Shown: piece by piece, positions 1 to 64,000 of the stretch
Layout: every line of letters begins with the position of its first letter
How positions within the stretch are numbered: position 1 is the stretch's first letter
Origin: Armatimonadota bacterium
GTDB lineage: Bacteria; Armatimonadota; Fimbriimonadia; Fimbriimonadales; Fimbriimonadaceae
Assembly: GCA_018268255.1 (NCBI GenBank)
Contig: JAFDWX010000003.1
Span: 209,740-273,739 of the forward strand
Direction: 5' to 3'
Length of the DNA stretch: 64,000 nt
Notes under the pieces: generated by a model
What the model was told of the DNA's origin: nothing
Databases searched by the model: none
Seen by the model: only the letters and a program-made list of their open reading frames with translations
Translations under genes and position numbers: made by a program

Positions 1-40
1 CAGTGCGATTGCAGCGCTCTCCCAGCTGAGCTACATCCCC
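1..40 (-). tRNA. tRNA-Ala(CGC), 3' part cut off by window edge
   Basis: Read on the minus strand from base 40, the sequence gives a 7-nt acceptor strand (GGGGATG), TA at positions 8-9, a D-arm with GCTC/GAGC stem, and an anticodon stem CTGCA. The 7-nt loop holds U33 and anticodon CGC (window bases 5-7), which reads the Ala codon GCG. The variable region, T-arm and 3' end lie outside the window, so this is a partial gene. The identity rests on the anticodon and on the close match to the second tRNA-Ala at 51.0 kb. Confidence 0.9.
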
Positions 41-121
41 ACGAGAAGAACCTCAGAATACCTAAGGATTCGATGCCCAAGGAGGGCCAGATCACAGAGC
101 CGAACCCGATCCCCGAGGATC

Positions 122-931
122 CTAGAACAGGGTCGGCTGCATCGGCGCGCGCGGAGGGAGACTCAACTTGGCCGCGAGCCGATCAGCGGTCCCCGGACCG
201 TGACCTGCATAGCTGTTTCCGCACACAGCCAACATCCCCTGATCGGCTGGGACCCGTTCCAGCCACCAGTTCAGTCGAACCGAGGGGTCGGCGACCTCAT
301 GGGCATCCGAAAGGTGCTGGGCATGGAGTCCGCAAAGCCGCAGGTATCGCCACGGAGTCGTTGGCAGTGCAGGGATGGGACGATAGCGCCCCTGCTCCGG
401 GTGGACGGCAACCTCGCCTGCGGGAACCAGGTCTGCGTCTACCCAACACACGCCACAGGATGCCAGAAGGTCCTGGGTTGCCCCTGTCCACCAACTCGGA
501 TGCCTGAATTCGATGGCCAAGCGCACACCCGGAGAGACGCCTGACAAAAGTGTGGCCAATTCTTGGCGTGCACCGGCGGCGAACGCAGGGCCAAACTGCA
601 GCAAGCCGATGCATCGATCCGAACCAAGCTCGAACAGCAACCTTTCGAACTCGCGATAAATGGGGATCGCCTTGGCGATAGATTCGCTCTCGTGGGTCAA
701 GGCTTTGGGAGCCTTAAGCGAAAAGACGAAGTCGGGAGGGACCGATTCGCGCCACCGGACCACTGTTTCGGGAGTGGGTAAGGCATAGAACGTTGTGTCC
801 AGTTCAATCGCGGGAAACTGGGTGGCATAGTAAGCCAAGCGGTCCTTCACGGCCAACTCAGCGGGATAAAAGTTGCCGCGCCAGTCTTCGTAAGCAAAGC
901 CGATCGTCCCCAACCTGATCCGGCCATCCAT
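122..931 (-). CDS. DUF72 (YecE-like) family protein
   Basis: This 269-aa protein has the DUF72/YecE hallmarks: an N-terminal IRLGTIGFAYEDW segment, an ELDTTFYALPTPETV segment, LKAPKALTH around residue 75, an AIEFRHPSWW motif around residue 140, and a C-terminal part with YLRLCG and CGNSYAGHGPGTA. The family forms a TIM barrel and its biochemical role is not established. Length is usual for the family. It stands alone, about 80 bp from the tRNA and divergent from the GH5 gene, so context adds nothing about function. Overlapping plus-strand frames look like shadows. Confidence 0.9.
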   Translation of the reverse strand: MDGRIRLGTIGFAYEDWRGNFYPAELAVKDRLAYYATQFPAIELDTTFYALPTPETVVRWRESVPPDFVFSLKAPKALTHESESIAKAIPIYREFERLLFELGSDRCIGLLQFGPAFAAGARQELATLLSGVSPGVRLAIEFRHPSWWTGATQDLLASCGVCWVDADLVPAGEVAVHPEQGRYRPIPALPTTPWRYLRLCGLHAQHLSDAHEVADPSVRLNWWLERVPADQGMLAVCGNSYAGHGPGTADRLAAKLSLPPRAPMQPTLF

Positions 932-980
932 CGAATCAGTGTGCCCGGAAACGGTGGAGTTAAGCTAGACTTTCGGTGGC

Positions 981-1973
981 ATGGCTCAATCACAACCGTG
1001 GATCGGCTTCAACTTCCAGTGGATCGTATCTTGGGAACCCAACCGGTCTCCCGACCCCGCTGACCTGAAAGCGCTGGACTTTTTGGCCAAGCACGGATTC
1101 AACTTCGTTCGCATCCCCACCGACTACCGGTTTTGGACCAAAGACTATGAGTATCTCAAACCCGATGAGCGCGTTTTTGAGCACATCGACGGATATCTGA
1201 AGGAGTGCCAGGAGCGCGGGCTTCATATGAGCCTCAACATGCACCGTGTTCCCGGATACTGCATCAACCGGCCCGATATCGAGAAACACAATCTCTGGCA
1301 GGATGAGGTGGCCCAGCAGGGGCTGGCGTACCAGTGGGCTAACTTCGCTCAGCGCTACGCCGGAGTGCCCGGTTCCGAACTCAGTTTCGACCTGATCAAC
1401 GAGCCACCCGACATCGGTCAGTTCGGCATGACCCGCGACGTCCACCAGAGCGTCATCCGCCGTGTTGTCCAAAGCATCCGGAGCATCGATCCCCAACGGC
1501 CAGTGATCATCGACGGTCTGGAAGGCGGACACATCGCCGTTCCGGAGCTTGCCGATCTCGACGTCATCCACGCGACGCGCGGCTATCAACCCATGCCGGT
1601 CAGCCACCAGGGAGCATCATGGTGGGACGGCTGGAAGGGCTATGACGCCGTGTATCCGGGTGGAGATTGGTGGGGGCATCCGTGGGATCGGGACGCACTG
1701 ATCGAGTGGTATCGGCCATGGCGGGACGTGGAAGCCCAGGGCCGCACGATCCACATCGGAGAGTTCGGCTGCTACAACATGACCCCGCAAGATGTGGCCC
1801 TAAGATGGTTGGGCGACCTGTCGAGCGTATGGCGAGAGTTTGGTTGGGGCTGGGGCATGTGGAACTTCGAGGGTCCGTTCGGGATCATTAACCACGGCCG
1901 CGAAGGTGCCCGAATCGAAACGATCGATGGATACCAAGTCGATCGGGATATGTTCGAGCTGTTCAAACCCTAA
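981..1973 (+). CDS. Glycoside hydrolase family 5 (cellulase-like) protein
   Basis: The 330-aa protein is a GH5-type (beta/alpha)8 hydrolase. It shows the FNFVRIPTDYRFW strand, the acid/base glutamate in DLINEPP (E141) and the nucleophile glutamate in HIGEFG (E261), with a late WGWGMWNFEGPFG aromatic segment as in endoglucanases and mannanases. GH5 enzymes are retaining beta-glycosidases; the exact substrate cannot be read from sequence. No signal peptide is visible at the start chosen, so it may act in the cytoplasm on imported oligosaccharides, or the true start may lie elsewhere. No clear Shine-Dalgarno site precedes the ATG. Confidence 0.9.
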   Translation: MAQSQPWIGFNFQWIVSWEPNRSPDPADLKALDFLAKHGFNFVRIPTDYRFWTKDYEYLKPDERVFEHIDGYLKECQERGLHMSLNMHRVPGYCINRPDIEKHNLWQDEVAQQGLAYQWANFAQRYAGVPGSELSFDLINEPPDIGQFGMTRDVHQSVIRRVVQSIRSIDPQRPVIIDGLEGGHIAVPELADLDVIHATRGYQPMPVSHQGASWWDGWKGYDAVYPGGDWWGHPWDRDALIEWYRPWRDVEAQGRTIHIGEFGCYNMTPQDVALRWLGDLSSVWREFGWGWGMWNFEGPFGIINHGREGARIETIDGYQVDRDMFELFKP

Positions 1974-2007
1974 CCGGATTCAAAATACTCAGAAAGAGAA
2001 ATCAAAG

Positions 2008-2053
2008 TTCCCCTCATACCGAAGCGTATTAAGGGGGACTTTGGGGGAGACCA
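2008..2053 (-). repeat. REP-like palindromic repeat, copy 1
   Basis: This intergenic sequence contains CCCCT and AGGGG arms around a GAAGCG-containing loop, followed by ACTTTGGGGGAGACC. It matches, in opposite orientation, the better-preserved element at 13706-13755 (shared cores: CCCCTCA, CGAAGCG, GAGGGGGACT/AAGGGGGACT, GGGGGAGACC). Its arms pair less well than those of copy 2. It lies between the GH5 stop codon and the convergent small gene, where it might also act as a transcription barrier. Confidence 0.65.
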
Positions 2054-2071
2054 GCGCCGTCCGACGTACGC

Positions 2072-2266
2072 CTACTTCACTCGGACTTCGAAGTCGTGGG
2101 CAAAGCCATCCGGGACCTTGATTACGTCGGTGACTTCGATCGTCCGGTCAGGAAGCGGGATTCGATCGCCCTTCACCGGAATGAAGGTCGTTTTGAAATT
2201 CTTCATATGAGCTTCGATGTCTTCGGTCGACTCGACTATGTGGATAATGAACTGCCGTCGTTCCAT
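2072..2266 (-). CDS. Small hypothetical protein downstream of glgP
   Basis: This 64-aa ORF begins four bases after the glgP stop codon on the same strand, so it is probably co-transcribed. It reads MERRQFIIHIVES, then a charged middle, then VPDGFAHDFEVRVK. There is no signal peptide, membrane segment or motif I recognise. The tight spacing and normal amino-acid composition support it as a real gene. A role linked to glycogen metabolism would be a guess from position only. Confidence 0.6.
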   Translation of the reverse strand: MERRQFIIHIVESTEDIEAHMKNFKTTFIPVKGDRIPLPDRTIEVTDVIKVPDGFAHDFEVRVK

Positions 2267-2270
2267 AGAT

Positions 2271-4424
2271 CTATTTATTTAGCTGTGGACCTTGGGAATC
2301 CCTTCCAATCATCTCTGCCACGTAATCTTCCAGCATTCGCTTTGTGGAGAATGCGTAAACCGATGACGCGATGCTCCTTCGCATGATCTTGAGCCAATCC
2401 GCAGGCAAACCTAATTTGTTTCGCTTGTAGAAAGTGGGAATAACCTCATTTTCCAGGGTCTCGTACAGGCTGAGCGCATCGTTTCGATCTTGCTGTCGTT
2501 CCGATTTGAGGAGTTCACGGTTACCGATAGCCCAGCCGTTCTGGTGGCCTTTGCGATGGTCAAAAGCCTCATCCCACCACCCATCCAGAATGCTGAGATT
2601 GGGGACACCATTGGCTGCTGCCTTCATGCCGCTGGTTCCAGATGCTTCCAAAGGTCGGCGCGGGTTATTGAGCCAAACATCGACACCTTGAACCAGATGG
2701 CGACCCATTTCCATGTCGTACTCTTCCAAAAGCACCACCTTGCCTCGGAACCTTTTGTTCTGCGTGGCCTGATAGACCTTGGCGATCAATGATTGCCCAG
2801 CCCGATCGGCAGGATGCGCCTTTCCCGCAAAGACGATTTGCAGCGGACGGTCGGATGAGTCGAGCATACGGGCGAGGCGTCGCTCATCCGTGAAGAGCAT
2901 TGCCGCGCGCTTGTAGGTCGCAAATCGGCGTGCAAACCCTATCGTGAGAGTTTCGGGATCGAGAACGTTGAGCCACATCCGCAGTTCCTCCGGACCGGCC
3001 CCGAGTCGGGCGTGCTGGTCATAGAGCCGCTTGCGAGCGAACTCGATCAGGCGCGCTTTCTGGGCTTGGTGAGCCGCCCAGAGATCGTCATCCGAAACCG
3101 ATTCAACCCCGTTCCACTCGCCCCGAGAGAGACCTTTGCTCAGTACAAGTTCGGTCGGAGCGAATTTGGCACCGGCCCTTTCAAAAGCGTTCCTCATTTC
3201 GGGGCCGAGCCAAGTCGGCATATGGACACCGTTCGTCACACCGATCACCGTTCTGCCTGCGATATTCTTCCACGTCTGGTCCGCGGTCACGCCATGCAGC
3301 AGACTGACGCCATTGGAAATGCGGCTCAATCGAAGAGCCATCGCGGTTAGGTCGAATATTTTGGGATCCGAGACAGAATCCAACCCGAGTTTCAAAATAT
3401 CTTTGGGGCTTCTGAACGCTTGGAAAATCGGCGCGAGCACTTTGCTAACGTGCTTGGCATCAAACCTCTCGTTCCCAGCGGGAACCGGGGTGTGGATCGT
3501 GAGAATTGAGCTTGCTCGAATCGCCTTTTGGGAATCGGCGAGAGATTTGCCGGAGCTGGTGAGCTTCGCGAGGCGCTCGATTAAGAGAAAGGCTGAGTGG
3601 CCTTCGTTCATATGCCAGACCGAGGGCTCGATCCCTAAAGCAGCCAGCGCTCGGGTGCCACCGATACCCAAAATGATCTCTTGATGGAGTCGCATATCGC
3701 GGCCCGAGGTGTAAAGCTGGCTGGTGATCGCGCGATCTTCGGGAGAATTTTCCGGTACATCGGTATCCAGGAGAAGCAGGGGCATTCGGCCCACTTCGGC
3801 AACCCAAACGGCAGCAGAGACGGTGCGTCCTGGGAACTCGACCGCCACTCTGATTTGCCTGCCTGACTTCGGATCGACAGCCGCCAAAATTGGAGCGTCA
3901 GCTGGGTTGAGTCGGCCAATCCGGTGTTCCTGTCGACCCTCGAAATCGATGGTTTGGTGGAAGAAGCCTTTACGGTAGAGCAGACCGACAGCAACCAATG
4001 GCAGGCCCATGTCCGAAGCCTCCTTTAGGTGGTCACCGGCAAGAATCCCGAGTCCGCCGCTGTAAAGCGTGACGGTTTCATGCAGCCCATATTCGGCGCA
4101 GAAATAGGCGATGACATGATGAGGGTCACCGTTTTGTTCGCTCCACCAGGTCTTTCCGGCTGATAAGTATTCGTCCAGAGCCTTTTCCGCCTGCTTGACT
4201 CTCGCCACGTATTTCTTGTCCGAGCTGCGCTCGACCAGGTTCTGAGTCCGCCGGAGCAGCTCGACCGGTCCGATTTTGCTCGCCCACAAATCCGGATCAA
4301 GGTCAGCGAACAAGGATGTAACCTCGGGATGCCAAGACCAAAAGAGGTTCTTGGCGAGTCGGTCGAGCCCGATGAGCTCTTCGGGTAAGGAAACGGGATT
4401 TATATCGAGCGTGGTCAGCTTCAT
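2271..4424 (-). CDS. glgP: Alpha-glucan (glycogen/maltodextrin) phosphorylase, GT35
   Basis: The protein releases glucose-1-phosphate from alpha-1,4-glucans using pyridoxal phosphate. It is the short bacterial type (about 717 aa), with LAKNLFWSWHPEVTSLF at the N-terminus, EYGLHETVTLYSGGLGILAGDHLKEASD around residue 110, VWHMNEGHSAF around 275, GVTNGVHMPTW around 400, and RRPLEASGTSGMKAAANG then LDGWWDEAFD near residue 600, where the family's PLP-lysine and active-site glycine loop lie. An in-frame GTG at 4433 would add three residues; I chose the ATG at 4424 because the family starts close to it. It is divergent from the flagellar operon. Confidence 0.93.
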   Translation of the reverse strand: MKLTTLDINPVSLPEELIGLDRLAKNLFWSWHPEVTSLFADLDPDLWASKIGPVELLRRTQNLVERSSDKKYVARVKQAEKALDEYLSAGKTWWSEQNGDPHHVIAYFCAEYGLHETVTLYSGGLGILAGDHLKEASDMGLPLVAVGLLYRKGFFHQTIDFEGRQEHRIGRLNPADAPILAAVDPKSGRQIRVAVEFPGRTVSAAVWVAEVGRMPLLLLDTDVPENSPEDRAITSQLYTSGRDMRLHQEIILGIGGTRALAALGIEPSVWHMNEGHSAFLLIERLAKLTSSGKSLADSQKAIRASSILTIHTPVPAGNERFDAKHVSKVLAPIFQAFRSPKDILKLGLDSVSDPKIFDLTAMALRLSRISNGVSLLHGVTADQTWKNIAGRTVIGVTNGVHMPTWLGPEMRNAFERAGAKFAPTELVLSKGLSRGEWNGVESVSDDDLWAAHQAQKARLIEFARKRLYDQHARLGAGPEELRMWLNVLDPETLTIGFARRFATYKRAAMLFTDERRLARMLDSSDRPLQIVFAGKAHPADRAGQSLIAKVYQATQNKRFRGKVVLLEEYDMEMGRHLVQGVDVWLNNPRRPLEASGTSGMKAAANGVPNLSILDGWWDEAFDHRKGHQNGWAIGNRELLKSERQQDRNDALSLYETLENEVIPTFYKRNKLGLPADWLKIMRRSIASSVYAFSTKRMLEDYVAEMIGRDSQGPQLNK

Positions 4425-4565
4425 CGCAAACACCGTGAATACGTATTCTTATCGATATGATAGCGGATATGGGCGACCGGGCGGCAGCCTTGCATTCCAC
4501 ATTTCACCAAAGATTTCACACGAACCTAAAGTAGATTGCCAAGTTCCGGGCTAAGCCTGGTAACC

Positions 4566-4585
4566 CCATAGGCCAACACCTATGG
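4566..4585 (+). promoter_or_regulatory. Hairpin next to the flgF ribosome-binding site
   Basis: CCATAGG (4566-4572) can pair perfectly with CCTATGG (4579-4585) around a 6-nt loop. The 3' arm runs into GGTGGG (4584-4589), the only Shine-Dalgarno-like bases before the flgF ATG at 4590. A folded leader could limit translation of the first flagellar gene. The loop lacks GGA, so it is not an obvious CsrA site. The pairing is seen in the sequence; the regulatory role is inferred. Confidence 0.4.
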
Positions 4586-4589
4586 TGGG

Positions 4590-5357
4590 ATGAACCGTGG
4601 AATTTACGGCGCTGCCGCTGGAATGACTGCTTGCCAGGACTGGATGGACGTTGTCGCAAACAACCTTGCCAACGTGAACACGACCGGCTTTAAGTCGGAT
4701 GGCGTGCAGTTCAGAGATTGGATGGAGCGCACGCTGCGCTCGGAAGGCGGTACCGGCCAAGAGATCGGCTCCATCGGTGCCGGCCCGGCTGTGAACCGGT
4801 TCTTCACCGATTTTTCTGTCGGCACATTGCAGGAAACCTCACGAAGCACGGATGTCGCCATCACCCAGCCCAAGGGTCTGTTTGCGGTTGAAGGTCCAAC
4901 TACGGGTGGCCCGCGCAACATCCTGTACACCCGAAATGGCAGCTTCCGCGTGGACGCCGAAGGCAAGCTGGTCAATCAAGATGGATACAGCGTCCTCGAC
5001 AAGAACCTCAACCCAATCCTGGTCGATCAGAATGGCGAGCAGCCGCAGATCGATGAACTGGGCAACGTCACCCCCAGTCGAGTTGATCCCACCAACCCGG
5101 CTCCCACCAGTTCCATCGGCGTGTTCGATGGCCAGTTCACCAAGCTCGGTGACAGTTACTACCAAGCGAGCACTCCGACGACCGTGCTCGATGCACCGCA
5201 GCTCAGATCAGGGGCCTTGGAAAACAGCAACGTCCAGGCAATCGAATCGATGATCCAAATGATCTCGCTGAACCGAATTTACGAGCTTTCCCAGAAAGCA
5301 GTGACCACACAAGACGAGCAGACAAGCAAGTTGCTGGATTCGATCAAGCCAGCCTAA
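4590..5357 (+). CDS. flgF: Flagellar basal-body rod protein FlgF
   Basis: The 255-aa protein begins MNRGIYGAAAGM and carries the rod/hook signature VVANNLANVNTTGFKSDGVQF. Its middle has the GLFAVEGP and YTRNGSFRVDAEGKLVNQDGY beta-domain seen in FlgF/FlgG, and its C-terminus has the conserved GALENSNVQAIESM helix region. It forms part of the proximal rod, exported by the flagellar type III system. It is the first gene of the operon, 33 bp before flgG. FlgF rather than FlgG is chosen because it is the shorter and more divergent of the two and precedes a textbook FlgG, the usual gene order. Confidence 0.92.
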   Translation: MNRGIYGAAAGMTACQDWMDVVANNLANVNTTGFKSDGVQFRDWMERTLRSEGGTGQEIGSIGAGPAVNRFFTDFSVGTLQETSRSTDVAITQPKGLFAVEGPTTGGPRNILYTRNGSFRVDAEGKLVNQDGYSVLDKNLNPILVDQNGEQPQIDELGNVTPSRVDPTNPAPTSSIGVFDGQFTKLGDSYYQASTPTTVLDAPQLRSGALENSNVQAIESMIQMISLNRIYELSQKAVTTQDEQTSKLLDSIKPA

Positions 5358-5390
5358 CCCAGATTTTCACGAGGATAACACCAAACCACT

Positions 5391-6179
5391 ATGATGCGAT
5401 CTCTGACTACCGCCGGAACCGGCATGATCACCCAGCAAACGAACCTGGATGTCATTGCCAACAACCTCGCCAACGTCAACACAACGGGCTACAAGGAGCA
5501 GAAGGCGGAATTCCAAGACCTGATGTACCAAACGTGGCGAGGTTCAGGCTCCCACGGCCAAGGGACCACGACCAACCCCGAAGCGTTGCAGGTCGGACTC
5601 GGTGCACGGCTGTCTTCCACAACGAGCTACTTCACTCAGGGGCCACTTCAAAGCACCTCGAACCCGTACGACATGGCAATCATCGGCGACGGCTTCTTTT
5701 CTGTGGAAAGGCCCGATGGCACCACGGCCTACACTCGAGACGGCAGTTTCAAAGTGGATTCCAACGGCCTTGTGGTAACCAACGATGGCTACCCACTCCA
5801 GCCCAACATCACGGTGCCCACCGAGGCGACTACGGTTTCCATCAGCCAGTCCGGTGTGGTGAGTGCGATGATTGCAGGATCCGACACTCCACAAGTTCTG
5901 GGGAACATCACGTTGACGACCTTCCCGAATCCCGGTGGATTGACTCGCGTCGGTCAGAACCTCTATGCGGCCGGCGGTGCAAGTGGCGACCCACAAGAGT
6001 TGGAACCTGGCACGGGCGGTGCGGGCACGATTCAGTCCCAACACGTAGAGGGCTCCAACGTGCAAGTAGTCGAGGAGATGGTGAAGATGATCCTCGCACA
6101 GCGAGCCTACGAAATCAACTCCAAGGCGATTCAGACGAGTGACGAGATGCTCGCGACCCTGAACCAACTCAAGAGGTAA
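5391..6179 (+). CDS. flgG: Flagellar distal rod protein FlgG
   Basis: This 262-aa protein starts MMRSLTTAGTGM, has LDVIANNLANVNTTGYKEQKAEFQDLMYQ, then a central beta domain (GDGFFSVERPDGTTAYTRDG, LGNITLTTFPNPGGL, GQNLYAAGGASG) and ends with VEGSNVQVVEEMVKMILAQRAYEINSKA. These match FlgG, the main distal rod subunit, at the usual length. The SD is within ACGAGGATAAC upstream. Only three bases separate it from flgA, whose N-terminus appears to repeat its central domain (see that entry). Confidence 0.96.
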   Translation: MMRSLTTAGTGMITQQTNLDVIANNLANVNTTGYKEQKAEFQDLMYQTWRGSGSHGQGTTTNPEALQVGLGARLSSTTSYFTQGPLQSTSNPYDMAIIGDGFFSVERPDGTTAYTRDGSFKVDSNGLVVTNDGYPLQPNITVPTEATTVSISQSGVVSAMIAGSDTPQVLGNITLTTFPNPGGLTRVGQNLYAAGGASGDPQELEPGTGGAGTIQSQHVEGSNVQVVEEMVKMILAQRAYEINSKAIQTSDEMLATLNQLKR

Positions 6180-6182
6180 TCC

Positions 6183-7445
6183 ATGACTGCCGCATTTCTT
6201 TCTGTTCTGATTGTTGTCAGCACGCCTCCAGCCGTTTGGCGAGTGGATGGCGAAGGCTACTTCCGTCTTTCGCGCGATGGACGTGCCGTGTATGCCAAAG
6301 AAATCAATCCCGCTGTTGTGAACGGCAAACTCGGCACGTCCGATGGCGCGACATTCCTTCCCGCGATTCAGTTTTCGTCATCGGTCGATTCTCTCGAGGT
6401 CGATCTGCAGGGGAATCTCTCGATTAGGGGTCAGAGCGGCACGATCGGCCGATTGGTGCTTGCAGTGTTTCCAGATGGTTCGCCGGTTCAAAAATCTGGC
6501 AACTACTACACGTCTTCGGAACGGCCTAGGGTGGTCAACCCGGGAGACGACACATTCGGCGTGATCCGCGGCGGATCGTCGGTAAAAGTCGTTGAGACGC
6601 CCAAACAATCCGAGAATACGGTGGTACCCCAGCCGCAGCCAAAGACTCAGCTTGAACCTGCTCAACCCAAGACCCCGACGCAAGAGCCCACCAAGGCCAA
6701 ACCGTCGACAACATCCAGCGCGACCAAGCAACCATTGGCCGACCGCCAAGTTGTCAGCGGGTCAGTGAGAGTGGTTCTCAAAGCGAAAACCGAGATCACC
6801 GGTGGGACGATCACCCTCAAGGAAATGGCCACGTTCGCTGGCGATCCAAAGCTCATCCAGGAGCTGGAAAGCGTCGATTTCGGCCTCATTCCGCCCATCG
6901 GTGTGGAACGGAAGTTGGATTTGGCAAGAGTCCGTGCGCGAATTCAGGCGTGTCGCATCGACATCCACAAAGTTGAGATCGAAATGCCCCAGACCGTTGT
7001 CGTGACTCAAAAGCACACAGAAGTCGATGCCACCGAGATCGTCAGCGCTGCTGTGATGGCTGCCGAGCAGTCGCACGGCAAATACGGGACGCTCAGTACC
7101 GAAACTCCGGTCACGAGCATGCAGCTTCCTCTTGGCGAGTACAAACTCGTTGCCGATCAGGTCACGGCATCGGGCTCAGGCTTCAAGGTCTATGTGTCCG
7201 CGTACGTGGACGGAAAACTGGTCCAACGCAAGCTGGTCTCCTTGCTCCGAACCGGCGTTCCTCAAGCGCTGAAGTTCGGGCAGACCGTCAAGGTCGTGTT
7301 GATCAGCGGCGGCGTTGCGATCGAGACATCCGGCCGAGTGACCCGAGTCGGCAAGACGAGCGAGGAAATCGAGGTGACTCTGCTCAGTGGCAAGAAATTC
7401 CTCGGGACCCAAACCGACGATGGAACGGTGGAGGTGAAAGTGTGA
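6183..7445 (+). CDS. flgA: FlgA P-ring chaperone with FlgG-like N-terminal domain
   Basis: The C-terminal two thirds (about residues 190-420) is FlgA: an SAF-type region with ITLKEMATFAGDP, LARVRARI, and a late segment with LRTGVPQALKFGQTVKVVLISGGVAIETSGRV. FlgA is a periplasmic helper for FlgI P-ring assembly. The protein is long because residues 20-140 look like the central domain of FlgG: GEGYFRLSRDGRAVYAKE, VDLQGNLSIRG, IGRLVLAVFPDGSPV, GNYYTSS and finally SSVKVVE, each alignable in order with FlgG next door. A Pro/Lys/Gln/Thr-rich linker (about 140-185) joins the halves. A short hydrophobic start (MTAAFLSVLIVVS) may be a signal peptide. The stop overlaps the GTG of flgH. The fusion is unusual; FlgA function is near certain, the role of the extra domain is not known. 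Confidence 0.88.
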   Translation: MTAAFLSVLIVVSTPPAVWRVDGEGYFRLSRDGRAVYAKEINPAVVNGKLGTSDGATFLPAIQFSSSVDSLEVDLQGNLSIRGQSGTIGRLVLAVFPDGSPVQKSGNYYTSSERPRVVNPGDDTFGVIRGGSSVKVVETPKQSENTVVPQPQPKTQLEPAQPKTPTQEPTKAKPSTTSSATKQPLADRQVVSGSVRVVLKAKTEITGGTITLKEMATFAGDPKLIQELESVDFGLIPPIGVERKLDLARVRARIQACRIDIHKVEIEMPQTVVVTQKHTEVDATEIVSAAVMAAEQSHGKYGTLSTETPVTSMQLPLGEYKLVADQVTASGSGFKVYVSAYVDGKLVQRKLVSLLRTGVPQALKFGQTVKVVLISGGVAIETSGRVTRVGKTSEEIEVTLLSGKKFLGTQTDDGTVEVKV

Positions 7446-8047
7446 AAAAGCTCGTATTAGCAAGCCTGATGCTCGCAGCCGTCGCTGCCCATGGCCAGGT
7501 TATCGACAAGAACTACGACGGTACGTTGGGTTCGCTATATTCGGATTCCAAGGGCAATCCGTTTACTGATCGGACTGCTCGGGGCGTGGGCGACATCCTC
7601 ACGATCATCATCAACGAGGCCACCAAGGCAACGTATTCGGCTTCGACGACCGCGTCGAAAACAGATTCAAATTCGGTGGGTGTGCAGCTCTTTAACAAGT
7701 TGCTCGAACGCCTGATTCGACCTTGGTCCACGAGCGGATCCAGTTCCAATAGTGGTTCTGGGACAAGCAACCGGACAGGACAGGTGACCGCCAAGATGAC
7801 TGCGATTGTCAAGCAGGTGATGCCCAACGGCAACCTTGTGATTGAGGGCACTCGCACTGTGGTTGTGAACAAGGAAGTCCAAACATTCAAGATTTCCGGC
7901 GTGGTTCGAAGGGACGATGTCCGAAGCGACAACACCGTTCTCAGCGAGAACATCGCCGAGGGCGACATCCGCATGGAAGGGAAGGGGTTGATTGCCGATA
8001 GACAGCGGCGCGGCCTCCTGACACGCGTTTTGGAGTGGCTTTTCTAG
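7442..8047 (+). CDS. flgH: Flagellar L-ring protein FlgH
   Basis: FlgH builds the outer-membrane L ring of the basal body, which implies a diderm envelope. The 201-aa protein has SLYSDSKGNPFTDRTARGVGDILTIIINE and, later, GQVTAKMTAIVKQVMPNGNLVIEGTRTVVVNKEVQTFKISGVVR (split here by eye into the family's blocks) and the end SDNTVLSENIAEGDIRMEGKG. The GTG start overlaps the flgA stop. The N-terminus is a signal peptide (MKKLVLASLMLAAVAAHGQV) with no lipobox cysteine, whereas the well-studied enteric FlgH is a lipoprotein. Identification is secure; the missing lipidation site is notable. Confidence 0.95.
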   Translation: MKKLVLASLMLAAVAAHGQVIDKNYDGTLGSLYSDSKGNPFTDRTARGVGDILTIIINEATKATYSASTTASKTDSNSVGVQLFNKLLERLIRPWSTSGSSSNSGSGTSNRTGQVTAKMTAIVKQVMPNGNLVIEGTRTVVVNKEVQTFKISGVVRRDDVRSDNTVLSENIAEGDIRMEGKGLIADRQRRGLLTRVLEWLF

Positions 8048-8173
8048 ATGAACTACCGGAGGATGCTTTTGAAGATGGTGAAATCTTCCCGGAGACCCAC
8101 GTCCCTGTCGAGTCTGCGAAAGGTGACTCAAACCAAGAGCATCCCGCGGAAAGATGAGGTGAGCAGTAAGTGA
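8048..8173 (+). CDS. Possible 41-aa basic small protein between flgH and flgI
   Basis: An ATG follows the flgH stop codon directly (8048) and opens a 41-codon frame whose TGA (8171-8173) overlaps the GTG of flgI as GTGA, the same overlap seen at flgA-flgH. The product starts MNYRRMLLKMVKSSRR and is rich in Arg, Lys and Ser. About three quarters of its third codon positions are G or C, like the neighbouring genes. A GGAG at 8032-8035 could be its SD. No homology is recognised. It may be a real small protein or a translation-coupling device for flgI. Confidence 0.4.
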   Translation: MNYRRMLLKMVKSSRRPTSLSSLRKVTQTKSIPRKDEVSSK

Positions 8174-9390
8174 ATCTCAAACGTACTTTTTCAACGGCTC
8201 TCTTACCCGCCCTCGTGAGCCTCTCGGCATGGGGTCAGGCACCTGCAAGCAATCCGGCGGCCAAACCGCCCGCTTCTGCGACAGACACCGCGGCGAAGAA
8301 AGTCGCTCCACCGGTTCGGCTGAGTGGAGACCAAGTCGAGCGTGAAGGGATCGAAGTGAGGATCAAGGATATCGCTCGGTTCCGTGGCGTGCGGGGCAAC
8401 CAGTTGCTGGGCTATGGCCTGGTTGTTGGCCTCGCTGGCACGGGCGACTCGAACAAGACTCCCTTTACCGCCACGCTTCTTTCCAACGCCATGAAAAAGT
8501 TTGGAACTTTGGTGGATCCAAAAGGTCTTCAGGCCAAGAACATCGCTGCTGTTGCTGTAACAGCCGAGCTCCCGCCCTTTGCGACTCCTGGAAACTCGAT
8601 TGAAATCACGGTTCAGAGTATTGGCGATGCCAAGAGCCTCTATGGAGGCACCCTCCTTCAGACACCACTGTACGGGCAATCAGATGAGGAGCATGCAGTG
8701 GTCGTTGCCCAAGGACCGATCAGTGTTGGCGGCGCGAGTGCCTCAGGCGGTGGCAGCAGTGCAACGAAAAACCATGTCAACGCGGGAAAGATCCCAAGCG
8801 GCGGCATCGTTGAGCGCGCTGTTCCGTTCCAAATGGTCTTTGAAGGGAACAAGCTGTATTTGGAGCTCGATGACGCAGACCTGACAACCTCGCAGAGGAT
8901 CGCAGAAGCTCTGACGAAAAGGTTCCCGAACTACGTGGCGACGGCGGTTGACGGTGGAACCATCGAGATCGCTGTTCCGACCGACGCAAGTCCGGTCAAA
9001 GCCATGAGCGAAATCGAATCAGCAACGGTCTTTGCCGATATCCCGGCTCTGGTGATTGTGGACGAACGCACAGGCACCATCGTTGTCGGCGGCAACGTCA
9101 AGATCGGCCCAGCGCTGATTACTCGCGGAAGTATGAAGGTGAGCATTGCTCGTTATCCCGTGATCAGCCAGCCTGCTCCGCTGAGCAATGGCCAGACCGT
9201 GGTCGATAGCGAATACGATGTCGCCATCGAGGAAGATCAGGCGAAAGTGGGCCAGTTGCCCGCCTATGCCACGCTCGCAGATCTCGCCAAGCTTTTCGAC
9301 GCTCTCCAAGTGAGCGCACAAGACGTCATTGCGATTCTCCAAGCCCTGAAGGAGCAGGGAGCGTTGAAAGCGCGAGTCAAGATGCGCTAA
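8170..9390 (+). CDS. flgI: Flagellar P-ring protein FlgI
   Basis: This 406-aa periplasmic ring protein has a signal peptide (MNLKRTFSTALLPALVSLSAWG), then a roughly 40-residue Ala/Pro-rich stretch that is longer than usual, then the FlgI core: VRIKDIARFRGVRGNQLLGYGLVVGLAGTGD, AKNIAAVAVTAELPPFATPG, GGTLLQTPLYG, GGIVERAVPF, LVIVDERTGTIVVGGNVKIGP and the C-terminal TLADLAKLFDALQVSAQDVIAILQALKEQGAL. It starts with GTG preceded by GAGGTGAG. FlgA (upstream) is its assembly helper. Its stop overlaps the flgJ start as TAATG. Confidence 0.96.
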   Translation: MNLKRTFSTALLPALVSLSAWGQAPASNPAAKPPASATDTAAKKVAPPVRLSGDQVEREGIEVRIKDIARFRGVRGNQLLGYGLVVGLAGTGDSNKTPFTATLLSNAMKKFGTLVDPKGLQAKNIAAVAVTAELPPFATPGNSIEITVQSIGDAKSLYGGTLLQTPLYGQSDEEHAVVVAQGPISVGGASASGGGSSATKNHVNAGKIPSGGIVERAVPFQMVFEGNKLYLELDDADLTTSQRIAEALTKRFPNYVATAVDGGTIEIAVPTDASPVKAMSEIESATVFADIPALVIVDERTGTIVVGGNVKIGPALITRGSMKVSIARYPVISQPAPLSNGQTVVDSEYDVAIEEDQAKVGQLPAYATLADLAKLFDALQVSAQDVIAILQALKEQGALKARVKMR

Positions 9391-9890
9391 TGGCACTGAC
9401 AGGACCTATTGGCACCCAACTTGCACCGGTTGACGCTATGAACGTCGTGGCCGCCAAGGGAGATCGTAAACCCGCCCCCAATGAAGTGCGCGCGATCCAA
9501 GCGCTCACCGGCAAGGTGGGAAGCGACGATGCGGTCCTGTATACGACCAAAATCGACGGCAAGGAGTTGACGCTCAAGCTGTCGGATCTGACTCCGGAGA
9601 CCAGGCAAGAGCTTGGGAAGCTCAAGCAGGCTAGCGAACAATTTGAAGCCGTCTTGTACAAACAGATGCTCGCTGCCATGGACCACGCCGCGTCCAAAGA
9701 CAAATTCAGCGGCGCCATGGCGGACATGAGCAAAGACATGTTTCGTGAGTCCATGAGCGAAGAGCTCAGTCGGACTAACCCGCAAGGAGCTGGAACTGTG
9801 ATGTTCAAACAGCTCTCACACCAAATTTTGAATGCCGAAATCTATCGCCTGGCGCAAGCTGGGGCGACAGAAAAGAAGGAAACCTTATGA
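9390..9890 (+). CDS. flgJ: FlgJ-type rod-binding protein (no muramidase domain)
   Basis: The 166-aa protein holds only the rod-binding (capping) domain, residues about 70-160: QASEQFEAVLYKQMLAAM, FSGAMADMSKDMFRESMSEELSR, and AGTVMFKQLSHQIL. The C-terminal glucosaminidase domain of enteric FlgJ is absent, which is common outside gammaproteobacteria; another wall hydrolase must then open the peptidoglycan. The N-terminal 70 residues are not recognisable. Start codon overlaps the flgI stop, and its TGA overlaps the flgN ATG, so translation is coupled on both sides. Confidence 0.88.
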   Translation: MALTGPIGTQLAPVDAMNVVAAKGDRKPAPNEVRAIQALTGKVGSDDAVLYTTKIDGKELTLKLSDLTPETRQELGKLKQASEQFEAVLYKQMLAAMDHAASKDKFSGAMADMSKDMFRESMSEELSRTNPQGAGTVMFKQLSHQILNAEIYRLAQAGATEKKETL

Positions 9891-10360
9891 CCCGAACCAA
9901 AGAACTTCAAAAGCTCTGGTGGGATTGGCTCAGCACTTCCGAACGTTTGCTTCGGATGCTCGGCGACCAAACCAGGGCGCTCGTGCGTCGCGATGTCGCA
10001 ACAATCGAAGCCATGCAGCCCGACTTGGACACCATGTTGGCCCGCATGCGCTCCATTGATGAATCCGCTGTGGCCTCTGCTCGAAAGCTGGCCGAAGCAT
10101 TGGGTGCAGAACCCAATCTTCGAGGTTTGGTAGGGGCGCTTCCTCAAGCCGAAGCGCAGCAGGTTCAGGGACTCGCAAATCGCGTCGCAGCGGCCGCTCG
10201 AACGGTTGACGAGACGATTGTTCGCAATCGAGCTCTCATCCAAAACGAGTTGGAATATATCCACGGCACCGCCGCGATTATCACCAAGGTTGCGACCGAG
10301 TCGCAAGGCAAATATGCGCCCAAGACAAAGGGGGCCGTATTAGTCGACCAAGCAGCCTAA
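9887..10360 (+). CDS. flgN: FlgN-like export chaperone for FlgK/FlgL
   Basis: A 157-aa, mainly alpha-helical protein lying directly before flgK and flgL, the normal site of flgN. It has a leucine-rich N-terminal helix (WWDWLSTSERLLRMLGDQTRALVRRDVATIEAMQPDLD) and a long C-terminal helix before YIHGTAAIITKV. FlgN binds the C-termini of the hook-junction proteins and delivers them to the export gate. Sequence similarity in this family is weak, so the call rests on helix pattern, length and position. ATGA overlap with flgJ. No flgM anti-sigma gene is seen beside it. Confidence 0.8.
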   Translation: MTRTKELQKLWWDWLSTSERLLRMLGDQTRALVRRDVATIEAMQPDLDTMLARMRSIDESAVASARKLAEALGAEPNLRGLVGALPQAEAQQVQGLANRVAAAARTVDETIVRNRALIQNELEYIHGTAAIITKVATESQGKYAPKTKGAVLVDQAA

Positions 10361-10376
10361 CGAGAAAGGAGACCCA

Positions 10377-11762
10377 ATGCCCAGTCCATTCCACGGAATC
10401 GATACCACTAGCCGTGCTTTGAGAGCCTTCCAGAGGGCCCTTGAAACCACGGGCCACAACATCGCGAATGTCAACACTCCCGGGTACACGCGCCAAGCGG
10501 TAGACCTGGTGACTTCGTACCCGTTGCAGTTCCACCAGTTCGGTGAGAAATCGCTCGGCACTGGAGTTCTGGTGGGAAGCATCAATCGAATGCGGGATGG
10601 GTTCCTGGAGAGTCGGATCCAATCGGCCAACAGCGATCTGGCTCAGGCGGACACGATGGCTACCTCGGTTAAGGACATCCTTTCGGTGATGCAAGAACCC
10701 GGCGATCAAGGCATCAGCGCTGCGCTCACCAAGTTCTTTGACTCGTGGTCGGCGCTAAGCTCCAATCCCAACGAATCGGCCAATCGGCTGCAGGTGCAAC
10801 TCGCGGGCAAAGACCTAGCAGGAAAGGTGCGGCAAGCTTGGGGAGATCTCAATAACCAGAAGGCTCAGAAGGGCGACGAAATCGCTGGAGCAGTTGAGGA
10901 CATCAACAACCTCGCCCAGCAGATATCGTCGCTGAACGATGCGATTCGCGACCAGATGGCATCCGGAGGCATGCCGAACGACCTCCTCGATCAACGAGAC
11001 TACGCGGTAAAGCAGCTTTCGGGTCTTGCCAACATCACCGTCGTCAACAACCAGGACAACACGGTCTCCGTCCAAATCTCGGAGTTCACCCTGACGGATC
11101 AGTTGGGAGCGCACGCGCTTCCTGCGACCTTTGACCCTGTCGCTGGCAAAATGACCGGCTGGATTGTGCCCATCACAGTTCGATCCGGAAGGCTGGCTGG
11201 TCTCCTCCAAGCCAATCAGCAAATCGAGTCTTCGATGGCGAATTTGGACACTCTTGCCAACACCCTTCGAACCCAGATCAACCTTTTGCACACGTCAGGT
11301 ACTAACCTCAACGCGACCACCAACATCAAATTCTTTAATGATGTTGCCTCCGGACCCCAAACCGGGGCAATCGACTTCAACCTCAGCACCGAAGTCTCAA
11401 CTGATTACAAGAACATCTCAAGCGGAACGAGCGGAGCCGCAGGCGATGGAGCCCTGGCCCTTTCTCTCTCCAACGCTCGAAATTCCAAGTTTGCCGCTCT
11501 AGGAAACAAGAGTGTTTTGGACTACCACCGAGACATGGTGAGCACGCTGGGAAGCACTGCGGCTTACTACGAGTCCAACACTGGCACGCAATCTGCAATC
11601 TTGGATCAGGTCAGCGCACAGCAGCAAGCGGTGAGCGGCGTAAACCTGGACGATGAGATGGCCAATATGCTCCGATATCAACGGAGCTACCAGGCAGCCG
11701 CAAAAGCGCTCACGGTTTTCGATCAAGTTACCGAAACTTTAATAGGGATGTTGCAGCGCTAA
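10377..11762 (+). CDS. flgK: Flagellar hook-filament junction protein FlgK
   Basis: FlgK (HAP1) joins hook to filament. The 461-aa protein has the N-terminal rod/hook signature TGHNIANVNTPGYTRQAVDLV, the FlgK-specific LFDSWSALSSNPNE-type block (here ALTKFFDSWSALSSNPNESA), VEDINNLAQQISSLNDAI, DLLDQRDYAVKQLS, and ends with VNLDDEMANMLRYQRSYQAAAKALTVFDQVTETLIGM. A strong SD (AAAGGAG, 10365-10371) precedes the ATG. It is shorter than enteric FlgK, lacking most of the variable middle. Its partner FlgL follows. Confidence 0.95.
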   Translation: MPSPFHGIDTTSRALRAFQRALETTGHNIANVNTPGYTRQAVDLVTSYPLQFHQFGEKSLGTGVLVGSINRMRDGFLESRIQSANSDLAQADTMATSVKDILSVMQEPGDQGISAALTKFFDSWSALSSNPNESANRLQVQLAGKDLAGKVRQAWGDLNNQKAQKGDEIAGAVEDINNLAQQISSLNDAIRDQMASGGMPNDLLDQRDYAVKQLSGLANITVVNNQDNTVSVQISEFTLTDQLGAHALPATFDPVAGKMTGWIVPITVRSGRLAGLLQANQQIESSMANLDTLANTLRTQINLLHTSGTNLNATTNIKFFNDVASGPQTGAIDFNLSTEVSTDYKNISSGTSGAAGDGALALSLSNARNSKFAALGNKSVLDYHRDMVSTLGSTAAYYESNTGTQSAILDQVSAQQQAVSGVNLDDEMANMLRYQRSYQAAAKALTVFDQVTETLIGMLQR

Positions 11763-11773
11763 TAAGGAGACGA

Positions 11774-11803
11774 ATGGCCGATGGTGAACCGAATTGGAAC
11801 TAA
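11774..11803 (+). CDS. Nine-codon ORF overlapping the flgL start
   Basis: The best SD in this spot (AAGGAG, 11764-11769) is ideally spaced for an ATG at 11774, not for the flgL ATG at 11781 in another frame. The first ATG opens MADGEPNWN and stops at 11801-11803, 20 bases inside flgL. Ribosomes may thus read this mini-ORF and reinitiate, or simply use the second ATG at a longer spacing. It is a possible control element rather than a functional peptide. Confidence 0.3.
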   Translation: MADGEPNWN

Positions 11804-12668
11804 ATACCAGTACGACGCGCTGACTTCTCAGATATTGATGTCGCACTCGAAGATGGTTCGGGCCCAGGACGCGTTGCTCACTGGCAAAAAGCCGGACCTG
11901 GCGATTAACGACCCAACGGGCGCCTCTATCCTGATAAAGACCAAGGCGATTCGAGGAGCGGTCGAGCAGTACAACACAAATTTGCGGACAGCCACGGATT
12001 ATCTCAAGTCTTCCGAGAGCGCGCTTTCAGATGTCAACGACGTGCTGAAGTCGGCTTACACTTTGGCTCTGCAAGGCGCGAACAGCACCACCGGCCAAGA
12101 CGCTCGCAACACCATGGTTCAGCAGGTGGACCAACTCCAGAAACGGCTCTTGGAACTGGCCAACACACAAGGTGCCAGTGGACAGTATCTCTTCGCGGGT
12201 CAAACCAACGATGCAAAGCCGTTTACCGTCGCGGGCACCGTGGTGACCTATCATGGGGACGCGAATTCGATCAACGTCGAAACAGCGGCGAACGAGACTC
12301 TCACGGTCAATACGCAAGGGCAGACCCTTTTTACCAACGCCTACAATGCGCTCCAAAGCCTTAAGGACAACCTCACCAGCGGAAATATCGCTCTTTTGAG
12401 CGGCACCGACGTTCCAGCATTGCAGGGTTCGATGGACTCCGTACAGCTTCAGCGCGGAATCATCGGAGGCAAGCTGCAAGAGGTCAACACCTACTCCACC
12501 CGCAACCAACGGCGCATGGACGAATTTGACACAAAGGCCAGCGATATCGAGGACGTCGATATGGCTCAAGCCATCACCGATTTTCAACTTGCCCAAACGG
12601 CATACCAGGCTGTGCTGACCAGCACCAGCCTCACAACGAAACTGAGCCTAATGGACTTCATCAGATAA
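11781..12668 (+). CDS. flgL: Flagellar hook-filament junction protein FlgL
   Basis: This 295-aa flagellin-like protein is FlgL (HAP3). It starts MVNRIGTKYQYDALTSQI, has flagellin N-terminal heptads with NDPTGASILIKTKAIRGAVEQY, then SALSDVNDVLKSAYTLALQGA and GASGQYLFAGQTNDAKPF, and closes with a flagellin-type C-terminus (DVDMAQAITDFQLAQTAYQAVLTSTSLTTKLSLMDFI). Length and the FAGQ/G motif separate it from flagellin itself, which is not in this window. The stop codon is directly followed by the fliW ATG. Confidence 0.94.
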   Translation: MVNRIGTKYQYDALTSQILMSHSKMVRAQDALLTGKKPDLAINDPTGASILIKTKAIRGAVEQYNTNLRTATDYLKSSESALSDVNDVLKSAYTLALQGANSTTGQDARNTMVQQVDQLQKRLLELANTQGASGQYLFAGQTNDAKPFTVAGTVVTYHGDANSINVETAANETLTVNTQGQTLFTNAYNALQSLKDNLTSGNIALLSGTDVPALQGSMDSVQLQRGIIGGKLQEVNTYSTRNQRRMDEFDTKASDIEDVDMAQAITDFQLAQTAYQAVLTSTSLTTKLSLMDFIR

Positions 12669-13133
12669 ATGAGCAGCAATCAGATTACGACCAGTCGATT
12701 CGGAGTCATCGAATATCTCGATGACGACGTCGTGACGCTACATGGCGGGCTTTTGGGCTTTGGGCAGCTGAGCCAATACCTGGTTTTGGAGCACAAGCCT
12801 GGATCTCCTTTCCGATGGCTGCAATCGGTGGAGGAGGCAGAGGTGGCATTTTTGGTTTGCGATCCTGCGCATTTTTGCGCGGATTATGCGCCCGAGTTGG
12901 ATAACTCGATCGCGAAAGATTTGGGCCTGGAAGAGGAGACGCCGCGCCTTGTTTTCGCCGTGGTGAGCATCCCAAAAGGGAAGCCTGAAGATTTGACATT
13001 GAACTTAGCCGGTCCGATACTCGTAAATATGCTTACCAGACATGGCAAACAAGTCGTTTTAGAAGACCCTGCCTACGAAATCAAGTATTCTCCACGAACC
13101 GGCACCAAATCGGTCCAGGAGGCCGCAGCATAG
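12669..13133 (+). CDS. fliW: Flagellar assembly factor FliW
   Basis: FliW binds flagellin and, when free, binds and blocks CsrA, so flagellin translation follows filament assembly. The 154-aa protein has the FliW pattern: TTSRFGVIEY, a GLLGFGQLSQYLVLEHKPGSPFRWLQSVEEAEVAFLVCDP block, and a C-terminal LTLNLAGPILVNMLTRHGKQVVLEDPAYEIKY. It begins immediately after flgL and is followed 45 bp later by csrA, the arrangement known from Bacillus. N-terminal start is fixed by the flgL stop. Confidence 0.95.
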   Translation: MSSNQITTSRFGVIEYLDDDVVTLHGGLLGFGQLSQYLVLEHKPGSPFRWLQSVEEAEVAFLVCDPAHFCADYAPELDNSIAKDLGLEEETPRLVFAVVSIPKGKPEDLTLNLAGPILVNMLTRHGKQVVLEDPAYEIKYSPRTGTKSVQEAAA

Positions 13134-13158
13134 CCTAAGCCTCTAGACCAAGGCCGGA

Positions 13159-13172
13159 CGCCACGGAGGGCG
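13159..13172 (+). promoter_or_regulatory. Candidate CsrA-binding hairpin over the csrA ribosome-binding site
   Basis: CGCC (13159-13162) pairs with GGCG (13169-13172) around the hexaloop ACGGAG (13163-13168). The loop matches the ANGGA core that CsrA proteins prefer in a hexaloop, and its GGA is part of the GGAGGG Shine-Dalgarno (13165-13170), eight bases before the csrA ATG. CsrA binding here would block its own translation. The hairpin is seen; autoregulation is inferred from known CsrA behaviour. Confidence 0.55.
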
Positions 13173-13178
13173 CCGAAC

Positions 13179-13388
13179 ATGCTTGTTCTCACAAGAAAAA
13201 TAAACCAAAGCATTGTGATCGACGATAAAGTCGAGGTGGTTGTCCTGGAAGTCCGGGGCGAGCAGGTTCGATTGGGCATCCGAGCACCGAAGGATGTGCC
13301 GGTCCACCGAAAAGAAATCTACGAGCAGATTCAGGACGAAAATCGCGCCGCGGTAGACGTGCGTCCGGAAGACATTCCCGACGCGTAG
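13179..13388 (+). CDS. csrA: Carbon storage/translational regulator CsrA
   Basis: CsrA is a small dimeric RNA-binding repressor, antagonised by FliW. The 69-aa product begins [14 protein letters not shown], continues with [32 protein letters not shown] and shows the arginine/lysine positions of the RNA-binding faces (LTRK near the start and VHRKEIY). Length is typical. It is the last gene of the flagellar operon and carries a likely self-binding hairpin at its SD. Confidence 0.97.
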
Positions 13389-13444
13389 ATTCTCTTGGGG
13401 ATAGTAAACTGGGCCTACGGCTCGTCGCCCCACAAGAGAAAAGC

Positions 13445-13690
13445 ATGCCCTACGTTGTCGCAGAACCCTGTATCGGAGTTAAGGATAAGTCCTGCATGAC
13501 CGTTTGCCCGGTCGATTGCATCTATGAGATCGCCGACCAGGTGGTCATCAACCCCGACGAATGTATCGACTGCGCGCTTTGCGAGGCAGAGTGTCCCGTC
13601 ACAGCCATCTTCGTCGATACTGATGTGCCGCCGCAGTGGAAGTCGTTTATCGAAAAGAACAGAGTCGAGTCCGAGAAGCTTAAGGGCTGA
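13445..13690 (+). CDS. fdxA: 7Fe (3Fe-4S/4Fe-4S) ferredoxin
   Basis: The 81-aa protein has the two-cluster cysteine pattern of FdxA-type ferredoxins. C9, C17 and C21 with the following PVDC (C25), and CIDCALCEAECP around residues 40-50, supply ligands. The end, VPPQWKSFIEKNRV, is like other FdxA tails. It is a soluble one-electron carrier; the partner enzyme is unknown. It lies 56 bp after csrA and may have its own promoter, since it is not functionally tied to motility. Confidence 0.9.
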   Translation: MPYVVAEPCIGVKDKSCMTVCPVDCIYEIADQVVINPDECIDCALCEAECPVTAIFVDTDVPPQWKSFIEKNRVESEKLKG

Positions 13691-13705
13691 CGGTTCCTTG
13701 AAATA

Positions 13706-13755
13706 GGGTCTCCCCCTTAGTCCCCCTCAACGCGCTTCGCTTGTGAGGGGGAAAT
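13706..13755 (+). repeat. REP-like palindromic repeat, copy 2
   Basis: CCCCCTCA (13722-13729) pairs perfectly with TGAGGGGG (13744-13751) around a 14-nt loop with CGCTTCG. The whole unit, including GGTCTCCCCCTTAGTC on its left, matches the copy at 2008-2053 in the opposite orientation. A 12-bp part (CCCCCTTAGTCC) recurs at 47490-47501. Copies in unrelated intergenic places indicate a dispersed repeat family. It lies after fdxA and may also act as a terminator, though no T-run follows. Confidence 0.7.
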
Positions 13756-13863
13756 CCGCTATTCGTTTTGCTGAATTACGCGACGCCTTTTCTTGCGATC
13801 GAGTGATTCACGCCGGCGGCGACCAGCGATTTCGTCGAGTGCGAGCCCAAGGATGGAGTTTGC

Positions 13864-14487
13864 TTACGCAGCTTTCTCAGAGAAGAGCTGGATCCAGCGG
13901 CCTCTGGAAATCCGGTCATCGAATTCCAGCCGGAGCCCAAGGCGATAGGCAGCCTTGTCTTTCGTGAGGCGGCAGTAGCGCACCTCAGCTTTGCACTTGA
14001 TCACGCCTGACGCGGAATCGAATTCGATCGGTACAACGCTATCGCGTGCGATCTCGGGCCAGCCCACCAGGCCGACACCTTCGGGAGAGACATCCACGAC
14101 CGCGTATTCGTGCTCCTCTTCATCTACGACAATTCGGCAAATGAGACTGAGCTGCTCGGCGAGTTGACGATAGTTTTCTTTCCCTCGCAGGATGCGAACG
14201 CTCGAAACCAACTCAAACTGAAATGTCTGGTCCGAAACGATGGTGCCGGTAACGCTGATTCTCTTGCAAGAGTGCGAGACTCCCGCAAATTTGCCGATGA
14301 CCAGGAGGTTCATCCTGTCACCGAAGACTTCAAAGGCAATTTGATCGCCTATTGCAAGTTCTGGAGTCTCCTCGAATCGAATAAAAATTGCCGAGTCGGT
14401 AATCTCGTGTACCCACCCGTTGAAACGCAGGACATCCCGGATGCGTTGACATCTTGCCCTCGTTCCTGAAAAATTATTCGGATTCAA
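13864..14487 (-). CDS. PilZ-domain-like protein
   Basis: The 207-aa protein has an N-terminal beta-rich half (GWVHEITDSAIFIRF, IAFEVFGDRMNLLVIGKFAG) and a C-terminal half with the PilZ-type DVSPEGVGL (D-x-S-x-x-G, about residues 129-135) followed by beta strands ending YRLGLRLEF. This resembles YcgR-like proteins, which bind c-di-GMP and slow flagella. The strict RxxxR motif is not evident; RILRGKENYR is the nearest candidate, so ligand binding is uncertain. Location beside the flagellar operon favours a motility role (inferred). It is divergent from the GbsR-like gene. Confidence 0.65.
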   Translation of the reverse strand: MNPNNFSGTRARCQRIRDVLRFNGWVHEITDSAIFIRFEETPELAIGDQIAFEVFGDRMNLLVIGKFAGVSHSCKRISVTGTIVSDQTFQFELVSSVRILRGKENYRQLAEQLSLICRIVVDEEEHEYAVVDVSPEGVGLVGWPEIARDSVVPIEFDSASGVIKCKAEVRYCRLTKDKAAYRLGLRLEFDDRISRGRWIQLFSEKAA

Positions 14488-14528
14488 TCAATCCCACCTA
14501 CAACGATTTAGACCATCGCCTACGGTAA

Positions 14529-14558
14529 TTGTCGTGCATTCCGGGCAAAATCTATAGT
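14529..14558 (+). promoter_or_regulatory. Putative sigma-70 promoter of the GbsR-like gene
   Basis: TTGTCG (14529-14534) and TATAGT (14553-14558) are separated by 18 bp and lie about 20 bp before the ATG at 14579. GAAAGG at 14561-14566 is a candidate SD. Both boxes fit the sigma-70 consensus reasonably. Confidence 0.45.
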
Positions 14559-14578
14559 GAGAAAGGTCAGCGCGTCTT

Positions 14579-15166
14579 ATGAATCCAACTGAATCACAGG
14601 AAAAACGACTTCGCGAAGTTCAAGATCAGTTCATCCTTGAATGGGGGCGAATGAGTTCAAGTTGGGGAATCAATCGGACGATGGCCCAAATCCACGCTCT
14701 TTTGTTGGTCACAGGCAAGCCCCACAGTATGGATGAGATCATTAGCCGACTGGGAATCAGCCGAGGTAATGCGAGTATGAGCCTTCGAGACCTCATGGAC
14801 TGGGGTGTGGTTCAACGTTTCCGGCGGCCCGGTGACCGTAAGGACATCTATTCGTCGGAGGGAACAGCGTGGCAGACCGTGGCGAGGATCGTACGCGAAC
14901 GCAAGCGACGCGAAGTCGATCCCACTAAGGCGGCCATCGCAGACTGTCTGTATCGATTGCCGAAAGAGGACCAGTCCGAGGAGACGATGCGCCTGCGGGA
15001 CCGCCTTTCCGGAATGCTGGAAATCTTTGCCATGATCGACTTGGTCTATGACGAAGTGTTCAAGACAGACGAGGGAATTGAGCCAATTCGCGAACTTTTG
15101 GAAGGCAGATCGCTGCTGTCCCGGCAATCTTCCGAGGGAGAAACAAGGAAGAGCAACCCGAGCTAA
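14579..15166 (+). CDS. GbsR/MarR-family transcriptional regulator
   Basis: This 195-aa protein has a winged helix near residues 30-95: MAQIHALLLVTGKPHSMDEIISRLGISRGNASMSLRDLMDWGVVQR then GDRKDIYSS for the wing. This pattern, with WGINRTMAQIHA before it, is typical of the GbsR branch of MarR-like regulators. The remainder is helical and may form the dimer interface. Its targets are unknown; lon follows 28 bp later on the same strand, so it could regulate or simply be co-transcribed with lon. Confidence 0.85.
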   Translation: MNPTESQEKRLREVQDQFILEWGRMSSSWGINRTMAQIHALLLVTGKPHSMDEIISRLGISRGNASMSLRDLMDWGVVQRFRRPGDRKDIYSSEGTAWQTVARIVRERKRREVDPTKAAIADCLYRLPKEDQSEETMRLRDRLSGMLEIFAMIDLVYDEVFKTDEGIEPIRELLEGRSLLSRQSSEGETRKSNPS

Positions 15167-15194
15167 AGAAGTGTAATTACGGAAGTTTGTTCCG

Positions 15195-17546
15195 ATGGCA
15201 AAGGCACCTCCTAGGCGAAGATCAGCACTGGCTGGTACGCACCGCGTACCCGTACTTCCTGTGCGTGATAATGTCTACTTCCCAGAGTTGGTCAGCACGC
15301 TCTTGGTTGGCCGTGAGATGTCACTGCGGGCTCTAGAGCATTCGGCAACGCACGAGCGCTTGGTTCTGGTGCTTGGTCAGCGCGACAGCGCGGTAGATGA
15401 ACCCGCAGCTGCCGATCTCTACCGAATTGGAACTCTCAGCGAAGTCCTCCAGGTTGTGCCGATGCCCGACGGAACGCTCCGGATGGTGATGAAGGGCCTT
15501 TCGCGGTGTCGAGTATCCGAACTCCGCTTCCGATCAGGCTATTTCTCGTGCACCATCGAGCCTGTTGCCGAAACGGCAGGATCAAACGGCAATGTGGAGG
15601 CTCTGCGCCGAGAGGCTCTGGAAGGTGTCCAGCAGCTATCCTCGCTGGGAAAGGGATTGGTGCCGGAAGTGGTCGAAGCGCTCTCCAGCATCGAGCATCC
15701 CAGCCTACTGGCAGATTCGATCATGAATCACATGCCGGTCCGACCAGATCTCAAGCAGGAAGTCCTCGAAGAACTGGACCCCATCAAACGCCTGGAAAAG
15801 GTCATCAAACTGCTGGTCGGAGAGCGGCAGGTTCTGGAGCTGCAGGTGGACCTTCGACATCGGGTCGAAAAAGAACTGGGGAACACACAACGCGAATACT
15901 ATCTGCGCGAGCAGCTTCGAGCGATTCAGGACGAGTTAAACGGACCCGAAACCTATAGCCCAGAAGGTGAAGAACTGCGCCTCAAGATCGAGGGTGCTAA
16001 GATGCCTCCCGAAGTTATGGAAAAAGCCCTTGGAGAGCTTCGCCGATTGGAACGGGCGCATTCGAGTTCTCCGGAGTCAATGGTCATTCGCACCTATATC
16101 GAGTGGCTCGTGGCACTGCCCTGGTCTCACACCAGTGAAGATCGACTCGACGTACGGCAAGCGAGCGGGATCCTCGAAGAAGGACATTTTGGATTGGCGA
16201 AGGTCAAGGAACGGATCCTCGACTTTCTCGCAGTCCGGCAACTCAGCAACTCATTGCGCGGGCCGGTGTTGTGCTTTGTGGGACCTCCCGGAGTAGGCAA
16301 AACCAGCTTGGGTCGCAGCATTGCGGACGCTTTAGGGCGCAAGTTCGTTCGGGTTTCACTAGGCGGCGTCCGCGACGAGGCAGAAATTCGAGGCCACCGC
16401 CGAACCTACATCGGGTCCATGCCGGGGAGAATTATCCAGGGCATCAAGCAGTGCGGAACAAAGAACCCAGTTTTGATGCTGGATGAGGTGGACAAGATGT
16501 CTGCCGACTTCCGCGGGGACCCAACGTCGTCGCTGTTGGAAGTTCTGGATCCCGAACAGAACCGTGCGTTCAGCGATCACTACATCGAAGCGTCGTTCGA
16601 CCTGAGCGCTGTGATGTTTATCGTCACGGCCAACCTCATCGAGAATATCCCCGGCCCGCTAAGAGATCGGATGGAAGTCATTTCATTCCCCAGCTATACG
16701 GAGGAAGAAAAGGTCCATATCGGATGCGAGTATCTGCTTCCCAAAGCGATTCAGGAGCATGGTCTTCAGCCTGACCGCTTCACGATTGAGCCGGACGCCC
16801 TTCGGGAGGTCATCCGAAACTACACCCGCGAGGCCGGAGTCCGCAATCTCGAGCGGGAAATCGCGACTGTGTGCCGCAAATCGGCCCGCCGGGTCGCCGA
16901 AGGTTTCACGGGACCGACTCGAGTGACCCAGGCGTCATTGCAGCAGATGCTCGGCATTCCCAAGTTCCAACGGTCATCCGAAGCCGATAACGGAATTGGT
17001 GTTTGTACGGGCCTGGCCTACACGGAGATGGGCGGTGAAACCCTCACTATCGAGGTGAGCCTGATGCCCGCACTCGGCGAGGAGCCCAAGCTGACGCTTA
17101 CAGGCAGCCTGGGGACGGTCATGAAAGAGTCGGCATTAGCTGCACTCACGTATCTCCGAGCGAATCAAGACCTCTTTCCGAACCAGGCTCCCTTCCGCTC
17201 GGATGTCCATGTTCACATCCCCGAAGGCGCGGTTCCGAAAGATGGGCCGAGCGCCGGTGTCGCCATGGTCGTTGCGCTCGCCTCAGCGTACAGCCAAGTA
17301 GCCATTCCGCTAGGGATCGCGATGACTGGCGAAATTACGCTTCAGGGCCGAGTCTTGGCGGTGGGTGGAATTCGCGAAAAAGTCATGGCTGCGCATCGAT
17401 CTGGAATTCGCGAGATTATCCTTCCGGAAGAAAATAGCTCCCACCTAGACGAGTTGCCGAAGGAAGTTACGAGCAAAATTGAATTCCATCTCGTGTCCCA
17501 CGTGCGACAAGTGCTGGAGCTTGTTCTCCGCGTGAAGAGTTCCTAA
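15195..17546 (+). CDS. lon: ATP-dependent Lon protease
   Basis: Lon unfolds and degrades damaged or regulatory proteins in the cytoplasm. The 783-aa protein has the N-terminal LON substrate domain (VPVLPVRDNVYFPELV), helical middle, AAA module with Walker A GPPGVGKT (363-370) and Walker B PVLMLDEVDKM, sensor segment FIVTANLIENIP, and the C-terminal serine protease domain with KDGPSAG (catalytic S686) and GGIREKVMAAHRSG (catalytic K729). All key residues are present and length is standard. The next gene starts 24 bp downstream on the same strand. Confidence 0.97.
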   Translation: MAKAPPRRRSALAGTHRVPVLPVRDNVYFPELVSTLLVGREMSLRALEHSATHERLVLVLGQRDSAVDEPAAADLYRIGTLSEVLQVVPMPDGTLRMVMKGLSRCRVSELRFRSGYFSCTIEPVAETAGSNGNVEALRREALEGVQQLSSLGKGLVPEVVEALSSIEHPSLLADSIMNHMPVRPDLKQEVLEELDPIKRLEKVIKLLVGERQVLELQVDLRHRVEKELGNTQREYYLREQLRAIQDELNGPETYSPEGEELRLKIEGAKMPPEVMEKALGELRRLERAHSSSPESMVIRTYIEWLVALPWSHTSEDRLDVRQASGILEEGHFGLAKVKERILDFLAVRQLSNSLRGPVLCFVGPPGVGKTSLGRSIADALGRKFVRVSLGGVRDEAEIRGHRRTYIGSMPGRIIQGIKQCGTKNPVLMLDEVDKMSADFRGDPTSSLLEVLDPEQNRAFSDHYIEASFDLSAVMFIVTANLIENIPGPLRDRMEVISFPSYTEEEKVHIGCEYLLPKAIQEHGLQPDRFTIEPDALREVIRNYTREAGVRNLEREIATVCRKSARRVAEGFTGPTRVTQASLQQMLGIPKFQRSSEADNGIGVCTGLAYTEMGGETLTIEVSLMPALGEEPKLTLTGSLGTVMKESALAALTYLRANQDLFPNQAPFRSDVHVHIPEGAVPKDGPSAGVAMVVALASAYSQVAIPLGIAMTGEITLQGRVLAVGGIREKVMAAHRSGIREIILPEENSSHLDELPKEVTSKIEFHLVSHVRQVLELVLRVKSS

Positions 17547-17570
17547 ACCGCAAGCGGTACACTTCGGTGC

Positions 17571-17975
17571 ATGTCTGAGGTTGATCCGTCCATCATCCGC
17601 CACGCGCTCAAGACTGCGCGGGAATTCGGATATCGGACGGTCCGCATTAAGCAGAATGGTTTGAGTTTCCGAGCGACACTTGATCCCGACATCGAGTCGG
17701 ACACGCAGGAGTCAGCGACGATTCTCGGTGATGCTGTCATTTCCACTCCGACCGAAGTGACCATCGACTCGACCTTTGTTGGATACTTTTCTCCTGCTCA
17801 GGGGCTGAAGCCTGGTGCCAGGGTTGCTGCTGGGGACACCGTGGGTTCCATCACGGCTCTGGGGTTGAACAACGAGGTGACCGCGACAGCAACTGGAGAA
17901 ATCCTACGCTTCGAAGCTGAGGCAGGTGCTGCTGTCGAATATGGCCAACCGCTGATTTTGGTGAAAACTCAATGA
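17571..17975 (+). CDS. accB: AccB/BCCP-like protein lacking the biotin-accepting lysine
   Basis: The 134-aa protein has the AccB layout: a small N-terminal helix-strand region (VDPSIIRHALKTAREFGYRTVRI), a linker, and a C-terminal biotinyl/lipoyl-type hammerhead domain (TFVGYFSPAQG, AAGDTVGSI, GEILRFEAEAGAAVEYGQPLILV). It is in operon with accC. The usual EAMKMMN turn is replaced by TALGLNN, so the lysine that carries biotin is Gly98, and the BCCP thumb loop is shortened. It therefore cannot be biotinylated in the normal way. It could be a structural or regulatory partner of AccC, with the active BCCP encoded elsewhere. ATGA overlap with the next gene. Confidence 0.8.
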   Translation: MSEVDPSIIRHALKTAREFGYRTVRIKQNGLSFRATLDPDIESDTQESATILGDAVISTPTEVTIDSTFVGYFSPAQGLKPGARVAAGDTVGSITALGLNNEVTATATGEILRFEAEAGAAVEYGQPLILVKTQ

Positions 17976-18310
17976 ATCGCATGTGCATTGCAATTGGAGT
18001 CGCATCACTGCTTATTGCCGGATGCAATGACCCAGGAATGGGGAACAAACGCAAGGACCAAGTTGGCGAAACAGTGGTGGGCCAATCCATGGCGCGAGCC
18101 CGAGATGCCGAGTGCATGAACAACCTATCGCAGATTCGCCAGTTTATCCAGGTCTATAAAACGAGCGGCGAAGACACGAACCCCGCCAGTTTGGACGATG
18201 CGCGAGTGCCCAAAACGATGCAGGTGGATCCCATTGACAAGAAGCCGTACGAGTACGATCCCACGACAGGCACTGTAAAGTGCAAACATCCTGGCCACGA
18301 AAAGTATTGA
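17972..18310 (+). CDS. Small lipoprotein with pseudopilin-like C-terminus
   Basis: The 112-aa product has a lipoprotein signal (MNRMCIAIGVASLLIAGC, cysteine at residue 18). After a short linker, ARDAECMNNLSQIRQFIQVY and then a segment ending VDPIDKKPYEYDPTTGTVKCKHPGH resemble the C-terminal part of type IV pilin-like proteins (DP.G.PY.YD...G.V.C.HP), but here fused to a lipobox instead of a prepilin helix. It overlaps the accB-like stop (ATGA) and precedes accC by 3 bp. Function unknown; its place inside a carboxylase operon is odd. Confidence 0.75.
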   Translation: MNRMCIAIGVASLLIAGCNDPGMGNKRKDQVGETVVGQSMARARDAECMNNLSQIRQFIQVYKTSGEDTNPASLDDARVPKTMQVDPIDKKPYEYDPTTGTVKCKHPGHEKY

Positions 18311-18313
18311 TCT

Positions 18314-19672
18314 ATGTTTAAGCGAGTTTTGATAGCCAATCGAGGGGAAATCGCCTGCAGAGTCATCCGCGCGTGTCGACAATTGGGCGTGGAATCGGTG
18401 GCAATCTACTCCAAGGCCGACGTCGAGAGCCTTCACGTAAAGATGGCGGACCGAGCTGTATGTGTCGGCGAAGCCACCAACACGGATTCCTATCTGAACT
18501 TGGCCAATGTGCTCATGGCCATCGAAATCAGCGGTGCCGAGGCAGTGCACCCCGGCTATGGATATTTCAGTGAAAAGCCCAATTTCGCTGAGGCGCTCGA
18601 AGCGATGGGAGTGAAGTTCATCGGGCCACCCGTGAGCGCAATTGAATCGATGGGCGACAAGGCGAGCGCAAAGCTCGCAGCTATTGAGAGTAACTGCCCG
18701 GTCGTGCCCGGAAGTGAGGGGGTTGTCGCTACTGAATCTGAGGCGATCGAAATCGCGTCACAGATTGGATACCCGGTGCTTCTCAAAGCTGTTGCTGGTG
18801 GAGGAGGGCGCGGTATTCGCCGAGTGAATGACGACAACGAGCTTCGACGCCAATTCAAACTCTGCGAAACAGAAGCGCAGGCAAGCTTCGGCAACGGCGA
18901 TCTCCTAGTCGAGAAATGTGTGGTGGAACCGCGGCACGTCGAAATCCAGATTTTGGGTGACGAGCACGGCAATGTGATCCATCTTGGTGAGCGGGAGTGC
19001 TCCGTTCAAAATCTCCGACACCAAAAAATGATCGAAGAGGCTCCCTTCGCAGCCATGAAACCGGACATTCGGCAGGCGATGGGAGAAGCTGCCGTGCGCG
19101 TGGCCAAGCACGTGGGATACACGAACGCGGGAACGGTCGAGTTCTTGCTCGACAAGGACGACAACTTCTACTTCTTGGAAATGAACACCCGGCTCCAGGT
19201 GGAGCATCCCGTCACGGAGCAGGTTACGGATCTCGATCTGGTGCACCTTCAGTTCTTAATCGCGTCGGGTGGGAAGCTGCCGCTCTCCCAAAAAGACATC
19301 CATCTTAAGGGACACTCGATCGAGGCTCGAATCACGGCTCAGGATCCCGATCAGGATTTCGCACCTTCGACTGGCAAGATCACCCATTGGGCAGCTCCGG
19401 GAGGGCGAGGAGTCAGAATGGACAGCCATATCTATTCTGGGTTCTCAGTCAGTCCGTACTATGACCCGATGATTGCGAAACTCATCGTGACGGGCACCGA
19501 CCGACCGGATGCAGTACGACGGTTACAGGCTGCTCTGGCGGAATTCGAGGTTGGCGGGATCAAAACGAATATCCCATTCATGCGACGGCTAGTGGCGCAT
19601 CCGGATTACGTAAAGGGTGAGTTTTCGACCGCGTTTGTCCCTCGCATGATGCAAGAGGCCGTGAATGGATAG
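18314..19672 (+). CDS. accC: Biotin carboxylase subunit of acetyl-CoA carboxylase
   Basis: AccC carboxylates biotin on BCCP with ATP and bicarbonate, the first step of fatty-acid synthesis. The 452-aa protein shows the standard features: N-terminal RVLIANRGEIACRVIRACRQLGV, HPGYGYFSEKPNFAEA, the ATP-grasp glycine loop AVAGGGGRGIRRV, VEPRHVEIQILGDEHGN, LGERECSVQ(N)LRHQK, and the catalytic MNTRLQVEHPVTEQ. Length is normal. It follows the small lipoprotein gene by 3 bp and overlaps nusB by 8 bp. Confidence 0.96.
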   Translation: MFKRVLIANRGEIACRVIRACRQLGVESVAIYSKADVESLHVKMADRAVCVGEATNTDSYLNLANVLMAIEISGAEAVHPGYGYFSEKPNFAEALEAMGVKFIGPPVSAIESMGDKASAKLAAIESNCPVVPGSEGVVATESEAIEIASQIGYPVLLKAVAGGGGRGIRRVNDDNELRRQFKLCETEAQASFGNGDLLVEKCVVEPRHVEIQILGDEHGNVIHLGERECSVQNLRHQKMIEEAPFAAMKPDIRQAMGEAAVRVAKHVGYTNAGTVEFLLDKDDNFYFLEMNTRLQVEHPVTEQVTDLDLVHLQFLIASGGKLPLSQKDIHLKGHSIEARITAQDPDQDFAPSTGKITHWAAPGGRGVRMDSHIYSGFSVSPYYDPMIAKLIVTGTDRPDAVRRLQAALAEFEVGGIKTNIPFMRRLVAHPDYVKGEFSTAFVPRMMQEAVNG

Positions 19673-20315
19673 CTTAAGCTCCAGGCGAGCTGGGCGTGAA
19701 GCCATTCTTCAGGCAATATTCCAAATGGAGGTCGCAAGGATCGATCCTGAAACGGCGACCAACGATATCCTCGATTCCGAGCAATTTGATGCTGACGGTG
19801 ACGGGAGTGAAGATTCCATCAAGCACCTTTTGGCCCAAGCTAAGAATGGCAAGGATGTTCTGGCCTACGTTCAAGAGTCTATTGCGGGAATCGGCGAACA
19901 CCAGGGCGAACTCGATGAACGATGCAAACCCCTGTTGGCCCATGGTTGGGAATGGAACAGGATTGCGATCATCGATCGCTGCCTCCTTCGCATGGCGGCA
20001 TATGAGTTTTGGCACCGCCCAGAAATTCCTCCAAAGGTTACGATCAATGAGGCAGTCGTTTTAGCCCACAAGTTCGGCGCACGCGAGTCCAGCAAATTCG
20101 TGAACGGATTGCTCGGGAAGCTCCTCAGCCAAAGTCCAAAGGCAGAGTGGGATCCCACCAAACTCGGAATCACAGCCACGGAAGAGCTTGTGGAATCCAC
20201 GCTTTCCGCGCCGGAAGAGGAGGTGGTTCAGGAGGGTTCTGCCGAATACCAAGAGATGGTTGCTGCAAGCCCTTGGAAAATCCGATCCCAGGAACCAGAA
20301 GAGGTCAATGGATGA
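19665..20315 (+). CDS. nusB: Transcription antitermination factor NusB (extended)
   Basis: NusB works with NusE in rRNA antitermination. The core is seen in SSRRAGREAILQAIFQMEV at the N-terminus, WNRIAIIDRCLLRMAAYEF in the middle, and VTINEAVVLAHKFGARESSKFVNGLLGKL. At 216 aa it is longer than the roughly 140-aa norm: it has an acidic insertion (about residues 36-60) and a C-terminal extension of about 55 acidic residues. The ATG overlaps the end of accC and its TGA overlaps the folD ATG. Confidence 0.9.
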   Translation: MDSLSSRRAGREAILQAIFQMEVARIDPETATNDILDSEQFDADGDGSEDSIKHLLAQAKNGKDVLAYVQESIAGIGEHQGELDERCKPLLAHGWEWNRIAIIDRCLLRMAAYEFWHRPEIPPKVTINEAVVLAHKFGARESSKFVNGLLGKLLSQSPKAEWDPTKLGITATEELVESTLSAPEEEVVQEGSAEYQEMVAASPWKIRSQEPEEVNG

Positions 20316-21166
20316 GCGCGCACCTGCTGGATGGAAGAGGCCTTTCCAAACAAATTCGATCTGAGCTGAAAACCCGTGTCGATACGCTGAAAGAGAAGGG
20401 GGTTCATCCCCATTTACATGTGGTTGTGGCGGCTCAAGATCCTGCCAGCCTGGCCTATGTCCGGATGAAGCGGAAATGGGCCGAGGAGGTCGGGATCATT
20501 TCGACGAGTTGGGATGTTACTCCTGAGACGAGTCAATCCGAACTCATGGACCATATCGCCACCATCAACCAAGATCCCGCGATCCACGGGGTCCTCCTCC
20601 AACACCCTCTACCCGAGCATTTGGATGAAGACGCGGCTTTGCTCGGCCTCGGCTCGGAAAAGGATGTCGACGGAATCACACCGCAGTCCTTGGGGCGGCT
20701 CACGGCCGATCTGCCTGGTTTCCGCTGCGCCACGCCCTTGGGAATGATGAAGCTCCTCGACCACCATCGGGTTGATTGCACCGGAAAGCGCGCGGTGGTG
20801 ATCGGACGCAGCGTTATCTTGGGAAAACCCGCCGCTTTAATGCTTCTCCAGAAAAATGCCACGGTGACAATGGCCCATTCCCGCACCCAGAACCTCCCAG
20901 AGCTATGCCGCGAAGCAGATATTGTGGTGGCGGCTGTTGGTAAGCCCGAGATGGTTAAGGGATACTGGATCAAGCCAGGAGCCATCGTTCTGGATGCCGG
21001 CTACAACAAGGTGGAAGGAAGATCCGGCGACGTGGGTGACTGCGAATTTGAGTCCTGCGCGGAAAATGCTTCGATGATCACTCCGGTACCTGGAGGAGTT
21101 GGCCCGATGACTGTCGCCAGTTTGCTGAGCAATTGCGTGGATGCCGCTGAGTCGCTTCTTTCGTAA
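20312..21166 (+). CDS. folD: Bifunctional methylene-THF dehydrogenase/cyclohydrolase FolD
   Basis: FolD interconverts 5,10-methylene-THF and 10-formyl-THF. I start at MSAHLLDGRGLSKQIR (20312), because this ATG overlaps the nusB stop and matches the family N-terminus; the open frame upstream is noise. The 284-aa protein has YVRMKRKWAEEVGI with the active-site lysine region, GVLLQHPLPEHLD, KDVDGITPQSLGRL, CATPLGMMKLLDHH, the Rossmann motif VIGRSVILGKPAALMLL, and the end TPVPGGVGPMTVASLLSN. It overlaps the next gene by 26 bp. Confidence 0.95.
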   Translation: MSAHLLDGRGLSKQIRSELKTRVDTLKEKGVHPHLHVVVAAQDPASLAYVRMKRKWAEEVGIISTSWDVTPETSQSELMDHIATINQDPAIHGVLLQHPLPEHLDEDAALLGLGSEKDVDGITPQSLGRLTADLPGFRCATPLGMMKLLDHHRVDCTGKRAVVIGRSVILGKPAALMLLQKNATVTMAHSRTQNLPELCREADIVVAAVGKPEMVKGYWIKPGAIVLDAGYNKVEGRSGDVGDCEFESCAENASMITPVPGGVGPMTVASLLSNCVDAAESLLS

Positions 21167-22019
21167 GGTTGGTCTATTGCTTCTGCTCTTTGCAGGGCTT
21201 TACATCATAGCTTTGTTCACTGCTGTCTGTGGCATTATCGGACACAAGAACGTCGGGCGTGGTCTGCAAGCCACCTTGGTTCGAAAGGTCGGCATTCCCA
21301 CCAAGCGGTACCAGATTCCAGCGTATGTTTCGGACCCTTTGATCGCTCCGGATTCGCAGGACGTTCGACCGGTCTTCATCTTGGTGCACGGATTTGGCGG
21401 TGCTCCTAACGGGTGGAGGCGTATAGTCCCTATTCTGCACTCCAATGGCGCTCTGATTGCGGCGCCGTGGATGGCGGGGCACGGTGAGAGCCCGCGCGCA
21501 ACGCTGGGTTTTGGTCCCGCCGAAAGCGATGAGGTCGTCTCAATGGTTCAGTGGGTTCGCTCGGGTCGTCCAAAAGCCAAAATTGTCTTGGTAGGAGTTT
21601 CGATGGGAGGTGCGGCCTGCCTGCTTGCCGCAGCAAAAGTGAGCCCGGAGATCGCCGGAGTGGTCGTGGAAAGTTCCTTTCCCGTTCTAAGCGAGGCCAC
21701 GGACAGGTGGTTCGGTCTGACGAGCCGAAACACTCAGGTTTTTCAACCGCTTGTTTGGACAGCGGCTCAAGTAGTGGGTGTTGCACCAGAGTCTGTACGC
21801 CCTATCGATGCCGCTTCCAAGCTGAAAGGAAAACCGGGCTTGATCATCTGCGATCTTGAGGATAAGATGATGCCCGAGTCGTTTTCTGACCGCCTTGCAG
21901 CTGCTGGAAATTGGCCCATCTGGAAAGTCCCCGGTGCCTCTCACGCGACCGCTTCGAGAGTGGAACCGGAGCGATTTGCCGAGAAACTCCTTGCACTTGC
22001 GAAGGTTAACAAACCTTAA
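21141..22019 (+). CDS. Membrane-anchored alpha/beta hydrolase
   Basis: The 292-aa protein starts with one hydrophobic segment (about residues 10-32), then an alpha/beta-hydrolase fold: LVHGFGG (oxyanion region), APWMAGHGES, the nucleophile elbow GVSMGG, LIICDLEDKMMPE with a likely acid residue, and the histidine in PGASHA. It probably sits on the outer side of the inner membrane. Substrate unknown. The start lies 26 bp inside folD, which suggests translational coupling as the last gene of the accB-folD operon. Confidence 0.85.
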   Translation: MPLSRFFRKVGLLLLLFAGLYIIALFTAVCGIIGHKNVGRGLQATLVRKVGIPTKRYQIPAYVSDPLIAPDSQDVRPVFILVHGFGGAPNGWRRIVPILHSNGALIAAPWMAGHGESPRATLGFGPAESDEVVSMVQWVRSGRPKAKIVLVGVSMGGAACLLAAAKVSPEIAGVVVESSFPVLSEATDRWFGLTSRNTQVFQPLVWTAAQVVGVAPESVRPIDAASKLKGKPGLIICDLEDKMMPESFSDRLAAAGNWPIWKVPGASHATASRVEPERFAEKLLALAKVNKP

Positions 22020-22044
22020 CTAAATTCGCGTCCCAAAGCGCTGT

Positions 22045-22102
22045 TGATCGGACGATATTGTTAGGCGGGTTCTTGCCCGACATTTTTTGATTCAGGAAAG
22101 GA
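22045..22102 (+). promoter_or_regulatory. Leader with hairpin and SD before PEP-CTERM gene 1
   Basis: A GATATTG-like -10 element (22054-22060) is followed by a short hairpin, CGGG (22066-22069) with CCCG (22076-22079), then GGAAAGG as SD before the ATG at 22104. The layout (AT-rich -10, immediate hairpin, strong purine-rich SD) is repeated before the next gene and again at 23766-23808. Confidence 0.4.
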
Positions 22103-22103
22103 T

Positions 22104-22808
22104 ATGACCAAGAAGCTAGGGATTCTGGCATTTGTTGCGGCCGTTGCCTCCAGTGCGCACGCAATCACGATTTTTCAGTGGAACTTCAATTCGGTCCCGG
22201 CCGACGGCAGTTCCTCCACCGGTTCTCTGACTCCCAACATCAGCCTGCCAGGCGCGGGAGTGCTTTCGCTCGTTGGCGGGACGACAAGTTCGATCGTATC
22301 TGGCGCGGGAAGCAGCGATGCAGCCCCAACCGATAACACGGCTTTTAATTTCACCGGATTCGAAACGTCTGCCACCGGTCCGGATCGCACAAGGGGCGTC
22401 ATGTTTACGATGCCGTCTACCGGATATAAGAATCTCAAGATCTCCTTCGATCAGAGGAATTCCAACACGGCACCCAACACGCTTGCCCTGCAATACACGC
22501 TCAACGGCTCCACTTGGATCGAAGCCACGAGCTATGTGACCACCGTTGGCGCAACATTCAGCAACAACAAAGTCTTTGATTTCAGCACGGTAACGGGCGC
22601 CAACAATAACGCCAACTTCGCCGTGCGATTCCTGGGTGCCTATGACGTCACTGCAGGAAAGTACGTCGGTACCGCTGGCACCTACGGTTCAGCTGGAACG
22701 GTCCGATTGGACATGGTCACGATCAATGCCGAAGCCGTGCCGGAGCCGGCAACGCTTGCTGCCATCGGATTCGGGGTCGCAGCACTGGTTCGACGCCGCA
22801 AGAAGTAA
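22104..22808 (+). CDS. PEP-CTERM secreted protein, tandem paralogue 1
   Basis: The 234-aa protein has a signal peptide (MTKKLGILAFVAAVASSAHA), starts its mature part with ITIFQWNFNS, and ends in a PEP-CTERM tail: VPEPATL, a hydrophobic stretch (AAIGFGVAALV) and RRRKK. Such tails are cut by an exosortase/archaeosortase-type enzyme and the proteins are usually tied to exopolysaccharide or the envelope. The body is beta-rich with many Thr/Ser/Asn. It shares its architecture and several motifs (WNFNS, GTGSSD/GAGSSD, DNTA, YDMVTVN/LDMVTIN) with the next gene, so the two are a tandem duplication. Confidence 0.88.
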   Translation: MTKKLGILAFVAAVASSAHAITIFQWNFNSVPADGSSSTGSLTPNISLPGAGVLSLVGGTTSSIVSGAGSSDAAPTDNTAFNFTGFETSATGPDRTRGVMFTMPSTGYKNLKISFDQRNSNTAPNTLALQYTLNGSTWIEATSYVTTVGATFSNNKVFDFSTVTGANNNANFAVRFLGAYDVTAGKYVGTAGTYGSAGTVRLDMVTINAEAVPEPATLAAIGFGVAALVRRRKK

Positions 22809-22830
22809 ATTCCACTTCAGGTGTGAAATC

Positions 22831-22865
22831 GGGAGGTCAGGCAGAAATGCTTGACCTCCTTTTTG
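22831..22865 (+). terminator. Rho-independent terminator after PEP-CTERM gene 1
   Basis: GGAGGTCA (22832-22839) pairs perfectly with TGACCTCC (22852-22859), followed directly by a T-run (22860-22864). It ends the first PEP-CTERM transcript, so each paralogue has its own unit. Confidence 0.85.
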
Positions 22866-22878
22866 CCAGTGCCCATGG

Positions 22879-22957
22879 GTCACAATTAGAGCCCGCTGAT
22901 ACCGATATAGAATAGTTTGCCTAGGCTTTCTGGGCAACCCCATTTGAAAGGAGAAAT
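22879..22957 (+). promoter_or_regulatory. Promoter and hairpin leader of PEP-CTERM gene 2
   Basis: TATAGAAT (22906-22913) is a good -10. GTCACA at 22879-22884 is also found at a similar distance before the third leader (23741-23746). A hairpin with TTGCC (22917-22921) and GGCAA (22933-22937) follows, then GAAAGGAG (22946-22953) as SD six bases before the ATG. The arrangement matches the leaders at 22045 and 23766. Confidence 0.5.
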
Positions 22958-22958
22958 A

Positions 22959-23684
22959 ATGCGGTTAACCCTTGTCAGCCTCGCGCTCGCTTGCGTGGCA
23001 GCCTCTCAGGCTGTCGTGATTACTCAGTGGAATTTCAATTCCAACCCTCCCGATACCTCAACCTCGACGGGCACCCTCTTGCCAAGCATCGGTGCAGGAA
23101 CTGCCGCCGGAATTGGTGGTGTTACCGCCAGCTACACCGCTGGCACAGGCAGTTCGGATCCAGCAGCCAGCGACAACACGGCGATGCACCTTGCCAACTT
23201 CCCTGCACAGGGAGTTGGAAGTGGAACCGCGGGAGCCCAGTTCAATGTTTCGACTGTGGGCTTCGCCAACGTGATCATTTCCTTTGACCGACGACATTCC
23301 GCTTCAGCTTCTCGATGGGTTGAGCTGCAGTACAGCACCAATGGAACGACCTTTACGGGATTCCAGGACTACGAGATTCCTGGCACCAACGTCGCCATGG
23401 TGAATAACGCCACGGCTGATCTCTCCGCAGTGGCTGGGGTCGCAAACAATCCGAACTTCGCTTTCAGAATCGTAGCTGTGTTCGGTACGGTGGGTGCAGT
23501 CGGCGGAACAACCTACGCAACAGTAGGCAACACCACATCAGGCGCTGGAGGCAGCAACTATGCCACCAGCGGCACCATTCGGTACGACATGGTTACTGTC
23601 AATGGCCAAGCGGTCCCTGAACCCGCGACGATGGCTGTGCTTGCTATCGGTGCAGTCGCCGCGATGCGACGACGAAAGAAGTAA
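22959..23684 (+). CDS. PEP-CTERM secreted protein, tandem paralogue 2
   Basis: I start at the ATG at 22959, which has a strong SD (GAAAGGAG) and opens a signal peptide (MRLTLVSLALACVAASQA); a longer open frame from 22917 lacks both. The 241-aa protein runs VVITQWNFNS at the mature start, has a GTGSSDPAASDNTA block and ends VPEPATM, a hydrophobic AVLAIGAVAAM stretch and RRRKK. It is a paralogue of the preceding gene and likely surface- or matrix-associated after sortase-like processing. No exosortase is encoded in this window. Confidence 0.88.
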   Translation: MRLTLVSLALACVAASQAVVITQWNFNSNPPDTSTSTGTLLPSIGAGTAAGIGGVTASYTAGTGSSDPAASDNTAMHLANFPAQGVGSGTAGAQFNVSTVGFANVIISFDRRHSASASRWVELQYSTNGTTFTGFQDYEIPGTNVAMVNNATADLSAVAGVANNPNFAFRIVAVFGTVGAVGGTTYATVGNTTSGAGGSNYATSGTIRYDMVTVNGQAVPEPATMAVLAIGAVAAMRRRKK

Positions 23685-23704
23685 TTCCACCTGACCCTAG
23701 CGAT

Positions 23705-23739
23705 GTGGCTGGGCGATTTTTTCGCTCGGCCACTTTTTC
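23705..23739 (+). terminator. Rho-independent terminator after PEP-CTERM gene 2
   Basis: A stem of 12 bases, GTGGCTGGGCGA (23705-23716) with TCGCTCGGCCAC (23722-23733), has two mismatches and a T5 loop. A T-run (23734-23738) follows directly. Confidence 0.85.
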
Positions 23740-23740
23740 T

Positions 23741-23966
23741 GTCACATCTGGCGCCCAAATCGACAATATAGATTGTTCGAGCACTCTCCGCTCGGATAGA
23801 AAGGAGCAAAAATCTTTTGTGGTCGCTTCGATGGTCATATGGGCCATCGGGCGATTCACTTTGTAGAGGGTCCAATTTTTACGTATGCAGCCGAATCGGG
23901 TGCAATCTCAACCTCTCCAAGCAGATCCCTGGTAGCTCAGTGAAGAGCAACCGGGGATTTTGCTTT
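23741..23966 (+). ncRNA. Orphan small transcription unit with PEP-CTERM-type leader
   Basis: A third leader of the same type as those of the two PEP-CTERM genes is present: GTCACA (23741-23746), TATAGATT (23767-23774), a hairpin CGAGC/GCTCG (23778-23794) and GAAAGGAG (about 23799-23806). No normal gene follows. A GTG at 23819 opens a 15-codon frame (MVASMVIWAIGRFTL, stop 23864-23866). A strong hairpin plus T-run ends the unit at about 23961. The RNA would be about 180 nt. It could encode a micro-peptide, act as a small RNA, or be the remnant of a deleted third PEP-CTERM gene. Confidence 0.45.
23924..23966 (+). terminator. Rho-independent terminator of the small unit
   Basis: ATCCC (23925-23929), GGT and GCTC pair in order with GAGC, ACC and GGGAT (23954-23958), with one A.A mismatch, around AGTGAA. 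TTTTGCTTTA follows on the plus strand. The T-run side shows that it serves rightward transcription. It also lies 5-13 bp beyond the stop of the convergent zinc-ribbon gene, and may block both directions. Confidence 0.7.
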
Positions 23967-23970
23967 ATGG

Positions 23971-24939
23971 CTAGAAACCACCCCCGAATGCCTGCAACAT
24001 CCCGCCCGATCCCCCAAAGTCGGAAGAAATCTCGAACCAAGGCTTGGTCTCGTAGTGGTTACAGATTTTAATGACCTCATCGTTTGAGCCCTTGCCCGCC
24101 TCGTCGATACCCTTGCTACTCCCCTTGAGTCCTTCCAGTTTGGCTACTGCCGCAGATGGATCGCTTTGGGCCTCATCCACGATCTGGATCAAGTCGACAA
24201 TTTGCGCACCGGTCTCCGTGATTGCGTTGTCGTACTTGGAATAGAGTGTCGAGCACTCCGCTGGAGGTTGCACGGAACGAAAGTAGTCGCGTACTTGTCG
24301 CCAGTCACTCCGCATGTCGTCCATGTTTGTTTGGACTTTCTTCGCGGGAGTGGCTGAGGAATCTGCGTCGGGATCCATCAAATTCTTGAGCATTTCGGTC
24401 GTGGCACCAGCCGAAAGCTGGGCCAAGAGGGTTTTTGCCACACCCAACTGCTTCATCGCAACTGATCGACGAAGCTTTTCGGTCTCCTCGACGTGCTTAA
24501 GATAGGCCCGAATGTTTTCAGGCATCACCACAGACATGCTTGGCTCCGGCGAGGTGACATGTGTTGCGGGTGAAGATGGCTGGCTCTCAACTCGAGTGAC
24601 CGGCATCGACTCGCCAGACTGCGCTGCCAAAACGGGATTGTTCTTTGCCGCTTGGGCGCGAAGCAGGCCTGCGACACCCAGTCCCAACGCGACAACTGCT
24701 GCGAGCGCAAGCAGCGCATAGGGCCAGTAGTTCTTTCGTTCATAGGGCAGTCCGGCTCCAGGGTGAGCACCGACCGGTGTAGGGGCGTAAGCCGGCTGCT
24801 GCTGGGTGCGTTGCGCAGGTTGCGAACGTAAAGGCTGTTGGCTGGGCGTAGGGGTTACCGCGCCAAAAGAAGCTCCGCACTGCGAACAGAATTTCGCTTG
24901 GTCTGGTTCGATACTTTGGCACTGGTTACAGCGTTTCAT
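23971..24939 (-). CDS. Zinc-ribbon membrane protein
   Basis: The 322-aa protein begins with a zinc ribbon, CNQCQ and CSQCG (C4, C7, C18, C21), then a Gln/Pro-rich linker (about 28-65), one transmembrane helix (PYALLALAAVVALGLGVAGLL, about 73-93) and a soluble C-terminal part that is mostly helical (MPENIRAYLKHVEETEKLRRS onward) and ends in a Gly/Phe-rich tail. By topology the ribbon is probably cytoplasmic and the helical part outside. Function is unknown. It is divergent from the 25141 gene. Confidence 0.7.
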   Translation of the reverse strand: MKRCNQCQSIEPDQAKFCSQCGASFGAVTPTPSQQPLRSQPAQRTQQQPAYAPTPVGAHPGAGLPYERKNYWPYALLALAAVVALGLGVAGLLRAQAAKNNPVLAAQSGESMPVTRVESQPSSPATHVTSPEPSMSVVMPENIRAYLKHVEETEKLRRSVAMKQLGVAKTLLAQLSAGATTEMLKNLMDPDADSSATPAKKVQTNMDDMRSDWRQVRDYFRSVQPPAECSTLYSKYDNAITETGAQIVDLIQIVDEAQSDPSAAVAKLEGLKGSSKGIDEAGKGSNDEVIKICNHYETKPWFEISSDFGGSGGMLQAFGGGF

Positions 24940-25140
24940 GAAGAAGTCTTCCCTTATTTAGACTCGCGCAACTGAACTCTGTGTTCTAGTTTGAGCGAAC
25001 TACCGACAAAATTATCGGTTTCCTATGAGCATTTGGGTACAGAAAGGATTTTGTGGTGCCAAATCCTATTGATCCCTTGTCTAATCGATCGTCATCACGA
25101 AATCAGTAGAAATCACGTCAGATAAGGAAAAAGTACAACA

Positions 25141-25680
25141 ATGGACACATCGAAGCCAAAAATCAGCCGGAATCATCCGCTATACGGCTTCTTCGAGGAC
25201 AAAGTATCGAGGACCGTTGAGCGCCATATTCAGTCGTTCGGGCTATCCACGACTTGTGGGTACCTCACCGACGTCCTTGTCTCGTTCATCCACACAGACT
25301 CCATCTTCTCCATCTGCAAATCCTCCGGAGAGCGGGTCATTTCGGTTGCCGAGATGATCGCTGAAGGCGAAATGCTCGCTTCGGCAGATTCGTTTGAGCG
25401 GGAGCGAGATGTTCACAAACACATCGGCGATTTCATACTGTTCTGGGAAGGGGTGTACCCAGAGTTCCTTCGCCGAATTCGCATGGTTCATGGCCAAGAT
25501 ATCATCTGCAACTATCCTAAACAGGCACAGCAAAGCTACCTCCTCGTGAGCACGTTTGAGCCTCAAACCGCGGGTTACACTCCCGAGGTTTACCGGATAT
25601 TGAGTGAAGGATTCGAAGATTTCACATTCTGCCTTCGCATCATCAGCGACGACTTGGGTCTCGGTCGGCGATTTGCCTAG
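25141..25680 (+). CDS. Hypothetical cytosolic protein, 179 aa
   Basis: I do not recognise this family. The protein has no signal peptide or membrane helix, an N-terminal basic HPLYGFFEDKVSRTVERHI segment and a C-terminal half containing HIGDFILFWEGVYPEFLRRI and YLLVSTFEPQ. Its regular codon use, the GATAAGGAAA purine-rich SD before the ATG and good ORF length support a real gene. It sits between divergent and convergent neighbours, so it is probably a single-gene unit. Confidence 0.65.
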   Translation: MDTSKPKISRNHPLYGFFEDKVSRTVERHIQSFGLSTTCGYLTDVLVSFIHTDSIFSICKSSGERVISVAEMIAEGEMLASADSFERERDVHKHIGDFILFWEGVYPEFLRRIRMVHGQDIICNYPKQAQQSYLLVSTFEPQTAGYTPEVYRILSEGFEDFTFCLRIISDDLGLGRRFA

Positions 25681-25713
25681 CTGGCTAAGGTGCCACCGGC
25701 CACTGGGGATGGC

Positions 25714-27171
25714 CTAGCCAGGGTTGATGCCAAGAGCATCCTGGCAAAATCGCAGTGCGTCCATGGCGAACAGGTTGGACGGGTTGATTTTGAGGCCCTC
25801 TTGGAGCATTGGCAACGCATCTCCATAGCGGCCAGTCTTGACCAAAACCGCGCCCAATCGAACGTAAGTTTCACTGTTGAGAACCGGGCTTTGGATGGAT
25901 GTATCCATGAGATCGCCCAGCGCTTCGCTGGCCTCAAGCGGAAACATCAAACTGCTGGATGAGAGGTCCGACATGATGATGGCTTCCACGGATGCGGCTT
26001 GGTTACAGCGTTCTGCTGCGCGATACCACCGCAGGGCCAAATCTTGATCTCGGGTCCCGCGCTTCCAAACCTGCTCGTACCGGCCACAGGCTTCTCGCCA
26101 GTTGTCAGAGCGTTCGTGAATCTGCGCAGTCAGCTTAAGCGCCGGAACGCCGATATCGATGTGGTCATAGAGTCCTTGGAGTCCTTCAAGAGCCTCTTTG
26201 TCGTGGCCCATCGTCGCAAGCACCAACGCCACGGTATAGGCAGCGTTCTGTTCAAGCATCGCCTCATGCGGGAGGTGGTTCAGAACCTCAAGTGCCTCGT
26301 TAATCTGACCACCCATGGTGAGGATCTGGGCGTGAGCAACGTGAAATAGGGTGCCTGTCGGATCGTATGGTTGAGTGAGATCCGGATCGGAATGTATCTC
26401 GAGGGCCTGGGTAATCACCGAATGCGCCTGAGAGAAATTTCCAAGGCTAAGATGAGTCTCCGCTAGGTGCAGCAAGCTCATGTTGCTGGTGTTGCCCAAC
26501 GAGTGCTCGGTTCGGCAGACTTCGATAACCTGACGATAGCGGCCCAGTCGATAGAGCGCCTGAGCCAGAAGTTGAGTCGCGTCAATGGCCTCGGTCCCCA
26601 TGGAGTAATGAAGAGCTTGCCGTGCACAGGTTTCCACGTGTCGCCAAGAGCGAAGCGAGCAGTAGATCCCCGCCGCGTCCAGCCAGCTCGCAGGATTCTT
26701 GGGTTCCTGATCAATCCAATCGAGAGCAGTACAAAGGCGTTGTTGGTTTGCGAGCCGTGCATCCTCGCGCGGAAGCATGGGACAGGAGACAAAGAAATTC
26801 GGAAGCGAGCCATACGGCTTCCCAAGAGCCTCGCGATGAAAGATGCGGGTTTCCATTCGCAAGGTGTGGGCATCGGTGGCGCACCTAGGCATCTCGACCT
26901 GGACGGTGTAGCGAGCAGGGCCTGAGTTTTCTGTGATGTGGCGCAAAATCTGGACCTCGTCTTTCCCCAGCATCTCGTAGGGGTGAAGGACGATGGCCCA
27001 TGGGTTGAGAGCCCGGGAAAACCAAGTCGGATTGCGATGCTCTGTGAACACCGTTTCTCCCGGTTGGACAAAAATCACATCGTCATCTAGGCTCAGTCGT
27101 GAAAACAGGCCATTGATTCGGGACGATGTCACCGAACTTACAATCGCAAAGGTCAGACCACTAACACGCAT
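25714..27171 (-). CDS. TPR-repeat protein
   Basis: From about residue 155 onward the 485-aa protein is built of helix pairs of TPR type (WLDAAGIYCSLRSWRHVETCARQAL, LLAQALYRLGRYRQVIEVC, LLHLAETHLSLGNFSQAHSVITQAL, YVRLGAVLVKTGRYGDALPMLQEGLKINP). The N-terminal 150 residues (VSSVTSSRINGLF, DDDVIFVQPGETVF, RMETRIFHR) faintly resemble the GT2 glycosyltransferase domain seen before TPRs in some proteins, but the DxD and start region are not convincing. Probably a scaffold or a degenerate transferase. It follows the MerR-like gene closely on the same strand. Confidence 0.65.
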   Translation of the reverse strand: MRVSGLTFAIVSSVTSSRINGLFSRLSLDDDVIFVQPGETVFTEHRNPTWFSRALNPWAIVLHPYEMLGKDEVQILRHITENSGPARYTVQVEMPRCATDAHTLRMETRIFHREALGKPYGSLPNFFVSCPMLPREDARLANQQRLCTALDWIDQEPKNPASWLDAAGIYCSLRSWRHVETCARQALHYSMGTEAIDATQLLAQALYRLGRYRQVIEVCRTEHSLGNTSNMSLLHLAETHLSLGNFSQAHSVITQALEIHSDPDLTQPYDPTGTLFHVAHAQILTMGGQINEALEVLNHLPHEAMLEQNAAYTVALVLATMGHDKEALEGLQGLYDHIDIGVPALKLTAQIHERSDNWREACGRYEQVWKRGTRDQDLALRWYRAAERCNQAASVEAIIMSDLSSSSLMFPLEASEALGDLMDTSIQSPVLNSETYVRLGAVLVKTGRYGDALPMLQEGLKINPSNLFAMDALRFCQDALGINPG

Positions 27172-27185
27172 GGTTCCCTTGGATC

Positions 27186-27470
27186 TTAAGCAGCTCGATT
27201 TCGTAGGTTGCGCAAGTACTTGAGAGCACCGGCGATGCTGAACATCTCTTCGCGCAGAAGTCGCTTGAGCAAGAATACGGTCTGAATATCTTCGGGTCGA
27301 TAGCGTCGCTGGCCACCAGAAGTCCGTAGGGGCCTCAAGAATTCGCTAAATTCGCGCTCCCAATATCGAAGCGTGTGTATTTCAATGCCGGTGATCTGAC
27401 TGGCAGCGCTGATGCTGACCGTCTGTTCACTTTTCCCGTTTCGACGCAAAATCCCCATATCTCTTGTCAT
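27186..27470 (-). CDS. MerR-family transcriptional regulator
   Basis: A compact MerR-type helix-turn-helix is visible: VSISAASQITGIEIHTLRYWEREFSEFLRPLRTSGGQRRYRPEDIQTVFLLKRLL. It has the canonical HTLRYWER(E)F and GGQRRY elements. The remainder is a short helix; there is no long coiled coil or effector domain, so it is a minimal DNA-binding MerR. I use the ATG at 27470 (MTRDMGILRR); an in-frame ATG at 27536 would add 22 residues of non-conserved sequence. It lies between the TPR and GNAT genes, all on the minus strand and likely one operon. Confidence 0.8.
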   Translation of the reverse strand: MTRDMGILRRNGKSEQTVSISAASQITGIEIHTLRYWEREFSEFLRPLRTSGGQRRYRPEDIQTVFLLKRLLREEMFSIAGALKYLRNLRNRAA

Positions 27471-27574
27471 GCCGCTTTCATGCGGAGCGCGATTTAGTGG
27501 TCGCGCCGGTATTTGTATCGGCGAGTTCAGCGTCAAAGCTCAGTCCCAGCGGCTTTATGCGCCCACGGGAGACG

Positions 27575-28492
27575 CTATTTTGACCACCGATAACGGCAGT
27601 CCGGAGTCTTCTCTTCGTTTGAAGACCCATCGGTCTCCTCCACCAATGAGAATCCAAACCGCTGATAGAACTGGCGTGCAAACTGGTTGTCGCGAAAGAC
27701 CCAAAGTTCCAGATGTCCATCGGCATGGTCCAACGCATTGCGCAGAAGCGACGATCCAACTCCCCGATCCTGTGCACTTGGATCGACATAAAGGTGGTTG
27801 ATCCACCCGTCTTCCACGGTAATGAAGCCAAGAATTTTATCGCCCATTCGAGCTAGGACAGAGTGGGCTGCCACTCGGTGAGTAAAGTAATGGATCGTTT
27901 CCTCTTCGGTATGGACGATCGGAAGCCATGGCATTGCAACGCGCCTGGACTCCATATGGATCTGCGCGAGGATTGGCCCATCTGCGGCCGTCCCTGGCGA
28001 AAGCTCAAACGAAAGCAACGGCAAATGGAGTTCAATCTCGTCCCGAATCGGAAGGTTGTGGTCGCCGAAGTAGGGGATCGAGGGCTTGGAGACTCGTGCT
28101 TGGGTGATCGCATCCGGATACAGGCGGTGGAGCCGAAATCCACGCTTTTGATAAAATGCCAGCCCATCGATATTGTCGTTGCTGGTGAAAACCGTGACCA
28201 AGGTCAAACCCAGGTGCTTGGCGTGTTCGCAGGCAACCTGGATCAGCCTCGTTCCGATTCCTTGGCCTCTCGGCTCCGCGTTAAGCGTGAGGATTTCGAG
28301 TCGATCTGAGTGGACCAGCACGGTGAGAACGCCCACCAGGTGATTCCCGATATAGGCCACGATTTTGGGGAGCGGCGCGGGATCGATGAACTCGCCAGCA
28401 CGGTCGATCAACGATCCCCATTCCTCTGTTACCCATTCCGTGGGCTCAGGATCGCCGTCTTCCGCCCACCGAATCTGAAGTTCCAACCCCAT
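27575..28492 (-). CDS. Double-domain GNAT acetyltransferase
   Basis: The protein has two GNAT folds in tandem. In the first (about residues 1-150), VGVLTVLVHSDRLEILTLNAEPRGQGIGTRLI holds the acetyl-CoA loop RGQGIG; in the second (about 160-300), ILGFITVEDGWINHLYVDPSAQDRGVGSSLL holds QDRGVG, followed by FYQRFGFSLVEE. I start at MGLELQIRWAE (28492), 8 bp after the upstream stop at 28501; a longer frame from 28615 overlaps that gene. Substrate unknown; the doubled domain may be one active and one structural copy. Confidence 0.85.
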   Translation of the reverse strand: MGLELQIRWAEDGDPEPTEWVTEEWGSLIDRAGEFIDPAPLPKIVAYIGNHLVGVLTVLVHSDRLEILTLNAEPRGQGIGTRLIQVACEHAKHLGLTLVTVFTSNDNIDGLAFYQKRGFRLHRLYPDAITQARVSKPSIPYFGDHNLPIRDEIELHLPLLSFELSPGTAADGPILAQIHMESRRVAMPWLPIVHTEEETIHYFTHRVAAHSVLARMGDKILGFITVEDGWINHLYVDPSAQDRGVGSSLLRNALDHADGHLELWVFRDNQFARQFYQRFGFSLVEETDGSSNEEKTPDCRYRWSK

Positions 28493-28500
28493 CTGGGCCA

Positions 28501-30108
28501 CTATGGAGCTCCCAACACTTGACCGCAAGACTTCGCAAACCGAGAAATGGCTTGCCACTTTGGAGAGTTGCTCGGGTTTTCGTCGGCATATTGAAGTGCG
28601 CCCCAACTCCCCCACTTACTCCAATTGCTGACCGACGAGAAATAAGCGAAGAGGCCGCCCCCTTTTTTCTTCCAATGTGCAAAATAGGCGTCGTACAACT
28701 TGCCCATGCGGGGGTCTGCGTTGGCCTGATGGAAGAGGCGCGTCACCTTGTCGTTGTTCTCTCCACCCTGGATCCCCACCAAATGCTGTCCTCCCTCGTA
28801 TGCTAGGAGTTCGAGACTGTATTTTTTGGCGATCCGAGCGTTCTTGTCGACGAATTCGAGAGCTGTTGGCAGCGCCTGGCTCTCGAGCGCTCTAAAGAGC
28901 TGATCCAGGTTCCAGTCTTGGACTTCCGAATCATTTGGCGTCGTGTTTGGACCAGCCACAAAACCCATGTATGGAGCAATGGCAAGTGCATCCGCATGCT
29001 TGTAGGCATCGTTCCATGTGACCACCTGTTCCGAAACGAAGTCGTTCGCTGCGAATCCGGGAAGAATGCGGACCAGCCGTTGGTGTCCACCGAAAACCTC
29101 TTCCCAAATTTTGAAGATCTCTACAGATCGCTGCGCGGTGTATCGCCAGCCCGCTCCCCACGGTTGAGGGTCCAGTTTCAGTGCCAAGCCCTGATCGCAC
29201 GCATATTTGCACTGCGCGAACTGGCTGTTCCAGACTTCATTCGAATATTCGATAAAGACTCTTCGCGAGGGGTCTAGGGTTTCTTTCACTGTCTTGGCGA
29301 AGTTTCGGACATAGTCGTCATCCGCGAGGTGAGGCATGCAGAACCACGGGTCTGCACCGATTCGGTTGGACAGATCGACCATGGTTTCGACGGGGGCTCC
29401 TTTGTTGGTCCACGTTGCATCGGAGACTTTTGGGCGATCCGACCAACGAGCTATTTTGGAGTCGTTGGTGGCCATCCAGTCCATAAACCGAATGGCAGAG
29501 ACGCCTTTCCAGCGTTTCAGGAACGTTGGATTAAACCCACCTGGGGCTGACTTGGGTCCGTGACCAGGCAAGTACACACGAATATTGCGGACGTAGTCAT
29601 TGGGATCAGTTTTGAGGATCTTGAGGAAAAAGCCTCCCTTTTGGGAGTCAGCCTCAAACTCCATTCTGCCCTGCTCGTTTGCAGTGACGCGAGCGTTGAA
29701 CATCCCCAACTCGCCCTTGCCGTCGTAAAGCACGGTGTAGGTTCCCGAGGGGTAGTGGCCGCCTTCGATGGTGTTCATCGGTGTTTCGGCCCAGGTACCG
29801 GGTTCCAAAGACTTCACCCAACCGCTTGCGTCAAGATTCAACTTCGGCCCTTGTCCCCAGCCTGCGCCTTCTCGTTGACTAATCCATGTTCGACTCAGTC
29901 GAAACACGTCAACGAACGGCAACTCGGTGTTCCAATCGGCTAGACCAGCGAGGTTTATTGCCAGGCTCGGTTGACCAGGATCGGTCGCGCTGAGGTTGGA
30001 TTTCGACTGAGGAGTTTGTTCGCTGCAACCCGCGATAGGGAGGAGCACGAGAGCTAGTATCAACGCTGCGTTGCGAATCGGCGCAAGAATTCCGGTTTTC
30101 AGCTTCAT
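28501..30108 (-). CDS. Lipoprotein, putative glycan-active secreted protein
   Basis: I start at MKLKTGILAPIRNAALILALVLLPIAGC (30108), which gives a lipoprotein signal with cysteine at residue 28; earlier in-frame codons have no support. The 535-aa protein carries motifs of a family of exported proteins often found with carbohydrate-binding modules: RFMDWMATNDSKI, WFCMPHLADDDYVRNFA, FIEYSNEVWNSQFAQ (likely catalytic-type Glu in a TIM-barrel-like context), LAIAPYMG and LLAYEGGQHLV (a second Glu). This layout resembles clan GH-A-like enzymes, though the family has no assigned reaction I can name. It starts an operon of four minus-strand genes. Confidence 0.7.
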   Translation of the reverse strand: MKLKTGILAPIRNAALILALVLLPIAGCSEQTPQSKSNLSATDPGQPSLAINLAGLADWNTELPFVDVFRLSRTWISQREGAGWGQGPKLNLDASGWVKSLEPGTWAETPMNTIEGGHYPSGTYTVLYDGKGELGMFNARVTANEQGRMEFEADSQKGGFFLKILKTDPNDYVRNIRVYLPGHGPKSAPGGFNPTFLKRWKGVSAIRFMDWMATNDSKIARWSDRPKVSDATWTNKGAPVETMVDLSNRIGADPWFCMPHLADDDYVRNFAKTVKETLDPSRRVFIEYSNEVWNSQFAQCKYACDQGLALKLDPQPWGAGWRYTAQRSVEIFKIWEEVFGGHQRLVRILPGFAANDFVSEQVVTWNDAYKHADALAIAPYMGFVAGPNTTPNDSEVQDWNLDQLFRALESQALPTALEFVDKNARIAKKYSLELLAYEGGQHLVGIQGGENNDKVTRLFHQANADPRMGKLYDAYFAHWKKKGGGLFAYFSSVSNWSKWGSWGALQYADENPSNSPKWQAISRFAKSCGQVLGAP

Positions 30109-30164
30109 CTCTGGACTTGCCGCTAGCTTACTTTCAAGGGATACGGGGCCACGCTTCACGTACA

Positions 30165-31034
30165 ATGAATCCAATGATTTCCGCTGCGCTATTTTCTATC
30201 GGATTGGGTCTGTACGTCGCTACCGCCTTGCCAGAACAGCCTCAATTTGAGCTCGGCCCAGACGATAAGCCTGCTTTTCCCGCTGCTCCTCGGGGATTTG
30301 ATGCCGTGCGGAACGACGTTCCACACGGCGAAGTCAAGACCGTTGAATACCAATCCAAATCGGTAGGTACGACCCGGAAGATGGTGGTTTACACGCCACC
30401 CAATTACGACGTGAAAAAGCACTATCCGGTCCTGTACCTTCTCCACGGCATAGGGGGAACCGAAGAAGAGTGGTTGTATGCTGGGGCGGTGCCCGCAATC
30501 ATGGACAACCTATATGCGGAGAATAAGGCTGAGCCGATGATCGTGGTGATGCCCAACGGACGGGCCCAGAAGAACGATCGCGCAGAAGGAGATGTGTTCC
30601 GATCGGCACCTGCCTTTTCGGAATTCGACAAGGACTTGTTCGGCAGCATCATTCCGTTTATCGAATCCCACTACTCAGCGAAGAAGGACAGGCAGAATCG
30701 AGCCCTCGCCGGACTCTCTATGGGTGGCGGACAGTCCCTTAACTTCGGACTCCCGCACCCGGAAGCGTTTGCCTGGGTTGGAGGTTTTTCTTCTGCGCCC
30801 AACACTCTGCCGGCAGCAAAGCTGGTTCCCGATCCCAAAAAGCTGAAGAATATGGGTCTCATCTGGGTTTCCTGCGGCGATCGAGATGGTCTGTTCAAGA
30901 TCAGCCAGACGATGCATCGGTATCTGAAAGAGAAAGGGGTCTCTCACATCTGGCACGTGGACTCGGGTGAGCACAATTGGCCTGTTTGGAGGAACGACTT
31001 GTACTTGTTTACGCAGCGTATTTTTCGCAAGTAG
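30165..31034 (+). CDS. Secreted CE1-type esterase (esterase D/feruloyl-acetylxylan family)
   Basis: The 289-aa protein starts with a signal peptide (MNPMISAALFSIGLGLYVATA). The alpha/beta-hydrolase core follows: YPVLYLLHGIGGTEEEW, MIVVMPNGRAQ, the nucleophile elbow LAGLSMGGGQSLNF, IWVSCGDRDGLF with the acid residue, and HVDSGEHNWPVW with the histidine. This is the PF00756 type, including acetylxylan and feruloyl esterases, that remove side groups from hemicellulose. The start choice (30165 or 30174) is not fixed by an SD. It is divergent from the lipoprotein gene. Confidence 0.88.
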   Translation: MNPMISAALFSIGLGLYVATALPEQPQFELGPDDKPAFPAAPRGFDAVRNDVPHGEVKTVEYQSKSVGTTRKMVVYTPPNYDVKKHYPVLYLLHGIGGTEEEWLYAGAVPAIMDNLYAENKAEPMIVVMPNGRAQKNDRAEGDVFRSAPAFSEFDKDLFGSIIPFIESHYSAKKDRQNRALAGLSMGGGQSLNFGLPHPEAFAWVGGFSSAPNTLPAAKLVPDPKKLKNMGLIWVSCGDRDGLFKISQTMHRYLKEKGVSHIWHVDSGEHNWPVWRNDLYLFTQRIFRK

Positions 31035-31061
31035 GCAGTGGAAATCGGGTGGCGGATGAAC

Positions 31062-31496
31062 CTAGTCGCCCAGATAAATCGGACCGCTGGATATCCAGCC
31101 GACGATCATCACCAATACTTCCGACACGAGAAGACCCCACATGAAACGCCCGACATTGGGGTTGTCCTCATCCACCCATTGGTCGCGTCTTAGATATTCG
31201 ATTCTCCATCCACATCCCGTTCCCCAGGACAATGGGACAACGGTTAGGAGCCCGTAGAGAATGAGTGCGCCACCCAGCTGGAAGATAAAGTCCTTGACGT
31301 CAGCCGATTGCGAAAATTCAAGGTACTTCACCAAACTTCCCACGTGAAAGGCGAGAAGAAAAGTCGTGGGGATGAGGAATACAGCAACGGTTATATGCTT
31401 GACTCTTCTTGTCCGAGCGAGAAGCATGGGTATGGCAAAAATGAGGATCGCGAGTGCGATTTCCGCCAAGCCTAACAGAGCCACATATCTCAACAA
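31062..31496 (-). CDS. Four-helix membrane protein, hypothetical
   Basis: A 144-aa integral membrane protein with hydrophobic segments at about 5-27, 36-55, 69-90 and 117-138, and a short charged loop (GWRIEYLRRDQWVDEDNPNVG) between the last two. No enzyme motif is seen. It lies convergent to the esterase gene; its promoter would be in 31497-31590. Unknown function. Confidence 0.6.
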   Translation of the reverse strand: MLRYVALLGLAEIALAILIFAIPMLLARTRRVKHITVAVFLIPTTFLLAFHVGSLVKYLEFSQSADVKDFIFQLGGALILYGLLTVVPLSWGTGCGWRIEYLRRDQWVDEDNPNVGRFMWGLLVSEVLVMIVGWISSGPIYLGD

Positions 31497-31590
31497 CGGT
31501 TTCTCTGATCACTTGGTGGCAGGAGCGCATCGCACCTCGGAACAATAGCGTGCTTTACGCTTTCAAAAACTGCATTCCGACCGCAATCCT

Positions 31591-34500
31591 TTAGGTTGCG
31601 AGTTGCTGGTCCAGGAGCCATACCAGATCGAGGGCACCCGAGTGGTTAGGGTTGCACTGTAACAGCGTCAGCAGTTGTGCTCGGGCTGGTTCGATTTTGG
31701 CTTGGAGCACGAGAACCTGAGCTGTCATGAACTCACCTCGCTCACGTTGACGTTCCTGTGGATCCTCTGCGAAAGTCAGCATTGTAGGTAGCGATGTAGC
31801 AAAGTAGTCAATTGTTGCCGAAGACCGGATCAATTGATTCGCGTGGTTTTCCAGTGCATGGAGCAACTTCGTGGCTTGATCCGTACATCCTAGTCGGCGC
31901 AGCGCGCAGATGCTGAAGTAGGTCATCTCCGAGTACTCGTTCTGACTCATCTCTTGGAAGTCGCCGACAAAGCTCGCTGCCTTGTTCCACCAGTAGGTAG
32001 CTCCATCGTGGTCTCCGAGAGCCTCGTGAACATCGCCCAGCACAAGCCAGACATCACTTGCATTCGCTAACAAGTGGCGCTTCTCTCCAAGAGAATCAGG
32101 CGGGTCCAATGCGGGAACCAACCGCTCGTGAGCAACGTCCGGGCAGCTAGAGGCCAAAGCTAGCCACGCATGTCGGAGGCAACCCCGTGTCCACTCGCGG
32201 AGCGCTAACCCCTCTCCACCTTCCCAAGGATGAAATCGTCTGGATTGGAGATATTCCAGAGCTTCATCCGGCCGGTCAAGTGAGACGAGCAGCGAGGCGT
32301 ACTCGACTGATAAATCATCTCGAGCTCTGACTGCCTCCTTGTTGTCGATGAGTTCACGGAGCCTGTCACCAGGCAGAACGCCAATCCTCTTCCGAAGTTG
32401 ATCGATCTCGGTGAGAAGACGACCGTCCAAAGGACCTGATCGCCGAGCTTGCTCGAAAGCCTCCATTGCGGCCACTGGATCGTTGCCATGATTGAAATAG
32501 GCCAGCCCGAGGTTGCGGTACGCCATGGTAAGGTCTTGATTGATTTCAATAGCCGCTTCCCAAGCGTGAATTGCGTCTTGATGCCTTCCTTTGGAATACA
32601 ACAGATTTCCAAGGAATAAGTTTGCGTTGGAATCACGTGGTTCATGCTGCACAGCCCAACTCAACAGAATCATTTCCTCCAACCGAGAAGGGAAGCAATA
32701 GTCTGCGGAAGCTACCCGTGCTGCCGCCAAGCACCGCTCAATGTCAGTGGAGTTTTGCGATACGTAGGCTCGAACATAGTGCACGATTGGTATGGTTCCG
32801 TCGCAAGCGGTGAGGTCTGAGTTATCCAGCATCTCATGTACCCACGCTGTCTGCCCGGTTCGGATAATGTTGAAGGCTCGCTCCAAAATCTCCTGATTAG
32901 TTGAGGTCACCGGTTTCCCAGCAAGCAGGTTCAGCAAAGGATCAAATGGATCGACACTAAGCCCGGAGAGGGCTGCCGATTGGGTTCCCTTAGGATCGCC
33001 CCTTTGTCGCAGCACTAGGGCAAGTAGAGCCCAAGCCCACGGGTTGGCCGGTTCGCGATCCATGGACCGACGCAAATGATGTTCGGCCGCCACCCAGGAA
33101 TGTGTTCTGCAGGCCAATTCGCCAAGAGCAAGTTCCGAAGCTGCCTGCCAGGCAAAATTCCAAGATGCTTTTCCGAAGGACTCTTCGGCTCGCTCAAAGT
33201 CGCCAAGGTACACCAGCGTGCGGCCCAGATTGTAGAACGACTCGCTATCCATCGGGTTCGAATTGCGCAAAGTACTCCGCTGGATGGCTCGCTCGAATTT
33301 CTGTTGAGCATGGGAGAACTCCCCACGACCTAAATGCCATAACCCCATGGCATTGTTGCATCGTATGTCGTCAGGGTCACGTCGGAGCGCTTCTAACCAG
33401 TAGGCTTCGGGATTGCGCGTCGCGTGGCGATATTGCTTCAGGTGTACTCCCGTCAGATAGAGTTCTTCCTGGTTGGGAATGTCCTCCGGTAATGGGGGTT
33501 CGGTCGCCGGCTGGATGGGGCTGGCTGGCTCAATGTCTCCTACTCTGAATTCTGCAAGCACCTTGCCATCTGGATCATTGATTTTGACTCTGGCTGGCAA
33601 TTTGACCGAGAGTGCTTCCGAGAAAGGCATCCCGGGAGTGATTTCTCCCAACTCCAAGAGTTTCTCCTCGCAGCTGGAGGTTATTCTTACGGTCAACCTT
33701 TCGAATCGCTGAGTTGTGGAAATCGCCACTCTCTCTTCATTGACAGTCATCGCAAGGAGAGCATTTGCATAACTTGGAACCCCGGTTCCTCGAATAGGAA
33801 ACCAATATTGACTGAATGACCGAGTTTCCCAAGGTGCCAAGAACGAAAAGTCTGGTTGGTTGTCCGTAAACACACCTGCCATCAGCTCGATATACGGCCC
33901 ATCAGAGTCGGTAAGGTGACGGTCCCATGCGTAGCCGAACTCCTGGTTGCCCCAGGTCCATTGCTTCTTGCCGGGAGCGATCCGAAGATCGGCGACATGG
34001 ACGATGCCCGCAGAGGCAAAATGGTCGTACCCTCCGAAATAGTCAAATTTTGAACCCACAGCCATGTACGATGTTGGCACCGGGATGTTGGCGTACCAGC
34101 TCAGGTCATTGGCGGCGTAATGGGGCCCACATCCGCCTTGGTTGGCTGGAACGTAGTTCTTGGGTATCTCCTCCGCAGGTACACCAGTGCAAGCGCGAGT
34201 TCCGTAGTCGATGCCGTAATACTTGCCTTCACAGTTAGGAAACGAGCTTGTTGCTCGCTTGGCGTGGTCGGCCACCTGTCGGACATCGGGTGGAAAGAAT
34301 GACTGGTAGCCCTCGTGGACGCGGACTGCCACATTGGCCCACCACAAGAACGTGCGTATCTCTGGAGTTGAGTTCAGCAACTTGACTTTGAGCTCGACCA
34401 GGCTACTCCCAGGACGGAGGCAGACTCCGTGGATTGCCCGCATACGACTCATGACATCCAACGTGCCCATCCACACTGTGGCTGAGCCATCGTCATCCAG

Positions 34501-34926
34501 GTCAACCTCGACGGATGTAGGCATAAAAGTCGTGGGTCGATGGTGCTGGGGCCAGTTAAGTTCGATTCCGCCTGAAATCCAAGGTCCGGTCAAGCCAACG
34601 AGTGCAGGCTTGATAACACTTTGGCGGTAAATGAAATCATAGCCATTCGTCTTGTCGCGCGCTCCGTGAATGCGGCCTCCGATTTCAGGAAGCACCATGA
34701 TTTCGACAAATTCATTTTCAAGGTAGATTGCATCCCATTCTCGATCTACTGGGACGTCGGAGACCCGATCGATTGTGGGCAGAGGATAGACCATGCCGGT
34801 ACTCCCCTGATAGACTCTCCTATCAAGGAACATCGGATATCGATTTGGACTATCCGGCGGATAAGTGGGTATGAGTACTCGTTCACGGCGGACTGAAACC
34901 GAATGTTCTTTTTTGCCTGATCCCAC
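31591..34926 (-). CDS. DUF5107-domain protein with C-terminal TPR repeats
   Basis: This 1111-aa protein has the DUF5107 domain in its first third: MFLDRRVYQGSTGMVYPLP, VLPEIGGRIHGARDKTNGYDFIYRQ, GLTGPWISGGIELNWPQHH, and LWWANVAVRVHEGYQSFFPPDV. From about residue 490 it carries TPRs (NAMGLWHLGRGEFSHAQQKFERAI, FYNLGRTLVYLGDFERAEESF, AYRNLGLAYFNHGNDPVAAMEAFEQAR). DUF5107 proteins look like galactose-mutarotase-type beta-sandwich glycan-active proteins and are common in carbohydrate-degrading bacteria, but I know of no firm reaction. No signal peptide is seen, so it may be cytoplasmic. It is divergent from the kinase gene. Confidence 0.8.
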   Translation of the reverse strand: MGSGKKEHSVSVRRERVLIPTYPPDSPNRYPMFLDRRVYQGSTGMVYPLPTIDRVSDVPVDREWDAIYLENEFVEIMVLPEIGGRIHGARDKTNGYDFIYRQSVIKPALVGLTGPWISGGIELNWPQHHRPTTFMPTSVEVDLDDDGSATVWMGTLDVMSRMRAIHGVCLRPGSSLVELKVKLLNSTPEIRTFLWWANVAVRVHEGYQSFFPPDVRQVADHAKRATSSFPNCEGKYYGIDYGTRACTGVPAEEIPKNYVPANQGGCGPHYAANDLSWYANIPVPTSYMAVGSKFDYFGGYDHFASAGIVHVADLRIAPGKKQWTWGNQEFGYAWDRHLTDSDGPYIELMAGVFTDNQPDFSFLAPWETRSFSQYWFPIRGTGVPSYANALLAMTVNEERVAISTTQRFERLTVRITSSCEEKLLELGEITPGMPFSEALSVKLPARVKINDPDGKVLAEFRVGDIEPASPIQPATEPPLPEDIPNQEELYLTGVHLKQYRHATRNPEAYWLEALRRDPDDIRCNNAMGLWHLGRGEFSHAQQKFERAIQRSTLRNSNPMDSESFYNLGRTLVYLGDFERAEESFGKASWNFAWQAASELALGELACRTHSWVAAEHHLRRSMDREPANPWAWALLALVLRQRGDPKGTQSAALSGLSVDPFDPLLNLLAGKPVTSTNQEILERAFNIIRTGQTAWVHEMLDNSDLTACDGTIPIVHYVRAYVSQNSTDIERCLAAARVASADYCFPSRLEEMILLSWAVQHEPRDSNANLFLGNLLYSKGRHQDAIHAWEAAIEINQDLTMAYRNLGLAYFNHGNDPVAAMEAFEQARRSGPLDGRLLTEIDQLRKRIGVLPGDRLRELIDNKEAVRARDDLSVEYASLLVSLDRPDEALEYLQSRRFHPWEGGEGLALREWTRGCLRHAWLALASSCPDVAHERLVPALDPPDSLGEKRHLLANASDVWLVLGDVHEALGDHDGATYWWNKAASFVGDFQEMSQNEYSEMTYFSICALRRLGCTDQATKLLHALENHANQLIRSSATIDYFATSLPTMLTFAEDPQERQRERGEFMTAQVLVLQAKIEPARAQLLTLLQCNPNHSGALDLVWLLDQQLAT

Positions 34927-35039
34927 AGTTTTCTACCCTTTGGCTTTTGGCCCCAAATACAACTTTACTTCGTCCGTCCCTGGTGAACCACCTATCGGCA
35001 CCTCTCAGGCGATTTGAGACGTTTGTAAAGGAAATCCAG

Positions 35040-35873
35040 ATGGAGCAAATCTTCGATCCCACCAGCATTGAGTTGGCGCACAAAATCTTGCTTCGGCACG
35101 GCCTGTCTACCGAGCAGGTAGAGCCAGCTCCGATCCAAGGGGTGGCAAACCAAACCTGGCTTTGCGGAGACTGGGTGGTGCGGGTCAGCAAAGATCCCGA
35201 GTACCTTTCTGATCTGAGGACCGAATCTGCTGCTGTGCCAGCTGCGGTGGAACATGGAGTGGCAACTCCCAAGCCGCTGGTTATCGACCTAGTGGGAGAC
35301 GACCAATTTCCCCCATTCTCCATTTGGGAGCGGTGTATGGGTCAACCCCTATCTCGGGTCGAGGAATTGCAGGATCCTGAGCGCTTTTTTGGCAACTTGG
35401 GCACTGAGCTCTCAAAGATCCACCGAATACGGTCTATTGCTGATCCAGACCGGTATTTGGACGAAGCTTGGTTTCTCAACTACGCCGCAATCCGAGCCAG
35501 TGCTTTGGGCACACAACTTCAAGAGCCCGTAGAGCGCGCCATCGAATTGGTTGGGAATTACGCGGATGCTTTTGTCCATCAAGATCTTCATGCGGACAAC
35601 ATCTTGGTGACTCAAAGTGGGGTTCCAGTGATTTTGGATTGGGGCGACGCCGGATTCGGAGACCCAGCTGCCGATTTTCGATTTGTGCCCGCTCAGTTCC
35701 TTGGCGACGCTCTAGCCCGCTATGAAGAACCAGATCCCGGCTTTCGTTACCGAGTTGCTCTCCACATCCTGGACCAGCATTTTTACTGCCAAGTGAACGC
35801 CCGAAGCTATGGCCGCTACGGGGATTCTTCCTGGGAGGAAATCGTCAGACTCTTCGAGTTTCTTCTTCCATAG
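35040..35873 (+). CDS. Aminoglycoside phosphotransferase-fold kinase
   Basis: I start at MEQIFDPTSIELAHKIL (35040), because AAGGAA lies six bases upstream and the family begins here; the open frame reaches back to 34947. The 277-aa protein is an APH/choline-kinase-like fold: ANQTWLCGDWVVRVSK with the ATP-binding lysine, PFSIWERCMGQPL, HQDLHADNILV (catalytic loop) and VILDWGDAGFGDPAADF (metal-binding DxG region). Substrate is not predictable: sugars, antibiotics and small alcohols are all known. It is separated from the next gene by about 110 bp. Confidence 0.85.
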   Translation: MEQIFDPTSIELAHKILLRHGLSTEQVEPAPIQGVANQTWLCGDWVVRVSKDPEYLSDLRTESAAVPAAVEHGVATPKPLVIDLVGDDQFPPFSIWERCMGQPLSRVEELQDPERFFGNLGTELSKIHRIRSIADPDRYLDEAWFLNYAAIRASALGTQLQEPVERAIELVGNYADAFVHQDLHADNILVTQSGVPVILDWGDAGFGDPAADFRFVPAQFLGDALARYEEPDPGFRYRVALHILDQHFYCQVNARSYGRYGDSSWEEIVRLFEFLLP

Positions 35874-35981
35874 CTTCGGGCACAAGTCGACCTGCGAATA
35901 AGATGCGTAAGAGCCAGCTTTGTTGGCAAAGGCATCAGGAGTTCGCACTGGTCGTTCGCACTCGTCGTGAGGATCGGTAAA

Positions 35982-37502
35982 ATGCCAAGCCTGATGCACG
36001 CACTCCTTCCGTTCCTCCTTATGGCAGCCTATCAGCCACAAGGGCAGCCTGGCCAGCGTCCACCTCGGACTGGCGCTCCCGAATCGACAGATCAGGCGGC
36101 GCCCAAACCGGCTTTGCCCGTGATCGACAAGACATCCCAGCACACCGTGAATCTGCCATCGGGTCCGGTCAAGTACACAGCGTGGGCCGAGCAGATTCCG
36201 CTCGGACCGGATGGCGGACCAGTGGAGTGCAACATGTTCGACGTTGCGTACATCAAGGATGGAGCTGACGCGAACACTCGACCCATCACATTTGCCTTCA
36301 ATGGAGGACCCGGTAGCGCGACCATTTGGCTGCATATGGGAGGTCTCGGGCCCAAGCGGGCGCCCATGAACGATGACGGGTCGCTGCCCGCTCCTCCTTA
36401 TCGCGCGGTCGAAAACTTGGAATCGTGGCTGGATTTCACCGATCTGGTGTTGATCGATGCGCCTGCGACCGGATTTAGCAGATTGACCAACCCGAGCTTT
36501 GGACCAAAGTACTTTGGGGTTCGGCAAGACATCAATGCCTTCACAAATTTCGTGCGAACATGGCTATCCAAACACCATCGTTGGAATTCACCGCTGTTCG
36601 TGGCCGGAGAAAGCTATGGTGGAATTCGCGGGTCCGGCCTCAGCCAGAGCTTGTTCCGCTCCGGGATCGCCATCAACGGCTTCATCAGCATCTCGGGCAC
36701 AAGCAACTTCATGACTCTGGACGGGATGCGCGGAAACGACACGACGTACATCGGTTTTCTGCCCTCGATGGCTGCTTGTGCCTGGTATCACCACAAACTA
36801 AATGCTCGATTCAAGACTGTCGAAGGACTCGTGAAGGAGGTTCAGGAGTGGATCGACAAGGAGTACGCGCCTGCCCTTCAACGGGGAGATAGTCTGAGCG
36901 ATGCTGAAAAGGACAGAATTGCAGGCAAGTTGTCGGAGTACCTCGGCCTAAGCAAGAGCTACTGTCTTGGCTCAAACCTTAAGGTCACTGAGTTTCAGTA
37001 TTTCCGGGAATTGCTGAGGGATCAGCGCCTGACCATCGGTCGCTATGATGGCCGTCTCACCGGAAAGGAAGAATTTGCCGTGGGGGGAGGTTCAGCAGGG
37101 GATCCCAGTGACTCAGCCACGACCGCGCCGTTCACCACTGCACTCAACGATTACTTTGACAAGGACTTGGATGTCAATCCGGGGATCCCGTATCTGAACT
37201 TTGGACCGGTTGGGCCTTGGGAAGAACCAGATGGTTCTTATGCGGAAACCGCCTCGGACCTTCGTGCCGTGCTTTCACGAAATCCCCACTTCAAGGTGCT
37301 GTATTGCTGTGGGTATTACGACCTCGCCTGTCCGTTCAACGCGACGATCTACACCGTGAACCACATGGGGCTCGACAAGGAATCTCGCGCAAGGGTTTCG
37401 TTCGAGTACTACCCAGCGGGTCACATGATGTATATCGAAAAATCGTCGCGAATCAAGTTGCACGATGACGTCAAAAGGTTCGTTGCAGATTGTTTGAAAT
37501 AA
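35982..37502 (+). CDS. Secreted S10-family serine carboxypeptidase-like protein
   Basis: The protein starts with a signal peptide (MPSLMHALLPFLLMAAYQ); GAGG nine bases upstream supports this ATG over the GTG at 35967. The S10 features are all present: FAFNGGPGSATIWLHMGGLGPKR (oxyanion hole), VAGESYGGIRG (nucleophile S211), a CCGYYDLACPF segment with the acid residue, and YPAGHMMYI with the histidine. S10 enzymes cleave C-terminal residues at acid pH. It is 506 aa, typical length, and stands alone. Confidence 0.92.
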   Translation: MPSLMHALLPFLLMAAYQPQGQPGQRPPRTGAPESTDQAAPKPALPVIDKTSQHTVNLPSGPVKYTAWAEQIPLGPDGGPVECNMFDVAYIKDGADANTRPITFAFNGGPGSATIWLHMGGLGPKRAPMNDDGSLPAPPYRAVENLESWLDFTDLVLIDAPATGFSRLTNPSFGPKYFGVRQDINAFTNFVRTWLSKHHRWNSPLFVAGESYGGIRGSGLSQSLFRSGIAINGFISISGTSNFMTLDGMRGNDTTYIGFLPSMAACAWYHHKLNARFKTVEGLVKEVQEWIDKEYAPALQRGDSLSDAEKDRIAGKLSEYLGLSKSYCLGSNLKVTEFQYFRELLRDQRLTIGRYDGRLTGKEEFAVGGGSAGDPSDSATTAPFTTALNDYFDKDLDVNPGIPYLNFGPVGPWEEPDGSYAETASDLRAVLSRNPHFKVLYCCGYYDLACPFNATIYTVNHMGLDKESRARVSFEYYPAGHMMYIEKSSRIKLHDDVKRFVADCLK

Positions 37503-37507
37503 AAAGC

Positions 37508-37528
37508 GGGGCGAATTGAGCTCGCCCC
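37508..37528. other. GC-rich inverted repeat after the S10 gene
   Basis: GGGGCGA (37508-37514) pairs perfectly with TCGCCCC (37522-37528), five bases after the S10 stop codon. A T-run appears only on the minus-strand side (AAAAAG precedes it on the plus strand), so it would be best as a leftward terminator, but no minus-strand gene reaches it. It may still stabilise the 3' end of the S10 mRNA. Confidence 0.45.
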
Positions 37529-37708
37529 AAAGATCCGATCGTCAGAACACCCTCTGCCGGAAGATCCGGTCTGGGTGTTGATTCTCTCTCGCAGGTGCCG
37601 GTACTGGCCCTACCTAGGATATGAGACGACCAGATCGACGGGTTACCCGTAAATTTATCGCAAATTTTTGGCGACCTTTTGTGCAAATCGTGGAGTCCGT
37701 AATCCTGT

Positions 37709-39496
37709 ATGTCGACTCCAGCGCAGTCGGTGCCGATCAAAATTCGGCTATTTGGTCCATTTCATCTTGAAGGCGGATACGCACCCATCAAATTGAGCTC
37801 GGCCAAAATCCTGCTGGCTCTGCTGTGTTCAAACCCCGGACATATTTGGCCCAGAGAGCATCTGGCTCAATCGTTATGGCCTCACAAGGAGAACGGCTCG
37901 CGGGATCACCTCCGTACCATCATTTCACTCCTCAAAAAGTCCCTCGGTGATGCTGTTGAGTGGGGCAACGGAAGAAACGCCGTAGAATTCCGCCCGATCA
38001 AGATCGAGGTGGATTTGTGGCAGGCTCAGGAGCTCGTGCGCAATCTCTCCACCGCCTTGGACACCGGGGAAGAGCAGCAATATCTTTGCAGTCTAGTCGA
38101 GCTCATTCAAGATCCCTTAATGGCTGACCAGCCGGACTTCCTTACGAATGAGCGCGCCTTTTGGAAAACGAAGCTTCTGGATTCGTTGTTTAGCTTGGCG
38201 GAGTTGTTTGAAGCACAAGGTGACCACAGCAGTGCGGTCGGCTATCTGGAACGCGCGTTGCTCACCAGCCCCTACAACGAAAAAGTATGGTTCGCTCTCG
38301 TTCGCCAGTACAGTTCCACGGGGCGACATGTTGAAATCTGCAGCCGGTTTTATGTGGCACGGCGCGATCTCCAGAAGTCGGAAGGTAGCGACTTCAGTCC
38401 TTCGCTCAAAAGGTACGTTCAAGAGACAAGGAGATCGGGCGCGCACTCCAGCAATCTTTCGGTGAGCCAAGAAGAAATGGTTTGCCGAACCGTGGGACGG
38501 ATGATTGAACACTCTCCGGACCAAGCAGCGGAGTTTTTTGGATCGGAGGAGTTTCGCCTCGAAGTCTTTCGCGTGCCCCAAGTTGCCGCAAGTTTGCTCG
38601 AGAAAGTGATTGGCGCAACGTCCGGCACCAAACCTGCACGGATGCGCTGTGCTGTATTCGCGATGATGGCAAACACGCTGATTGGCAGAGCAGAGCGCCT
38701 CCTTTCGCTCGGTGACGAAGTCCTTGCATTGGATTCGGACCATGCCCGTTTGCGTGCTGCTGCGACGATGGTTGCCAACGCCCACGTTTTTCGAGGCGAA
38801 TGGGAAGAATCGCTTCGAGCCAACGACATCGCCCTAGAACATGCGATCGCGCTCGGAAACATGCCGGGAATCGACGTGGCCATGGCCCAGCGAGCCATTT
38901 TCGAATGGGAAATCGAAGGGAACCATGACGCCATTCAAACTCTCATCGAAATCGAGGTGCGGCTTTCGCGGTACGACGAGCACAATGCTCGGGCTGGTCG
39001 CACAACGATCAGCTTCGCGGTCGGCATGTACTATCTGGGTGAAGGGAATTTCACAGAAGCTCGCCTTTGGCTCTCACGATCCGAACGCTTAGCGCGCCAA
39101 TCGGGGCATACCAGTGCGCTGGTACAGGTGCTTGTCCCACTTGGTGTGACGAAATTACTGATGGGGGAAGGCGAAGGAGCCATCGATCAGATTTCAAAGG
39201 GCTTGGCCGAAACTTACAGACTCCAATCAGATCGTCTGGTCCTTCTAGCCATTGACGTTGTTGCGAGCGGGCTCAAAACTATGGGCAAGCCCTCTCATGC
39301 CAAATTTCTCCTGACTCAGACGATAAAGTTTAGGAAGCAAAAGGACATTCTTCTCGCCCCAACACACCAAGAGCTGTTCAACAAGTGTCTTTCTGGACTT
39401 GAATCTGCCTCCGATCTTTCGATCCCCGAACCAAAATCTTGTCGAGATTTAGTCACGATCACCATGGATGCGATCCGATCTTTAATGGCCATTTGA
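37709..39496 (+). CDS. SARP/BTAD-type transcriptional activator
   Basis: The 595-aa protein begins with an OmpR-like winged helix (about 10-105: KIRLFGPFHLEGGYAPIKLSSAKILLALLCSNPGHIWPREHLAQSLWP, HLRTIISLLKKSLG), followed by a bacterial transcriptional activation domain (about 110-245: VDLWQAQELVRNLSTAL, LLDSLFSLAELFEAQGDHSSAVGYLERALLTSPYNEKVWFALVRQYSSTG) and a long helical TPR-like tail. SARPs bind direct repeats near promoters. An octamer direct repeat lies before the HAF-repeat gene downstream (39601-39628). Effector unknown. Confidence 0.85.
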   Translation: MSTPAQSVPIKIRLFGPFHLEGGYAPIKLSSAKILLALLCSNPGHIWPREHLAQSLWPHKENGSRDHLRTIISLLKKSLGDAVEWGNGRNAVEFRPIKIEVDLWQAQELVRNLSTALDTGEEQQYLCSLVELIQDPLMADQPDFLTNERAFWKTKLLDSLFSLAELFEAQGDHSSAVGYLERALLTSPYNEKVWFALVRQYSSTGRHVEICSRFYVARRDLQKSEGSDFSPSLKRYVQETRRSGAHSSNLSVSQEEMVCRTVGRMIEHSPDQAAEFFGSEEFRLEVFRVPQVAASLLEKVIGATSGTKPARMRCAVFAMMANTLIGRAERLLSLGDEVLALDSDHARLRAAATMVANAHVFRGEWEESLRANDIALEHAIALGNMPGIDVAMAQRAIFEWEIEGNHDAIQTLIEIEVRLSRYDEHNARAGRTTISFAVGMYYLGEGNFTEARLWLSRSERLARQSGHTSALVQVLVPLGVTKLLMGEGEGAIDQISKGLAETYRLQSDRLVLLAIDVVASGLKTMGKPSHAKFLLTQTIKFRKQKDILLAPTHQELFNKCLSGLESASDLSIPEPKSCRDLVTITMDAIRSLMAI

Positions 39497-39580
39497 CCGG
39501 CCGTGCGACATTTCAGCCTGGCAAATGTACGAGATATTGTCGCAAGTGCTACACAAATTCGCGATTTATGTTCTTTCAGT

Positions 39581-39638
39581 GATAGAATTCTCGAATATTT
39601 TGCACGTTAGTCGCAAAATCTGCACGTTTTTGGAGGGG
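39581..39638 (+). promoter_or_regulatory. -10 element, octamer direct repeat and SD before the HAF gene
   Basis: GATAGAAT (39581-39588) is a plausible -10. Downstream TGCACGTT occurs twice, at 39601-39608 and 39621-39628, exactly 20 bp apart (about two helical turns, same face). The second copy is adjacent to the SD GGAGGGG (39632-39638). The repeat would suit a dimeric regulator, possibly the SARP encoded upstream, but it lies inside the leader rather than at -35. Confidence 0.4.
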
Positions 39639-39642
39639 AAAT

Positions 39643-40803
39643 ATGGTCAAGCATCTTTGTGTTCTCGCCGTTGTACTTGGAGTGCCCGTCGTATCGCGTG
39701 CGCAATCTTCCTTTGTCAAGGTCGGTGGTGGTCCATCTATATTCGCAAGTCGGGTTTTCGCTGGCTCTGCGGATGGCTCAACTGCCGCATGCGTCAGCTA
39801 CAGTAGCCAGGCTACTTTCGGATCGGTCTGGACTCAGGCGAACGGCACCACAACTCTGGGGCTGCTGTCTGGAACCACCTATTCGGAACCTCATGGGGTT
39901 TCGGCCAACGGATCCGCAATTACGGGAACAGCACTGACGACGGGGGGTGACTATCGAGCATTCCGTTGGACATCATCTGGCGGAATCCAGTCTCTGGCCG
40001 CTTTGGCTGGCGACACCAAAACATATGGGCAAGCCATTTCGGGCGATGGCTCTGTGGTGGTTGGGTCCAGCGCATCGTTTGGAGCTCGAGCAGTGCGATG
40101 GTTATCAAACGGTACTGCACAAAACCTAGGATTTGTCTCGGGAGGAAATTTCAGCGCAGCCAATGGCGTCTCGGGTGATGGCAGTGTTGTTGTGGGAGAA
40201 AGTGGAAACTCTTCGTTCTTCCATGCATTCCGATGGACTTCTGGTGCAGGAATGCAGGACCTTGGAACCCTTCCCGGTGGCACGCTTTCTAGGGCATTCG
40301 GGATTTCCGCTGACGGTTCAACCATTTTTGGAGGCTCAAATTCGCCGGTCGGGAATGATCGAGGATTTCGGTGGACTGCGTCTGGTGGAATGGAGAACAT
40401 TGGCCTTTTAGCCGATGGATTAGGATGCCAGATTTACGGATCGTCGCAGGATGGAAACGCCTTGGTAGGCACATGCTATACCACCTCCGGCCAGAGAGCA
40501 TTCTTGTGGCAACAAGGCATCGGTATGCGTCCACTGAATTCTGTGCTCATCGAAGCTGGACTGGGATCAGAAATGGCAGGCATTAACCTTGTGGATGCTC
40601 GCAGTGTTTCGGTAGTGGGCGGCAAGATGTATATCACATGCAATGGCTCCAACAACTCGGGCCAAGCGCAGGCATTTCTGGCTACGGTCGCTGTCCCCGA
40701 ACCCACGTCCGTGATTGGTTTTGCGGTTTTGGTCAGTGGAGCCAGCTTGCGGCGAAGGAAGTCAGAGGCCCCAAATCGAGGGAACTTAAACTCGCGCCAT
40801 TGA
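39643..40803 (+). CDS. HAF-repeat PEP-CTERM secreted protein
   Basis: After a signal peptide (MVKHLCVLAVVLGVPVVSRAQ) the 386-aa protein is made of repeated blocks of HAF type, for example RAFRWTSSGGIQSLAALAGD, HAFRWTSGAGMQDLGTLPGG and GFRWTASGGMENIGLLADG, each followed by an A(F/N)G(I/V)S.DGS..G segment (ISADGSTIFGG, VSGDGSVVVGE). It ends with VPEPTSV, a hydrophobic stretch and RRRK, then a tail of about 14 residues that goes beyond the usual end. Such proteins are exported and probably anchored. It overlaps the convergent GH28 gene by 18 bp. Confidence 0.85.
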   Translation: MVKHLCVLAVVLGVPVVSRAQSSFVKVGGGPSIFASRVFAGSADGSTAACVSYSSQATFGSVWTQANGTTTLGLLSGTTYSEPHGVSANGSAITGTALTTGGDYRAFRWTSSGGIQSLAALAGDTKTYGQAISGDGSVVVGSSASFGARAVRWLSNGTAQNLGFVSGGNFSAANGVSGDGSVVVGESGNSSFFHAFRWTSGAGMQDLGTLPGGTLSRAFGISADGSTIFGGSNSPVGNDRGFRWTASGGMENIGLLADGLGCQIYGSSQDGNALVGTCYTTSGQRAFLWQQGIGMRPLNSVLIEAGLGSEMAGINLVDARSVSVVGGKMYITCNGSNNSGQAQAFLATVAVPEPTSVIGFAVLVSGASLRRRKSEAPNRGNLNSRH

Positions 40804-42198
40804 GTCGCTGGCAACGCCTGAGATCGTGAGACGGCCGGCTCCCTCGAAGTTGAGGGGGCCACGCCAATAGTCAGGCAGCTCTGGTGAAAGCTTGATCCGC
40901 ACATCCTCCAAAGAAAGCTCATCAACATTTACCGCATCGATGGCCCATCGGTCGCGCTTTTGAACTCCTTCTGCCGGAGTCATGGCTGGTCGAATGTCGA
41001 TGTTTCCGCCAACGAGTGGGGTCATGGGAGAAGGTTCTATTGACAGGGTCAATCCGCTGAACTGAACATCCCGGATCAGACCCAGGTCCTCTGCCCACAG
41101 AAACACACCGTTCTCGGCATGAGCCTGGATGTTTGAAAACCGAATACGCTCGATCGTTCCTGGCTCAAACGGAACTAAACCATCACCATGTGAGAAGCGT
41201 GTCGAGGAGACATGGATCGCTTCGCCGATTCCCCACCAAAGGTTGTCTTGGAGGAACGACTCCACATAGATGTTGCTGAACGAAATGTCCCGCACGTTCC
41301 CTCTCATCCGAGCGCACACGTTGATGCCGCGGTTGCAGCGACGGAGGACCAAGTTGCTAAAGGTGCAGCGTTCCACATCGCGCTCGCCCCAGCCTACGCG
41401 GATACCGCTTGATTTGGAACTCAGAACGCAGTTCGTGACGACAACGTCGGAGCAGCTCTCGCGCGAAGCCGGTACAGCCGAACCGAAATGGGGTTCAGAT
41501 TGAATCCCTGTAACGGCGACTGCATCGTCGCCTGCCTCGATGTGGCAATCGCTGATGCGAACGTTGCAACTCCCGTTAATGTGGATTCCATCGTTGTTGG
41601 GGATGGGTTCTCGATTGAGTATCTCAACGCCACGGACGGTAACGCCATCGCAATCGGCGAACTGGACTGTCCAGAATGGCGAATTCCGGATAGTGACTGA
41701 ATCGAGGTTCACCTTTCGGCACCCGGAGAAAATCATGAGATTTCCGGGCCGAACGGGCATGACGCAAGGGCCTTCTTCATGAACTTCCTTGATCGCCAGG
41801 TGGTGGGAAACTCCTTGCCGAGTCGCCGCTGGGTCCCACCCGGAGACTCCATGGGTTCGAGTCGGATCAGCAAAGCTCATTCCGTTTCCATCGATCACGC
41901 CCTGGCCTGTCATCGAGATCGACTCGCAATCCCGCGCATACATCATGCCGATGAGCGTGCCGTCGTCGCCAAAGCGATACTTTTCGATATCTGGATGGCC
42001 TAGAAGCGTCGTTCCGGCGGGAATCTCCATTGCCACGTTCGACCGAAGGCGCAGGCCTGCAATCAGATAGGTGCCGGGACCGAACGTGAGCTTTCCTCCT
42101 CCCCCCTGACTCAGCCGATCCACCGCGGATTGGATGGAAGGGGTCGCATCGGCGTTGGGAGAAACATTCTCGATGATAACTTCGGCTCGGGAACTCAT
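40786..42198 (-). CDS. GH28-like polygalacturonase family protein
   Basis: This 470-aa right-handed beta-helix protein resembles GH28 pectin hydrolases: GGGGKLTFGPGTYLIAGL, SITMTGQGVIDGNG-type SISMTGQGVIDGNG, RNSPFWTVQFADC, the NNDGIHING aspartate (for canonical NTD) and AGDDAVAV (DD pair). The expected GHG motif is replaced by SSGIRVG, so one catalytic-site element is missing or shifted. No signal peptide is visible, suggesting intracellular oligosaccharide cleavage or a wrong start. Other beta-helix families, including rhamnogalacturonases, are possible. Confidence 0.78.
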   Translation of the reverse strand: MSSRAEVIIENVSPNADATPSIQSAVDRLSQGGGGKLTFGPGTYLIAGLRLRSNVAMEIPAGTTLLGHPDIEKYRFGDDGTLIGMMYARDCESISMTGQGVIDGNGMSFADPTRTHGVSGWDPAATRQGVSHHLAIKEVHEEGPCVMPVRPGNLMIFSGCRKVNLDSVTIRNSPFWTVQFADCDGVTVRGVEILNREPIPNNDGIHINGSCNVRISDCHIEAGDDAVAVTGIQSEPHFGSAVPASRESCSDVVVTNCVLSSKSSGIRVGWGERDVERCTFSNLVLRRCNRGINVCARMRGNVRDISFSNIYVESFLQDNLWWGIGEAIHVSSTRFSHGDGLVPFEPGTIERIRFSNIQAHAENGVFLWAEDLGLIRDVQFSGLTLSIEPSPMTPLVGGNIDIRPAMTPAEGVQKRDRWAIDAVNVDELSLEDVRIKLSPELPDYWRGPLNFEGAGRLTISGVASDSMARV

Positions 42199-42253
42199 AA
42201 TTGCGTTCTACAATATTAGCGTCGGGCATGGGGTGCCCATCGGGAAATCGCTG

Positions 42254-42769
42254 ATGAATGACACGTTGGAACAGGCACTTACGGCGAAACAAGCTTCGCG
42301 TGAGTATTTACTCAAACACTTTGCTGGAATGGATGGAGAGCAGTGGCATTTCAAGCCGTTTGCTGAATGTAAGTCGCCATTCGAAACCTTGCAGCATTTG
42401 GTCATCGATGACCTCTCGGCGATCGAATCGCTGAAGACTGGATCAGAGCCAGACTACGAGTCTTACAAACCCTTGGTAGGTTCTGTCGATGATCTTCTAG
42501 GTGCTCTCAAGGCATCCCACGAACAACTTTTGGCTGTAATTGCCAACCGATATCCTAACCCGGAGGAAGGCACTCCAATTTGCATCTGGGGAACTCAGTA
42601 TCCGTTTCGATCTGGAGTGGCCTGGCTGTCCTCCGAAGACTGCTATCACGCCGGACAAATAGCCTACATTCGCATGGCGAACGACCCAAGTTGGGACTAC
42701 TACCAAGCCATCTACGGAATGTCTTTCACCGATGTGATTGGGTCGGAACACCAAAGAATCAACCCGTAA
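42254..42769 (+). CDS. DinB/YfiT-like four-helix protein
   Basis: The 171-aa protein (start at MNDTLEQALTAKQASREYLL, since the frame before it covers the divergent promoter) has the DinB-like helix-bundle outline: KQASREYLLKHFAGMDGEQWHFKP, SPFETLQHLVIDDLSAIESL with a metal-type histidine, and SEDCYHAGQIAYIRMAN near the end with a second H/D pair. Family members are metal-binding proteins, some of them thiol-dependent transferases. Function here is unknown. It overlaps the convergent PEP-CTERM gene by 11 bp. Confidence 0.72.
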   Translation: MNDTLEQALTAKQASREYLLKHFAGMDGEQWHFKPFAECKSPFETLQHLVIDDLSAIESLKTGSEPDYESYKPLVGSVDDLLGALKASHEQLLAVIANRYPNPEEGTPICIWGTQYPFRSGVAWLSSEDCYHAGQIAYIRMANDPSWDYYQAIYGMSFTDVIGSEHQRINP

Positions 42770-43607
42770 GAGAATTCTGGATGGATGATTTGCGCCTGCG
42801 CAGGACGACCCCCGCAAGTCCCATCGCAAGAGCCGCAGTCGAAACTGGTTCGGGCACTGCCAAAAAGCCTGTTCCCGCTCCGGTCACCCCAGTCACGGTG
42901 GCCTGGGATGTAAATGCCCCAGTCGTATGGTTCAGGAGGCCGATTTTCATGGTGCTCGATGACGAGTCTTGGCGAAGGGCGGCATAGAGGCTCCCCCCGT
43001 AGAACTCAATTCCATTGTTGGAGAACCCAGGGCTGGTGCTCCCTACGACTGAGGATCCTCCTGAGGGAGTCCACCGGTAAAGTCGGTTATTTGTGGAATC
43101 CGTAAAGTAGAAGAGACTGTCGGTTGAGCTATACGCCAAACCTCCACATCCAGCTACGTTTACCCCTGTACTGTAACTTTGAACGCTGTTCCCAGTAAGT
43201 GGGTCAAAGCGAAAAATGGTGATGGGAGCCTGGGAATCTTCCACTCCCCACATCTGTCCCTCTGCAAAGACGAGTGATCCAATTCCGTGGTTCAACGATC
43301 CGATCGGTGTGAGTGTGGCTGCGCCAAATGGATTGTTGAGTTTGTAGATTTGGTAACGCGAATTGGTGGCTGTCGTGGCACACGCGATGATGTCACCTTC
43401 GGATGCACCCGGTAGGCTAATGCCAGCTGGGAGCACCGTGAGTGATTGGATGCCTGCAGAAAGCGTGGCAGATGAGTAGACGTTGCCGTCCGAATCAGCA
43501 CGGAAGAGCTTTGCGCCATCGGTTGCGAGAAACATGACTCCGTGCGAAAAGCACACAGATGTGGCGACGCTGCTGACGAACGATGTTGTACGAAGAAAAC
43601 GCCTCAT
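42759..43607 (-). CDS. PEP-CTERM beta-propeller-like secreted protein
   Basis: The 282-aa protein has a signal peptide-like start (MRRFLRTTSFVSSVATSVCF), a Ser/Gly/Thr-rich beta body with repeating short strands (FRADSDGNVYSS, YRWTPSGGSSVVGSTS, FRFDPLTGN) that look like propeller blades, and a PEP-CTERM tail: VPEPVSTAALAMGLAGVVLRRRK followed by a 9-residue tail (SSIQNSLTG). It is the fourth of five PEP-CTERM proteins in the window. Location is probably outside the cell after processing. Confidence 0.82.
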   Translation of the reverse strand: MRRFLRTTSFVSSVATSVCFSHGVMFLATDGAKLFRADSDGNVYSSATLSAGIQSLTVLPAGISLPGASEGDIIACATTATNSRYQIYKLNNPFGAATLTPIGSLNHGIGSLVFAEGQMWGVEDSQAPITIFRFDPLTGNSVQSYSTGVNVAGCGGLAYSSTDSLFYFTDSTNNRLYRWTPSGGSSVVGSTSPGFSNNGIEFYGGSLYAALRQDSSSSTMKIGLLNHTTGAFTSQATVTGVTGAGTGFLAVPEPVSTAALAMGLAGVVLRRRKSSIQNSLTG

Positions 43608-43870
43608 AGAACCCTCAAGAAGGACATTCTACTACCGTTTTAAGCAGAAATATGATGAAACTTTGGAGAGTAAATGGCATCCCAATATTTCTGTCAGGGA
43701 TGTTGGCTCACCTTGGTAGCTGGCGAGTGTGTGCATTTAAGGGAGAGTTGGTGCAGACGAGGAAGCGAAAAAGCCTTGACTCACCGCCTATCCTGAAAGT
43801 CGGCACGCCACCGATGGATCATGCGAGTCCACACGCTATGTGGCATTATGCGCCCTGGTATGGTTTTGAC

Positions 43871-45247
43871 ATGAGTCGGCGCAGGAAGCTCTCAACTCCA
43901 GGTTATTGCATTGTCGCTCTGGCTCTCGCAAATGGTTTAGCCATGGCCCGATTGCAAAATCCGCAGGAACTCACCGACGAGCAGCGTTCGGCGCAAAAGC
44001 AAAACACCAATCCTTTGATCTCTTCCAAGCTGCGGCTCAGTGAAGCCGATTTGAAGTGGTGGCGAGAGGCTCGTGTGGGCATGTTCATTCACTGGGGGCT
44101 GTACGCGATTCCGGGCGAAGGCGAGTGGGCGATGCACAACAAAAAGATCCCTGCTGACCAGTACGCCAAGCTTGCTGCACAGTTCAAGGCTTCCAAATTC
44201 GATGCGAAGCAATGGGTGGAAGTAGCGAAGTCTGGCCACATGAAGTACATGGTATTGACCGCGCGGCACCATGATGGTTTTGCGTTGTGGGACAGTCCTT
44301 CGAGTTTCCAGAACTTCACCTCGATGACCTCGGCTGCTCACCGCGACTTCGTGAAGGAGTACGCAGACGCAGCACGAAAGGCAGGGATGAAAGTCGGGAT
44401 CTACTACTCGCCGATGGACTGGCGTTTCCCCGGCTATTTCAAGCCACATGAGTTGGCCGAAAACGCGCAGTTGATGAAGGCGCAGTGCTACGGCCAAGTT
44501 CGTGAGCTTATGACGAATTACGGCAAAATCGATATCCTTTGGTACGACGGCGGTTGGCTGGCCCATCAGGGAACGGATGCCGATGCTGCCTGGCTGTGGG
44601 ACCCAATCCGGCTCAACACGATGGTGCGGAAACTTCAGCCAAAGGCTGTGATTAGCCCGCGTTCAGGATGGGAAGGAGACTTTTCAGCGGAAGAGGGAAG
44701 TTTTGAGAGTACCGGACCGATCCGTACTTCTCCTTGGGAAAAGTGCTTCAGCCTGGGCGCAAGTTGGGGATATACGAAGGATTCCTCAACCATGCCACTG
44801 TCCTCCGTTCTCCGATGCCTGGTCAGTGCAGTGGTCCGGGACGGGAACGTCCTGATCAATGTCGGGCCAGATCCTGACGGAGCCATCCCGCCAGGTCAAG
44901 CGAGTCGCATCGCCGAGTTGGGTCGTTGGTTCGACCGATCCGGGAGCAGTGTTTTTGGCACTCGAGGCGGACCCATTCAGCCGATTGATGGTGTGTGCGG
45001 GACGACCTACCGGGGTGACCTTGTCTACGTTCATCTTTTGGACTGGGACGGGAAGAAAATCCAGCTGCCAGCAATGCCGAGCAAGGTCATCGCTAAGCGG
45101 GTGTTAACGGGAGGAGACGTAAAAGTAGATGCGGACCAGCACCATACTTGGATCTTTTCGAATCGGGACACAGCTTGGCCGACCGATACCATTGTCGAAC
45201 TGCGACTAGCCGAGCCCGTGGCCGTGCAGCCGGACCTTAAGCGTTAG
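43871..45247 (+). CDS. GH29 alpha-L-fucosidase
   Basis: I start at MSRRRKLSTPGYCIVALALANGLAMA, a signal peptide; the open frame extends back to 43652 without support. The 458-aa protein shows the GH29 pattern: WWREARVGMFIHWGLYAIPG, VLTARHHDGFALWDSP, GIYYSPMDW, and the catalytic nucleophile aspartate in DILWYDGGW (D226). Later comes LVSAVVRDGNVLINVGPDPDG. It would release alpha-linked fucose from plant or host-type glycans outside the cytoplasm. It lies far from the GH95 fucosidase, so they are not one operon. Confidence 0.93.
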   Translation: MSRRRKLSTPGYCIVALALANGLAMARLQNPQELTDEQRSAQKQNTNPLISSKLRLSEADLKWWREARVGMFIHWGLYAIPGEGEWAMHNKKIPADQYAKLAAQFKASKFDAKQWVEVAKSGHMKYMVLTARHHDGFALWDSPSSFQNFTSMTSAAHRDFVKEYADAARKAGMKVGIYYSPMDWRFPGYFKPHELAENAQLMKAQCYGQVRELMTNYGKIDILWYDGGWLAHQGTDADAAWLWDPIRLNTMVRKLQPKAVISPRSGWEGDFSAEEGSFESTGPIRTSPWEKCFSLGASWGYTKDSSTMPLSSVLRCLVSAVVRDGNVLINVGPDPDGAIPPGQASRIAELGRWFDRSGSSVFGTRGGPIQPIDGVCGTTYRGDLVYVHLLDWDGKKIQLPAMPSKVIAKRVLTGGDVKVDADQHHTWIFSNRDTAWPTDTIVELRLAEPVAVQPDLKR

Positions 45248-45308
45248 CGAAAAATCGTACATCGTTGGATGGGTTCAGCGAACAGAAGTACGTGTTTGGT
45301 GACTGAAC

Positions 45309-45779
45309 TTAGTTTTGGGAGGCGGCTATTTTAAGCCACGGTTCGATTGCGGAACGAATCCGGGAGACGACATCGTCTGGGGCAAGCAGGACCGGTCCTG
45401 GGGATTCATCATGCCAAACAAGTCCCATCCCACCTTCGACCCTTTCGAGCCGAGACAGATCATTGAAGCCGTATTCAGCAAACGCACAATCGAACAGCCC
45501 GCGACGATCTAGGAACTCAAGTGTCCCGCGCTCGAAGCCGATGACCACGCGGTAGAGTGAACGGACCTCTGTGATGGCAAGGATAGCTGCCGATAGCAAT
45601 GCACCGCCAAGCACAATTGCAGACACTGTCCCCAAGGCAGATTTGGAATTGAGGGCGTATACCGTTGCTGCAATCCAAAGGGGTGCCATCCCGATGGTTA
45701 TGCAGCGGAACACCTTAGAGTTTGGCCTTGCTTCGAACACGGCGACATTGGTATTGAATTCCCGCAGTGTCACTGTCAT
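45309..45779 (-). CDS. Hypothetical two-helix membrane protein
   Basis: The 156-aa protein (start MTVTLREF) has two close membrane segments (about residues 25-45 and 52-72) and a soluble C-terminal part with VVIGFERGTLEFLDRRGLFDCAFAEYGFNDLSRLERVEGG, which resembles the beta-strand core of PH-like membrane-associated domains. No motif identifies a function. It begins the accessory zone that reaches to tRNA-Ala(GGC). Confidence 0.55.
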   Translation of the reverse strand: MTVTLREFNTNVAVFEARPNSKVFRCITIGMAPLWIAATVYALNSKSALGTVSAIVLGGALLSAAILAITEVRSLYRVVIGFERGTLEFLDRRGLFDCAFAEYGFNDLSRLERVEGGMGLVWHDESPGPVLLAPDDVVSRIRSAIEPWLKIAASQN

Positions 45780-45803
45780 CCGGTCCACACCACCATTCTG
45801 CAC

Positions 45804-46084
45804 AGATTCAAGTCTATGGGAATAGACAGGAGCGGCTGACGATCAGATCACTGAAGCGCGTCCATTGCATTTCTTGACTGAAGGCGTTCTGCACGTGTCG
45901 GAGAAAGACAACTCCGACAGCTCGAAATTCGGCGGTAAAGTGAGCTTGTGCCAGTTCGAGAAGATGGTTGAGGGTCCCTCTGCCCTTTCGCCAAAGTTTG
46001 GTCTGATCGCCCAACGTGGCCCCTATGCAATTGCTTTGGCCAATTCGGTGACCAATGGTTCCACAATAGTAACCAAGACCAATA
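45804..46084. other. Intergenic stretch with a possible minus-strand gene fragment
   Basis: No convincing complete gene is visible. On the minus strand an open frame of 66 codons from 46014 (MGDQTKLWRKGRGTLNHLL, ending VSRSCLFP) continues upstream without a start as GHRIGQSNCIGATLGDQ. It could be the C-terminal remnant of a broken gene. I cannot assign a family. Confidence 0.35.
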
Positions 46085-46612
46085 ATGGACCAGGACAGGT
46101 ATCCGCGAGAGTACGCTCATCTGGTGAGGGATGCGCTCGTCGCAGCTCTCCCCTGGGTACGCGATTGCATCGCCGTGAACCCTGAAGTAGGAAACTTCAT
46201 AACTGAACTGAAGATTGAAATTCCGCCCGTTCATCCGGAAATCGATGATCCGCTTGTTATTGAAACATCACACGACCCACTAGGCAGGTGGGCTCCTGAG
46301 ATCGAGCTTTACTGGTCACTATGGAACATCGACCTTGTACAGATCGAAACGGATCCAGCGGTACATCTCGCTGCAACTGTAGGATCATTGAAGGGCTTTC
46401 TGGCGGAAGAGAGCGCCGGTTATAAGGCATGGTCCGAAGGCAAGCTCACATGCGGCGGGTCCGTTGTTCCCGCATCCGAAGAGCCCTTTCCCCTTTGTAA
46501 GGCTGACAAGATCGTAGTCCGGTCGTGGAGAGGCACCTTCGATAGAGAATTGTTCGGCTCTTGGCCCGGATGGCCTGAGGACCCCAACGACCCATTCTAC
46601 AAAACGCAGTAG
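46085..46612 (+). CDS. Hypothetical protein, 175 aa
   Basis: The soluble, acidic protein has no signal peptide. It reads ALPWVRDCIAVNPEVGNFITELKIEIPP, then LGRWAPEIELYWSLWNIDLV, and ends WPGWPEDPNDPFYKTQ. Composition and length are like many small immunity-type or orphan proteins of accessory regions, but no toxin partner is next to it and I recognise no domain. Treated as a probable real gene because of its length and ordered composition. Confidence 0.55.
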   Translation: MDQDRYPREYAHLVRDALVAALPWVRDCIAVNPEVGNFITELKIEIPPVHPEIDDPLVIETSHDPLGRWAPEIELYWSLWNIDLVQIETDPAVHLAATVGSLKGFLAEESAGYKAWSEGKLTCGGSVVPASEEPFPLCKADKIVVRSWRGTFDRELFGSWPGWPEDPNDPFYKTQ

Positions 46613-46774
46613 GGTTAAGAGAATGCCTCGATTCCCACGCAAGCAAAGCTACGCACACATGCCGATTTCCCAGTTGTGGCATGCCCGATCGTATTACCGC
46701 CATCCACAGCATCTTTACTGGAATTGAATGCCCCAAAACTATAGGCGGTAGAGGACTGATGTATAGTGCTTTTT

Positions 46775-47431
46775 ATGCGGCATCTTCAATTTTTCTGTCT
46801 GTTGACGGCATGCGGTATAGCTCACGCGCAGAGCGTCGGTCCGTCCCCTTATCTCAAGGCAGCTGATAGCCCTTGGAACAGCTTGACTTGGAGTTACCAC
46901 TACCTGGAAGACTTTGAGGATGGCCTTCTCAACGTTCCGGGAGTCACAAAAGATCAGGGAAATGTTTATGGTCCTGCCTTCAATACGGACTCTGTGGATG
47001 CAGATGATGGGACTATCGACGGGTTTGGCATCGATGGCCACAGCTTTTTCCATGTTAGCGGTCCCGAGGGCATTACGTTCACCTTTGATGCGGGAATTTT
47101 GGGCTCACTCCCGACACGCGCCGGCCTGGTCTGGACCGATGGAACCGATGACATCACCTTTGAAGCTTGGGATCAGAATGGCGTATCCCTAGGCAAGGTG
47201 AACGGATACCACGCTGATGGCAGTACTTTGGGAACGACGGGCGATGATCGTTTTTACGGTTGGGTTAACGCCGACGGCATTTCCAAGATGAAGATCACCA
47301 ACTCTGGCGGAGGAATCGAAGTCGATCACCTGCAGTATGGAATTTCAACCGTGCCGGAACCGTTCTCGGCTTCAGTGCTGTGCGCAGGCATGATCGGGTT
47401 ACTGCGGCGCAAGCGTATTGGGGCTCGGTAA
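46775..47431 (+). CDS. PEP-CTERM secreted protein
   Basis: The 218-aa protein (ATG at 46775, MRHLQFFCLLTACGIAHAQ signal peptide; a GTG nine bases earlier is an alternative) has an acidic beta-rich body (HYLEDFEDGLLNVPGVT, DSVDADDGTIDGFGIDGHS, RAGLVWTDGTDDITFEAWD) that resembles other Fimbriimonadia/Planctomycete-type secreted proteins, and a tail VPEPFSASVLCAGMIGLLRRKR. No SD is evident and TATAGT lies only 8-13 bp upstream, so the mRNA may be nearly leaderless. It is the fifth PEP-CTERM protein of the window. Confidence 0.8.
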   Translation: MRHLQFFCLLTACGIAHAQSVGPSPYLKAADSPWNSLTWSYHYLEDFEDGLLNVPGVTKDQGNVYGPAFNTDSVDADDGTIDGFGIDGHSFFHVSGPEGITFTFDAGILGSLPTRAGLVWTDGTDDITFEAWDQNGVSLGKVNGYHADGSTLGTTGDDRFYGWVNADGISKMKITNSGGGIEVDHLQYGISTVPEPFSASVLCAGMIGLLRRKRIGAR

Positions 47432-47747
47432 GAAAACGGGATTGTTCTCCTGAGTGATTGCGGAGCACTGAGAGTTAATAGGACTTCAACCCCCTTAGTC
47501 CGGCTCTTTTGTCTTGTTGAAACGCTCGCCCGAAATGGATCTCAATCGGAACCCCAAGGTCGGGGTTCCGCGGCAATCAAGTCTGCCAAGTTCTCGGTAC
47601 CACTCACCTCAGGGTGCATCGAAATACCAAAAGTACAGCACGACAAATACCCTCTTTGGGCGTGAGTGGAGTTGGTTAACTCTAGTCCGAAAATACTCGG
47701 TCTTCGGCAGACAAGGAATTTGTCAACGCGAAAGTTTGTTCACTGCA
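47432..47747. other. Gene-poor stretch with repeat fragment and hairpin
   Basis: This 316-bp stretch has no supported gene; an open frame through its second half has no start signal or coding character. It holds CCCCCTTAGTCC (47490-47501), identical to part of the REP-like element at 13711-13722. It also has a perfect 9-bp inverted repeat with CGGAACCCC (47547-47555) and GGGGTTCCG (47562-47570). No T-run follows the hairpin. Confidence 0.5.
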
Positions 47748-48395
47748 ATGGACAAGCTTCAAATGGAATTTCCGCACAAAGAGGAAAATTGCCTCAATGG
47801 CCCCCTCATCTTCAGCATCATATCAGGGGTCACACTTCTTGGCTGTCTTACTTTTCAGTGGGATATTGTCGATGCAGTTACCCCGTTTTTAGCTTTGCCG
47901 GTTATTGGGCTGGCGTATCTGATAGCAATTATCGGCGCACTCGTGGCAGGAATACACGCGGTTCGGATGAGTGGAAAAGGAGGCTCAGCCTTCGCACCGC
48001 TATCGGTTTCGATGGGTACATTCCTCCTAGTTCTCATAATTCCTTTCACCTATCTTTGGATATCGGCTAATTTCCATATGAAAAAGGGGTTTCGAGAACA
48101 GGTTGTATCCGCGGTCCAGTCTGGAATCATCAAGCCCAATGTTTCTCACAATTCCAGCTTGATAGCTCTTCCAAGTGGGGCACATCTATCAAGCGGAGGT
48201 GACGAAATAGTCGTTGAGGGAGCATCAGGGAAGCAATTCGTGTTCTTCTTCACCTACAGAGGGATCCTAGACAACTACTCAGGATTTTTGTGGGTACCGG
48301 AAGGAAAGAGACCGGAGGGCTTTGCTGACTTTAGTGACCCTGGAACAGAGATCGTCCCTTATGGTGGGCACTGGTACTTTGTCGGCCATAAATAG
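47748..48395 (+). CDS. Hypothetical membrane protein, 215 aa
   Basis: The protein (start MDKLQMEFPHKEEN; the next ATG at 47763 is also possible) has four hydrophobic segments (about residues 18-35, 45-70, 85-108) and a soluble C-terminal part with SSLIALPSGAHLSSGGDEIVVEG, YRGILDNYSGFLWVP and VPYGGHWYFVGHK. It resembles small exported/membrane orphan proteins. An earlier open frame to 47514 has no support. Function unknown. Confidence 0.6.
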   Translation: MDKLQMEFPHKEENCLNGPLIFSIISGVTLLGCLTFQWDIVDAVTPFLALPVIGLAYLIAIIGALVAGIHAVRMSGKGGSAFAPLSVSMGTFLLVLIIPFTYLWISANFHMKKGFREQVVSAVQSGIIKPNVSHNSSLIALPSGAHLSSGGDEIVVEGASGKQFVFFFTYRGILDNYSGFLWVPEGKRPEGFADFSDPGTEIVPYGGHWYFVGHK

Positions 48396-48421
48396 TCGAT
48401 ACCGTCGTGCCGGGTGAACTA

Positions 48422-48463
48422 AGTTAGATGAGGATTAAGGGATCTAAACCTCTGACCTCTTCC
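48422..48463 (-). repeat. Decayed copy of the 3' end of tRNA-Ala(GGC), fragment 1
   Basis: On the plus strand, GATTAAGGGATCTAAACCTC and TGACCTCTTCC match the tRNA-Ala(GGC) stretch at 50951-50981 (GATTAGGGGATTCGAACCCC, TGACCTCTTCC) in the same orientation, 26 of 31 aligned bases, all differences being transitions. It covers the T-arm, variable region and 3' part of the anticodon arm, with degraded bases at the acceptor end. It marks the outer edge of the module at 48464-49713. Confidence 0.75.
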
Positions 48464-48476
48464 CTGGCTCTCAGGG

Positions 48477-48833
48477 CTACACTGTTTCGTATGGAATGAA
48501 CAAATCGCTTGTTACCGTTGAAATCAAAACAACACCAGATACTGCTAGTGCAAGCGCCGGAAGAATAGGGGAGGCACGGTCGATCCTTGCAGCATGTACC
48601 ATCCCGGATACCCACCATACGCAAGGGCTCGCGATCATCCCGGAGCTGTAGCAAAGCCAGAAACGAGGGTTGAGCGCGACTCTCCTCTCCCGAAGATATC
48701 TCATAATATGCACAGTCAACGTTAGGCCAACCAATCCGGCGCTCGCCACTAGACCGAATGAACTTTGATCCCTTCCGAAAAACAAACTTCCGACAGTGCC
48801 CATGAGGCGAAGTGTTTCTATAGCTCTGATCAT
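48477..48833 (-). CDS. Hypothetical membrane protein, 118 aa
   Basis: The protein has hydrophobic segments at about residues 10-45, 60-80 and 92-110, joined by a basic loop (MRYLRERRVALNPRFW). No motif is recognised. Its start overlaps the stop of the small upstream membrane ORF as ATGA, so they are likely co-translated. It is the last gene of the first tRNA-fragment module. Confidence 0.6.
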   Translation of the reverse strand: MIRAIETLRLMGTVGSLFFGRDQSSFGLVASAGLVGLTLTVHIMRYLRERRVALNPRFWLCYSSGMIASPCVWWVSGMVHAARIDRASPILPALALAVSGVVLISTVTSDLFIPYETV

Positions 48834-48931
48834 GGCAATGCACGTATATCGAGGATGAGGATCAGTAACGCCACGCCCAGAGATAAGATTCCGAAGAAGA
48901 TTGTCACGAGGGCAAAGATGATGAGCTTCAT
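48830..48931 (-). CDS. 33-aa single-helix membrane peptide
   Basis: I start at MKLIIFALVTIFFGILSLGVALLILILDI, almost entirely hydrophobic, which is the plausible coding part; the frame extends to 49018 without a better start. It overlaps the next gene by four bases (ATGA). Such small helices often pair with a partner membrane protein, here the 118-aa protein; that is an inference from the coupling. Confidence 0.5.
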   Translation of the reverse strand: MKLIIFALVTIFFGILSLGVALLILILDIRALP

Positions 48932-49077
48932 ATGCTCTGGAATTCTAAAAAGGTACATTAACCGCAAACTGGGCCTGAAGCAATCAGTGGATTGAGTTGA
49001 CATGCTGTTGGTCAACATGATGTGTAATCGCGCTAGCCGAACAGCATGGATTCTCTTCAGGCAATGAGAGTTTGGAT

Positions 49078-49503
49078 TTAACCATTTTCCCTAAGCCAGA
49101 GCTCTCTCCTTTGCTCCATGTATATTGATCGATTCTTAATATCGTCATTCGTAAAGCAGATGGAGATATCTGCCCATTCGGGCTCTTTTGGACCCCGTAG
49201 TTCCTCCATTGTCTTTCCGAAATGGGCCCTGGCAAACGCTTCCGCGCCAAACTGGGTTCCCAAAAGCACGAGATGGATTTCAGCATCCACCAGCCACGAA
49301 CCTATGGAAAGGTTGCATTTGGATGCATCGGATTCGGCAATATGGACCTGCAGCACAGAAGATCCGTAAGCTTCGTCTCTCTCGATGAGTCGATAGGGCA
49401 AAATCAACGAAAAGTCCTTAACGCGCAATCCCTCTTCCACGAGAATCCATCCCTGATCCGGAAGTTGGACACTTATTGGACTCAGCATGTTGTTGTTGCT
49501 CAT
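49078..49503 (-). CDS. Hypothetical protein, 141 aa
   Basis: A soluble, mildly acidic protein with WILVEEGLRVKDFSLILPYRLIERDEAYGSSVLQVHIAES (two blocks, residues about 18-57), DAEIHLVLLGTQFGAEAFARAHFGK and YMEQRRELWLRENG at the end. No family is recognised. It lies between the small membrane ORF and the second tRNA fragment, so it travels in the same module. Confidence 0.55.
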   Translation of the reverse strand: MSNNNMLSPISVQLPDQGWILVEEGLRVKDFSLILPYRLIERDEAYGSSVLQVHIAESDASKCNLSIGSWLVDAEIHLVLLGTQFGAEAFARAHFGKTMEELRGPKEPEWADISICFTNDDIKNRSIYMEQRRELWLRENG

Positions 49504-49713
49504 TTTCTGTTTGCCTCCCGAGAATTATGAACGAGGATCAAGTGGGGAGGAAACAGAGACCAAGCTCAACCTCGCGTCGCAATCAAAATCCATGGTTCGG
49601 ACTCATCGGGCTATGGGATGCTGCGTGTACGAACAGCTTCGTCGCTTGAAGTGCTCGACGATTCGGTACGGTCCTCGAGATTTACCGTCGGACCCGGTAT
49701 GACCAAAGAGAGC

Positions 49714-49746
49714 TTCGGTGGTGATTAGGTGATTTGAACCTCTGGG
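49714..49746 (-). repeat. Decayed copy of the 3' end of tRNA-Ala(GGC), fragment 2
   Basis: On the plus strand, GGTGGTGATTAGGTGATTTG and AACCTCTG match the tRNA 3' end (GGTGGAGATTAGGGGATTCG, AACCCCTG) with six mismatches in about 32 bases, in the same orientation. It keeps the acceptor 3' strand, part of the CCA end and the T-arm, then diverges. It separates the modules at 48464-49713 and 49747-50943, and falls within a 288-bp stretch with no gene. Confidence 0.75.
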
Positions 49747-49791
49747 TGATCCTTTGATGTAGATACTTTCAGCTTGCAAGTGTCCAGCCGG

Positions 49792-50259
49792 TTATAGGGT
49801 TTCGTTGGGAGGCCTATACCGAATTGCGTTTCTACTTTGCCAAAAGAGCCCAAGAATCAGTGGCCAAGAGTAGAGGAGATAGTAACCGGCTGCCTCAATC
49901 GCAATCTTTCCCATCAGATGAGGAGGAGTTAGTGACCAACTTGTCTCTCCGGGATAGATGATCGATTGCACGGATACCATCAATACACCGGCGAAGACCC
50001 AAGGCAAGAACCTCTTCATAGTTTGACTCTTTCTATTGGATATTGCGAATCCAACGCTGGTAATGATCGCCAAACTAGTGAAGAGAATCCAAGATTCTCT
50101 CATATGGTCTGCCCAAAATTGGACGATCTGCATATGCGAAGTAGGAGTGGCATGTTCCCAGTCGGGGCGTGGCCACTGGAGTCGGCAATAGACACATATT
50201 GAAAAGAACGTTGCGTAAGTCCAATCACGTATTGAAAGTCGATCACGTTGCTTCATCAA
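49792..50259 (-). CDS. Hypothetical membrane protein, 155 aa
   Basis: Hydrophobic segments at about 15-30, 55-75, 83-100 and 115-138, with IRDWTYATFFSICVYCRLQWPRPDWEHAT near the start and KIAIEAAGYYLLYSWPLILGLFWQSR near the end. No motif is recognised. It is in the module that adjoins the tRNA and reads in the tRNA direction. Confidence 0.55.
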   Translation of the reverse strand: MMKQRDRLSIRDWTYATFFSICVYCRLQWPRPDWEHATPTSHMQIVQFWADHMRESWILFTSLAIITSVGFAISNRKSQTMKRFLPWVFAGVLMVSVQSIIYPGETSWSLTPPHLMGKIAIEAAGYYLLYSWPLILGLFWQSRNAIRYRPPNETL

Positions 50260-50452
50260 TTCACTCTATCCATGGTGGTCGGCAGCACGTACTCCCTCGG
50301 CCTGCAAGTTCTCTTAAAGACGTGATTCAGACGAAAATTCTCCCCAGCCGAAGTGCTCACTTTGCGGTCCTCGCCAACTCTCACTGCAAATCAACTCCGT
50401 GTAAAAATTAGTAATATGTTCGCAGATACCAAACTGAAGCCCTAATAACCAA

Positions 50453-50824
50453 TTACAGGCTCGCTTGCGAGTAGTAATGTGTGCAACTCGTCACCTTCCC
50501 ACGTTCTAGCTTAATGTTCATCGTAATTCCTCCAGGATACAGAACATTGAGAAATCTAGCATCGTCCACAAATACGGAATATCTCTTTTGAGAGCCCAGA
50601 GAGTTATCTACGAGCCGATAGTCGCTAAACTTGTTGCGTAGGGCCATTTTTAGGCTAGCCTCGTCAAAAGATTCAGCAACTACAAGTGAGCAAAACTCGG
50701 CGGCAGAGTTTCTTGTGGCATTGTTAATGTCGTTCACGATAAGCTGCCAAACAACACCAATCGCGGTGCAAGTCCAAAATGCGTAAAGGGCTATTTTTCG
50801 TTTCGTCTCAGCAGTCATTGACAA
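50453..50824 (-). CDS. Hypothetical membrane-anchored protein, 123 aa
   Basis: An N-terminal membrane helix (about residues 10-30, IALYAFWTCTAIGVVWQLIV) is followed by a soluble domain with EFCSLVVAESFDEASLKMALRN, SDYRLVDNSLGSQKRYSVFVDDARFLNVLYPGG and a C-terminal VTSCTHYYSQASL. No known domain is seen. It is the gene closest to the tRNA 3' end. Confidence 0.55.
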   Translation of the reverse strand: MSMTAETKRKIALYAFWTCTAIGVVWQLIVNDINNATRNSAAEFCSLVVAESFDEASLKMALRNKFSDYRLVDNSLGSQKRYSVFVDDARFLNVLYPGGITMNIKLERGKVTSCTHYYSQASL

Positions 50825-50943
50825 ATACCCTAATCCGATGGTTCCAAAAACCTGGATAAATCAAAGATTTTATACCCTTTGCTGCACAAGCGGGCATCCC
50901 GGAGTGCACCTGAAAGCGAGCTGACGGGATGAAAAATGGAGTT

Positions 50944-51019
50944 TGGTGGAGATTAGGGGATTCGAACCCCTGACCTCTTCCATGCCATGGAAGCGCTCTC
51001 CCAACTGAGCTAAATCCCC
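50944..51019 (-). tRNA. tRNA-Ala(GGC)
   Basis: A complete 76-nt tRNA on the minus strand: acceptor GGGGATT pairing with AATCTCC, D-arm GCTC/GAGC, anticodon stem CTTCC/GGAAG with loop ATGGCAT (anticodon GGC, reading GCC), T-arm AGGGG TTCGAAT CCCCT, discriminator A and encoded CCA (window 50944-50946). Two degraded 3'-end copies lie downstream at 49714 and 48422, so the gene serves as an integration site. Confidence 0.97.
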
Positions 51020-51070
51020 ACTCGGAACCAGGAGTATACACGCGCGGCACCCGGCGCGGCAACCGGACCC

Positions 51071-51652
51071 TCACTCCACGGTGCGCGTGGGTAGGTCTGG
51101 ATGCAGCAACAACCTCTGACCATCCGCAGATGAGCAAAAGCGAACCCAGTAGTACGTTACAGAGCATCCGTCGTTGCTCCCTCCGACAATCAGGCGCAAT
51201 CGAAGCCGATAGATGGCGGGATCGAGGTTCGCGCCCAAATCGATGAAGACGCAGCCAGCCGCTTGCGTGGTAGTGGACCGAAATCCTTTCACGGGCTCAA
51301 GCTTTGCGTTTAGCACATCGATATCCAGGTGTGCGTAGCCATTCACCTCCGGAACAGAGGCGATCAGGAACGGAAAGCGTCCGATATCAACCATGATGTC
51401 CCGTGTCACTCCGCTCCACTGGTACTGGTAGGGCCAGTCCGCGGGCACTTTGTTCAGGCTCAGTTTGAGCCTCCCCGGTTTCGGCAGTGTAACGTTTGCC
51501 TGGTTGATGATTCCCAGCGGATGCCACAACGACTCATAGAAGAACTCGTCGCTCCAGCCTGCTTGTATCTGAGCGGTCGGGGTGCCCGGCCGCGTCGCGC
51601 TTCCAACGGTGAGCAAGCCCACGGCAACTCCCCACGCCAAGAACAATCGCAT
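51071..51652 (-). CDS. Secreted hypothetical protein, 193 aa
   Basis: A signal peptide (MRLFLAWGVAVGLLTVGSA) is followed by a beta-rich body with GWSDEFFYESLWHPLGIINQANVTL, GRLKLSLNKVPADWPYQYQWSG, and GYAHLDIDVLNAKLEPVKGFRSTTTQAAGCVFIDLGA. It resembles carbohydrate-binding or Ig-like folds, but I can name no family. It is divergent from the GH95 gene, with about 40 bp between starts. Confidence 0.6.
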   Translation of the reverse strand: MRLFLAWGVAVGLLTVGSATRPGTPTAQIQAGWSDEFFYESLWHPLGIINQANVTLPKPGRLKLSLNKVPADWPYQYQWSGVTRDIMVDIGRFPFLIASVPEVNGYAHLDIDVLNAKLEPVKGFRSTTTQAAGCVFIDLGANLDPAIYRLRLRLIVGGSNDGCSVTYYWVRFCSSADGQRLLLHPDLPTRTVE

Positions 51653-51693
51653 GTCTCCAAGTTACCGAGTTTCTGGTGGGGTAATACCGCGAT

Positions 51694-53949
51694 ATGTTTT
51701 CGCTCGTTGTTGCAGGTCTGGTCGAATCGTCAACTCCGCAGATCGATCCTGCCCACATGATCTGGTTCCGGGATCCTGCTTCGCACTTCACGCAGAGCTG
51801 CCCGATGGGTAACGGCCGGCTGGGGGCAATGGACTTTGGGGGAACCGAAAGCGAACGCATCGTCCTTAACGAATCCACGATGTGGTCCGGCTCACCCCAA
51901 GATGCCGACCGTAAGGACGCGTACAAGGTCCTTCCCAAGCTTAGGCAACTGCTCGTGGAAGGCAAGAACCAAGAAGCCCAATCGCTCCTCCAAAAGGAGT
52001 TCATCTGTGCTGGCGCTGGGTCCGGATTCGGGGGCGGAAAGGATGTCCCCTATGGCTGCTATCAGGTGTTCGGCAATCTCGAAATCGAACTCCCCAAAGG
52101 GCCGGTCGAAGGCTATCGTCGCGTGCTGGATCTCGACAAAGCCATCACGACGATCGACTATCGCCAGGGTAACGCATCGATTCGACGCGAGACTTTCGTG
52201 TCCCATCCTTCACAGGCTGTCATTTGGCGAATCACCAGCACCAAAAAGAAGAGCCTCACATTCGGAGTGAAGCTCTCTCGGCCAGAGCGAGCAAGCGTTT
52301 CGGTCGATGGAACCGATTTGGTTATGAGAGGTGCGCTTGCCAGTGGCCTGCCTGAGAAGGATGGAGTTCGGTTCGAGGGGAGGCTGCGCGCAGTCACCCC
52401 GGACGGAACGGTGACGGCAGCAAATGGCTCGATTCAAATTGCCGATGCGAGTTCAGTCACGCTGGTGTTCTCCGCAGGGACCAGCATGACGGACCCAGAT
52501 TTTGCGCGTCATGCCATGGAACGAGTCAACTCAGCCGCAACCCAGTCGTACACGAATCTCAAGAGTGCGCATATCAAAGACCATCAGCGGTTCTATCGGC
52601 GATCCAAACTGATGCTTCCGCACGGCGAGCCCAGCAAACTCCCAACGCCCGATCGACTGCTTGCGGTCGCCAAGGGAACCCCCGATCCGTCGCTCGATGC
52701 ACTTCTGTTCCACTTCGGCAGATATTTGCTGATCGGCAGTTCTCGGCCGGATAGCCCGCTCCCCGCGAATCTCCAGGGCCTCTGGGCAGAAGAGATCCAG
52801 ACTCCTTGGAATGGTGATTTTCACCTCAACATCAACATCCAGATGAACTACTGGCTGGCGGAAACCACACAGCTGCAAGATTGCGCGGTCCCCCTTTTGG
52901 AGTACATCAAGCGGTTGCCTGCAAATGGGGCCAAAACCGCCAAGGCGTACTACGGCGCCAACGGGTGGGTAGCGCATGTCATCAGCAATCCGTGGAATTT
53001 CACTTCGCCCGGTGAGGGAGCCGATTGGGGCTCGACGTGTACAGGCGGTGGTTGGCTCTGCGAGCATTTGTGGGAGCACTACGCATTCAGCAAGGATCAG
53101 AAATACCTGGCCACGGTGTATCCAGTTTTGAAAGGTGCAAGTGAGTTCTTCCTGGATATGTTGATCCGTGAGCCCAAACATGGCTGGTTGGTAACGGCGC
53201 CATCCAATTCGCCGGAGAACGGATTCAAACTCGGCGATTCCGGGTGGATCAGCACCGTGATGGGCCCGACGATCGACCAGCAGATAGTCCGCGAGCTTTT
53301 TGGAAACACCATCGAAGCCAGTCAGATTCTGGGCTTGGATGCGAATCTCCGCGCCAAGCTCCTCCGAGCAAAGAGTGAACTCGCTCCACACCAGATTGGG
53401 CCGGATGGGCGTCTCCAAGAGTGGCTGGAGCCGTACGAAGAAGCTGAGCCCCACCATCGCCATGTGTCGCACATGTATGGCCTGCATCCAAGCAACCAGA
53501 TTTCGGTCGAGAAGACGCCTGATCTCGCGGAAGCCGCCCGGAAATCGCTAGAGGCTAGGGGTGATGATGGTACCGGCTGGTCGTTGGCGTGGAAGGTCTG
53601 CTTCTGGGCGCGGCTTCACGATGGAGATCGCGCTCTCAAGCTACTCCGCATGTTCTCCCGCCCCACGGGCAAGCAAGGATACAACTACAGCAACGGCGGA
53701 GGGGTTTACACGAACCTGTTTTGCGCCCATCCTCCCTTCCAGATCGATGGAAACTTCGGAGTAAGCGCTGGTATTGCCGAAATGCTCATGCAGAGCCAAG
53801 ATGGCGATATCAAACTTCTGCCAGCCTTGCCCAAAGCGTGGAGCTCATCCGGTTCTGTAACTGGTCTGCGCGCACGCGGAAACAAACTCGTCGACATCAC
53901 GTGGAAGGACGGCAAGATTGTTCAGAAGAAGATCCGATCAGCTACCTGA
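51694..53949 (+). CDS. GH95 alpha-L-fucosidase family protein
   Basis: The 751-aa protein fits GH95 (inverting alpha-1,2-fucosidases and related alpha-galactosidases): [38 protein letters not shown] at the N-terminal domain, [32 protein letters not shown] in the catalytic barrel, [17 protein letters not shown], and [24 protein letters not shown] at the end (quoted in family blocks). A signal peptide-like start ([13 protein letters not shown]) is weak. It ends 8 bp inside the convergent M60 gene. Confidence 0.94.
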
Positions 53950-56083
53950 GCCCGGCTGGCATCCATTCCTGATATTCCGAAACGGCTGCCTCCGCTGATC
54001 GCGAACAACCCACGCCCCACATGCGGCAGTAGGGTCCCAAGTCGCGCTGGATCAGCTGAGACATGTCCTTGAGGAAGGCGTCTTTGCGCTGCTGTTCGTT
54101 ACGTGGACGGTCCGATGCGGGCTTGGCTGCCATTTTGGTGAAGAAGGTCGTAATGGGCTTGAATCCGAACTCCTTCTGGATCATGGTCCAAAACGTGAGT
54201 CCGTACCATGGGTCCAAGTTGTAGTAGGATTTGGCTCCCGGATTGGCTTTGACGGCTGCCAGGCGTGCCTCGACTTCATTCGGAGCCATCGCGCCATGAC
54301 CTCCCAGGTCGCCATTGAAATGGGCGCAGGCGAACAGAGAGTACAGGTTGTTGGTCGTCTCGCCCCATCCATCCCAAGTCCACTCGCCAAGTTGGAAGTT
54401 GTGCCCAACTTCGTGATAAAAGCCCCACATTTCTCCACCGGATTTGCCGCGAAGCACTTTGATATCGACAAACCTTTGCGCTACATCATCGTGGGTCATG
54501 ATGGGGTACCCCGAGTGCATATAACCGGCTGATATCTCTCGATCTGCCTGGTAGCGCTGGTCAGTCGAACCGACAGGCACGCCGTAGAATTGCTCGCACT
54601 GGGCAACCACTTCGTCGAAGTATTCGGCAATTGCTTTGGGATCGTCGAGGGTTTTCAACACTGAACTCGGGACGCTGATCGCACAATGGTCACCGACAAT
54701 CTCCCCCCACGGTGCCCCAGCAGACCGTTTTCTTTTCCATTCATCGTCGGTGGTGCGACACAGGAAATAGACAGGCGCCTGAACCGTTCCGCTCAGCGTG
54801 ATGTTCACTTTATCGAGTGGCTGATCGCAGCAGACATAGATCAGGCCACCGAATGGGTTAGCGGCGACGGCTTTGCCCGCCTTAAAACCGATAGCCGAGG
54901 AAATGCTCGGAAACCGCGGCCAAGTTTCATTGCCCCATAACTCGTCCGTGTGTCCTCCGATCCGCAGAACCAGCTTTTCCGAACCGGATCCAGCGACCTG
55001 AGCCGAAACGACCTCCCCCGGAGCAGCGTATCGCCCGGTGGACCACCAGTATCGAGTTCCACCACCAATCGAAACGGTAACAGACTCCCTCTTGGCGTTG
55101 GTATCGACGGAGCCGGGAAAGTCTGCCGCGGCCGGGTGCGCCGTCACCTTCTCCGGAGGAAGTTCCCTCCACATTTGATCGTAGAATGTGGCTGCAAGTT
55201 GGCCTCGATAGTCGGTCGACAGCACCGGATGCGCCAGAGTGGGTACCGAGGTGCCGGTGAGCTCAGACGCGGCTTTCTTTAGATCGATGGTGAACTGCGA
55301 CTTCTCCTGCCCGTCGGCAAGCATCGCTCGCAGGGAACAGGCCAGCGCTTGGGCTTGAGTTCGGTCTAGCTTTGCATCCGACTTGAGTTCCGCAAATGCC
55401 TTTCCAGCATGATTCTCAGATATCGCGGGAGCGATAGACATCGTGCCGTTAGAGTCGTCGAGATACCCATCGGCAAATGCCAGACCCATCGGGGCGAGCA
55501 GTTTTTGAGAGCTCAGATCGCGCCGAATCGATTTGCCCGGATTAAGTTGAAGCCAACCCCAGGGTGTGTCCATCACCAACAGGCCGCCACCCGACTTAAC
55601 AAAATCGGTCAGGCGGGCAATGCCGTTTGGTAATGCATCGACAACTCCGCTGTGAACGACGAAGCCTCCGCAAGAGAAGACCGCTTGATCGAACTCGCTT
55701 ACCGGAACATTGAGGAATTCTGGATGACCGGCTGGCGCACCACCGCCAAGGAATCCAAGCGGCTTACCCGAGCGAAGCCATTGAGTCAATCCACTGATAA
55801 GGGCGTGCTCAAGGTTCTGACTGAAAACGGCACCATGCCCAATTGCCGCTGCACGGCCTTTGCCATACTGGGCCGCAACAATTGTCGGGCTGGTGGAACC
55901 CCCGGATGATGACACCCCCAGCACGACTGCTTGCTGACCGAAAGCCATGACCCGCCCGACGGTCGCGCCTCCGACTTTTAGTTGAGAAACTGGACTCGCG
56001 GCAATCTTCTGTAGGTCCGACAAAGAAGGCGTCGGACTCGTCTGAAGCAACATTGTCAGGGTGGGCAGCAGAGCAGAGATCAT
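53942..56083 (-). CDS. M60-family metallopeptidase (mucinase-like), secreted
   Basis: The 713-aa protein has a hydrophobic N-terminus, then a domain of about 250 residues ([44 protein letters not shown]) of glutamine-amidotransferase-like fold, then an M60/enhancin-like catalytic part: [45 protein letters not shown], and HEVGHN (H557, E558, H561) followed by WGETTNN with the third zinc ligand. M60 enzymes cleave heavily O-glycosylated proteins. It faces the GH95 fucosidase, so the pair may help open glycoproteins. Confidence 0.88.
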
Positions 56084-56187
56084 CTGGCCTCCATTATAGG
56101 TTCATTGCGAATAAACCTGTGGCTTTCCCAAGATCGCCAATTGCGGTACCTTTGTGTTCCTCGGCACAACTTCTATCAGGTCTACCC

Positions 56188-58335
56188 ATGATTGAATTCA
56201 AATCTGTTCCTTCAGCGGATACCCAACGTGGATTCCGGTTCTGGTTTCTGCTACTTGCGCTTGTCTTGATGGTGCTTTTGGGAAGGTCAGCTTCCGCCCA
56301 GGACCCGCTCGAGGACAAGCGCATGGCCCGAATCCTTGAGATAGCCGCCACCCTTCCTGATCCAAGTAAAGATGCTGTTGCCTTAACTCAAGAAGCGGCC
56401 CAGCTGTGCGGATTTGTTGTGTGGGATGAATCGAAAAACGTTGTGGCCGAGCCGGTTGGGAAGCCGCGCTATGGCTTGGGTATCACAACCGCCGAAATCA
56501 AAGCGTTCGCGTCGATGTATCGATCAGGCCATTCTGTAAAGCTTGGTGATTTTGTCGCCGGTCTGGATGTGCTGTTTCACGACGCCGGGGGGCAAGGGAA
56601 CTTGTTGCCGATGATCCAGCCTTGGCTTCAATTGGGAAGCATTCGAGAAGACCCCTCCCGACGCGCGCTTTCGGCCTTCCTCTTGGGCCTAGCCGGCAAC
56701 CACGACGAATCATCGGATGGAAACTTTACGGGTGACTCAAGCATCGATCCCATACAAGCGCTCTTTATTGCCCGAGTTGTGAGCGAAGACATGGCGATGC
56801 CGATCCGCCAACAAGCTGCAAAACTGGCACCGCAAGCCATCAGCGAGAACTTCACCCTAGCGTCTCAACCCAAGTTTGAACTCCCTGGCTGGGCCGAAGA
56901 CGCATACACAGGCACGGTGAATGCGGTTGTAGATGCGATGACGGCAGTGAAGTTTGAGAGCTTTAACAAGGCAGCCGGCAAGTTTAACGCCATGGCCTCC
57001 ATTGTCAAGTTCATCTCCACATATGTGTTTCTTGGATCAGAACTTAAGGTGGAGGAACCCGGTCAACCATTGGTTCGAACCAAAGACACGTCTCCTGGTG
57101 AAAGGCGGACCTTGGTCGCAAGATTCTTTATCGATGGCTCCAAAGTGACGGATTGGCTTAAGGACAACCGGAAGATTATTGCTCTTGCTGGCTTAGACGC
57201 GGATATGCCGAAATCTGGCCCGATTGGAGGTGTCGAGACCGGATGGGAGTTTGGTCAGAGCACCAAGTACAACTCCAAACAACTGATTCAGTACGTTGGG
57301 CAGGTCGATATTTCCAAAGTGAAAACGGACGATTCCGGCGTTGCCAAAGTCATTGTGGAGGGCAAGCCGCAACCTCAGAAACTCGACCCAAACAAGGTGC
57401 GCCCCACCATGAAAAAGGTGCAGATCAGGGTTACTCCCCAGGTCAAATCCACCGAAATCAAACAAGACTGGGTGGACGCCGTTCTTGGAGCCGCTGGTAT
57501 TCGGAACGGACCAGGAATCGGGTTCTTAACCCCTGTAATTGAGTGTCTGTATCGAATGAAGTGGGCTGGAGCCAAGGTGATGGACCTCCAGATAAAGGAT
57601 TGGGTGGCTGCCGAGGCAATTGGTCAAATCTCGATTGAGGTTGAAGGAAAAGGAACGTTCTTTTCGAAAGAACTCAATCTTGTCCAATCTATGAGCCACC
57701 GGCTGGAGATATCGGATGCTGTGATGGAGCAAAGGGGCGGAGATGTAAACAAGATGCCAGAAATCCCAGAGAGCGTTCTGGCAAAGCTTCCTCCTGAACA
57801 GAGGAAAGCATATGAGGAATCCATCAAGCAGCTGAAGCAACTGCGTTCGAAACTTTCTTTCACCATTACCAGCCCAGCTACGGTGGCCTATTTGGTCAAT
57901 GATCGGACAACGCGGTCTGGGCTAACTGGAGAGTGCATTGTGGCTTCCTTCGATGCCAGAGAGACTTGGAATGCTCAAGCCAACTATATCGAGCCAAACA
58001 AGCCTCCCAAAACATATATTCAGGTTCAGATTGATGTCGACAAAGACGCCAAGAAGGCTTCGATGGCCATAGTTGCCAACGCCTTCGGAAAGTACGAGAG
58101 CTATTTCCACGAGAGCGACAAACCCGCCGTCAATCGCAGTGAAGAAAAACTCATCGGCATTTTCGACCGGTGTGATGACTTACCCGATAACTGGGTGGTT
58201 GACCTGAAAACTACCTTGAGTACAGACGGTGACCGCGAGGACTATTACGGCGTCGGCTCTTATCCGTACAAGTTCGGAAAATTCACAGGAGTCATAAGAA
58301 TCGCATTCTCGATAACGCGTAAGATCAAGAAATGA
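56188..58335 (+). CDS. Large exported hypothetical protein, 715 aa
   Basis: I start at MIEFKSVPSADTQRGF (56188), because a membrane or signal segment (FWFLLLALVLMVLLGRSASAQ) follows. The body has an N-terminal helical part (RILEIAATLPDPSKDAVALTQEAAQLCG), repeated acidic segments, MKKVQIRVTPQVKSTEIKQDWVDAVLGAAGI, and a C-terminal beta-rich part (VAYLVNDRTTRSGLTGECIVASFDARETWNAQ). I recognise no family. It overlaps the aminotransferase-like gene by four bases (ATGA), so the two are translated together. Confidence 0.65.
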   Translation: MIEFKSVPSADTQRGFRFWFLLLALVLMVLLGRSASAQDPLEDKRMARILEIAATLPDPSKDAVALTQEAAQLCGFVVWDESKNVVAEPVGKPRYGLGITTAEIKAFASMYRSGHSVKLGDFVAGLDVLFHDAGGQGNLLPMIQPWLQLGSIREDPSRRALSAFLLGLAGNHDESSDGNFTGDSSIDPIQALFIARVVSEDMAMPIRQQAAKLAPQAISENFTLASQPKFELPGWAEDAYTGTVNAVVDAMTAVKFESFNKAAGKFNAMASIVKFISTYVFLGSELKVEEPGQPLVRTKDTSPGERRTLVARFFIDGSKVTDWLKDNRKIIALAGLDADMPKSGPIGGVETGWEFGQSTKYNSKQLIQYVGQVDISKVKTDDSGVAKVIVEGKPQPQKLDPNKVRPTMKKVQIRVTPQVKSTEIKQDWVDAVLGAAGIRNGPGIGFLTPVIECLYRMKWAGAKVMDLQIKDWVAAEAIGQISIEVEGKGTFFSKELNLVQSMSHRLEISDAVMEQRGGDVNKMPEIPESVLAKLPPEQRKAYEESIKQLKQLRSKLSFTITSPATVAYLVNDRTTRSGLTGECIVASFDARETWNAQANYIEPNKPPKTYIQVQIDVDKDAKKASMAIVANAFGKYESYFHESDKPAVNRSEEKLIGIFDRCDDLPDNWVVDLKTTLSTDGDREDYYGVGSYPYKFGKFTGVIRIAFSITRKIKK

Positions 58336-59588
58336 CAAGGCGTGACTTCCTGGCTGCTGCAGCATCCGTTGCGGCTTTTCGGGATGACACCTTGGCGCGA
58401 ATAGCCCTGATCACTAAGGAAGAGCCAGACCCGGAGGATGACCGGTTTTGGCTCGAACTCCGGGACTCGTTCTATATCGATCCCACCTTGATCGCATTGA
58501 ATAACGTCGGACTTGGGCCGCCCCCCAAGGCGGTATTGGCAGCCCAAGAAAGAGAGCATCGACGCGCGGCAAGCGATCCCAGCTATCACATATGGCGCAA
58601 GCAAGATCGGGAGCTTGACCCAGTTCGAAAGGATCTGGGGCATCTGTTGGGAGCTACAGAAGGCGAGCTTGCGCTGACCCAGAACGCAACCTACGGACTT
58701 CAAACGGTGATTCTGGGAATGTCCATGGAACGGGGAGACGAAATTCTCACCACAACCCACGATTACCCAAGAGCAATTACTGCGATTCGCCAACGGGAAC
58801 GGCGAGATGGGATTAAACCTGTGATCGTTCCCCTAACCGGGGGGCCGCCGCTTTCGGCTGAGACCATCTTAGAGCGCGTGATGGCAAAGGTCACGAGGAA
58901 GACCAAACTTGTTTGTCTATGCCACGTCACCTATCTGGTCGGGCAAATTATTCCGCTGGCTGCCATTGGTGCCGAACTTGAGAAGCTCAACATTCCCATG
59001 CTTTGCGATGGTGCCCAATCGATCGGGCTTCTCTCGGATAGTGTCGAGACGCTTAGATCTCCGATATACACAGCCTGCCTGCACAAGTGGATGATGGGTC
59101 CGATCGGCACGGGAGTCTTGGTTGTTCAGAGGCCTTGGCTCAAGCGGATCTGGCCGCTGCACCCTGCCGATGAGCAGTTCGACGACTCGATTATCAAGTT
59201 TGAGCAGATAGGGTCGCATCCTGCCGCTCCCTTCTTGGCCCTGCGAGAATCGATCGACCTCCATCACCGTTTGGGAGATCAAGGCAAATCGGGCCGACTT
59301 CAAGTTCTTCGCTCCTACCTGTGGAAGCAGATTGAAAACCTGCGAGGCATCAAAAACTGGGGCAGCTTGGATCCCAAAGTGTGTCAGCCGTTTCTTACGG
59401 TGTCTATTGCCGGAGTTTTGTCGAAGGATCTTGCCGGGTGGCTGCTTTCGAAGCACAACATCCATGTCACCACGGCGGTGATGGCAGATGTCGATGCCAT
59501 CAGAATTTCTCCCAATGTCTTCACCAAAAAGTCTGAGCTCGATGCTCTGGCTGCGGCACTCAAATACGCCGCTGAGAGCGGCATTTGA
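58332..59588 (+). CDS. Class V aminotransferase-like PLP enzyme, Tat-like signal
   Basis: The 418-aa protein belongs to the class V (isopenicillin-N-epimerase/cysteine desulfurase-like) group: LIALNNVGLGPPPKAVLAAQ, ALTQNATYGLQTVILGMSMERGDEILTTTHDYP, LVCLCHVTYLVGQIIPLAAI, MLCDGAQSIGL and the PLP lysine in CLHKWMMGPIGTGVLVV. The N-terminus (MTRRDFLAAAASVAAF) has an RRDFL Tat motif with a short hydrophobic core, so export folded is possible. It is translationally coupled to the large upstream protein; the reaction is not known. Confidence 0.85.
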   Translation: MTRRDFLAAAASVAAFRDDTLARIALITKEEPDPEDDRFWLELRDSFYIDPTLIALNNVGLGPPPKAVLAAQEREHRRAASDPSYHIWRKQDRELDPVRKDLGHLLGATEGELALTQNATYGLQTVILGMSMERGDEILTTTHDYPRAITAIRQRERRDGIKPVIVPLTGGPPLSAETILERVMAKVTRKTKLVCLCHVTYLVGQIIPLAAIGAELEKLNIPMLCDGAQSIGLLSDSVETLRSPIYTACLHKWMMGPIGTGVLVVQRPWLKRIWPLHPADEQFDDSIIKFEQIGSHPAAPFLALRESIDLHHRLGDQGKSGRLQVLRSYLWKQIENLRGIKNWGSLDPKVCQPFLTVSIAGVLSKDLAGWLLSKHNIHVTTAVMADVDAIRISPNVFTKKSELDALAAALKYAAESGI

Positions 59589-59633
59589 TCCCGTACCTTG
59601 GTAGCTGGACGCCACCGAGGTAAAAGGATCGGT

Positions 59634-60050
59634 ATGGCAAATCTCGACTGGCTGGAGGGCACGTGGATCGGAACTCACGGCGCGGATGAAGTGGAGGAGC
59701 AGTGGACTGCAGAACGATACGGCCAGCGCCACGGCTTGTTCCGGTGGTTCCGAAATGGCCAAACGCTCATTTCCGAATGGATGGTGATCGGTGACTTCGA
59801 TGGGAAAACGGAACTCAGGATTCGGCACATGCGATCCGATGGCGCATCCATCGAGGATCGGGACACCTGCACGCGATTTGCCTTGGAAAGGCTAGAAGAC
59901 GGTCGGGCGGAGTTTCGTCATTTGGGAGCACAGGGTGGCTCGCTGCTTATTTACGAACGCAAGGACAAGGCCATGACGGTGTGGTTCGAGTCAGAATCTG
60001 GAGCCGTTCCCGTGGAGGGTCAGTTTAAATTTCAATTGCGAGAACCTTGA
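59634..60050 (+). CDS. DUF6265-like protein
   Basis: The 138-aa protein (MANLDWLEGTWIGTHGADEVEEQWTAERYGQRHGLFRWFRNGQTLISEWMVI, blocks at residues 4-50) shows the W(L)EGTW....EEQW pattern with a lipocalin-like beta barrel, as in the DUF6265 family of small soluble proteins, whose role is unknown. The ATG at 59634 is used; 59598 is an alternative. It ends 26 bp inside the convergent kinase gene. Confidence 0.75.
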   Translation: MANLDWLEGTWIGTHGADEVEEQWTAERYGQRHGLFRWFRNGQTLISEWMVIGDFDGKTELRIRHMRSDGASIEDRDTCTRFALERLEDGRAEFRHLGAQGGSLLIYERKDKAMTVWFESESGAVPVEGQFKFQLREP

Positions 60051-60543
60051 TCAGCGCCTCGACGGACGCGTCCACAGTCTCGTGGGCCGTGTCCACTCGG
60101 ACAGGCTCATGATCCCAGGCGTGATATTCGCGGTTGACCACATCCTGCCAAGTTGGGAGTACAAACCCAGCAAAATCAGAAGTGCGCTCCTCGATCCTGC
60201 GCCGATGTTCGTCTAGGTCGCTGCAAACAACTTCGATATCTTGCCAATGTGCATTGCAGCTTTCGGCAACGGCTCTCCATGCCTCGCGCGTGAGTTGGAT
60301 GGGGTTCACCGAGTCAGCGACAACGTCGGTCCCCAATCTCAAGTTATCGGCTGCCCACTGGTAAGCCAGGCGATAGCCTTTGTCGTACATCGTTTCCCGG
60401 CTTAACCCTGCCTGCGTTAGCTGGTGCTCGATCGTATCGATTCGGATGTATGTCGCTCCAATCCGGCTCGCCAAGGCCTTCGCCAACGTGGTTTTTCCTG
60501 TGCCTGGCAAACCTGCGAAGATGAAAAGCATGGGGTGCACCAT
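60025..60543 (-). CDS. P-loop kinase (AAA-type, adenylylsulfate-kinase-like)
   Basis: The 172-aa protein has a P-loop GLPGTGKTT at about residue 10, DTIEHQL and ADSVNP segments in the kinase lid region and WQDIEVVCSDLDEHRRRIEERT, typical of small P-loop kinases of unknown substrate (nucleotide, sugar or tRNA-repair roles occur). MVHPMLFIFAG (60543) or MLFIFAG (60531) is the start. The ORF opens farther upstream into the GH78 promoter, which I reject. Divergent from the rhamnosidase. Confidence 0.82.
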   Translation of the reverse strand: MVHPMLFIFAGLPGTGKTTLAKALASRIGATYIRIDTIEHQLTQAGLSRETMYDKGYRLAYQWAADNLRLGTDVVADSVNPIQLTREAWRAVAESCNAHWQDIEVVCSDLDEHRRRIEERTSDFAGFVLPTWQDVVNREYHAWDHEPVRVDTAHETVDASVEALIKVLAIEI

Positions 60544-60583
60544 ACCGCGTTCCATGCATCGGCGGTTGTGAGATACTGGCATC

Positions 60584-63500
60584 GTGATCGGTGTCCTCCT
60601 CACATCTATAGCCATGCTCAATTCGACTTTGGTTCCCATCGACTTGCGTGTCGAATCCCTCACGAGTCCTCTCGCTCTTCCCACACGCACTCCTCGCTTC
60701 AGCTGGAAATATAAGTCCGGAAATGGCGAAGCCAAGAACCTTTTGCAGTCGGGCTATCGGATCTTGGTGGCATCGAGCGAACAGACTCTGCAGAACGATC
60801 GGGGAGATCTCTGGGATTCGGGGAAAGTTCAATCGAGTGACCAGTTTGGAATTCGGTATGGAGGCTCCGTCCTCAAATCTCTCACCCAAGGTTGGTGGAA
60901 AATCCAGGTCTGGGATGGAGCCGGTAACGCAACGTCATGGACAGCGCCCCAGTCCTTCGGCGTTGGCCTGAACCCCGAAGACTGGAAGGCCGCGTGGATT
61001 CACGGGGACAAGCCTGAACCGATCATCGATCCCCTCGAGCACGCCAACTGGATTTGGAAATCTGGAATCGATTGGGAGCACGCACCCGCCGGCGCGGTGG
61101 TATTCACCAAGTCGTTCGAGGCCAAGGTGGCCAAGATTTGGCTTACCGTAGACAACCTCTTCGAATTGCGGCTAAATGGCAAGCTCTTGAAAACAACCAC
61201 GGATACGGAGGGTTGGAGGAACATCCAACAAGTTGACCTGACGCCGGAACTCCACGACGGCCCCAATCAATTGGAGATCAAGGCGACCAACTTCACCGAG
61301 GGTGCCGCCGGACTGCTTGCCGCGGTGGAACTGACAACTGCCGAAGGACAGAACCAGACGCTCGTGTCGGATGAATCATGGTTGGCCGATGGTGCAGCCT
61401 CCAACAAGATTGGGGAAAACGGTCGCAACCCGTGGGGCAAGTTGCGAGTCCAGCGCTTCGTGGTCGCACCTGCCCAGATATTCCAGCGGAAATTTTCGGC
61501 AGATAAAAAGCTTGGCAGAGCAACGCTCTATGCAACGGCGCTGGGAATAGCGGATTTCCAAATCAACGGCAAATTAGTCTCCGAAGACCTCTTCACCCCT
61601 GGTTGGACGGATTACCGGAAGCGAGTTCAGTACCGAGCTTTTGATGTGACCAATTTGGTCCACAACGGCGAGAACACACTGGGAGCAGTACTCGGACAGG
61701 GCTGGTTTTCGGGATACGTTGCGTGGGGAGGTCAGAGGGAGCACTACGGCGATACGCCGATGCTGAAAGCCCAACTCGAACTGGAATTTGAGGACGGCTC
61801 AACACAGACCGTGGTCACGGACTCCAGTTGGATGTCGGCCACTGGCCCGATATTGGATGAGCATTTTCTGCACGGCGAAAAATATGATGCAAGGATTCAA
61901 CCCAATGGTTGGAAAGCAGCCGGAGTAGGGAAATGGGATGCTCCGCTAGAGCCGTTTCAAGGCAACCCGGTGCGGGTGTATCAAGAACTCAAACCCAAGT
62001 CGATTACCGCACGCGGTGAAGGCAAGTACATCATCGACTTCGGGCAGAACCTGACGGGTTTTGTTCGGCTCAAACTTAATGAGCCAGCTGGGACGAAGAT
62101 CTCCATTCGTCACGCAGAGCGGCTGGATTCCGACGGAAACATCTACACCGTGAATTTGCGTATGGCGCAAGCCATCGACACCTATGTTTGCCGCGGAGGT
62201 GGAGAAGAAACGTGGAATCCGAGGTTCACCTTCCACGGCTTTCAATACATTGAGATCGAAGGTCTTGATCACGCCCCCAAAGAGTCGGAGTTCACCGCTC
62301 TGGCGATCTCTTCGTCGACGCCCGAGGATGGGCATTTGGAAACGAGTGATCCCATGCTCAACCAACTCTTGAGCAATGCTTGGTGGACTCAGAAAATGAA
62401 CTTTGTGGATGTCCCCACCGACTGCCCACAGAGGGATGAACGACTGGGTTGGACCGGAGATGCCCAGGCTTATGTGCAGACAGCATCCTATTTTTCGGAT
62501 GTGCAAGCCTTCTTCACCCGATGGCTGATCACCCTCAACGACGACCAACGCGCCGATGGCCAGTTTCCGATGGTCGCGCCTGTGCTGAAAGGTCTTGAAG
62601 ATGGCGGGGCCGCCTGGGCGGACGCTGGCGTGATCTGCCCGACGACAATTTACGAGATGTATGGCGATCGAGAGGTGCTCGAGCGCTCCTATCCCAACAT
62701 GAAGCGGTTTATAGAATTCACTCGGACCCGTAACAAGCCAAACTTATTGCCACCGGACAGCTTCCACTGTTTCGGAGATTGGTTAAGCATCAAAGCGGAC
62801 ACTCCCAACGAAGTGATCCATACGGCCTATTTCGCGATGAGCGCTGGCTTGGTGGCCGACGCAGCCGAAATCTTGGGCCATCAGGACGACGCGAAGAAGT
62901 ACCGCGAGCTCAGGAAGCAGGTGATCGAGGCATTTCGAACGGCTTATGTGAGTGCCGATGGTCGGATCAAGGGAGACACCCAGTGCGGCTACGTTCTGGC
63001 CATCGCGTTTGATCTACTCGACGACGCGCGCGCCAAAATGGCGGCCAACCATTTGGTGGAAGACATTGAAAAGCGAGGTTGGCACCTGTCCACCGGCTTT
63101 GTGGGAACGCGCGACATTATGTACGTGCTCAACAAAATCGGCCGGGATGATGTGGCATTCAAGCTTCTCCATCAAACCACCTTCCCCAGTTGGCTTTTCC
63201 CGATCAAGAACGGTGCGACGAGTATCTGGGAACGATGGGATGGCTGGACGCCGGAAGGAGGATTCCAAGACCCTGGGATGAACTCGTTCGCCCATTACGC
63301 ATACGGCGCAGTTGCGGGGTGGATGTTCAAAGCGATCGGAGGAATCAGCACCATGGATGCCGGATTCGGTAAGGTGCTCATCGCGCCAAAAATCGACCCA
63401 TCTTTAAGTTGGGCCAAATGCTCCTATGACTCGGTGAGAGGCTTGATCCGGTGCAATTGGAAAAAGGTGCCGACCGGAATCGAATTGGAGGTGGAAGTGC

Positions 63501-63589
63501 CTCCGAACGTCGTTGCTGAGGTTCACATCCCGTCCCTTGATGGCAAGGAGCTTGTTAAGTCAGTGGGTTCTGGGACGCATCGGTTCTAG
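60584..63589 (+). CDS. GH78 alpha-L-rhamnosidase
   Basis: The 1001-aa protein starts with GTG and a signal-like segment (MIGVLLTSIAMLNSTLVPIDL). GH78 features are in order: an N-terminal beta domain (PLALPTRTPRFSWKYKSG), VGLNPEDWKAAWIHGD, YATALGIADFQINGKLVSEDLFTPGWTDYRKRVQYRAFDVT, DFGQNLTGFVRLKLNEPAGTKISIRHAERLD, then the catalytic barrel with DVPTDCPQRDERLGWTGDAQAYVQTASYFSDVQAFFTRWL and GGAAWADAGVICP, and the C-terminal GATSIWERWDGWTP. It would release rhamnose from pectin or flavonoid/glycan side chains. Confidence 0.95.
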   Translation: MIGVLLTSIAMLNSTLVPIDLRVESLTSPLALPTRTPRFSWKYKSGNGEAKNLLQSGYRILVASSEQTLQNDRGDLWDSGKVQSSDQFGIRYGGSVLKSLTQGWWKIQVWDGAGNATSWTAPQSFGVGLNPEDWKAAWIHGDKPEPIIDPLEHANWIWKSGIDWEHAPAGAVVFTKSFEAKVAKIWLTVDNLFELRLNGKLLKTTTDTEGWRNIQQVDLTPELHDGPNQLEIKATNFTEGAAGLLAAVELTTAEGQNQTLVSDESWLADGAASNKIGENGRNPWGKLRVQRFVVAPAQIFQRKFSADKKLGRATLYATALGIADFQINGKLVSEDLFTPGWTDYRKRVQYRAFDVTNLVHNGENTLGAVLGQGWFSGYVAWGGQREHYGDTPMLKAQLELEFEDGSTQTVVTDSSWMSATGPILDEHFLHGEKYDARIQPNGWKAAGVGKWDAPLEPFQGNPVRVYQELKPKSITARGEGKYIIDFGQNLTGFVRLKLNEPAGTKISIRHAERLDSDGNIYTVNLRMAQAIDTYVCRGGGEETWNPRFTFHGFQYIEIEGLDHAPKESEFTALAISSSTPEDGHLETSDPMLNQLLSNAWWTQKMNFVDVPTDCPQRDERLGWTGDAQAYVQTASYFSDVQAFFTRWLITLNDDQRADGQFPMVAPVLKGLEDGGAAWADAGVICPTTIYEMYGDREVLERSYPNMKRFIEFTRTRNKPNLLPPDSFHCFGDWLSIKADTPNEVIHTAYFAMSAGLVADAAEILGHQDDAKKYRELRKQVIEAFRTAYVSADGRIKGDTQCGYVLAIAFDLLDDARAKMAANHLVEDIEKRGWHLSTGFVGTRDIMYVLNKIGRDDVAFKLLHQTTFPSWLFPIKNGATSIWERWDGWTPEGGFQDPGMNSFAHYAYGAVAGWMFKAIGGISTMDAGFGKVLIAPKIDPSLSWAKCSYDSVRGLIRCNWKKVPTGIELEVEVPPNVVAEVHIPSLDGKELVKSVGSGTHRF

Positions 63590-63597
63590 ACACGAGC

Positions 63598-63631
63598 GAA
63601 CTGCCAACGGATGAGATCCCGTTGGCAGTTC
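63598..63631. terminator. Bidirectional terminator between GH78 and rtcB
   Basis: GAACTGCCAACGG (63598-63610) pairs perfectly with CCGTTGGCAGTTC (63619-63631) around an 8-nt loop. It lies eight bases after the GH78 stop codon and touches the convergent rtcB stop. CAGTCTTTGT follows on the plus strand. Confidence 0.75.
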
Positions 63632-64000
63632 AGTCTTTGTAAGGGTCGAACTCATTCGCGCCTGCCATCGCCACTCCAACTGGGGTCAGAGTGTGGAGAA
63701 TGCGAATCGTTCCCTCGTGTTGAGCCAGAACGTCTGGCAGTCGCTTGTAGCAATGCGGCGACTCGTCGGTGCCGGCTCCGCGCAAGGTTACGCCCGCATC
63801 TTCGACCCATCGCTCCATCATGTGCGGCGTGATCTGGCCCCCGAGTCGCTTGTTTCCCTTACGCTTTCCCGCAGCTTGGGTGCGGCTGAGCACTCGACCC
63901 GCACCGTGAACGGTCGAGAACAGAGAGTGCTCTGAGTCCGGGTGATCTACCCCTTCAACGATGACGGAGATGTCGCCCATCGATCCTCCGATGAACCCCT
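63630..64000 (-). CDS. rtcB: RtcB RNA ligase, C-terminal part (cut by window edge)
   Basis: RtcB joins 2',3'-cyclic phosphate and 5'-OH RNA ends with GTP. The visible part (frame open to base 64000) includes SMGDISVIVEGVDHPDSEHSLFSTVHGAGRVLSRTQA with the HGAGR..SR block that contains the guanylylated histidine region, and later GAGTDESPHCYKRLPDVLAQHEGTIRILHTLTPVGVAMAG. These are standard RtcB C-terminal motifs. The gene is truncated by the window, not broken. Confidence 0.92.
   Translation of the reverse strand, partial: GFIGGSMGDISVIVEGVDHPDSEHSLFSTVHGAGRVLSRTQAAGKRKGNKRLGGQITPHMMERWVEDAGVTLRGAGTDESPHCYKRLPDVLAQHEGTIRILHTLTPVGVAMAGANEFDPYKD

Follow-up and report, generated by a model that had tools for sequence, protein, structure and literature searches.

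How the chaperone FlgA delivers its client FlgI to the rod, and when it releases it, are matters not yet settled (PMC4895218). We analyzed a flagellar operon within a stretch of 64,000 nucleotides (the window) of a Fimbriimonadaceae (Armatimonadota) genome of 3.19 Mb, in which FlgA bears a domain of the very structure that its ring encircles and is without the domain proposed to find the wall. This rearrangement is a natural experiment and poses a testable question about how the P-ring is placed. The targeting step becomes open to test by offering a single purified domain three candidate partners. Among the results listed by a literature search, there was no paper on a FlgA-FlgG fusion.

Organization of the flgA locus

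The ORF located between flgG and flgH encodes the P-ring chaperone FlgA, which by analogy would act in P-ring assembly. The gene order flgF-flgG-flgA-flgH-flgI is that of a diderm flagellar operon and is kept in relatives, where flgA, like known flgA genes, lies beside flgG, flgH and flgI. The features of the locus are the following:

4590..5357, + strand: flgF (TIGR02490, 2.4e-45)
5391..6179, + strand: flgG, distal rod protein, intact (TIGR02488, 3.9e-102; phmmer to Salmonella FlgG, 8.1e-77)
6171..6176, + strand: AAGAGG, probable ribosome-binding site of flgA from the sequence, within the last flgG codons
6183..7445, + strand: flgA, ORF of 420 aa starting with ATG, made of signal peptide, FlgG-D1-like module, linker and FlgA without D2
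6183..6233, + strand: Sec-like signal peptide, residues 1-17, a hydrophobic N-terminus immediately preceding the module
6234..6578, + strand: FlgG domain D1-like module, residues 18-132 (profile, BLASTP and fold matches)
6579..6755, + strand: Pro/Thr/Lys-rich linker, residues 133-191 (low model confidence)
6756..7016, + strand: first FlgA domain, residues 192-278 (3g74_F, Z 10.2, on model residues 192-278)
7017..7259, + strand: FlgA D1-type domain, residues 279-359, abutting D3 with no D2 (SAF/beta-clip) between
7260..7442, + strand: FlgA D3 beta-barrel, residues 360-420 (PF13144; 3vjp_A, Z 9.3, on model residues 361-420)
7442..8047, + strand: flgH (PF02107, 1.2e-48)
8170..9390, + strand: flgI, P-ring protein and FlgA client (PF02119, 2.3e-113)
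8536..8538, + strand: FlgI Lys equivalent to Salmonella Lys63 (role from PMC8298488)
8632..8634, + strand: FlgI Lys equivalent to Salmonella Lys95 (role from PMC8298488)

The hydrophobic N-terminus is common to relatives, some of them having a basic n-region (MKTLLLSLLVVPALA, MRFLALLTLVLASVVA), and the linker is highly variable in length, being almost nonexistent in some. The stop of flgG and the start of flgA are separated by 3 nt. An in-frame flgG/flgA arrangement was considered as a readthrough signal and rejected, as 17 of 36 fused loci are in frame with no pattern.

The N-terminal module is a homologue of FlgG domain D1

An earlier note on this DNA, made from its letters, had claimed that residues 20-140 resemble the central domain of FlgG in order, and several comparisons bear this out. 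BLASTP aligned the N-terminal 162 aa with the FlgG encoded next to it at E 3e-7; identity was 28% in 137 columns, and the order was kept. With the N-terminal piece as query, the NCBIfam FlgG profile TIGR02488 matched residues 20-131 (E 1.4e-7), while Pfam LlgE_F_G_D1 matched residues 21-80 at 7.7e-4, under its gathering cut-off. A profile built from 29 related N-domains found Salmonella FlgG structures in the PDB at 8.5e-14, aligned to FlgG 95-210. The comparison of predicted structures proposed in the same note also gave a FlgG-like fold: in the model of the protein (m48ab1e8c42df; mean pLDDT 85.6, block means mostly >90 in the module), residues 13-132 superposed on the FlgG crystal fragment 6jf2 (FlgG 88-218) with Z 15.4 and rmsd 2.7 Å over 120 residues. 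FlgE D1 was nearly as good a structural match as FlgG D1, and residues 18-132 have the D1 domain of the FlgE/F/G rod-hook proteins. Chance resemblance was rejected on the basis of the BLASTP result against the own FlgG, the PDB profile match and the fold superposition; the fusion of a FlgG-D1 homologue to FlgA is real, and we consider its architecture as near certain. One detail of the early alignment was lost: the pair SSVKVVE/SNVQVVE lies past the end of D1, is not kept in relatives (SGTAKAEE, FGEGKAAV and others) and is probably due to chance.

The module shares with FlgG D1 (6JF2, 7CBM) a common fold over 120 residues, 24-25% identity and the same core glycines and prolines. Unlike FlgG, it has neither D0 helices, as no Pfam match to Flg_bb_rod or Flg_bbr_C was found in the ORF, nor the L-stretch (FlgG residues about 46-65), the alignment beginning at FlgG residue 88; moreover, it stands behind a Sec-like signal, whereas FlgG is a substrate of flagellar type III export. 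D1-D1 contacts are few in the rod and joining is done largely by the L-stretch (PMC6681337); therefore, the module should not polymerise and, with D0 and L-stretch missing from its sequence, would be unable to build a rod.

FlgA of this order is a shortened lineage without D2

Salmonella FlgA consists of D1, D2 (a beta-clip) and D3, of which D3 binds FlgI and D2 has been proposed to target peptidoglycan (PMC4895218). According to the earlier note, a Pro-rich linker leads here to a normal FlgA; the linker is indeed present, but the FlgA is not normal as D2 is missing. D3 was recognized by PF13144 at residues 360-419 (25.2 bits, above the cut-off of 23.8), by the TIGR03170 flgA_cterm profile over the same residues (30.6 bits, under the equivalog cut-off of 54.65) and by 3vjp. 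The PF13144 match covers only profile positions 63-122, and no SAF match was found in the window FlgA. The structure of T. maritima FlgA (3frn) aligned with model residues 195-420 (Z 7.9, rmsd 10.2 Å). Results were similar for the order as a whole: the three FlgA of the order that were tested gave the D3 part of PF13144 and no SAF match, while the two tested from outside the order gave a full-length PF13144 match together with a SAF match. In the profile alignment, most FlgA from outside the order have some 45-70 additional residues at profile position ~167, the D2 site, and none of those examined from the order has them. The absence of D2 is thus order-wide and identifies a shortened FlgA lineage rather than another family.

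Like Salmonella enterica FlgA (3TEE, 3VJP) and T. maritima FlgA (3FRN), the window protein is a Sec-exported P-ring chaperone with a matching D3; it differs from them by the extra N-terminal FlgG-D1-like module, the Pro-rich linker and the loss of the SAF/beta-clip D2.

The fusion is old and conserved

The distribution of the module was established from 291 Armatimonadota genomes and 113 genomes of the order, with totals counted by hand from both tables. The module was present in 70 of the 72 Fimbriimonadaceae (family f1) genomes with FlgA, in 5 genomes of family f5 and in 1 of f3; it was not found in families f2 and f4, nor in the FlgA examined from Armatimonadota outside the order. This survey of FlgA architecture, suggested by the earlier note, shows that the module is not general to FlgA N-termini, and a match common to all of them was rejected, since among the FlgA examined it is limited to three families of one order. 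A single-genome annotation or assembly artefact was also rejected, as the fusion occurs in 76 genomes of the order. The conserved [VI][DE]GxG[YM]LRF motif was sought in 84,980 genomes, which gave 15 relatives, all titled Armatimonadetes, Fimbriimonas/Fimbriimonadaceae or Chthonomonas. The fusion is carried by Fimbriimonas spp. and by the complete genomes Uphvl-Ar1 and Ar2, which have been described as likely motile (PMC5629041).

On the FlgH+FlgI tree, the presence of the module requires three changes, one gain and two losses, which by parsimony supports a single old gain, most simply placed before the f3/f5/f1 split. Since f2 and f4 are also without D2, the loss of D2 most simply predates this gain. 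The two losses correspond to L066 (f5) and L101 (f1), where FlgA was kept; L015, sister genome of L101, has the module. In the domain tree, all modules fall into a single clade (SH-aLRT 99) with a long stem, on the FlgG side and apart from FlgF. Derivation from FlgG is supported by this clade and by FlgG being the best solved match; FlgF, forming a separate clade, was not supported as a source. A partial duplication of flgG joined to flgA, as the earlier note had it, is therefore right concerning the FlgG ancestry but not if the source is taken as recent and from the own genome: recent duplication of the own flgG was rejected, because the single long-stemmed clade does not join FlgG of the same families (the stem placement being unsure). 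The rearrangement is old and conserved in Fimbriimonadaceae and near relatives.

Moreover, GYLRFxRxGRxVYAK is conserved across the module family, and dN/dS in two informative close pairs was about 0.07 for the module and 0.10-0.12 for the FlgA part. By these two pairs, the module is under strong purifying selection.

A possible role in targeting FlgA-FlgI to the rod

The module is near-neutral compared with the acidic FlgG D1, with a net charge of -0.75 versus -6.0 for FlgG D1 of the order; when the two are paired by genome, the module is the less negative one in 33 of 34 cases. It has frequently acquired basic residues at FlgG positions 104, 111, 172 and 200, and D117, G118, N180, G183 and N190, invariant or nearly so in FlgG, were lost. 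In its chemistry, the module has moved away from the rod and is no plain rod copy. Considering that the rod surface is acidic and that P-ring assembly is electrostatic (PMC8298488), this shift toward basic would favour contacting the rod over imitating it.

We prefer, as a reading that is quite possible although we stop short of calling it probable, that the module is a targeting unit that places FlgA-FlgI at the rod/peptidoglycan site, with the acidic distal-rod surface as its presumed preferred partner. Before Fimbriimonadaceae and its two sister families diverged, a D2-less FlgA of their ancestor would have gained the FlgG-D1 module once (the order of events following from parsimony), so that the exported module sits between signal peptide and mature FlgA. 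D3 would hold FlgI as in Salmonella, and the module on its variable linker would act as an address tag bringing the complex to the site, where its new arginines may contact the acidic distal rod; it would take over from the lost D2 the localisation that has been proposed as that domain's task. We favour such a tag because of the homology and fold, the conservation and low dN/dS, the absence of D2 with D3 kept, and the charge shift set against an acidic rod. It has to be considered that peptidoglycan targeting by D2 is itself a hypothesis. The module is also not essential, as L066 and L101 lost it with FlgA kept and f2 has neither the module nor D2.

AmpG-type permeases with a related domain as an insert

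The module profile also matched a muropeptide permease of the AmpG family, both in the own genome, at E 6.2e-9, and in the genomes G008 and G128:

G000:C6:222550-224505 (L119 2045-4006), - strand: AmpG-family permease with FlgG-D1-like insert, own genome

Permeases of this type with the insert were also found in L120, L121, L125, L127, L130 and others. The host belongs to the AmpG family by NCBIfam TIGR00901 (2e-36 to 2e-43, with scores under the subfamily cut-off), and AmpG structures superpose on its model with Z 41; the fold search of this model returned transporter folds only among the matches listed, the insert's own fold being outside its reach. In a viral fold library, a single match fell under 0.001, a long protein that bears the name FlgG fragment. 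The insert, a beta-domain between TM5 and TM6, occurs in about 20 Fimbriimonadaceae, while others do not have it. Judged from the MFS plan, with motif A in loop 2-3, its loop would be periplasmic. Of these about 20 inserts, nine reach 2e-6 or better with the module profile and one is weaker (1.4e-3), the rest being recognized by alignment only. They belong to the same domain family as the FlgA module, grouping with the modules at SH-aLRT 99 and nested inside them in the best tree, although an independent FlgG origin was not rejected by the AU test (p 0.35). The two cases differ, as the host is a transporter and not a flagellar protein, and the insert is shorter and without the FlgA-type arginines. 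In G128, neither a match for FlgI nor a FlgA module was found, its lone FlgA-profile match (E 1.8e-7) fitting the AmpG insert; with no FlgI match, the insert there cannot act on the P-ring.

From the permease copy, it seems that a domain of a rod protein is able to function apart from the flagellum. The copy also argues against a tag that docks on the rod, since in a genome without FlgA and FlgI the rod is unnecessary for whatever action the domain has there. It is conceivable, if rather doubtful, that the domain is a mobile periplasmic module, grafted from the rod on FlgA after D2 loss and then copied into the muropeptide permease loop, serving a flagellum-independent recognition of peptidoglycan. 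We also judge it unlikely that it is in essence a wall-binding unit for peptidoglycan or muropeptides, replacing D2 in FlgA and, in AmpG, occupying the periplasmic loop: the AmpG-type host, the TM5-TM6 position, the grouping of inserts with modules, the G128 case and the peptidoglycan binding proposed for D2 (PMC4895218) would all suit this explanation, but the module has no known wall-binding motif, the inserts do not keep the FlgA-specific arginines, and the AU test allows them an origin of their own.

Rod-like residues retained in the module

In Salmonella, FlgG D109 and D154 face FlgI lysines 63 and 95, without which the P-ring does not assemble efficiently (PMC8298488). FlgI of the window has both of these lysines, and in fused lineages the equivalents of Lys63 and Lys95 are Lys in 26/30 and 23/30, respectively. 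The module is acidic at the D109 equivalent in 26 of 36 cases and at the D154 equivalent in 23 of 36. These retained acidic turns, read from the alignment, would fit a rod-like face, and better so if turned to FlgI than if used by a tag that docks on the rod. The module could then turn this acidic face toward the belt of lysines on the inner side of FlgI, keeping FlgI monomers assembly-ready but uncommitted until the real rod displaces it, and the acids persist in the module though FlgG of the order has mostly lost D154 (acid in 7/39). We nonetheless find this improbable, since the net charge moved by ~+5 toward neutral, arginines lie beside the D109 turn (104, 108, 111) and at 200 near E203, whose equivalent is mostly Leu, and the D-G and E-G turns may persist for fold reasons. 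The charge shift, the lost FlgG-conserved residues and the AmpG-type copy in a genome without FlgA and FlgI argue against a simple rod mimic.

Still less probable is a passive fusion, in which a beta domain that folds well but has no partner of its own acts as spacer or stabiliser of exported proteins, as might be thought from its two losses, the very variable linker and its tolerance in an unrelated membrane protein, because a dN/dS this low and the residues of GYLRFxRxGRxVYAK kept across the family speak against it.

Other observations on the flagellar genes

The D154 site of FlgG, described as highly conserved and FlgI-facing in Salmonella, is mostly Asn, Ser or Thr in the order (f1 and f5, for example in the window at 5391-6179); it is Asp in 16/18 other Armatimonadota. 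FlgH of the window (7442-8047) is without a lipobox cysteine, which by a simple pattern, with some false hits, is missing from FlgH in 42/48 loci of the order and in 18/20 outside it among Armatimonadota. From this pattern, the L-ring protein FlgH may perhaps not be a lipoprotein in Armatimonadota. In f2, the cluster is split and flgG is not beside flgA in some genomes, as in G041:C1, where flgA lies at 797 kb and a flgG-like gene at 2,079 kb. Finally, FlgI of the window has about 40 Ala/Pro-rich residues between its signal peptide and the conserved mature start (8170-8355).

Follow-up and report, generated by a model that had tools for sequence, protein, structure and literature searches.

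Decayed 3′-end copies of tRNA-Ala(GGC) and small orphan modules in a Fimbriimonadaceae genome: probable site-specific insertion behind a tRNA gene and its parallels in related genera

The tRNA-Ala(GGC) locus and its two 3′ copies

The stretch of DNA analysed here (64,000 nucleotides, hereafter the window; G000:C3:209740-273739) belongs to a Fimbriimonadaceae genome, G000, of 3.19 Mb and 98.5% completeness. It contains an intact tRNA-Ala(GGC) gene on the minus strand at window positions 50944-51019 (ARAGORN; Rfam RF00005, 66.9 bits), presumed to be the attachment gene (attB/attL) for the DNA lying behind it. Two copies of its 3′ part lie on that strand at downstream distances of 1.19 and 2.48 kb. 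The nearer one, an attR-like remnant at 49717-49744 (minus strand), corresponds to tRNA nucleotides 48-75 with 24 of 28 positions identical (local score 36); the second attR-like remnant, at 48433-48466 (minus strand), corresponds to nucleotides 36-69 with 28 of 34 identical (score 38) and marks the distal end of the array. Both are 3′ parts only, with no recognisable 5′ half, and have diverged by 14-18% from the intact gene. Neither was matched as a tRNA in Rfam, even at a relaxed threshold, and they are therefore regarded as decayed. The 49717 copy is short, at 28 nucleotides, and starts at the T arm, as do copies in the relatives G018 and G022, while the start of the 48433 copy falls within the anticodon loop, like that of the copies in the integrase arrays of relatives described below.

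The two copies are real. None of 300 Markov-shuffled versions of 4.4 kb scored above 30, and the best unrelated match in 1.71 Mb of related sequence searched on both strands scored 33, against 38 and 36 for the copies; in that sequence, every non-tRNA match scoring at least 34 proved to be a copy of the attachment type located at tRNA-Ala. The first-pass annotation, made from the letters of the window, had described two decayed, same-strand 3′-end copies and had named a wider search as the way to expose them as chance matches; the copies withstood that search. An independent repeat search without a tRNA model placed 48422, 49712 and 50940 in one family with spacings of 1290 and 1228 (remnant registers 48422-48466 and 49712-49756), in agreement with the earlier division of the region into modules of about 1.25 and 1.2 kb. 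A candidate third fragment near 47.5 kb was rejected, as it scored only 19.

No Ns occur within 46.5-52.5 kb of the window, the stretch under study. Elsewhere in G000, Ns lie inside some tRNA genes (G000:C3:209693-209779, G000:C7:27137 and G000:C2:174832), so that assembly joins at tRNAs do occur. At window positions 1-40 there is a tRNA-Ala(CGC) with Ns whose two halves resemble different tRNA-Ala(CGC) types; such cases may be scaffold joins or mosaics. This gene, a 27-point match, was considered as the distal end of a 51-kb island and rejected, being a separate tRNA gene split by an NN gap and followed, at 1-23 kb, by flagellar, lon-, accC-, nusB- and folD-like genes (names by reading). Several window proteins (22104-23684, 39643-40803, 42759-43607 and 46766-47431) have PEP-CTERM-like C-termini of the form VPEP ... 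RRRK.

Module content

Module 1 (49757-50943, minus strand, 1.19 kb) lies between the 3′ end of the tRNA and the first copy, and module 2 (48467-49711, minus strand, 1.25 kb) between the two copies. Their GC content, 45-49% and 48-49% respectively, contrasts with 55-58% on the 5′ side of the tRNA. The low-GC stretch fades gradually to about 47.2 kb, so that composition does not set a sharp limit at the distal end.

Five open reading frames occupy the modules, all on the tRNA (minus) strand. Module 1 has a 123-aa frame (50453-50824) with one N-terminal hydrophobic segment, no family match and the best codon support of the module, and a hydrophobic 155-aa frame (49792-50259) with weak or borderline codon support and a weak NrsF-like match below the cut-off (E 0.0012). 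Module 2 has a soluble 141-aa frame (49078-49503), with a GGGAGG ribosome-binding-like motif and support from codon usage; a hydrophobic 62-aa frame (48830-49018), a doubtful gene with unsupportive codon usage, which has an ATGA overlap with the next frame; and finally a hydrophobic 118-aa frame (48477-48833) without codon-usage support. None of these frames matched a Pfam, NCBIfam, PHROG or PADLOC family above cut-off, and the two that were searched against 100 other related genomes (49792-50259 and 49078-49503) had no relative there. The first-pass annotation had seen small orphan genes, mainly for membrane proteins, read in the tRNA direction. The direction (five of five) and the hydrophobic segments (four of five) were borne out, whereas clear codon-usage support for genes was limited to two frames, 49078-49503 and 50453-50824.

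A tblastn search of 45.0-51.2 kb for remnants of an integrase, and a six-frame search of the window for GIY-YIG nuclease sequences, returned chance matches only. The other tRNAs of G000 that were examined have no 3′ copies within 1.5 kb. Through the flanking genes, no tRNA-Ala(GGC) locus syntenic with that of the window was found among the fetched relatives, genomes of the same genus being too distant for synteny at this locus; the comparison therefore yielded neither an empty site nor one with other contents. Nor were the copies kept at one place with the same neighbours in relatives, a pattern that the first-pass annotation had held would speak against insertion.

Small modules behind tRNA-Ala in relatives

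Comparable arrangements were sought at 79 distinct tRNA-Ala loci of Fimbriimonadales, each scanned for copies of its own last 45 nucleotides. Copies of the 3′ end outside genuine tRNAs occurred at 11 of the 79 loci, always downstream and on the tRNA strand, these counts depending on the relatives fetched (several of whose genomes are fragmented) and on the score cut-off of 31. Matches upstream or on the opposite strand were genuine tRNAs only. In G022, tRNA-Ala(GGC) is followed by a DUF899 gene and a perfect 28/28 copy at 1.2 kb, together with a worn copy at +21; in G018, tRNA-Ala(CGC) is followed by a Fic gene and a 28/28 copy at 1.4 kb; and in G004, tRNA-Ala(TGC) is followed by a beta-lactamase-family gene and a 38-nt copy at 1.9 kb. 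G003 has two units of roughly 0.2-0.3 kb each, and modules of 0.3-1.0 kb are present in G034, G001, G015 and G029. No integrase was seen in any of these small modules. A different arrangement occurs in G017, where two full tRNA-Ala(CGC) genes lie 2.7 kb apart (G017:C10:90201 and 92873; L126), the second at the contig end.

Some of the units in relatives are mini-elements of about 306-320 bp, in which tRNA-Ala or tRNA-Pro is followed immediately by a small GIY-YIG gene and then by a copy of the tRNA 3′ end that closes the unit (L121 3095-12250 in G029; L167 5100-5430 in G015; L206, L211 and L220 in G084). Strong GIY-YIG matches in the sequences examined adjoin a tRNA, a tRNA 3′ copy or a pseudo-tRNA piece. 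No description of such units in bacteria was found among the openly accessible papers searched. Pseudo-tRNA pieces beside intact tRNA-Ala or tRNA-Pro carry an anticodon arm of the form TCCCG-N7-CGGGA with many different loops, their 5′ halves lying upstream and their 3′ halves downstream of the intact tRNA (L202, L203, L204, L206, L207, L209, L212, L213 and L167).

Large arrays, shared arms and an integrase family

Much larger arrays, of 48-49 kb, are located at tRNA-Ala(CGC) in three genera with single-contig genomes, G009, G012 and G020. They are divided by 45-nt copies of the tRNA 3′ end (at 10129, 19318, 20947 and 49230 in G009; 9808, 19000 and 48163 in G012; and 10250, 19442 and 48181 in G020), except that the last copy in G020 has 21 nucleotides. 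The modules comprise one of about 10 kb with a copper-type P-ATPase and partners, one of 9.2 kb with an efflux pump and a P-ATPase, and one of 28-29 kb; G009 has an extra 1.6-kb module with a MerR-like gene, and all three arrays include modules with restriction-modification- and helicase-like genes. These cargo names come from reading the sequences, and the integrase alone was tested against Pfam. In G009 and G012, the 28-29 kb module begins with a tyrosine integrase of 403-405 aa (Pfam PF00589), and the metal-resistance modules of all three arrays are without an integrase. An integrase of G009, which is of the same family as G000, is 100% identical to one in a record of Fimbriimonadaceae bacterium ACE_ARM1. 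The third module of G020 has a different integrase, at its far end, and is without GGTTCCTA arms.

The repeat GGTTCCTA stands at +20 and +33 after each module-starting core of G009 and G012, and in G020 after the first two such cores, with the offset one nucleotide less (+19 and +32) in the integrase modules. Beyond this pair, GGTTCCTA is found nowhere in the cargo modules, which range from 1.6 to 10 kb and are without any integrase in all three genera; in the integrase modules it recurs near the far end. The chromosome after the last array copy lacks the pair. A search of 113 genomes of the order for the core-plus-arms pattern matched eight genomes in seven genera, and a reversed control gave no match. 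The junctions are at tRNA-Ala(CGC) in G009, G012, G020, G038, G046, G065, G068 and G026, and in five genomes an integrase gene starts about 73 nt past the junction.

The arm-bearing modules of G020 have no such integrase adjoining; a related one, accompanied by a similar arm, is encoded at a distance of 470 kb, immediately after tRNA-Val(GAC). Shared arms and a distant integrase are what would be expected if a neighbour's integrase, or one encoded at another locus, moved integrase-less modules in trans, and this evidence from sequence supports the view that the integrase-less modules of the relatives may have been mobilised in that way. Members of the integrase family also start about 75-130 nt behind tRNA-Arg(CCT) or tRNA-Val(GAC) in G001, G009 and G020, which indicates that the family uses several tRNAs. 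G000 itself encodes a distant member at G000:C8:36507-37622 (264.6 bits), adjoining a decayed tRNA-Val(CAC) copy and GTCTCTCAAA repeats (G000:C8:35498-37798), and none near tRNA-Ala. On another contig than this integrase, a tRNA-Val 3′ half (G000:C3:389424-389491) is likewise accompanied by GTCTCTCAAA-like repeats.

Behind the three sites of the window, arm repeats are not recognisable. The left-end sequences that follow these sites are only marginally alike, with scores of 7, 11 and 11 against a null distribution with 95% and 99% points of 10 and 13.

Origin of the window modules

Insertion at the tRNA 3′ end in the window is well supported. The extent, strand and position of the copies, the foreign composition and the orphan cargo of the modules, together with strong and fresh counterparts at tRNA-Ala in related genera, support the site-specific insertion at a tRNA put forward in the first-pass annotation. 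We consider it probable that site-specific recombination inserted two elements serially at the tRNA-Ala(GGC) 3′ end, with a helper acting in trans or an integrase since deleted. A first small element, and then a second, would have entered at this end, each insertion leaving the tRNA whole and placing a duplicate of the 3′ half of the gene at the distal limit of the insert; both copies and most of the cargo would have decayed since. The enzyme would most likely have been a tyrosine integrase recombining inside tRNA genes, acting in trans from elsewhere or from its own gene, since deleted.

The first-pass annotation had also proposed that small integrase-less elements were mobilised in trans. 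This part finds backing in the relatives, where integrase-less modules share arms with the integrase module; for the window, which has no recognisable arms, integrase or GIY-YIG remnant, mobilisation in trans is a possibility by analogy. We infer that the window modules arose by the route seen in relatives, with a helper that may have acted in trans.

A real, if lesser, possibility is that each module is the shrunken remainder of a larger element that had its own integrase, having decayed to a cis-mobilizable element (CIME) with no need for mobilisation in trans. The divergence of the copies leaves time for such a deletion, and in G002, a genome of the same genus, a 54-aa remnant of an integrase, containing a stop, persists 1.2 kb behind tRNA-Ala(CGC) on its downstream side. 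However, the single-gene modules of G022 and G018 are fresh, with perfect copies, and have no integrase; the arm-bearing cargo modules of three genera are without one as well; and the window itself retains no integrase remnant.

It is unlikely that the copies derive from GIY-YIG mini-elements, in which a nuclease gene of about 0.3 kb lies behind the tRNA and DNA would be added and trapped through cutting and repair at the tRNA gene rather than by an integrase. Units of this design do exist in G029 and G015 (tRNA-Ala(GGC)) and in G084 (tRNA-Pro), in tandem in G029 and G084, and a third unit in G029 forms the end of an 8.8-kb segment that has helicase- and DNA-methylase-like frames. The window, in contrast, has no GIY-YIG trace, and its 48433 copy reads as tRNA (GGAAGAGGTCAG) and not as the GIY-YIG end motif (GGGAAGGTCAGG), a motif absent from G000.

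That the fragments are two decayed tandem tRNA duplicates, with chance frames or local orphan genes between them, seems quite improbable. Some module frames do lack codon support, and G017 has a second full tRNA-Ala(CGC), 2.7 kb downstream and at a contig end; yet the remnants have no recognisable 5′ half, GC drops inside the blocks, and all comparable copies in relatives are downstream 3′ parts. Chance matches can be set almost wholly aside: the fragments are short, one core being only 28 nt, but their scores exceed the best of both the shuffles and unrelated real sequence, and both lie less than 2.5 kb away, on the strand and side where such copies would be expected.

Comparison with known systems

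On the preferred reading, the window array is a decayed member of the tandem or additive-island kind that sits at a different tRNA and in a different phylum. Its closest precedents are the Dehalococcoides ssrA islands (PMC3146451) and the tRNA-Lys additive islands (PMC10872708). The former lie in tandem downstream of the ssrA gene, with direct repeats of the 3′ end of ssrA as the limits of each island, and 15 of them are without an integration module and have been discussed as cis-mobilizable elements (PMC3146451). They resemble the window in their tandem position downstream of one RNA gene and in their 3′-end direct repeats, and differ in their target (tmRNA, with the serine recombinase DsiB, as against tRNA-Ala, with a tyrosine integrase in relatives) and in that the window modules, each about 1.2 kb long, have decayed (PMC3146451).

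Among additive flexible genomic islands, those that carry repeats of a tRNA 3′ end include fGI-2 of Methylophilaceae (PMC10872708) and islands of Alteromonas (PMC5217437). Recurring 20-nt repeats of the tRNA-Lys 3′ end, additions of 330 bp to 42 kb and about 80% proteins of unknown function are described for them (PMC10872708). They are very like the window, at another tRNA and in another phylum (PMC10872708, PMC5217437); their design, several cassettes separated by 3′ repeats of one tRNA, is present in the window as two cassettes and three sites.

CIMEs are att-bearing elements without an integrase that can be stacked at one attachment gene by tandem accretion (PMC5704250). The window likewise has att sites without an integrase and in a stack, although its att copies are too worn to be presumed functional (PMC5704250). 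It also has the attL/attR bounds of such elements, in the form of two decayed 3′ copies on the right strand and side, and no integrase or transfer genes inside (Pfam, NCBIfam, PHROG and the integrase-remnant search). Tycheposons, as described in PMC10872708, are tRNA-associated elements of 4-200 kb with a tyrosine recombinase and cargo. The window shares with them the tRNA-associated cargo and the insertion at a tRNA 3′ end with a direct repeat; it has no resident tyrosine recombinase within 45.0-51.2 kb, its modules are about 1.2 kb as against 4-200 kb (PMC10872708), and by the test of a resident recombinase it is not a tycheposon. It also differs from the GIY-YIG mini-elements, as no nuclease gene was matched directly behind its tRNA. 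For the arrays of the relatives, the shared cores and arms support a reading as site-specific accretion of passenger elements, which would be akin to cis-mobilizable elements and additive genomic islands.

Implications

The orphan genes behind the tRNA can be explained as decayed insertions, and they lead on to fresh arrays that related genera carry in closed genomes, where metal-resistance modules without an integrase have the arm sites of an integrase module. On a broader and tentative view, which we think rather doubtful as it stands, Fimbriimonadales might possess an integron-like cassette system on tRNA genes, in which recombinase-less cassettes of one or several genes, each with only the core and the two arms of one integrase family, would be stacked behind tRNA-Ala by that integrase acting in trans; the window would then hold a worn example of such an array. 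With a core, arms, a helper gene and a natural trans arrangement (G020) now defined, how integrase-less islands move becomes directly testable.
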